Shown here: positions 1-22,050 of the stretch, one piece after another
How positions within the stretch are numbered: the first letter of the stretch is position 1
Layout of the letters: each line of letters starts with the position of its first letter
The notes under the pieces: model-generated
What the model was told of the DNA's origin: nothing
Seen by the model: the letters and a program-made list of their open reading frames with translations, nothing else
Databases searched by the model: none
IMG/VR virus record: IMGVR_UViG_3300021962_000727
Coordinates: 1 to 22,050 of that record
From: a virus
Reading direction: 5' to 3' (one strand)
DNA length: 22,050 nucleotides
Program-made: the position numbers and the translations under genes

Positions 1-717
1 TGGCCAGAATTTTTTGACCTCAAAGCGCTGTACAGAACAAAGGCTTCGATGCCTACGTTCCAGTGGAACGCCCAGTACCAGCAAAACCCCACCTCAGAAG
101 AGGCGTCAGTTGTCAAGCGTGAGTGGTGGAACATCTGGGAAAAAGAAGACCCGCCTCGATGCGAGTACGTGATCATGAGTCTGGACGCGGCGGCAGAAAG
201 CCATAACCGTGCCGACTACACAGCGCTTACCACGTGGGGAGTGTTCTTCAACGAGGAGGAAGGATGTCACCACATCATCCTCCTGAACTCTATTAAGAAG
301 CGCATCGAGTTCCCAGAACTTAAGAAGTTAGCACTTGAGGAATACAAGGATTGGGAGCCAGATGCGTTCATCGTGGAGAAGAAGTCCTCGGGGACTGCGC
401 TCTATCAAGAATTGCGCCGGATGGGTATGCCCGTGGGGGAATACACCCCGCACAGGGGTAGCGGGGATAAGTTAGCGCGGTTAAACTCCGTGGCAGACAT
501 CGTGGCTTCTAAACTGTGCTGGGTACCGCAAACCCGCTGGGCTGAGGAAGTTGTGGAGGAGATCGCAGGATTTCCGTTCATGAGCAACGATGACTTGGTG
601 GACTCTACAGTGATGGCACTCATGAGATTCCGTCAGGGTGGGTTTATCAGACTGCCGTCTGACGAGCCCGAGGAAATTAAATACTTTAAGTCACGTCGTC
701 GTGGCGGTTATTACTGA
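1..717 (+). CDS. Terminase large subunit, C-terminal part (5' end outside window)
   Basis: The frame is open from base 1, so the N-terminal ATPase half lies upstream of the window. What remains is the linker and the RNase H-like nuclease that cuts concatemeric DNA during head filling. Visible acidic residues fit that fold: SLDAAAES (Asp at about base 184), IVEKKSSG (Glu at about base 376) and NDDLVDS near base 590. These are the usual spaced metal-binding acids of terminase nucleases. The opening 'FQWNAQYQQNP' is also typical of the end of the ATPase domain in this family. The basic tail SRRRGGYY ends the protein. The portal gene follows after 9 nt, the standard order in tailed phages. Confidence in function is high; the packaging strategy (headful or cos) cannot be read from this fragment. 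Confidence 0.93.
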   Translation, partial: WPEFFDLKALYRTKASMPTFQWNAQYQQNPTSEEASVVKREWWNIWEKEDPPRCEYVIMSLDAAAESHNRADYTALTTWGVFFNEEEGCHHIILLNSIKKRIEFPELKKLALEEYKDWEPDAFIVEKKSSGTALYQELRRMGMPVGEYTPHRGSGDKLARLNSVADIVASKLCWVPQTRWAEEVVEEIAGFPFMSNDDLVDSTVMALMRFRQGGFIRLPSDEPEEIKYFKSRRRGGYY

Positions 718-726
718 GGATAGATC

Positions 727-3156
727 ATGGCAACAAATATGGACAAGGGTCTCTACGCTGCTCCGCAGGGCATCGACGAGTTAGGCGAGGCTGAAGAGAA
801 CGCGCTAGAGATTGACATTGTCAATCCTGACATGGTGACTCTGGATGATGGCAGTGTGGAGATTACACTTGTGCCTGACGACGCTGAAGATGGTGAGGGC
901 GAGTTCAGTGACAACTTGGCCGAGTACATGGATGAGGGCGCACTTGCAACGCTGGCAAGCGACCTGATTGAGTTGGTGGACACCGACACATCCTCACGTA
1001 AAGAGTGGTCAGATACATTCGTCAAAGGTCTTGAGGTGCTGGGCTTCCGCTACGAGGAGCGCACCGAGCCTTGGGATGATGCGTGTGGTGTGTATTCCAC
1101 AGTATTGGCTGAAGCGGCAATCCGCTTCCAAGCCGAGACGATGAGTGAAACATTCCCACCTGCTGGCCCTGTCAAGACTAAGATCATTGGCAAGGTGACT
1201 AAGGAGAAGGAAGAAGCGGCTAATCGTGTCAAGGAAGACATGAACTACCAGTTGACAGACGTCATGGTGGAGTACCGCCCAGAGCATGAGCGCATGCTGT
1301 ACTCATTGGGTCTTGCAGGTTCAGCGTTCAAAAAGGTGTACTACGATCCATCGATGGGTCGTCAAGTGGCGATTTACATCCCAGCAGAAGATGTTATCGT
1401 GCCTTACGGCGCATCAAACATCGAGCAGGCCGAGCGTGTTACACACGTGATGCGTAAAACTAAGAACGAGATGGATCGCTTGATGGCAAGCGGGTTTTAC
1501 TGTAAGAAGGACTTGGGTGAGCCTGTTGCGTTCCACACAGATATTGAGAAGAAAAAAGCCGAGGAGGGTGGCTACACGCTGACTAACGACGAGCGTTACA
1601 CCTTGCTTGAGATTCATGCGCACTTGTGCATTGATGGCGTCGACGACGAAGAAGACGACTTAGCAAAACCATACGTGGTGACTATTGAGCGCGGTACGCA
1701 AGAAGTTCTTGCTGTGCGTCGCAACTGGGAGCCAGATGATGAGTTAACTCGCAAGCGTGACCACTTCGTGCACTATGTATATGTGCCCGGGTTTGGCTTC
1801 TATGGCTTGGGTTTGATCCACATCATTGGTGGCTACGCACGCGCCGGAACCGCAATTATTCGTCAACTTGTTGATGCAGGAACACTGTCTAACTTGCCCG
1901 GTGGCTTGAAGGCACGTGGCCTGCGCGTGAAAGGTGACGACACACCGATCGCACCGGGAGAGTTCCGTGATGTGGACGTGCCGTCAGGGGCAATCAAAGA
2001 CAACATCATGATGCTCCCATACAAGGAGCCTAGCCAGACACTGCTTGCGTTACTGCAACGTATTACAGAAGAAGGTCGACGCCTTGGCGCGATCAGCGAC
2101 ATGAACATCAGCGACATGTCCGCTAACGCACCTGTGGGTACAACACTTGCACTGCTTGAGCGCACATTGAAACCGATGGCCGCTGTACAAGCACGCGTGC
2201 ACTACGCGATGAAGTTAGAGTTCAAGCTGCTCAAAGAAATCATCGCCGACTACGCGCCGGAAGATTACACATTCGAGCCAGAGCAAGGCCCCCCACGCGC
2301 ACGCCGCAGTGACTACAAGACAGTGGATGTCATCCCTGTGTCTGATCCCAACGCGTCAACAATGGCGCAGCGAGTCGTGCAGTACCAAGCGGCATTCCAG
2401 ATGTCGGAGAAGGCTCCGCAGATTTATGACTTGCCATACTTGCATCGTCAGATGCTTGAAGTGCTGGGCATCAAGAACGCTGACAAGATCATCCCAATGT
2501 CTGATGATCAGAAGCCACGTGACCCCGTGTCCGAGAACATGTCAGCACTCATTGGCAAACCGATCAAGGCGTTCATCTACCAAGATCACGATGCACACAT
2601 TGCAACGCATACGTCGTTCATGCAAGACCCAATGATTGCAGGAACAATTGGACAGAACCCCATGGCACAGCAGATCATGGCTTCACTGCAAGCACACATC
2701 GCCGAGCACTTGGGCTTCTCATACCGCAAGCAGATCGAAGAGCGCCTTGGTGTGCCACTACCTCCACCAGACGAGCAGTTGCCAGAAGACATGGAGGTTC
2801 AGCTTGCACGTCTCGTTGCAGACGCAGGCAAACAAGTTGCACAGGCTCACCAGCAACAAGCCGCGCAGCAGCAGGCGCAACAACAAGCGCAAGACCCGAT
2901 GTTCCAACTGGAGCAGGCCAAGGTCAAGATTCAAGAGATGGAAGTGTCTCGCAAGGCCGCAAAAGACCAAGCAGACGTCCAGATTGCAGGACAGAAATTG
3001 CAGTTGGATAAAGACCGCGTCGAGATTGAAGCGATGAAGGAAGGCATGCGGGTAGAAGCCCAGCAAGACCAAGCCAAAGAGCGCCTCCGCCTCGACGCAT
3101 TGAAGGTGTTAGCAACACCACAACAACAGCCCAAAGTGCCGGGCAGCAAGGAGTAA
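727..3156 (+). CDS. Portal protein
   Basis: The 809-residue product is in the size range of P22-type portals and follows the terminase directly. The start ATG has a GAGGA site a few bases upstream. The N-terminal 70 residues are very acidic. The core (roughly 80-640) carries segments typical of this portal group: a Trp-rich 'EWSDTFVKGLEVLGF', then 'GSAFKKVYYDP' and a proline-rich central part. From about residue 690 the chain becomes a long Gln/Ala/Lys coiled coil with a run of Gln-Gln-Gln-Ala repeats, ending Pro-Gln-Gln-Gln-Pro. This matches the helical barrel or C-terminal extension of long portals. The portal is the dodecameric ring through which DNA enters and leaves and on which the head is nucleated. 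The identification rests on position, size and recalled resemblance. The exact portal subfamily is not certain. Confidence 0.88.
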   Translation: MATNMDKGLYAAPQGIDELGEAEENALEIDIVNPDMVTLDDGSVEITLVPDDAEDGEGEFSDNLAEYMDEGALATLASDLIELVDTDTSSRKEWSDTFVKGLEVLGFRYEERTEPWDDACGVYSTVLAEAAIRFQAETMSETFPPAGPVKTKIIGKVTKEKEEAANRVKEDMNYQLTDVMVEYRPEHERMLYSLGLAGSAFKKVYYDPSMGRQVAIYIPAEDVIVPYGASNIEQAERVTHVMRKTKNEMDRLMASGFYCKKDLGEPVAFHTDIEKKKAEEGGYTLTNDERYTLLEIHAHLCIDGVDDEEDDLAKPYVVTIERGTQEVLAVRRNWEPDDELTRKRDHFVHYVYVPGFGFYGLGLIHIIGGYARAGTAIIRQLVDAGTLSNLPGGLKARGLRVKGDDTPIAPGEFRDVDVPSGAIKDNIMMLPYKEPSQTLLALLQRITEEGRRLGAISDMNISDMSANAPVGTTLALLERTLKPMAAVQARVHYAMKLEFKLLKEIIADYAPEDYTFEPEQGPPRARRSDYKTVDVIPVSDPNASTMAQRVVQYQAAFQMSEKAPQIYDLPYLHRQMLEVLGIKNADKIIPMSDDQKPRDPVSENMSALIGKPIKAFIYQDHDAHIATHTSFMQDPMIAGTIGQNPMAQQIMASLQAHIAEHLGFSYRKQIEERLGVPLPPPDEQLPEDMEVQLARLVADAGKQVAQAHQQQAAQQQAQQQAQDPMFQLEQAKVKIQEMEVSRKAAKDQADVQIAGQKLQLDKDRVEIEAMKEGMRVEAQQDQAKERLRLDALKVLATPQQQPKVPGSKE

Positions 3157-3159
3157 TCC

Positions 3160-3360
3160 ATGGCCAAAACCGTCTATGACGTGCTGATCGCAAAATACGC
3201 AGAGGATGTGCTCTCTGCAACACAGTTTCTGGCAAACGGAGGGGCTAAAGACTTCTCCGAATACCGGGAAGTGGTAGGTAGGATTCGAGGTCTCCAACTT
3301 GCCATCCAAACAACTCAAGACCTTTTGCGTTCTCAAATGGATGAAGACGATGACAATTGA
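3160..3360 (+). CDS. Small hypothetical protein between portal and co-chaperonin
   Basis: A 66-residue, mostly helical and acidic protein. It starts at ATG 3160, with GGAG about 10 nt upstream inside the end of the portal gene. It has the look of a short helical hairpin ('VYDVLIAKYAEDVLSATQF', then 'VVGRIRGLQLAIQTTQDLL') with an acidic Asp/Glu tail. The stop at 3358-3360 overlaps the start of the next gene, so the two are probably translationally coupled. I recall similar small proteins next to portals in aquatic phages but know no function. Its position inside the head module suggests a head-assembly role. Confidence 0.72.
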   Translation: MAKTVYDVLIAKYAEDVLSATQFLANGGAKDFSEYREVVGRIRGLQLAIQTTQDLLRSQMDEDDDN

Positions 3361-3727
3361 AGTTCAAGACGCTGTTACTGACGAAGAATTGGAACAACAA
3401 CTTCCAAAACCCGTTGGCTACAAGTTGCTAATAGCCCTGCCTCAAGTTGAGGAAACAATTGGTGATATGGGAATCATCAAAGCCCAGAAAACAATACATG
3501 AGGAAATGCTCATGACTGTGACTGGTTTGGTACTCGATATGGGAGAACAAGCGTACTCCGACAAAGACCGTTACCCAAATGGGCCATGGTGCAAAGTTGG
3601 TGACTACGTGATCTTCCGCGCTAACTCTGGCACCCGTGTCCGTGTTGGTGGTGTTGAGTACCGTCTCATGAACGACGATTCAATTGATGCTGTCGTTGCC
3701 GATCCGCGTGGCGTAACGCGTGCTTAA
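3350..3727 (+). CDS. GroES-like co-chaperonin
   Basis: The 125-residue product aligns by eye with bacterial GroES over its length: 'KLLIALPQVEETIGDMGII' for the first strands and mobile-loop region, 'TGLVLDMG' for 'RGEVLAVG', 'CKVGDYVIF' for 'VKVGDIVIF', and 'YRLMNDDSIDAVV' for the C-terminal strand. Phage co-chaperonins such as T4 gp31 replace GroES on host GroEL so that the major capsid protein can fold. This gene lies between portal and scaffold, two genes from the head proteins, which fits that job. It has about 20 extra residues before the core and a short tail. ATG 3350 overlaps the upstream stop; an in-frame ATG at 3341 is an alternative start. No GroEL gene is present, so a host GroEL partner is inferred. 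Confidence 0.85.
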   Translation: MTIEVQDAVTDEELEQQLPKPVGYKLLIALPQVEETIGDMGIIKAQKTIHEEMLMTVTGLVLDMGEQAYSDKDRYPNGPWCKVGDYVIFRANSGTRVRVGGVEYRLMNDDSIDAVVADPRGVTRA

Positions 3728-3737
3728 GGAGTGAACT

Positions 3738-4778
3738 ATGGCATTCCAACCAGTACAGTTTGAATTTCCTGATCCCGACAAAGCGGAAGCCGCTGACAAG
3801 GGCGTAAAGGAAAAAGACAATGGTGATTTTGAAATTACCATCGAGGGTCGATCAGACCCTTTGAAGGAAGACAAGCCTGCCAAGCCCGAAAGGGCTGAGA
3901 AGGAAGAGTCTGACTTAGACATTGAAGTAATTGACGATCGCTCTGAAGACGATCGTGGCAAACAAAAGTCCAAGGCTCCTATGGAGTTGACCGACGACGA
4001 GATGGAGCAATACTCCGAGCGCGTCAAGAAGCGTTTGCAACACTTCAGTAAAGGTTTCCACGACCAACGTCGCGCCGCTGAATCTGCAGAACGTGAGCGT
4101 CAGGAGGCACTGCGCTATGCCCAGCAACTTGTTGAAGAAAACAAGCAACTCAAGGGCACCGTCAATAAAAACCAAGAGGTTTTGCTTGAACAGGCTAAAA
4201 AACAGGTTGAACAAGAACTTCTTAGTGCAAAAAGCAAGTACAAACGTGCGTACGAAGCAGGGGACTCAAAAGCCCTTGTAGATGCACAAGAAGCGCTTAC
4301 AAATGCCACACTTAAAGCAGATCGCGTAAAAAACATCAAATTACCCCCTTTACAGGAAGATAATTCTGATGTACAAACTGCATACAACACCCCAGAACCG
4401 TCTGTTGACACTCGGGCTACAGCTTGGCAAGCCAAGAATAAGTGGTTTGGAGAAGACGATGAGATGACAAGTTTTGCGCTGGGGTTGCACCAAAAACTTG
4501 TCAAACAGGGCGTCAACCCGCAATCTGACGATTACTACGAGAAGATCAACTCTCGTATGCGACAGTTGTTCCCAGAGCAGTTTACTGACGAGAGCAACGA
4601 CCTAGAGACTGAAGAGCCTCGCCGTAAGGCGAATGTTGTTGCACCGGCTACACGAAGCGTCGCCCCTAAAAAGATTACGCTGACCCGCACGCAGGTTGCA
4701 CTAGCAAAGAAACTCGGAGTGTCTTTAGAAGACTACGCCAAACAGGTTGCATTGGAAATAAGGAAACAAAATGGCTGA
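3738..4778 (+). CDS. Scaffolding protein
   Basis: A 346-residue, highly charged, largely helical protein placed immediately upstream of the head genes. The AAGGAG site lies 6 nt before ATG 3738. Residues 1-80 are acidic and probably disordered. Residues about 90-200 form a long coiled coil rich in Glu, Lys, Gln and Ala. The C-terminus has a basic helical segment ('LTRTQVALAKKLGVSLEDYAKQV') that resembles the end of many phage scaffold-like proteins. Scaffolds line the procapsid interior, guide coat assembly and leave before packaging; in P22 a basic C-terminal helix-turn-helix binds coat. No protease motif is seen, so exit without self-cleavage is more likely. The function is inferred from composition and place, not from a diagnostic motif. 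Confidence 0.75.
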   Translation: MAFQPVQFEFPDPDKAEAADKGVKEKDNGDFEITIEGRSDPLKEDKPAKPERAEKEESDLDIEVIDDRSEDDRGKQKSKAPMELTDDEMEQYSERVKKRLQHFSKGFHDQRRAAESAERERQEALRYAQQLVEENKQLKGTVNKNQEVLLEQAKKQVEQELLSAKSKYKRAYEAGDSKALVDAQEALTNATLKADRVKNIKLPPLQEDNSDVQTAYNTPEPSVDTRATAWQAKNKWFGEDDEMTSFALGLHQKLVKQGVNPQSDDYYEKINSRMRQLFPEQFTDESNDLETEEPRRKANVVAPATRSVAPKKITLTRTQVALAKKLGVSLEDYAKQVALEIRKQNG

Positions 4779-5220
4779 AAACAGACTAAATCGTGAACTG
4801 GAAACTCGTGAACAAACGGCTCGTAAGCGTAATTGGATTCGTCCAGATACCTTACCTACCCCCAATCCGGAGGCGGGCTATGACTTTCATTGGGTTCGAA
4901 TCAGCACACGTGGCGAGTTAGATGCTATGAATGTGTCCCTGAAACTCCGAGAGGGCTGGGAGCCCGTTAAGGCAGTTGATCACCCCGAGATTTTTGTTGC
5001 TGGAGTCGAGAATGATCGCTTCAAAGACAATGTCGTTATCGGTGGTTTGATGCTTTGCAAAACCCCTTCCGAGATGGTACTAGACCGCAACGGGTTCTTC
5101 CAAGACCAAGCTGCGTCTCAAATGCGCTCGGTAGACCACAATCTCATGCGCGAAAACGATCCTCGTATGCCGCTCTTCAACGAGCGAACAACGAAGGTGA
5201 CTTTTGGCAAAGGCACTTAA
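4771..5220 (+). CDS. Conserved hypothetical protein of the head module
   Basis: A 149-residue soluble protein whose start overlaps the scaffold stop by 8 nt (ATGGCTGA), with AGGAAA upstream. The N-terminus is charged ('ENRLNRELETREQTARKRN'). A compact mixed domain follows, with 'YDFHWVRISTRGELDAMNV' and 'REGWEPVKAVDHPEIFV', then a helical end with 'DRNGFFQDQAASQMRSVDHNLM'. I recall homologues between scaffold and coat in other aquatic phages but no known role. Position and coupling suggest a head-assembly or minor head protein. No membrane segment, signal peptide or catalytic motif is visible. Confidence 0.75.
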   Translation: MAENRLNRELETREQTARKRNWIRPDTLPTPNPEAGYDFHWVRISTRGELDAMNVSLKLREGWEPVKAVDHPEIFVAGVENDRFKDNVVIGGLMLCKTPSEMVLDRNGFFQDQAASQMRSVDHNLMRENDPRMPLFNERTTKVTFGKGT

Positions 5221-5235
5221 TTTTAGGAGTCATAA

Positions 5236-5850
5236 ATGGCATACCCTACCATTTCTAAGACGTATGGTCTGAAGCCGGTCAATCGACTGGACGGACTGCC
5301 CTACGCCGGAGCGATCCGTCAAATCCCAATCGCCGCTGGCTACGCCACTGCAATCTTCAATGGTGACACTGTTGCTATCAACACTGATGGTTACTTGATT
5401 GCTAATACCACTTCTAACTCTGGCGACAGCGTTGGTGTGTTGGTTGGTTGCTCGTACATTAACTCACAAGGTCAATTTACGAACGGTCAGTATTACCCTG
5501 CTGCTATCTCTACATCTACACAATTAGCCTTTGGCTTTGTTGTGGACGATCCCAATGCAGTGTTCAAAGTTGTGGCTACAACTGGCCAAAACACTACCCC
5601 TGTTGCGTACTCACGCGCCTTGGTGGGTAGCAACATTGCTTTGTCTGTCAACACTGGCTCAACAATCACTGGCGATTCCTTCTACGGCATCGACGGCGCT
5701 TCTGCTAGTGCAACAGCAACATTGCCAATTCGTGTCGTTGACGTTGTGCCTGATACAGCCAATGGCGCTGCTAACGTAGCCGCTACGACTTATTTTGAAT
5801 TTTTGGTCAAGTTCAACTTGCACCAATACACTGACACCACTGGTGTTTAA
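5236..5850 (+). CDS. Probable head decoration / minor structural protein
   Basis: A 204-residue protein rich in Ala, Thr, Asn, Val and Gly and poor in Lys and Glu, as expected for an all-beta virion protein. It opens with 'MAYPTISKTYGLKPVNRLDG' and contains 'IFNGDTVAINTDGYLI', a form common in phage proteins that precede the coat gene. The RBS 'aggagtcataa' is almost identical to that of the coat gene that follows after 11 nt, suggesting matched high expression. I infer a role in stabilising the capsid shell. It could instead be another minor structural component; no diagnostic motif decides. Confidence 0.65.
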   Translation: MAYPTISKTYGLKPVNRLDGLPYAGAIRQIPIAAGYATAIFNGDTVAINTDGYLIANTTSNSGDSVGVLVGCSYINSQGQFTNGQYYPAAISTSTQLAFGFVVDDPNAVFKVVATTGQNTTPVAYSRALVGSNIALSVNTGSTITGDSFYGIDGASASATATLPIRVVDVVPDTANGAANVAATTYFEFLVKFNLHQYTDTTGV

Positions 5851-5861
5851 GGAGTCATAAC

Positions 5862-6776
5862 ATGGCTATTTCACGCGCACAACTACTGAAGGAACTGCTC
5901 CCCGGTCTGAACGCATTGTTCGGTTTGGAGTATAAGAAGTACGGCGAAGAGCACAAAGAAATCTTCGAATCCGAAACTTCTGAGCGTTCCTTCGAAGAAG
6001 AAACCAAGTTATCTGGCTTCTCTGCCGCTCCTGTCAAGAATGAGGGCTCTGCCATCAGCTATGACAATGCACAAGAAGCATGGACTGCTCGTTACACACA
6101 CGAGACTATCGCGATGGGCTTCAGCTTGACTGAAGAGGCTATCGAAGATAACTTGTATGACTCTTTGTCAGCCCGCTATACAAAGGCTTTGGCCCGCGCT
6201 ATGGCTTACACCAAGCAAGTTAAAGCTGCTGCAATCTTGAACACCGCCTTCACCGGCTCTGGTAACCCCACATACGGTGACGGTAAAGTTCTGTGCGCAA
6301 CAGATCACCCCTTGGTTTCTGGTGGCACCAACAGCAATCGTCCTACAGTCGCTGCTGATTTGAACGAGACTTCCTTGGAAGCCGCCGTTATTCAAATCGC
6401 TGGTTGGACAGACGAGCGCGGTTTGTTGATCGCAGCCAAGCCCACTAAGTTGATTGTTCCCCCAAGCCTGCAATTCGTTGCAACCCGCTTGTTGGAAACT
6501 GAACTGCGTGTTGGCACAACCGACAACGACATCAACGCAATCAAGAACAACGGTTCTGTCGCCGGTGGTTATGCAATTAACCACTACTTGACCGACACCA
6601 ATGCTTGGTTCCTGATGACTGACGTGCCTAACGGCTTGAAGCACTTCGTTCGTACTCCATTGCAGAACAGCATGGACGCTGACTTCGATACAGGCAATGC
6701 CCGTTACAAGTCTCGCGAGCGTTATAGCTTCGGCGTTTCTGATCCTTTGGGCATCTTCGGTTCACCCGGTGCTTAA
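5862..6776 (+). CDS. Major capsid protein (Mu gpT-like, HK97 fold)
   Basis: The 304-residue protein has the features of the gpT-like coat family: an N-terminal arm, a central 'FSLTEEAIEDNLYDSLSARY' helix, 'YGDGKVLCATDHPL' before a long loop, and a C-terminal domain with 'AWFLMTDVPNGLKHFVR' and 'FDTGNARYKSRERYSFGVSDP'. The 'DGK..x(D/E)HPL' segment matches a recognisable feature of Mu gpT-type major head proteins. It has a strong site (AAGGAG, spacing 8) and an intrinsic terminator directly after the stop, so it ends the head operon. No N-terminal protease-cleaved delta domain is obvious. Coat function is well supported by family and position; the gpT subfamily label is from memory. Confidence 0.87.
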   Translation: MAISRAQLLKELLPGLNALFGLEYKKYGEEHKEIFESETSERSFEEETKLSGFSAAPVKNEGSAISYDNAQEAWTARYTHETIAMGFSLTEEAIEDNLYDSLSARYTKALARAMAYTKQVKAAAILNTAFTGSGNPTYGDGKVLCATDHPLVSGGTNSNRPTVAADLNETSLEAAVIQIAGWTDERGLLIAAKPTKLIVPPSLQFVATRLLETELRVGTTDNDINAIKNNGSVAGGYAINHYLTDTNAWFLMTDVPNGLKHFVRTPLQNSMDADFDTGNARYKSRERYSFGVSDPLGIFGSPGA

Positions 6777-6783
6777 TGATTGA

Positions 6784-6814
6784 GAAAAAGGGGCCTTGTG
6801 CCCCTTTTTCTTTT
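6784..6814 (+). terminator. Intrinsic terminator after the major capsid gene
   Basis: A perfect 10-bp stem (6784-6793 with 6801-6810, GAAAAAGGGG paired with CCCCTTTTTC) closes a 7-nt loop and is followed by four more T. The A-tract before and T-tract after make it partly bidirectional. It lies 7 nt past the coat stop codon. Confidence 0.9.
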
Positions 6815-6824
6815 GGTGTATATT
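6796..6824 (+). promoter_or_regulatory. Weak candidate sigma70-type promoter (TTGTGC-17-TATATT)
   Basis: TATATT at 6819-6824 matches the -10 consensus at five of six bases, and TTGTGC lies 17 nt upstream at 6796-6801, matching only TTG of the -35 box. The -35 lies in the loop and stem of the preceding terminator. It would start transcription near 6831, just before the folded leader of the 6914 gene. Evidence is thin; phage late promoters may not follow this consensus. Confidence 0.3.
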
Positions 6825-6833
6825 GTCTTCACT

Positions 6834-6888
6834 CCGGGCTTTCCGGTGCATCAAACAGTCCCGGCTGACGACATACCGATTGATGCAC
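6834..6888 (+). promoter_or_regulatory. Structured leader with inverted repeat and possible H-type pseudoknot
   Basis: GTGCATCAA (6846-6854) is the exact reverse complement of TTGATGCAC (6880-6888), giving a 9-bp stem with a 25-nt loop. CCGGG (6834-6838) can also pair with CCCGG (6860-6864) inside that loop, extended by CT/AG with one bulged T. The two helices interleave in the order needed for an H-type pseudoknot. The ribosome binding site of the next gene (AAGGA near 6902) lies just downstream and unpaired. It could be an mRNA stabiliser, translational switch or protein-binding operator; the function is unknown. Confidence 0.45.
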
Positions 6889-6913
6889 TTCACTTGTATG
6901 TAAGGAACCTATC

Positions 6914-7387
6914 ATGGGAATCGCTACTCACCTTGGCCCTTGGCTGCTTGGTACAACACGTTACACAACTGGCACAGACGCTGCTACTACACGTAACACC
7001 GGCGCAACTATCGTCTCTCAAGACAAAGCTGTTGCTTACAACGACGCCGATGCCACTACCGCATTCTGTCTTCCCGCTGGCTCACGCATTGTGAGTTTGC
7101 AATTCATTACCACTGATGCTTTTGGCGCGGCTACGACAATCACTTTGTCTTTGGCTGGCACCGCTATCACTGGTGCAACAACTGTGACCGATGCAGGTCT
7201 GGTAACGTTTGCTCCTGTGGCTTCTGACGCTGTGGCCACATTGTGGGCCAACACTGGCGCAACTGATAAGTTGTTGACATACACAGTGGCACAAGGCGCT
7301 TCTGATAACGGCGCTGGCGTGTTGGTGGTGAACTATGTTGTGCGTAACTCCGACGGCACAATGTACCAAACATCTTCACAGGTCTAA
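6914..7387 (+). CDS. Probable small structural protein (beta-rich, own transcription unit)
   Basis: A 157-residue protein rich in Thr, Ala, Gly and Val. Strand-like repeats such as 'AATTITLSLAGTAITGATTVTDAGLVTFAP' and the ending 'GAGVLVVNYVVRNSDGTMYQTSSQV' point to a jelly-roll or Ig-like beta sandwich. It has no signal peptide or membrane segment. The gene is bracketed by intrinsic terminators at 6784-6814 and 7396-7415 and has a long structured leader, unusual in this otherwise gapless operon. That suggests separately controlled, perhaps abundant, expression. A capsid decoration or fibre-base protein is my inference. I recall similar proteins next to coat genes in other phages, without a function. 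Confidence 0.65.
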   Translation: MGIATHLGPWLLGTTRYTTGTDAATTRNTGATIVSQDKAVAYNDADATTAFCLPAGSRIVSLQFITTDAFGAATTITLSLAGTAITGATTVTDAGLVTFAPVASDAVATLWANTGATDKLLTYTVAQGASDNGAGVLVVNYVVRNSDGTMYQTSSQV

Positions 7388-7395
7388 TTGGTCTC

Positions 7396-7415
7396 GGGGC
7401 TTCGGCCCCTGTTTT
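7396..7415 (+). terminator. Intrinsic terminator with UUCG tetraloop
   Basis: GGGGC (7396-7400) and GCCCC (7405-7409) pair around a TTCG loop, the most stable tetraloop class, followed by TGTTTTA. The T-tract is short and interrupted, so termination is probably partial. The stem ends 7 nt before the next ribosome binding site (AAAGGAG, 7416-7422). Confidence 0.65.
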
Positions 7416-7429
7416 AAAGGAGATTGATT

Positions 7430-7945
7430 ATGATGCAAACGGACGTAAAACAAGGGCATCTAAACCAAAGTGGTTTTTTTGTTCTTGGGCGAAACCGCGT
7501 TAAAGGCATTTCGTTTTTTGGTAGTGGTACGGATGGCACTGTCGTGTTGTTTGATACTGCTTCTGTTCCAGTAACTTCTAGCGTAACTTATGCTCGTACA
7601 GGCACGGCTGTGACGGTAACTAAAGTTGCTCACGGTTTAATAACTGGCGATGTTGTTGGTATTCACTTTGACAGCAATGCAAGTCAATCAGCAACTGATG
7701 GTAACTACACCATTACTCGCACGGGCGCAGATACCTTTACGTTGACGGACATTAACAGTGGAAACATAACTTCTACTGCGGCTGCGTATGTAAGTGGTGG
7801 CGGTCGCTGGTTGATGACGTATGAGATTGATGCTACTGATACTTTTAGCAATGCCCCCATCATTCCGGGTGAGGGCGTGTTGGCAGTCAACGGTATTTAT
7901 GCGCTTATGACCAACATTGATTCAACACAAATTTATTATGGCTGA
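7430..7945 (+). CDS. Beta-domain structural protein with E1-FCCH-like repeat
   Basis: The 171-residue protein starts at ATG 7430, 7 nt after AAAGGAG; an upstream in-frame TTG at 7424 lies too close to that site. Residues about 50-110 ('TAVTVTKVAHGLITGDVVGIHF' to 'DGNYTITRTGADTFTLTDI') match the recurrent phage virion module that databases label ubiquitin-activating enzyme E1 FCCH domain. That label reflects fold similarity only; no ubiquitin function is implied. The module is usual in phage tail and fibre proteins. The C-terminal 'TFSNAPIIPGEGVLAVNGIYALM' is also strand-rich. The stop overlaps the glycosyltransferase start by 8 nt, so the two are coupled and the protein might be a glycosylation target or simply a neighbour. 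Confidence 0.7.
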   Translation: MMQTDVKQGHLNQSGFFVLGRNRVKGISFFGSGTDGTVVLFDTASVPVTSSVTYARTGTAVTVTKVAHGLITGDVVGIHFDSNASQSATDGNYTITRTGADTFTLTDINSGNITSTAAAYVSGGGRWLMTYEIDATDTFSNAPIIPGEGVLAVNGIYALMTNIDSTQIYYG

Positions 7946-8675
7946 AGCAAAACAAACAGTTCTGGCGGGGCGTAAGCTGTTTATCGGCATCCCCGCGTAT
8001 GACGGCAAGATCAACATCAAACTTGCGTACAATCTTGCGGCGTTAATGCCCAAGGCGTTGCAGTTTGGTGTTTCCGTCAAACTTGGCGACGTGTCCGGAT
8101 GCTCAATCATCACCATGGCTAGAAACCAATTGGTGCACGAGTTTCTCAAGACCGATGCCACAGAACTGTTGTTCATTGATTCTGATGTGATTGCCACAGC
8201 AGATGACGTCTTACGTTTGATGGCCCAGAGTGGTGACAAAGACATCACTGCTGGCGCTTATCCACGTAGATCAAAAGACAAAAACTTTTTCGCCGATTTG
8301 TATTTCGACGAGAACAAAGACCTAGAGTTTGATGGCTCTCTCATGCGCCTTGAGCGTGTGGGCACAGGCTTTATGTTGATCCAACGCCACGTTATTGAAG
8401 CGATGGTTGCCGCACACCCCGAGTGGTTCTATGACTTTAAGGGCGAACAAGTGTGTGGTGTGTTTGATTTCCAAAATCGCGATGGTCGCTACCTCGGTGA
8501 AGACTATCTGTTCTGTGACCGCGCACGCGAGCACGGATTTAAAATTCACATTGACGTGGACATTAGCTTGCCCCACGTTGGTACAGAAGCATTTGAAAAC
8601 AACTTTAGAGAAGAAGTTGTACTCCCGCTTCTGGACATGATTCGTCAATCCAAACTGAAAGTCGTAAATGGCTAA
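7938..8675 (+). CDS. GT-A fold glycosyltransferase
   Basis: A 245-residue enzyme with an N-terminal Rossmann-like start ('RKLFIGIPAYDG'), 'ITMARNQLV' around residue 60 and the metal- and nucleotide-binding 'LLFIDSDV' with the DxD motif at residues 81-83. It also has 'GTGFMLIQRHVIEAM' and 'YLGEDYLFCDRAREHG', whose Glu-Asp is where the catalytic base of GT-2 like enzymes lies. 'LPHVG' (His 213) could be a metal ligand. The start is ATG 7938, overlapping the upstream stop as ATGGCTGA; a TTG at 7917 lacks a site. The enzyme would transfer a sugar from a nucleotide-sugar to a virion protein, DNA or host surface glycan. Placement among virion genes favours a virion target. Substrate and sugar cannot be told. 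Confidence 0.82.
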   Translation: MAEAKQTVLAGRKLFIGIPAYDGKINIKLAYNLAALMPKALQFGVSVKLGDVSGCSIITMARNQLVHEFLKTDATELLFIDSDVIATADDVLRLMAQSGDKDITAGAYPRRSKDKNFFADLYFDENKDLEFDGSLMRLERVGTGFMLIQRHVIEAMVAAHPEWFYDFKGEQVCGVFDFQNRDGRYLGEDYLFCDRAREHGFKIHIDVDISLPHVGTEAFENNFREEVVLPLLDMIRQSKLKVVNG

Positions 8676-8913
8676 GACCGCAGCATGGACAAGGAAAGAA
8701 GGCAAGAATCCCAAGGGCGGCTTGAACGCCAAGGGACGAGCCTCCGCGAAAAAGCAAGGCATGAATTTGAAACCGCCCCAGCCCGAAGGCGGCTCCCGGC
8801 GCGACTCTTTTTGTGCGAGGATGGAAGGGATGAAAAAGAAATTGACATCCGCCAAAACCGCCAAAGACCCAGACTCACGCATAAATAAATCATTACGTGC
8901 ATGGAATTGCTGA
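8668..8913 (+). CDS. Small basic DUF6321-like protein
   Basis: The 81-residue protein begins 'AAWTRKEGKNPKGGLNAKGRAS' and ends 'GMKKKLTSAKTAKDPDSRINKSL' plus 'RAWNC'. Both ends match what I remember as the DUF6321 family, common in phages of aquatic bacteria and without known function. It is strongly basic, has two Cys, and contains Gly/Lys-rich stretches that suggest nucleic acid binding. The start overlaps the glycosyltransferase stop by 8 nt (ATGGCTAA), the third such overlap in this window. It opens the cluster of small basic proteins. The family label is from memory. Confidence 0.8.
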   Translation: MAKTAAWTRKEGKNPKGGLNAKGRASAKKQGMNLKPPQPEGGSRRDSFCARMEGMKKKLTSAKTAKDPDSRINKSLRAWNC

Positions 8914-8914
8914 T

Positions 8915-9163
8915 ATGGACTTGATGGTTTGGAACGTCATTCTCTCGTTTGCCTCAACACTGCTGGTGTTCTGGGTAAAGGTGTCGCACGACGAAGTAAA
9001 GCGCTTGAGTATTCTCTTGAGTAAGACTCGGGAAGAAAACGCTGAAAAGTTTGTGACCAAGTCTGATGTACACAACGACATCAACCGAGTGTTAGCACGT
9101 CTTGACCGACTAGAGAGCAAGATTGATGACTTTATGAAGGAGCATCGCAGTGCCCTCAGTTAG
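8915..9163 (+). CDS. Membrane-anchored coiled-coil protein
   Basis: The 82-residue protein has one N-terminal membrane segment ('VWNVILSFASTLLVFWVKV', residues about 5-23) and a heptad-rich charged tail ending 'VLARLDRLESKIDDFMKEH'. ATG 8915 starts one base after the upstream stop; ATG 8924 and GTG 8897 are weaker alternatives. The layout (one TM helix plus a coiled coil) resembles XhlA-type holin accessory proteins and several inner-membrane phage proteins. Its place far from the lysis genes argues against a simple lysis role. It could be an ejection or superinfection-related membrane protein. Function not established. Confidence 0.68.
   Translation: MDLMVWNVILSFASTLLVFWVKVSHDEVKRLSILLSKTREENAEKFVTKSDVHNDINRVLARLDRLESKIDDFMKEHRSALS
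9137..9152 (+). promoter_or_regulatory. Ribosome binding site that fixes a GTG start
   Basis: AAGGAG at 9137-9142 lies 7 nt before GTG 9150. The next in-frame ATG, at residue 12, would remove the conserved 'PSVSKKQHNF' opening, so GTG is the real start. Confidence 0.8.
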
Positions 9164-9494
9164 TAAAAAGCAACATAATTTCATGGCGGCGGTGGCTAAC
9201 AACCCAGCGTTTGCTAAGAAAGCAGGCGTTCCACAGTCCGTGGGCAAAGAATTTAACCAAGCGGACAAGGGCCGCAAATTTTCAAAAGGTGGCGACATGA
9301 AACACAAAGACGTGAAGATGGACAAAAAGATGATGCAGAAGGCCGTGAATAAACACGAAGGCCGTTTGCACAAGGGTCAGCCAATGACTAAGTTGGCTAC
9401 GGGTGGTTTCACTCGCGCCGCTGATGGTATTGCTACAAAAGGCAAAACCAAGGCTAAACAAATTAAGATGGCCGGTGGCGGCTACTCTTGCTAA
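9150..9494 (+). CDS. Small basic protein with 'ADGIA' signature (GTG start)
   Basis: A 114-residue, Lys-rich protein. The N-terminal half ('SVSKKQHNFMAAVANNPAFAKK', then 'GVPQSVGKEF' and 'ADKGRKFSKGG') is a form I recall as widespread in aquatic phages. The middle is a Lys/Met-rich helix ('KMDKKMMQKAVNKHEG'). The end carries 'LATGGFTRAADGIATKGKTK' and 'AGGGYSC'. The first 14 nt overlap the previous gene in another frame. It is the first of four proteins in the window with the ADGIA(x)KG(K/H)T signature. Function unknown; the charge suggests binding to DNA or to another virion part. Confidence 0.82.
   Translation: MPSVSKKQHNFMAAVANNPAFAKKAGVPQSVGKEFNQADKGRKFSKGGDMKHKDVKMDKKMMQKAVNKHEGRLHKGQPMTKLATGGFTRAADGIATKGKTKAKQIKMAGGGYSC
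9414..9452 (+). repeat. Dispersed 'ADGIAxKGKT' coding repeat, copy 1
   Basis: Encodes RAADGIATKGKTK near the end of the 9150 gene. Shares GATGGTATTGC with copies 2 and 3 at the DNA level. Confidence 0.8.
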
Positions 9495-9503
9495 GGAGCA
9501 ATC

Positions 9504-10475
9504 ATGGCTAAAAAACCTATGAAGTTCAAACGCTACGAAGGTGGCGGTGAAGTTGAAGAATCCGCAGCCAAACAACGCGGGTTGGATATATCCAATAAAG
9601 AAAAGCCTGTTGGCTTCTTTGAGCGTATTCGTATGGGCAACATCGATGACCCTTCTTCTGAAGCGTACAAGCGCTTTGGTGCCGGTCGTGGCCGTGCCGC
9701 CCCTGCCGCCGAGGAAGATCGTCCCCGCCCCGTGCCCCGTCCTCCCGCAAAACCAAACCCCATTTTTGCCGCTAGTGAAGAGCAAGGTAAGCGTCAGCCT
9801 TCTGGCGATGCAAGCGTAGCGGAAGACTATTCAGGCGCACGCACTAAGCCGATTATCACTACTGCGGAAAAGAAACCTGCCGCATCTAAACCTGCGTCAA
9901 AACCCGCTGAGGCAAAGCCAAAAATGGAAGCGGTCAGTAAGTCATCGTATGACGGCCCATTGCGCGGTATGCGTAGCGATATGCGTTCTTCAGGCGTAGA
10001 CAAGCGTGGTGAGACTGACATGTCTAACTACAAGCCACGTCGTTCTTCTGGTTCTTCTAGCACGGATGGGCGTGGTGAGACTGATATGTCTAACTACAAG
10101 CCACGTCGTTCTTCTGGTTCTTCTAGCGCGGATACACGTGGTGAGACAGACATGTCTAATTACAAACCCCGCCGTTCTTCTGGCTCCTCAAGCACGGATG
10201 GGCGCGGTGAGACTGATATGTCTAACTACAAACCCCGCCGTTCTTCTGACGCTCCTGACATGTCTAACTACACTCCCCGCCGTACTCCCGGCCCTTTGAG
10301 TGACGTTCGTCGCCCCGGCACTAACGTCAATTACGAAAACGACGATACGTCTGATATGTCGTTTAGAAAAGGCGGTAAAGTTAAAAAGTACGCTTCCGGC
10401 GGTATGGTATCTGCCGCATCTAAACGCGCCGATGGTATTGCCTCCAAAGGCAAGACACGTTGCAAGATTTGCTAA
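9504..10475 (+). CDS. Low-complexity repeat protein with 'ADGIA' tail
   Basis: A 323-residue protein, probably mostly disordered. The N-terminus is 'AKKPMKFKRYEGGGEV'. Residues 60-145 are rich in Pro, Ala, Arg and Lys. Residues 168-255 hold four copies of a 22-residue unit built on 'RGETDMSNYKPRRSSGSSS', the fourth cut short and followed by a degenerate 'DMSNYTPRRTPGP'. The tail has 'FRKGGKVKKYASGGMV', then 'KRADGIASKGKTR' and two Cys in the last four residues. The ATG follows AAGGAG by 6-7 nt. The Arg-Arg-Ser-Ser repeats suggest binding to DNA, RNA or an acidic partner. I recall proteins with similar tails in uncultured phages, but no function. A virion-internal or DNA-condensing protein is a guess. 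Confidence 0.8.
   Translation: MAKKPMKFKRYEGGGEVEESAAKQRGLDISNKEKPVGFFERIRMGNIDDPSSEAYKRFGAGRGRAAPAAEEDRPRPVPRPPAKPNPIFAASEEQGKRQPSGDASVAEDYSGARTKPIITTAEKKPAASKPASKPAEAKPKMEAVSKSSYDGPLRGMRSDMRSSGVDKRGETDMSNYKPRRSSGSSSTDGRGETDMSNYKPRRSSGSSSADTRGETDMSNYKPRRSSGSSSTDGRGETDMSNYKPRRSSDAPDMSNYTPRRTPGPLSDVRRPGTNVNYENDDTSDMSFRKGGKVKKYASGGMVSAASKRADGIASKGKTRCKIC
10005..10247 (+). repeat. In-frame 66-nt tandem repeat
   Basis: Copies begin at 10005, 10071, 10137 and 10203, each 66 nt (22 codons), with the fourth complete for about 45 nt. Copies 1 and 2 and copies 3 and 4 share synonymous codon choices (AAGCCACGTCGT versus AAACCCCGCCGT), suggesting stepwise duplication or partial gene conversion. Confidence 0.92.
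10425..10460 (+). repeat. Dispersed 'ADGIAxKGKT' coding repeat, copy 2
   Basis: Encodes RADGIASKGKTR, five codons before the stop region of the 9504 gene. Confidence 0.85.
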
Positions 10476-10483
10476 GGAATAAC

Positions 10484-10963
10484 ATGGCTGACATTGAATA
10501 TAAAACCCCACAAGACGTAGCCGACGAAAAGGCGCGTGCGAAAGCCGACAAAGCCTATAACAAAGCTATGCCTGAGCCAGATACCACGACCGGTAAACTT
10601 AAAGGTCAGTCAATCATGGACAGCATTAGGAAGTACTCTCCTAACCAAGCCGCAGAAATTGATGAGTCCGAAGCAAAAACCAAAAAGTATGGTGAGACTG
10701 CTGCTAAAGACTTCAAAGAAGGAAAGTATGGCTCCGCTGCATTAAACACCGCCAAAGGTTTGGGTTCTGCCGCCGACACTCTGTTGGTTAAAGGCCCAAA
10801 AGCAGCGGCGTTTGCTGCACGCAATCGCATTGTAGATGGCGAGAAAAAAGCGTCTGGCGGTATGATTGGAAAGAAGTTTTCCAAAGGCGGTTCAATTTCG
10901 TCTGCCGCTAAACGCGGTGATGGTATTGCCAAAAAGGGCCACACCCGTGGCAGGATGGTCTAA
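10484..10963 (+). CDS. Small basic helical protein with 'GDGIA' tail
   Basis: A 159-residue protein starting at ATG 10484 after AAGGA, 8 nt past the previous stop. The first 110 residues are charged and helical ('DVADEKARAKADKAYNKAM', 'SAALNTAKGLGSAADTLLV'). The C-terminus repeats the cluster's motifs: 'KKASGGMIG', 'KKFSKGGSIS' and 'KRGDGIAKKGHTRGRMV' at the very end. The signature here has Gly for Ala and His for Lys. Its place between two related small proteins suggests a shared pathway. Function unknown. Confidence 0.82.
   Translation: MADIEYKTPQDVADEKARAKADKAYNKAMPEPDTTTGKLKGQSIMDSIRKYSPNQAAEIDESEAKTKKYGETAAKDFKEGKYGSAALNTAKGLGSAADTLLVKGPKAAAFAARNRIVDGEKKASGGMIGKKFSKGGSISSAAKRGDGIAKKGHTRGRMV
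10913..10948 (+). repeat. Dispersed 'ADGIAxKGKT' coding repeat, copy 3
   Basis: Encodes RGDGIAKKGHTR at the C-terminus of the 10484 gene; shares GGTGATGGTATTGCC-like DNA with copy 2. Confidence 0.85.
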
Positions 10964-10964
10964 C

Positions 10965-11285
10965 ATGTTGGCCAGTCGCGGCATGGGTGCCATGAACCCC
11001 TCTAAAATACCAAAAGGTATTGTGAAGAAGCGTCGTGATAACACGGACTTCTTGGAGAACGGCAAGCGCAAACCGCGCCGCGACAACACTGACTTCACCG
11101 AGTACGCCGAAGGCGGTAAAGTGAATGAGGCAGGTAACTACACCAAGCCCGGTCTTCGCAAGAGGATTGTGTCGCAGGTAAAAGCCGCAGCAACTCATGG
11201 CACCGGTGCCGGTCAGTGGTCAGCACGTAAAGCACAACTTGTTGCAAAGAAGTACAAAGAAGCCGGTGGAGGGTATAGAGATTGA
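10965..11285 (+). CDS. Small basic protein, probable DUF5872-like C-terminal domain
   Basis: A 106-residue protein starting one base after the previous stop. Residues about 20-45 hold a duplicated 'RRDNTDF' element. 'YAEGGKV' follows, a member of the cluster's GG motif. The C-terminal 55 residues ('NYTKPGLRKRIVSQVKAA', then 'GQWSARKAQLVAKKYK' and 'AGGGYRD') form a compact basic helical domain seen in phages, bacteria and large viruses. I think Pfam calls it DUF5872, but the number is from memory. Function unknown; the 'GQWSARKAQ' motif is the family hallmark. Translationally coupled on both sides. Confidence 0.78.
   Translation: MLASRGMGAMNPSKIPKGIVKKRRDNTDFLENGKRKPRRDNTDFTEYAEGGKVNEAGNYTKPGLRKRIVSQVKAAATHGTGAGQWSARKAQLVAKKYKEAGGGYRD
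11268..11284 (+). promoter_or_regulatory. Ribosome binding site that fixes a TTG start
   Basis: GGAGGG at 11268-11273 lies 8 nt before TTG 11282. The downstream gene has no internal Met, so TTG is the only sensible start. TTGA overlaps the upstream TGA stop. Confidence 0.78.
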
Positions 11286-11515
11286 AAGCACCGCAAAAAT
11301 CGCTAAAAGATTGGGGTGACCAGAAGTGGCGCACCAAGTCTGGAAAGCCGTCGAGTAAGACGGGGGAGCGGTATTTGCCTGAAGCTGCAATCAAGTCTCT
11401 ATCACCAGCGGAGTATGCCGCTACAACCAAAGCCAAACGTGCGGGTAAAGCGGCTGGGAAGCAGTTTGTATCGCAGCCCAAAACAATTGCAAAGAAAACG
11501 GCAGGATTTAGATGA
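11282..11515 (+). CDS. Small basic conserved protein (TTG start)
   Basis: A 77-residue basic protein with the conserved string 'KSLKDWGDQKWRTKSGKPS', then 'GERYLPEAAIKSLSPAEYAA' and a Lys/Arg-rich end. I recall this family in phages and marine bacteria; a role is not known. It has no Cys and no membrane segment. TTG start with a strong site and a 4-nt TTGA overlap with the preceding stop. Its end overlaps the adaptor start by 4 nt (ATGA). The Lys/Arg content and Trp-Lys-Trp type motif would suit nucleic acid binding, but this is inference. Confidence 0.8.
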   Translation: MKAPQKSLKDWGDQKWRTKSGKPSSKTGERYLPEAAIKSLSPAEYAATTKAKRAGKAAGKQFVSQPKTIAKKTAGFR

Positions 11516-12441
11516 CCACTAGCGGCTCAACCTTCTTTAACCTTGACTTCACGGAAATCGCTGAAGAGGCGTGGGAACGTGCGGGTCGAGAGATGCGTTC
11601 TGGCTACGATTTGCGCACTGCGCGTCGTTCTATGAACCTGATGACCATTGAGTGGCAAAACCGTGGCATTAACATGTGGACGATCGAGGAGGGAACTATC
11701 CCCCTCGTACCCGGCCAAAACACGTACGCATTGCCCAACGACACCATTGACTTGTTAGAGCACGTCATCCGTACGGGCGGCAACACAGCGTCTACACAAG
11801 CCGATCTCACCATCACACGTATCAGTGTATCTACGTACGCCACTATCCCTAACAAGTTAGCGCCGGGCCGTCCCATTCAGATTTGGGTACAGCGCATGAG
11901 TGGCGAGACAAGCCCAACCGGTACGTTCTTGGACGGCACCATTACTTCTACTGCCACAACAATCACAGTGGCGGACGCGTCGAATCTGGCGGGTACAGGA
12001 TTTATCAAGTTAGACGATGAAATCATCAACTACGGATACATCACAGGGAATACCCTATACAACTGTTTCCGTGGGCAACAGAACACTACGGCAGCGGCGC
12101 ACACTACGGGCGTAACTGTCTACAACCCCAATGTACCAGCCGTGACGTTGTGGCTCACACCTGATAACTCGCAACAGTACACGCTCGTGTATTACCGCCT
12201 ACGCCGCATTCAGGATGCGGGGGCTGGTGTAGAGACCGGCGACATGAATTTCCGCTTCCTGCCCGTCGTGGTGGCTGGCTTGGCCTACTATATTGCCATG
12301 AAGGTGCCTGAATTGATGCAGCGTCTCCCGATGCTCAAAGAGGCGTATGACACGCAGTTTGACCTTGCCGCAGGTGAAGACCGCGAAAAGGCCGCAATTC
12401 GCTTTGTACCCCGTCGTCAGTTCCTTGGAAGTGGTGTGTAA
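11512..12441 (+). CDS. Tail adaptor protein (P22 gp4-like) with inserted beta domain
   Basis: The 309-residue protein has an N-terminal helical part ('IAEEAWERAGREMRSGYDLRTARRSMN', 'MTIEWQNRGINMWTIEEG') typical of the gp4-like tail accessory or head-completion proteins of podoviruses. They bind the portal and begin the tail. 'LPNDTIDLLEH' and 'LVYYRLRRIQDAG' flank the core. Residues about 136-206 ('GTITSTATTITVADASNLAG' to 'GQQNTTAAAHTTGVTVY') form a separate beta module found in many phage surface proteins, apparently inserted into the adaptor. The C-terminal helix ends 'IRFVPRRQFLG'. It follows the small-protein cluster with a 4-nt overlap. A nozzle-type role is a less likely alternative. 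Confidence 0.72.
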   Translation: MTTSGSTFFNLDFTEIAEEAWERAGREMRSGYDLRTARRSMNLMTIEWQNRGINMWTIEEGTIPLVPGQNTYALPNDTIDLLEHVIRTGGNTASTQADLTITRISVSTYATIPNKLAPGRPIQIWVQRMSGETSPTGTFLDGTITSTATTITVADASNLAGTGFIKLDDEIINYGYITGNTLYNCFRGQQNTTAAAHTTGVTVYNPNVPAVTLWLTPDNSQQYTLVYYRLRRIQDAGAGVETGDMNFRFLPVVVAGLAYYIAMKVPELMQRLPMLKEAYDTQFDLAAGEDREKAAIRFVPRRQFLGSGV

Positions 12442-12824
12442 TGGGAAATAGATTTGCGTCCGGCAAGATAGCCATTGCGATATGCGATCGCTGTGGCTTC
12501 CAATTTCGCCTGCGCAATCTTAAAGAAGAAATTATCAAGACCAAGCGGTTCAACATTTTGGTCTGCCAAGAGTGCTGGGATCCCGACCAGCCGCAGTTAC
12601 AGTTGGGTATGTACCCAGTGGATGACCCACAGGCCCTACGCAACCCGCGTAGGGATACAACCTATGTAACGTCAGGCATAAACGCCAACGGCAATTTGTC
12701 GGGGGGCTCACGGGATATTCAGTGGGGGTGGAACCCTGTTGGGGGCGCAAGATTTTTTGACGTCGATTTAACACCAAACTACTTGGTGGCAACGACATTT
12801 GTTGGTACAGTAACGGTCAGTTAA
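12441..12824 (+). CDS. Zinc-ribbon protein of the tail module
   Basis: The 127-residue protein has Cys15-x2-Cys18 ('CDRCG') and Cys42-x2-Cys45 ('CQECW'), separated by a hydrophobic and Lys-rich stretch, a classic zinc-ribbon layout. The second half is less ordered but contains 'DPQALRNPRRDTTYV', 'DIQWGWNPVGGARFFDVDL' and a strand-rich end. The start overlaps the adaptor stop (TAATG), so both are made together. I recall such proteins next to adaptors in other phages, with unknown role. Zinc may stabilise a small virion component; DNA binding is also possible. Confidence 0.8.
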   Translation: MGNRFASGKIAIAICDRCGFQFRLRNLKEEIIKTKRFNILVCQECWDPDQPQLQLGMYPVDDPQALRNPRRDTTYVTSGINANGNLSGGSRDIQWGWNPVGGARFFDVDLTPNYLVATTFVGTVTVS

Positions 12825-12834
12825 GGAGATCACT

Positions 12835-13026
12835 ATGGCATACACACGATCAGCAGACGGCATCGCCAAAAAAGGCAAAACCGAAGGCACAAACTTGGGC
12901 AATAGCGGCCCCGCAGTTGGCATCATGACTGGCGGAAAAGGTCGCTCTGGCGGTGGTAAAACTAACGCAGACATGAAGACTATGGGTCGTAACTTGGCCA
13001 AAGTCGCTGCACAAAAGCGAGGTTAA
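12835..13026 (+). CDS. Small basic protein with N-terminal 'ADGIA' signature
   Basis: A 63-residue Gly/Lys-rich protein that opens 'MAYTRSADGIAKKGKTEG'. This is the signature found at the C-termini of three proteins of the 9150-10963 cluster, but here at the N-terminus. The rest is Gly-rich ('GPAVGIMTGGKGRSGGGKTN'), ending in a short basic helix ('MGRNLAKVAAQKRG'). The AAGGAG site is 7 nt from ATG. Function unknown. Sharing a motif with separate proteins suggests a common partner or a common cargo tag. Confidence 0.78.
   Translation: MAYTRSADGIAKKGKTEGTNLGNSGPAVGIMTGGKGRSGGGKTNADMKTMGRNLAKVAAQKRG
12847..12888 (+). repeat. Dispersed 'ADGIAxKGKT' coding repeat, copy 4
   Basis: Encodes RSADGIAKKGKTEG at the start of the 12835 gene. 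Codons differ from copies 1-3 (GACGGCATCGCC), so similarity is at protein level and not a recent DNA copy. Confidence 0.8.
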
Positions 13027-13027
13027 T

Positions 13028-13273
13028 ATGGCCACAGTAAACAACAAGCCCGCATCTGCTTACGCCAAACCACACACAATGAGTGGTAAAGGTGTGACTG
13101 TTGCCGAGAATCCCGGTAGTGGCCCTAACCACAGCCGCGCTGATACAGTTGACATGAGCGTCGGTAACGTCAGCAAAAATGCTGGTGACAAGCCAACTAA
13201 AACGTCAGGCATCATGGTGCGTGGCGGTAAAGCCCAGACCAAAGGCAGAATGGCACGCGGCCCCATGGCCTAA
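13028..13273 (+). CDS. Small disordered basic protein
   Basis: An 81-residue protein, probably disordered, rich in Gly, Lys, Asn and Ser, ending 'GIMVRGGKAQTKGRMARGPMA'. I recall the 'TKGxMARGPMA' ending in small proteins next to tail adaptors in other phages, with unknown role. Start ATG 13028, one base after the previous stop, so coupled to the 12835 gene. Like its neighbours it is basic and of low complexity, which puts it with the small-protein set. No catalytic motif is visible. Confidence 0.75.
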   Translation: MATVNNKPASAYAKPHTMSGKGVTVAENPGSGPNHSRADTVDMSVGNVSKNAGDKPTKTSGIMVRGGKAQTKGRMARGPMA

Positions 13274-13282
13274 GAGGTAGAC

Positions 13283-14122
13283 ATGAACTACACCGAGTTA
13301 AAAGCCCAAATCATTGACATCTGCGAAAACAATTTCGAAGAGGTGTCTTTGGCTATGTTCACGCGTCAAGCGGAACAGAAAATTTACAACACGGTGCAGT
13401 TGGCTAACTTGCGTAAAAACGTTACAGGCATATTGACAACAGGTAACAAATATCTGTCGTGCCCCGATGACTTTTTATCGCCGTATAGTCTGGCGGTTTA
13501 CCCATACAACACAACCACTGCTACAGGGACATCTGGGCAAAGCACAATAGTTGTTGCAAGTGCTTCTGGAATAACAGTTGGTCAGGCAGTGTCTGGTGTT
13601 GGGATTGCTACTGGCGCGTTAGTACGTGCGATTTCCGGTACAACAATAACTTTAAATATTGTTAACTCCGGTACGGTATCAGGAGCGATTGTTTTTCAAG
13701 GCGATTATTTGTACCTGCTAAACAAAGACGTTAACTTTATCCGCGAAGCGTACCCAAATACTTCAGCAACATCACAGCCAAAACACTATGCAATTTTTGG
13801 CCCAACATCAACCGATGTTAGAGAACTGACGTTTATCGTAGGCCCAACGCCAAACTATAACTACCGCGCAGAGTTGCATTATTTTTATTACCCACCATCA
13901 ATTGTTGATGCGGGTACTTCATGGCTTGGTGACAACTTTGACAGTGCACTGCTTAATGGTGCATTGATTGAAGCCTTGCGTTTCATGAAGGGTGAAGCGG
14001 CTGATACTGCGGTGTATGATAAGTTATACGCACAAGCAATTGGATTGCTCAAAAACTTTGGCGATGGTAAGCAACGTATGGACGCTTATCGTGATGGCCA
14101 GTACCGGATGCCTGTGACATGA
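13283..14122 (+). CDS. Second adaptor-like structural protein with inserted beta domain
   Basis: The 279-residue protein begins 'NYTELKAQIIDICENNFEEVSL' and 'MFTRQAEQKIYNTVQLANLRKN', a helical opening of the phage adaptor group (SU10-type and related connector proteins). 'YLSCPDDFLSPYSL' and 'YRAELHYFYYPPSIVD' bracket the core, and 'LNGALIEALRFMKGE' the C-terminal helices. Residues about 78-138 ('QSTIVVASASGITVGQAVSG' onward) look like an inserted beta module of a type common in phage fibre proteins. With the 11512 protein this would complete the portal and tail. The family label is tentative. Its stop overlaps the next start (ATGA). Confidence 0.68.
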   Translation: MNYTELKAQIIDICENNFEEVSLAMFTRQAEQKIYNTVQLANLRKNVTGILTTGNKYLSCPDDFLSPYSLAVYPYNTTTATGTSGQSTIVVASASGITVGQAVSGVGIATGALVRAISGTTITLNIVNSGTVSGAIVFQGDYLYLLNKDVNFIREAYPNTSATSQPKHYAIFGPTSTDVRELTFIVGPTPNYNYRAELHYFYYPPSIVDAGTSWLGDNFDSALLNGALIEALRFMKGEAADTAVYDKLYAQAIGLLKNFGDGKQRMDAYRDGQYRMPVT

Positions 14123-14535
14123 GTAGCATTGTTCAAACGCAGACAACAAGTTTCAAAGCTGAGTTGTACCAAGGTATCCATGACTTGCTCACGGATCAGA
14201 TCAAGATTGCGCTCTACACTGCGGGGGCAAACTTAAATGAAGCCACTACCGCATATTCTTCTACAGACGAAGTAACCGGTACAGGATATGTTGCTGGTGG
14301 GGTGGTGATGACAGGCGTCACAATCAATACGTCTGGATACACTGTGTATGTAGACTTTGCGGACGTGGTGTTTAGCGCTTCAGTGACCGCACGTTGTGCG
14401 TTGATGTACAACGCTACGCAAGGCAACAAATCAATTGCGGTATTAGATTTTGGCGCTGATAAAACTTCCGCTAATTTCACTATCACAATGCCCGCCAACA
14501 CTGCAACCGCAGCACTTATTAGGAGTTCAAATTGA
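14119..14535 (+). CDS. Small structural protein, paralogue A
   Basis: A 138-residue beta-rich protein. 'SFKAELYQGIHDL', 'QIKIALYTAGANLN', 'TTAYSSTDEVTGTGYVAGGV' and 'FTITMPANTATAALIR' recur in many phage virion proteins. The gene at 14733 has matching segments, so the two arose by duplication. ATG overlaps the adaptor stop by 4 nt. Function unknown; it could cap or join the tail and fibres. It ends in TGA overlapped by the next TTG start. Confidence 0.78.
   Translation: MSSIVQTQTTSFKAELYQGIHDLLTDQIKIALYTAGANLNEATTAYSSTDEVTGTGYVAGGVVMTGVTINTSGYTVYVDFADVVFSASVTARCALMYNATQGNKSIAVLDFGADKTSANFTITMPANTATAALIRSSN
14521..14534 (+). promoter_or_regulatory. Ribosome binding site for a TTG start
   Basis: AGGAG at 14521-14525 lies 6 nt before TTG 14532, which overlaps the upstream TGA as TTGA. 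The same arrangement occurs at 11282. Confidence 0.7.
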
Positions 14536-14723
14536 TTGTTACGACAACCAAAGGCGATATGGACGATTCCTTGCTTGAGAAAAAAGAAGGTTTCGTTGAT
14601 AATGACGACGAGTACACCACGTGGGTGGAGTATTGGTTGGATGGAGAACTTGTCCACCGTTCGGTGCACGTTCAGTTAAAAAAATCCGTGGTTCTTTCAG
14701 GTTCCACAGCTTCTTTTGAGTAA
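14532..14723 (+). CDS. Small hypothetical protein between paralogues (TTG start)
   Basis: A 63-residue acidic protein with 'GDMDDSLLEKKEGFVDNDDE', then 'YTTWVEYWLDGELVHRSVHV', and a strand-rich end. I recall it as a conserved small phage protein of unknown role. TTG start chosen from AGGAG at 6 nt; an internal ATG at 14559 has no such site. It separates two paralogous structural genes, so it may have been inserted during or after their duplication, or the pair may have been copied around it. Confidence 0.74.
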   Translation: MIVTTTKGDMDDSLLEKKEGFVDNDDEYTTWVEYWLDGELVHRSVHVQLKKSVVLSGSTASFE

Positions 14724-14732
14724 GGAAAAATC

Positions 14733-15191
14733 ATGGCAAATACCCAAGCAATGTGCTCATCTTTCTTAGGTGAATTGATGACAGCAACGCACAACTTCAC
14801 TACAAGTACAGGCAACACTTTCAAAGCCGCTTTGTATTTGGCTTCTGCCACAGTGAACGCGTCGACAACCGCGTATAGCACAACGGGCGAAGTGACTGGC
14901 ACAAACTACACTCCCGGCGGTGTAACAGTGACTAATGGTACGTCGCCTTTGTCTACAAATACATCTGCTACAGCAGGTACAGGCTATTGGACACCCAGCG
15001 CCAGTATTACGTACACAAACGTAACATTGACTACTGCGTTTGATGCTGTGTTAATTTATAACTCATCGGCTTCTGACAAGGCTGTTAGCGTTCATACCTT
15101 TGGTTCACAGACTGTGACTGCCGGTACGTTCACTTTGACAATGCCTTCAAACACCACATCTACTGCGTTGCTCCGTTTGGCTACAACCTGA
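14733..15191 (+). CDS. Small structural protein, paralogue B
   Basis: A 152-residue paralogue of the 14119 product: 'NTFKAALYLASATVNASTTAYS', 'TGEVTGTNYTPGGVTVTNG' and 'GTFTLTMPSNTTSTALLR' align with that protein. It carries an extra Ser/Thr-rich segment of about 15-20 residues in the middle ('SPLSTNTSATAGTGYWTPS'). It starts at ATG 14733 after AAGGAAAAATC, the same leader sequence that precedes the 19738 gene. Beta-rich, no signal peptide. A tail or fibre-base component is likely; the exact place is unknown. Confidence 0.78.
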   Translation: MANTQAMCSSFLGELMTATHNFTTSTGNTFKAALYLASATVNASTTAYSTTGEVTGTNYTPGGVTVTNGTSPLSTNTSATAGTGYWTPSASITYTNVTLTTAFDAVLIYNSSASDKAVSVHTFGSQTVTAGTFTLTMPSNTTSTALLRLATT

Positions 15192-15192
15192 T

Positions 15193-15208
15193 CCTCCTGT
15201 CTGGGAGG
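15193..15208 (+). promoter_or_regulatory. Hairpin that could hide the ribosome binding site of the 15216 gene
   Basis: CCTCC (15193-15197) can pair with GGAGG (15204-15208), the core of the Shine-Dalgarno GGAGGG that lies 6 nt before ATG 15216. The loop is 6 nt. The stem is short (5 bp), so control would be modest. Confidence 0.45.
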
Positions 15209-15215
15209 GCAGTAA

Positions 15216-16058
15216 ATGACAACCGCATGGGGCGCAGGGGCGTGGGGTGACAATAGTTGGGGAGGTCAGCAATCTGAACTCTCTGGCGTTGTTGCGTCTG
15301 GTGGTGTCGGTTCTGTTACTGCAGAGGCCATATACGAGGTAGCTATTACCGGTGTAGCGGCTACTGGGGCAGTCGGATCAGTTACTGTTGCGGAAAGACA
15401 GTTTGTTCTTACGGGCGTATCAGCCATTGGTGTACCGGGGGAGATTTCAATACCCGGACGTGATTCTGGGCTTGAAGGGGTTGGGGCAATAGGCGCGGTT
15501 GGTTCCGTTGCCGTTGACTCATCAGAAAGTGAAGACAGTGTTCTTGCGACAGGCTCGGTTGGTACTGTAGGAGTCTCAAAAACTGTCGCAATCTCTGGCG
15601 TTGAAGCCACAGGCGCTGTTGCTACAGTTGGTTTTACGTATGGCGCAAATATTGGGGGCAATGAGGCTTCTGGTGTTGTTGGTACTTTGGGGTCTGACAG
15701 AACTGTCGCGCTTACAGGAGTTGAAGCCACAGGCGCTGTTGGCACGCTAGAATTTAATTTTCAAGCAACTAGCGTTTTGGCTACGGGCTCTGTTGGCGAC
15801 GTCGCAATGGGCGAACGTACTGTTGCCTTAACGGGTATAAGTGCTTCAGGACTTATTGGGGATGAAGTTCCAGTCAAAGCAATAGCCATTTCAGGCGTAT
15901 CCGCCGCTGGCGCCGCAGGCGCGGTGTCTATTGGCGCAAGGTTAGTGGCTGTTACTGGATCACAAGCCATGGGCGAATTAGGAACAATTGGGTTGTCTTA
16001 CTGGAGTTTAATTGATGACACAGAAGACGCAAACTGGCAAAATATCATCACAGTGTAG
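15216..16058 (+). CDS. Repeat-rich tail/fibre protein (ATGAVG repeats)
   Basis: The 280-residue protein opens with 'AWGAGAWGDNSWGG', an aromatic-glycine head typical of phage tail-tip or fibre proteins. It ends 'YWSLIDDTEDANWQNIITV', also a shared ending. Between them are about 12 degenerate repeats of 19-22 residues of the type 'VALTGVEATGAVGT', likely a beta-solenoid or stacked beta fibre. Gly, Ala and Val dominate and Lys is scarce. Two units, at 15598 and 15718, are almost identical at the DNA level. A fibre shaft or adhesin is the best reading. Its ribosome site may be hidden in the hairpin upstream. Confidence 0.76.
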   Translation: MTTAWGAGAWGDNSWGGQQSELSGVVASGGVGSVTAEAIYEVAITGVAATGAVGSVTVAERQFVLTGVSAIGVPGEISIPGRDSGLEGVGAIGAVGSVAVDSSESEDSVLATGSVGTVGVSKTVAISGVEATGAVATVGFTYGANIGGNEASGVVGTLGSDRTVALTGVEATGAVGTLEFNFQATSVLATGSVGDVAMGERTVALTGISASGLIGDEVPVKAIAISGVSAAGAAGAVSIGARLVAVTGSQAMGELGTIGLSYWSLIDDTEDANWQNIITV

Positions 16059-16088
16059 ATAAGTTCTACGTATAGACAGGAGTTTTAA

Positions 16089-17774
16089 ATGACCACAGGC
16101 GCAACGGGACAACTAGGACTTGCTTTACCGGTACAGGGTGAACTCTCTGGTACGTGGGGCGACACAGTTAACAACGGTATTACGCAGTACACAAACATTG
16201 CTATTGCGGCTACACTGACGCTAACAAATGATGGCGCGGTAACTCTGGCCAATACAACAGGCGATGCTTCAGCTTCTAACATCACATCCACACTGACTGG
16301 TGCAGGTACGGTTACGGCTCAGTTTGCCATCGTGCGGGTCACGGGTACGCTGACTACAGCCAAAGTAATTACGGCTCCAAGTTATAGCAAGACATACACA
16401 GTGGTGAATGCGGCTACTGGTGGTATCGTGACGTTCAAAGCGTCTGGTCAGACCGGTGTTTCTGTTGCTGTAGGCGAGTCAGCTTTTGTTTATTACAACG
16501 GCACAGACTATGTAAAAGTGGCCTCCACCACTTCAGGCCCCGGTGATGTGGTTGGCCCAGCTTCTGCAACGGCTAACGGTATTGCACTATTTAACAGCAC
16601 GACTGGCAAGTTAATTAAAGACTCAGCCGCATCTGATGGTTTGATTTATGGTCTGACTGTAGGTCGTGGTGGTGGTGCTGTGTCTACCAATACTGCGGTG
16701 GGTGCTAGTGCTTTGGCGGCTAATACAAGTGGTAGTGAAAATACGGCTGTTGGCTATCAGGCGTTGATTAGCGAGACAAGCGCAACAAATAATTCGGCAT
16801 TTGGTGTGTGGGCCTTGCGCTACAACACCACAGGGTCATCAAACGTAGCCGTTGGTCGTTCGGCACTTGAAGCCAACACCACAGCATCTAACAACACTGC
16901 TGTTGGTTATCAGGCTGGGTATAGCTACACCGGCACGGCTGGGCATAACACTTTCATTGGCCGTCAGGCGGGCTATTCGTCTACGACTGCTAACGGCATA
17001 ACTGCCATTGGTGCGAATGTTTTATTTCAGAACACCACAGGCATAAGCAACGTAGCGGTCGGCGGCACAAATGGAGTGACGCTTGGCGCTGCTCTTGAAA
17101 ACAACACGACTGGAAGCAACAACACGGCACTTGGCCATGCGGCGCTTCTTTCCAACACCACAGCATCTAACAACACGGCTGTGGGTTATCAGGCGGGGTA
17201 TACATCAACAGGTCAACGCAACGCTTTCTTTGGCTCTGAGGCGGGGTATGCAAACACGACTGGTGAAAGCAACACATACATTGGTCGCCAAGCAGGTAAT
17301 TTGATGACCTCTGGTAACAACAATACCATCATTGGGCGCTACAACGGCAACCAAGGTAGCCTAGACATTCGCACAGCAAGCAACTACATCGTGCTGTCTG
17401 ATGGAGACGGCAACCCACGGATGTATAACAACGCTACGGATTGGTACGATTCCGTTGGCAAACTCAGAGCCGTCCCACAATCAGGCTCTTCCAAGACAAG
17501 CTCCTACACACTAGCAACAACTGATGTGGGTGAGTACATCTTGCTTGGCGCAAGCGGTGCGATTGTGATCCCTGATGCTACGTTTGCGGCTGGTGACGTT
17601 ATCACCATCTTTAACAATACCGCCAGTACAGCAACAATCACTTGCTCAATCACAACGGCGTACATTGCAGGCACATTCACTGACAAAGCCACGATGACCT
17701 TGGCGGCGGCAGGTGTAGCAACTGTACTGTTCATCACCAGCACCCTGTGTGTTGTTTCAGGAAATGTGACCTAA
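16089..17774 (+). CDS. Tail fibre protein with NTAVGxxA repeats
   Basis: The 561-residue fibre has an N-terminal domain ('GQLGLALPVQGELSGTWGDTVN', residues 7-30) that is a common phage tail attachment sequence. A beta-rich stalk runs to about 190. Residues about 201-418 hold about ten repeats around 'NTTGSNNTAVGYQAG', the trimeric left-handed beta-roll type seen in YadA-like and phage fibre shafts. After 'NYIVLSDGDGNPRMY' comes a C-terminal beta domain ending 'MTLAAAGVATVLFITSTLCVVSGNVT'. No S74 chaperone peptidase is visible. It probably forms a trimeric fibre that contacts the host. RBS CAGGAG at 16079-16084. Confidence 0.85.
   Translation: MTTGATGQLGLALPVQGELSGTWGDTVNNGITQYTNIAIAATLTLTNDGAVTLANTTGDASASNITSTLTGAGTVTAQFAIVRVTGTLTTAKVITAPSYSKTYTVVNAATGGIVTFKASGQTGVSVAVGESAFVYYNGTDYVKVASTTSGPGDVVGPASATANGIALFNSTTGKLIKDSAASDGLIYGLTVGRGGGAVSTNTAVGASALAANTSGSENTAVGYQALISETSATNNSAFGVWALRYNTTGSSNVAVGRSALEANTTASNNTAVGYQAGYSYTGTAGHNTFIGRQAGYSSTTANGITAIGANVLFQNTTGISNVAVGGTNGVTLGAALENNTTGSNNTALGHAALLSNTTASNNTAVGYQAGYTSTGQRNAFFGSEAGYANTTGESNTYIGRQAGNLMTSGNNNTIIGRYNGNQGSLDIRTASNYIVLSDGDGNPRMYNNATDWYDSVGKLRAVPQSGSSKTSSYTLATTDVGEYILLGASGAIVIPDATFAAGDVITIFNNTASTATITCSITTAYIAGTFTDKATMTLAAAGVATVLFITSTLCVVSGNVT
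16689..17343 (+). repeat. Fibre repeat region
   Basis: Codes about ten 20-25 residue repeats of the NTAVG type. A 25-nt stretch is identical at 16873-16897 and 17152-17176, showing recent duplication or conversion between repeats. Confidence 0.85.
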
Positions 17775-17775
17775 T

Positions 17776-19728
17776 ATGAGTTCATCACAGCAACTATTGT
17801 TAGGCGAAGGCGCAGGCGGCGGCCCAGCCAACTACATTGAAGATGTGTTCTCGACTTGGTTGTACACAGGCACGGGGTCTGCTCAAACAATTACTAATGG
17901 CATTGATTTATCTACAAAAGGTGGATTGGTTTGGACAAAGTGCCGAAACAACCCCGGTAGTAACAGATTTAATGATACTGTTAGGGGGGCTACCAATGCT
18001 CTTAGATCAAATAGCACTGACGCCTCGACTGTCATAGCAAACGGTCTAACTGCCTTTAATGCTAATGGCTATACTTTAGGCGATGATTCTGGTAACTCAG
18101 GGTATAACTTTAGTACTTCATACACCTACGTCTCATGGACATTCCGAGAGCAACCAAAGTTCTTTGATGTTGTGACTTATACGGGTACGGGATTTACTGA
18201 GCCTAATATTTCACACAACCTTGGCTCTGTACCGGGTTGCATCATTATTAAACGCACAAATGCCGCAGGAAGTTGGTTTGTATATCACCGGTCAGTAGGC
18301 TTAGCAGAGATGTTGATTTTAGATTCAACTGCTGCCGTTACTGGTAATAATATGATAGGTGGAACGCCAACAAGTACAACATTTAAACCCGCTGGAGATG
18401 CTGATATTTCTGGCGCAACTTATGTAGCCTACTTATTTGCCCACAACGCAGGAGGCTTTGGTGCGGCTGGTACAGACAATGTGATTTCGTGTGGGTCTTA
18501 TGTAGGTGATGGAACAACTAGATTAATAAATATTGGCTATGAGCCGCAATGGATATTAATAAAAAACGCAACTAGTGGAGCGGGAGGGTCAGCCAACGAT
18601 TGGAAAATGATAGACAACATGAGAGGTTTTACTGCCACAGATAATTCATCCGTTCTAGAAGCCAACACAAGTGACGCGGAAGCAAATGACAACCCAATCA
18701 CAATTGCTTCTCAAGGTTTTAATACCAATAACATGAGGAATACGAGTGAAACTTACATCTACATAGCCATCCGCCGTGGCCTGATGAAAGTGCCTACAAG
18801 TGGGACTAGTGTGTTTCAACCTGTTGCATATACTGGTACAAACGTAGATAACAGATTAGTTGATACAGGAATTGTTACTGATGCAATAATTGCACGACAA
18901 AGAGCTGACGTGGTAAATACAGTTATCTCCAATCGGTTACAAACCGATTATATGAATTTTACAAATTTGCCTGACGATAATAAATCGTATCTTGACGGAC
19001 TAGATACTGCCCCCGATGGCAAAGGAAATTCTTTTTCTAGCATGACAGGTTTCTACGTTGGAAATAGTGCAAGTACAAACTTAAACCAAGCATCAACAGC
19101 ACAACTTGCCTACGCTTTCAGACGCGCTCCATCGTTTATGGATGTTGTTATGTATACAGGAACGGGAGGTGGAGGTCAAACTCTCAACCATAACCTTGGC
19201 GTAACACCAGAACTGATTATTTCGAAGCGCAGAAGTGGTGTGTATGACTGGACTGTGTATTCGTCAGCAAGGGGAACATCAAATACATTATTCCTTAACC
19301 TGACAAACGCAGAAACGGCATACACAAGTGTAAGTGCGGCAACATCTACGACACTTACTGTTCAAGGTGTTGCGAATGCAAGTAGCGAAACATTTGTAGC
19401 CTACCTATTTGCAACTTGTGCGGGTGTTTCTAAAGTAGGCTCATACACAGGTACAGGAACAACGCTACAAATTAACTGTGGTTTTACTGCTGGCGCAAGG
19501 TTTGTTTTAATCAAACGCACCGACTCAACTGGCGGCTGGTACTACTGGGATACAGCCCGTGGCATCGTGGCTGGTAATGACCCTTACTTGTTCTTAAACA
19601 GTTCAAACGCTGAAGTAACAAACACCGATTACGTTGACACCTACAGCGCAGGGTTTGAGATTAGCTCAACTGCGCCATCCGCCATCAATGCAAGTGGTGG
19701 CACATTCATATTCTTAGCAATCGCATAA
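17776..19728 (+). CDS. Large adhesin-like tail protein with DUF7483-type tandem domains
   Basis: The 650-residue protein begins one base after the fibre stop. Reading the translation, about six tandem units of roughly 90-105 residues can be laid out: 24-123, 133-223, 237-333, 346-449, 456-546 and 553-650. Each has a 'YTGTG' or related start, 'HNLG' or 'YEPQ', then 'ILIKR', a Trp-x-Tyr/Asp stretch and an aromatic-rich end such as 'YVAYLFA'. Unit 2 ('PKFFDVVTYTGTG', 'SHNLGSVPGCIIIKR') matches what I recall as DUF7483. Beta-sandwich repeats like this are usual in host-binding tail proteins. No S74 or C-type lectin end is seen. Receptor binding is the likely role, not proven. Confidence 0.8.
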   Translation: MSSSQQLLLGEGAGGGPANYIEDVFSTWLYTGTGSAQTITNGIDLSTKGGLVWTKCRNNPGSNRFNDTVRGATNALRSNSTDASTVIANGLTAFNANGYTLGDDSGNSGYNFSTSYTYVSWTFREQPKFFDVVTYTGTGFTEPNISHNLGSVPGCIIIKRTNAAGSWFVYHRSVGLAEMLILDSTAAVTGNNMIGGTPTSTTFKPAGDADISGATYVAYLFAHNAGGFGAAGTDNVISCGSYVGDGTTRLINIGYEPQWILIKNATSGAGGSANDWKMIDNMRGFTATDNSSVLEANTSDAEANDNPITIASQGFNTNNMRNTSETYIYIAIRRGLMKVPTSGTSVFQPVAYTGTNVDNRLVDTGIVTDAIIARQRADVVNTVISNRLQTDYMNFTNLPDDNKSYLDGLDTAPDGKGNSFSSMTGFYVGNSASTNLNQASTAQLAYAFRRAPSFMDVVMYTGTGGGGQTLNHNLGVTPELIISKRRSGVYDWTVYSSARGTSNTLFLNLTNAETAYTSVSAATSTTLTVQGVANASSETFVAYLFATCAGVSKVGSYTGTGTTLQINCGFTAGARFVLIKRTDSTGGWYYWDTARGIVAGNDPYLFLNSSNAEVTNTDYVDTYSAGFEISSTAPSAINASGGTFIFLAIA

Positions 19729-19737
19729 GGAAAAATC

Positions 19738-20241
19738 ATGCAAATACGAATCAGATCAACAGGTCAAGTGCTACTTCAGCACGAGTGGGAAAAGTGGGTT
19801 GCACAGACCTACGCCAAGTCATTGAGTGGCATATCTGAAGAAGCGGTCAATCGCTTTGAGTCAGACATTGTGTTTGAAGGCCCACAAGCCACAGGCGGCA
19901 CTGTCTACCAATACTCACAGCAAGACGGCGTAGAGCAGATTGACGGCAAGTGGTACACCAAGTACATCCTTGGCCCTGTCTTCACTGGCGATACAGCGGC
20001 GGCAGACGAAGCCGCATACAAAGCCCGTAAAGACGCAGAACAAGCCGCAAATGTACGCAGACAGCGTACTGAAATGCTTAAAGATTGCGACTGGGTGGTG
20101 ACTAAAGCTATAGACCAAAATGCTCAGGACAGCCTTGGCATTCAGATTCCTGTGGTCTGGGTCACGTACCGCCAAGCCCTGCGCGACATCACTGCGCAGT
20201 CTGGTTTCCCTTGGACAATCACTTGGCCTACACAGCCTTAA
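19738..20241 (+). CDS. Phage tail assembly chaperone-like protein
   Basis: The 167-residue protein has a C-terminal module from about residue 105 ('NVRRQRTEMLKDCDWVV', 'WVTYRQALRDITAQSGFPW', ending 'ITWPTQP') that fits the family Pfam calls Phage_tail_APC. Those proteins are placed next to tail fibre genes and are thought to help fibre assembly. The N-terminal half is mixed alpha/beta ('IRSTGQVLLQHEWEKWV', 'IDGKWYTKYILGPVF'). It follows the large adhesin directly, which supports help with fibre folding or attachment. RBS AAGGAAAAATC, as at 14733. Confidence 0.85.
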   Translation: MQIRIRSTGQVLLQHEWEKWVAQTYAKSLSGISEEAVNRFESDIVFEGPQATGGTVYQYSQQDGVEQIDGKWYTKYILGPVFTGDTAAADEAAYKARKDAEQAANVRRQRTEMLKDCDWVVTKAIDQNAQDSLGIQIPVVWVTYRQALRDITAQSGFPWTITWPTQP

Positions 20242-20250
20242 AGGAAAATC

Positions 20251-20460
20251 ATGGATACACAAACACCAGAGCAAATTGCACAGCACTATTCTGCTGCAAT
20301 GGATTCCGTCAACCTCATCAACGCTGGCCAGCCTAAAGGCATGGAAGCCCAAGAGTGGGCCGACTGCCTTGCCCGTAACAAGGAGCATTTGAATATCATG
20401 CTGGCTAAAGACTTCTGGACGACGGAAGACTTAACACCCCTACGTACAGCAGCGGCGTAG
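20251..20460 (+). CDS. Small hypothetical protein after tail chaperone
   Basis: A 69-residue, mostly helical protein with 'EWADCLARNKEHLNIMLAKD' and 'FWTTEDLTPLRTA'. I recall it as a common small phage protein between fibre and lysis genes with no known role. The ATG follows AAAGGAAAATC. No membrane segment. It ends at TAG 20458-20460, two bases before the next start. Confidence 0.78.
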   Translation: MDTQTPEQIAQHYSAAMDSVNLINAGQPKGMEAQEWADCLARNKEHLNIMLAKDFWTTEDLTPLRTAAA

Positions 20461-20462
20461 CC

Positions 20463-20555
20463 ATGAAAGACTGGGCTGAAGCGTTTATCGTTGCGGCCTT
20501 TATCGCCATCTTAGTTGTGTGGGGAACGTTTACCCTTGTGTGGATTTGGGGATGA
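20463..20555 (+). CDS. 30-residue single-pass membrane peptide
   Basis: A short gene reading 'MKDWAEAFIVAAFIAILVVW' and then 'GTFTLVWIWG', one hydrophobic helix with a charged start and a Trp-rich end. It lies two bases after one gene and one base before the next ATG, so it fits the operon without a gap. I recall similar peptides in the same place in other phages. It could be a small holin-like, spanin-like or lysis-timing peptide, but this is inference. No strong ribosome site; translation may couple to the upstream stop. Confidence 0.62.
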   Translation: MKDWAEAFIVAAFIAILVVWGTFTLVWIWG

Positions 20556-20556
20556 A

Positions 20557-21012
20557 ATGATTGACATTACCAAAGCAATTGGAGCCGTTGCCGCTACCGT
20601 TGCCGCTTTAGGCGGTAGTTACACGCTTGCCGACAAGTTTGGTTGGTTTGACCGCGCAATCATTGAATGGTCGCCAGAGAATTTTAAAATTGTGGCAGAA
20701 GCTGGCAAGCCAATCACTGTCACGGTTGCAAGAATAAAGAAGCGGGACGATTGCTCCGTTGAGAGCTTCACCCCAAGCATTCGTGATGCAGCTGGTATGG
20801 TTCATGAAGCCACCACTACCGCCAGTAAATTCAGCGGCCCAGCAGGGCCAGAGATTGACACCTTCACTTATGAACTGACAATGGTAGGCAAGGAAAAGGT
20901 TACCAGCGGCAAAGCCACCTTGCTGGCAACGATCAAGTACAAATGCCCTGAAGGGGAGCGTGTTGTGCAGTATCCACGCCACGCAAACCTGTCATTCATG
21001 TTGAATCAATAA
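20557..21012 (+). CDS. Membrane-anchored protein of the lysis module
   Basis: A 151-residue protein starting at ATG 20557, one base after the small peptide stop. Residues about 5-22 ('TKAIGAVAATVAALGGSYTL') form an N-terminal membrane segment or uncleaved signal. The rest is a beta-rich domain with Cys66 and Cys130 that could pair if exported ('RDDCSVESF', 'IKYKCPEGE'). I recall this family beside phage lysozymes. It may be a periplasmic accessory of lysis or a spanin-like protein, but it lacks a lipobox and a clear coiled coil. Function unknown. Confidence 0.74.
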   Translation: MIDITKAIGAVAATVAALGGSYTLADKFGWFDRAIIEWSPENFKIVAEAGKPITVTVARIKKRDDCSVESFTPSIRDAAGMVHEATTTASKFSGPAGPEIDTFTYELTMVGKEKVTSGKATLLATIKYKCPEGERVVQYPRHANLSFMLNQ

Positions 21013-21024
21013 CAAGGAATAACT

Positions 21025-21516
21025 ATGTTTGAAATTTTTGGCGGTATTCTAGGCGGTGCATTAGGCGGCATATTTCGTCTAGCGCCAGAAGTTTTAAAAT
21101 ATTTTGATAAGAAGCATGAACGTACACACGAGTTAGCACTTTTCTCCAGGCAATGCGAACTAGAGCAAATGCGTGGCCAAATGAAGCTGGCTGAGATAGG
21201 CGCTCAACGAGAAGCCGCCGTAGACGTAGGCGTGATGGATGCCTTTAATTCTGCAATAGAGCAACAAGCTGCAATGGTCAAGTCCGCCGGCGGCTGGGCA
21301 GCCAGCCTGTCTGCCTCAGTCAGACCTGTTGTGACGTACTGGATACTCCTAGTTTGGTCGGGCGTACATCTGTGGTTTGGCTGGAACTCGTACCTTGCAG
21401 GAGCACCTCCAATGGAGGTTTTTAACATGATGATTTCTCCTGACTTCTCGGCGCTCTTGGCAGGAACAATCAACTATTGGTTTCTTGATCGTACTTTAAA
21501 ACAAAGAGGTTTATAA
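21025..21516 (+). CDS. Holin (3TM type)
   Basis: A 163-residue protein with a Gly-rich N-terminal segment (residues 3-19, 'EIFGGILGGALGGIFRLA'), a charged helical middle, and two hydrophobic stretches: 'PVVTYWILLVWSGVHLWFGW' (about 101-120) and 'FSALLAGTINYWFLDRTLKQ' (141-160). The 'SVRPVVTY' to 'WFLDRTLKQRG' C-terminus matches the phage 3TM holin family (GTA_holin_3TM type, from memory). It would form the pore that releases or activates the lysozyme encoded 117 nt later. RBS AAGGAATAACT. The call is strong; the topology is only read from hydrophobicity. Confidence 0.83.
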   Translation: MFEIFGGILGGALGGIFRLAPEVLKYFDKKHERTHELALFSRQCELEQMRGQMKLAEIGAQREAAVDVGVMDAFNSAIEQQAAMVKSAGGWAASLSASVRPVVTYWILLVWSGVHLWFGWNSYLAGAPPMEVFNMMISPDFSALLAGTINYWFLDRTLKQRGL

Positions 21517-21636
21517 ATGGCACACGCTAATACTTGTTTAGTTCACGAAGATGGCCCATGCACTTGTGGGTTTGAAGAGATTCTTGAAGATGAGGCGAGA
21601 GAAGCCGAACAAGAGCACCTTGAAGAAGAGCAATGA
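21517..21636 (+). CDS. 39-residue acidic Cys-x-Cys peptide
   Basis: The reading frame starts at ATG directly after the holin stop (TAA then ATG) and its TGA overlaps the lysozyme start. The product 'MAHANTCLVHEDGPCTCGFE' and an acidic helical end has three Cys, including a Cys-x-Cys, and a Glu-rich C-terminus. It could bind metal. The tight fit between holin and lysozyme supports that it is real. A role in lysis is possible but not shown. Confidence 0.62.
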   Translation: MAHANTCLVHEDGPCTCGFEEILEDEAREAEQEHLEEEQ

Positions 21637-22050
21637 ACCTAGAACTCGCCGCAGAACTGTGCAGAAAGTACGAGGGCTATCGGGCCAAGCCGTACCTCTG
21701 CCCAGCCAATGTTGCCACGATAGGTTACGGCTCTACCTACTACGCTGACGGTAGGAAGGTCACGTTGCAAGACCCGCCAATGGACGAACCCACGGCAAGA
21801 GCTTTGTTGTTGGTGGAACTAGAGCACACCTATTTGCCCGGTGTTTTGCGTAACTGCCCCATCCTTGCAACGGATGTGCGCAAGTGCAATTCCATCGTGG
21901 ACTTTGCCTACAATTGCGGCGTTGGACGCTTGCAAACAAGCACGTTAAAGAGGAAAATCAACGCCAATGATTGGGAAGGGGCCAAGGAACAACTGATGCT
22001 CTGGACTAAAGGTGGCGGCAAGGTTTTGCCGGGCTTGTTAAAACGCCGCA
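21633..22050 (+). CDS. Endolysin, GH24 (T4-like) lysozyme, 3' end outside window
   Basis: The ATG overlaps the previous stop (ATGA). The visible 139 residues start 'MNLELAAELCRKYEGYRAKP' with 'YLCPANVATIGYGST'. Residues Glu14, Cys23 and Thr29 give the E-8aa-C-5aa-T catalytic spacing of T4-type lysozymes, with Cys in place of the usual Asp. 'KCNSIVDFAYNCGVG' and 'TLKRKINANDWEGAKEQ' are further family segments. The enzyme cuts peptidoglycan beta-1,4 bonds. There is no signal peptide or SAR helix at the N-terminus, so release through holin pores is expected. The gene continues past the window. Confidence 0.9.
   Translation, partial: MNLELAAELCRKYEGYRAKPYLCPANVATIGYGSTYYADGRKVTLQDPPMDEPTARALLLVELEHTYLPGVLRNCPILATDVRKCNSIVDFAYNCGVGRLQTSTLKRKINANDWEGAKEQLMLWTKGGGKVLPGLLKRR

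Follow-up and report, generated by a model that had tools for sequence, protein, structure and literature searches.

The 22,050-nt stretch of viral DNA analysed here (the window) carries, between the gene for its major capsid protein and a probable cement protein gene, a leader that, judged by its relatives, forms a real pseudoknot and one larger than first described. Structure and position are supported comparatively, the mechanism is inferred. On balance, and with considerable reservation, we favour the reading of a conserved structured 5' leader of the cement mRNA that controls translation initiation in cis, for which there are no expression, probing or binding data. An earlier note on this DNA had described a 9-bp repeat and a second helix as a possible H-type pseudoknot in the leader of an isolated late gene, with translation, mRNA stability or the binding of a regulator as conceivable functions. 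Both helices lie exactly where it had placed them (Table 1) and do interleave, but a simple two-helix H-type does not describe the fold, which consists of P1, P2 and P3 as kissing hairpins together with P4; P3 and P4 were absent from that note. The 9-bp repeat corresponds to P2, which is lengthened by one G-U pair (G6845-T6889). No description of this leader was found in the literature searched.

Table 1 Features of the window in and around the leader.
Feature	Positions	Strand	Basis
Major capsid protein gene (HK97-type, Mu gpT-like)	5862-6776	+	phrog_371, E 1.4e-22
Terminator-like hairpin 3' of capsid gene	6786-6809	+	terminator scan
Possible -35 element TTGTGC, 17 nt upstream of -10	6796-6801	+	family profile; inference
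-10 element TATATT; predicted start A6831	6819-6824	+	family profile; inference, no transcript data
P1 5' strand CCGGG	6834-6838	+	covariation
P2 5' strand GGTGCATCAA, loop-loop helix	6845-6854	+	covariation
9-bp perfect inverted repeat, GTGCATCAA / TTGATGCAC	6846-6854 / 6880-6888	+	sequence
P4 5' strand CAG	6856-6858	+	middle pair covaries AU/UA/CG/GC
P1 3' strand CCCGG, within P4 loop	6860-6864	+	covariation
P4 3' strand CTG	6865-6867	+	covariation
P3 5' strand ACATAC	6871-6876	+	covariation
P2 3' strand TTGATGCACT	6880-6889	+	covariation
P3 3' strand GTATGT, terminating at Shine-Dalgarno	6896-6901	+	covariation; P3/Shine-Dalgarno register
Shine-Dalgarno sequence AAGGA	6902-6906	+	sequence; position relative to P3
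Probable cement (decoration) protein gene, 157 aa, MGIATHLGPW N-terminus and jelly-roll domain	6914-7387	+	AlphaFold model
Terminator-like hairpin 3' of cement-type gene	7396-7409	+	terminator scan

Related leaders show the helix order P1-P2-P4-P1'-P4'-P3-P2'-P3'. Without P4 the order is A B A' C B' C', which, together with the compensatory changes described below, meets the membership test for the kissing-hairpin topology. On this comparative basis the topology is that of an intramolecular kissing hairpin, in which the loops of the P1 and P3 hairpins are joined via the 9-10 bp P2, and the small hairpin P4 encloses P1'. An alternative hairpin, P0 (CCGG...CCGG, 6834-6837/6843-6846), considered as a switch partner of P1, is missing by eye from the divergent leaders L048, L062 and L207 and is thus not general.

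Taken alone, the window leader is less compelling. Of 1000 dinucleotide shuffles of 6777-6913, 2 contained an interleaved perfect 9-bp and 5-bp pair, as did 3 of the 323 overlapping stretches of 137 nt taken from the window; the two-helix pattern in one sequence is only moderately surprising and insufficient to settle the question, and the case for the pseudoknot therefore depends on comparison. The complete three-helix arrangement was obtained in 0 of 1000 shuffles of the window leader. Nested folding of the leader indicated no excess stability (MFE -23.3 kcal/mol, z +1.12) and missed the knot. Rfam 15, known riboswitch and leader families included, gave no window match at the gathering score; weak matches to SorX and sX14 near the terminator were discarded, as they fall below their gathering scores and track the terminator hairpin. 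A DNA search of phage records with the window gave no match, and the same search with another leader gave short chance matches only.

Related leaders were collected by two routes. A protein search with the 6914 gene yielded 69 viral loci (L001-L069), and inspection of their upstream 170 nt revealed the same element in different letters. A DNA pattern made from the most constant stretch of the element yielded at least 120 further loci; there the P4-P3 letters, AC and GA included, are preset by the pattern, so conservation at these positions is no evidence. Alignment A1, the basis of model R1, was made up of 60 chosen leaders, 26 from the 44 selected by gene and 34 from the 106 found by pattern; R1 matches on these 60 hold by construction. 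Among the matches listed, R1 finds 119 of 120 pattern loci (99 of 100 and 20 of 20), and the sole miss, L120, is a chance pattern match. The element is detected by R1 in 51 of the 63 gene-selected sources searched, with four more rows weak and elsewhere; seven of the 70 sources (the window and L001-L069), mostly duplicates or cut-off leaders, had been omitted. Twenty of 24 whole records contained an R1 match, 19 of them a single one and one (G009) two; the match in HTVC027P (W04) is weak and elsewhere in the record. A genome scan returned 14 loci, with elements in L193 (R1 E 2.4e-19) and L194 (1.7e-22) and a doubtful one in L196 (6.5e-5); the other 11 match the pattern stretch alone and were rejected.

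Forty of the 44 unique gene-selected leaders conform to a descriptor that requires the three helices at bounded spacing. This descriptor misses L056, which R1 finds at 91.4 bits, as well as L046, L049 and L054, where the first gene found is without the element and a neighbouring second cement-type gene has it. These paired genes lie at 716 and 2153 (L046), 2501 and 3938 (L049) and 2501 and 3072 (L054), with the knotted leader only on the second. Applied to 213 loci, the descriptor scored 224 hits, of which 182 come with a Shine-Dalgarno sequence and a start codon; one dinucleotide-shuffled copy per locus yielded 26 and 11, respectively. Most of these loci were picked for having the element, and the comparison thus addresses specificity only.

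Pairing is well maintained across the leaders. Among 60 of them, drawn mostly from the main group, the paired fraction of cells is 95.5%, whereas shuffles reach 83.4% and slid controls 29-37%. In 35 more diverse leaders found by R1 (A4; 34 of the 44 gene-selected loci plus L207), 97.8% of pair cells are paired, against 24-41% in slid controls, and two-sided changes occur in 18 of 24 pairs and in all four helices. A4 excludes ten gene-selected leaders missed by R1 (L046, L048, L049, L051, L055, L058, L060, L062, L063 and L065). P1 and P3, which were not used in fitting A4, are 97.1% paired, with 43 two-sided cells against 11.8 in shuffles. The sequences share kinship, so that these counts do not represent independent events. 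Compensatory changes in related leaders, which the earlier note had named as the test of its pseudoknot, are nevertheless present. A chance origin of the inverted repeats, or an element acting at the level of DNA, would be compatible with a two-helix pattern that is only moderately rare in a single sequence, but it is contradicted by the A4 covariation and the pairing of P1 and P3 and by the fixed orientation upstream of the gene, and appears hardly credible. At many positions there are G-U pairs, and these would read A-C on the opposite strand; the structure therefore resides in the plus-strand RNA.

The strongest evidence, although comparative, is the recurrence of the same fold order with very different sequence. 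The descriptor fits the leaders of DSL-LC04, of the SAR11 phages HTVC023P and HTVC027P and of 023Pt_psg01, and the metagenomic leaders L047, L048, L055, L062 and L066 have the same helix order and similar spacing with very different letters. Shuffles of each of these divergent leaders, from named phages and metagenomes alike, give any descriptor hit in 0-5 of 1000 cases. The descriptor found no hit in the leaders of Pag-Yong1, CRP-902, L046, L049 and the first gene of L054, or in the leaders tested from QDWS535 and ct2G2228. Planktothrix phage Pag-Yong1 (L205, 3430-3515) shows a long GC palindromic helix and might also pair its Shine-Dalgarno sequence and start codon; by eye it resembles a further variant of the element, but it fits neither the strict nor the relaxed descriptor.

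Upstream of 142 unique descriptor hits, which contain a few chance hits (e.g. L147), the profile, numbered from P1, has an excess of TTG between -38 and -36 and of TATATT between -15 and -10, with an A at -3 in 72%. We infer, without transcript data, a promoter of sigma-70-like type, its two elements 17 nt apart, from which transcription is predicted to start 3 nt upstream of P1. The -10-like site is present in 110 of the 142 hits and absent from most of one divergent clade. In the window the -35 candidate matches in 3 of 6 letters only, and a simple promoter scan listed none around the element. Within the divergent clade (L047, L050-L055, L058, L060, L061, L063, L065, L066 and L069) there is no clear -10 at the usual place, and the element closely follows either the preceding gene or a terminator-like hairpin; the transcript start may arise differently in this clade. 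At the other end of the element, the GG core of the Shine-Dalgarno sequence lies 2 nt 3' of P3 in 108 of 123 leaders, within P3 in 10, and 0, 1, 5 or 6 nt 3' of it in the remaining five.

A predicted start only about 3 nt before P1, behind a well-placed promoter-like profile, and a GG adjacent to P3 but outside it in most leaders could reflect a purely constitutive role. The fold would then armour a strongly transcribed mRNA against 5'-end-dependent decay, with the Shine-Dalgarno sequence open beside a stacked helix and no regulation. This remains possible but is rather doubtful. A simple hairpin would be enough for such protection, whereas the fold is far more elaborate and its spacing is kept across divergent sequences. 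Furthermore, P3 does include the GG in some leaders, one divergent clade has no clear promoter upstream of the element, and the start codon is paired in the related Mu-gpT-DE leaders discussed below.

The genomic surroundings of the element are partly conserved. Of the 122 located elements, 88 are preceded by a terminator-like hairpin (10 of 100 shuffled stretches also pass), but only 26 have one downstream of the gene; the isolation attributed to the late gene thus holds only in part across the family. Terminator-like sites on both flanks in the window, and the sRNA type that Rfam assigns to Mu-gpT-DE, could point to a transcription element (antitermination on polymerase) or a separate small RNA. 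This is very unlikely, given that the register of P3 tracks the Shine-Dalgarno sequence, that the site after the gene is mostly missing, and that the pairing of Mu-gpT-DE takes in the start codon. Of the 160 located elements with room, 129 have a major capsid homolog ending no more than 600 nt upstream; in 30 it lies at 615-1416 nt, and in one it was not found. In the window the capsid product matches Pfam PF25209 and PF10124 above cut-off and has homologs in 21 phage records.

Judged from a predicted structure and from its position close to the major capsid gene, the 6914 gene most probably codes for a jelly-roll cement protein of the capsid. Its product, 157 aa long, was assigned to no PHROGs family, and no Pfam match exceeds the cut-off. 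The AlphaFold model (pLDDT 80.6, first 30 residues of low confidence) has its best PDB matches in the cement proteins of KHP30 (7dn2, Z 10.8), KHP40 (7dou, 9.7), GP4 (8h89, 9.2) and Pam1 (7eel, 8.7), with rmsd 2.6-4.2 and 103-115 aligned. The test for a jelly-roll/Ig-like fold is met, modestly; the unrelated jelly-roll capsid of satellite panicum mosaic virus is close behind (Z 8.3), and Foldseek with the model gave no match at E <= 0.001. The location beside the major capsid gene meets the membership test for cement proteins, and in DSL-LC04 the gene in the same slot, behind the same kind of leader, is annotated as cement protein. Among the matches listed, a start codon and a cement-type N-terminus come after 116 of the 120 stretches found by pattern. 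The four exceptions comprise a cut-off stretch, two near variants and the chance match L120. A structure model for the MANTTF family, of low confidence (pLDDT 66.7), matches the Pam1 cement protein with Z 9.5.

The cement-type proteins of L070-L189 share a common short N-terminus (TTFxGPV, THLGPW, STTQSIWRSGGGD) and have a very different remainder, as if domains had been swapped behind one leader. Elsewhere in the window, the open reading frame at 9504-10475 contains several near-identical repeats of about 20 residues (RGETDMSNYKPRRSSGSSS).

In the reading favoured here, transcription is inferred to begin just ahead of P1; the P1 and P3 hairpins fold and are locked by the loop-loop helix P2, and P4 closes around the 3' strand of P1, the folding steps being supported by covariation. 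As P3 abuts or, in the minority of leaders, covers the Shine-Dalgarno sequence, the 30S subunit should either compete with the fold at this site or cooperate with it. Such control would match cement to major capsid protein and is probably mediated by a trans-acting factor, e.g. a capsid component, all of which is inferred and untested. Additionally, the compact 5' end may slow mRNA decay. Feedback by a capsid component is a guess, made because matched protein amounts are needed. In at least one related type of head, that of GP4, there are 540 copies each of capsid and cement protein (PMC9698820), and with such equal numbers a ratio-setting leader becomes a concrete, testable idea.

Translational control is supported by Mu-gpT-DE, whose helices take in the Shine-Dalgarno GG and, by covariation, the start codon. 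Against it, the Shine-Dalgarno sequence adjoins P3 and is not inside it in most members, the window included, so the fold need not block ribosomes, and an open site might be expected for an abundant virion protein. Some cement-type genes are without the element (L046, L049 and the first copy in L054), and the leaders tested in QDWS535, ct2G2228, CRP-902 and Pag-Yong1 do not fit the descriptor. Alternatively, a small molecule or ion could bind the core and toggle P3. A compact pseudoknot at the ribosome-binding site would suit such a metabolite riboswitch, as would the unpaired A after the first P2 strand, present in 123 of 133 canonical descriptor hits and not set by the search pattern. There are no ligand data, however, no Rfam riboswitch matched in the window and 17 further sources, and the downstream genes look cement-type structural and suggest no ligand; this explanation is unlikely.

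Cis-acting control of translation thus remains the preferred reading, and its closest parallel is the Mu-gpT-DE RNA (Rfam RF03012). The window RNA is not a member of this family, with no match at the gathering score (49 bits) and none up to E 10 in 6700-7500. In the Rfam scan of 17 further sources the single match was Mu-gpT-DE in Roseobacter phage CRP-902 (L209), in the same slot and in place of the kissing-hairpin element. A Mu-gpT-DE pattern search yielded at least 120 viral loci (121 with the CRP-901 locus, one match each). The RNA follows a capsid homolog in 104 of 108 loci with room, among the matches listed, and the genes behind it begin with MANTTFxGPV or similar. Fifty of 52 unique leaders in a protein-selected set fit a loose Mu-gpT-DE core (23 the exact pattern), and the other two, L398 and L408, fit the kissing-hairpin descriptor instead. 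R1 found nothing in Mu-gpT-DE leaders (51 sources, E up to 10).

The Mu-gpT-DE linker UAGCCA is complementary to the start region AUGGCUA. A search for linkers with a non-G third position, with the start codon left free, found at least 120. Among the matches listed, 118 of 120 have C at this position, and all 117 of these with a readable start have G at the matching place in codon 2; of the remaining two, L515 has A and no pairing and the other is a chance match. A second linker search gave three finds, one of them a true leader in which CUCA pairs with UGAG. All four linker/start-codon pairs form in 206 of 207 unique leaders, compared to 125.8 on average and 144 at most after shuffling; this count is inflated by kinship, and 17 matches without a cement-type start were skipped. 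An earlier version of the count stood at 202 of 214; it listed seven mismatches at the third linker position, of which five are nearer in-frame ATGs. The covarying linker/start pairs are GCCA/UGGC, CCCA/UGGG and CUCA/UGAG (L213-L333, L334-L413, L414-L534). Mu-gpT-DE would thus have an apparent start-codon pseudoknot, its helix absent from Rfam's model. An improved fold of this RNA has extra supported pairs, not specified in the available portion of the source (PMC7657543). The start-codon helix was not found in the literature searched, and whether it is unpublished cannot be said.

Both RNAs lie between a Mu gpT-like capsid gene and a cement-type gene, and the window meets this slot test. Their common core, assigned by eye and in part preset by the search patterns, consists of an outer helix enclosing a hairpin, with A before and AC after the hairpin, then the first strand of a second helix that reaches the ribosome-binding site, and GA before the return strand of the outer helix. 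Mu-gpT-DE differs in its 53-nt model, the lack of P1, its long hairpin, a short outer helix (CCUG/CAGG) with the Shine-Dalgarno GG inside it, and a second helix that pairs the start codon; in the window P2' ends well before the Shine-Dalgarno sequence, which leaves the GG outside the outer helix. The window RNA is in the same place and may well work alike. Perhaps both belong to one RNA superfamily that weaves the ribosome-binding site of cement genes into a pseudoknot and sets the cement:capsid ratio by capsid-component feedback, a proposal we regard as tentative.

If true, phages with an abundant ocean group among them would share one translational switch for virion stoichiometry; the HTVC023P type reportedly makes up about 7.59% of viromic reads (PMC12753301). 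The start-codon helix would also supply the Mu-gpT-DE family with a likely mechanism. Structured capsid-gene leaders in double-stranded DNA phages are, to our knowledge, barely charted, and the present fold is conserved far beyond sequence, from the lake phage DSL-LC04 to SAR11 phages.

Leader pseudoknots are established in other settings. In riboswitches of the preQ1-II and SAM-II type a pseudoknot engages the Shine-Dalgarno region; their helix order is different, and the window has neither an Rfam match nor evidence for a ligand. The leaders of rpsO and other ribosomal-protein genes exert autogenous translational control via a pseudoknot. They involve ribosomal proteins and an unrelated RNA, and the proposed analogy is limited to autogenous control, the feedback being inferred here. 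In T4 gene 32 a leader pseudoknot is tied to translational control of an abundant phage protein. It is H-type, farther from the start site and belongs to a different gene, but shares with the present leader a pseudoknot ahead of an abundant phage protein.
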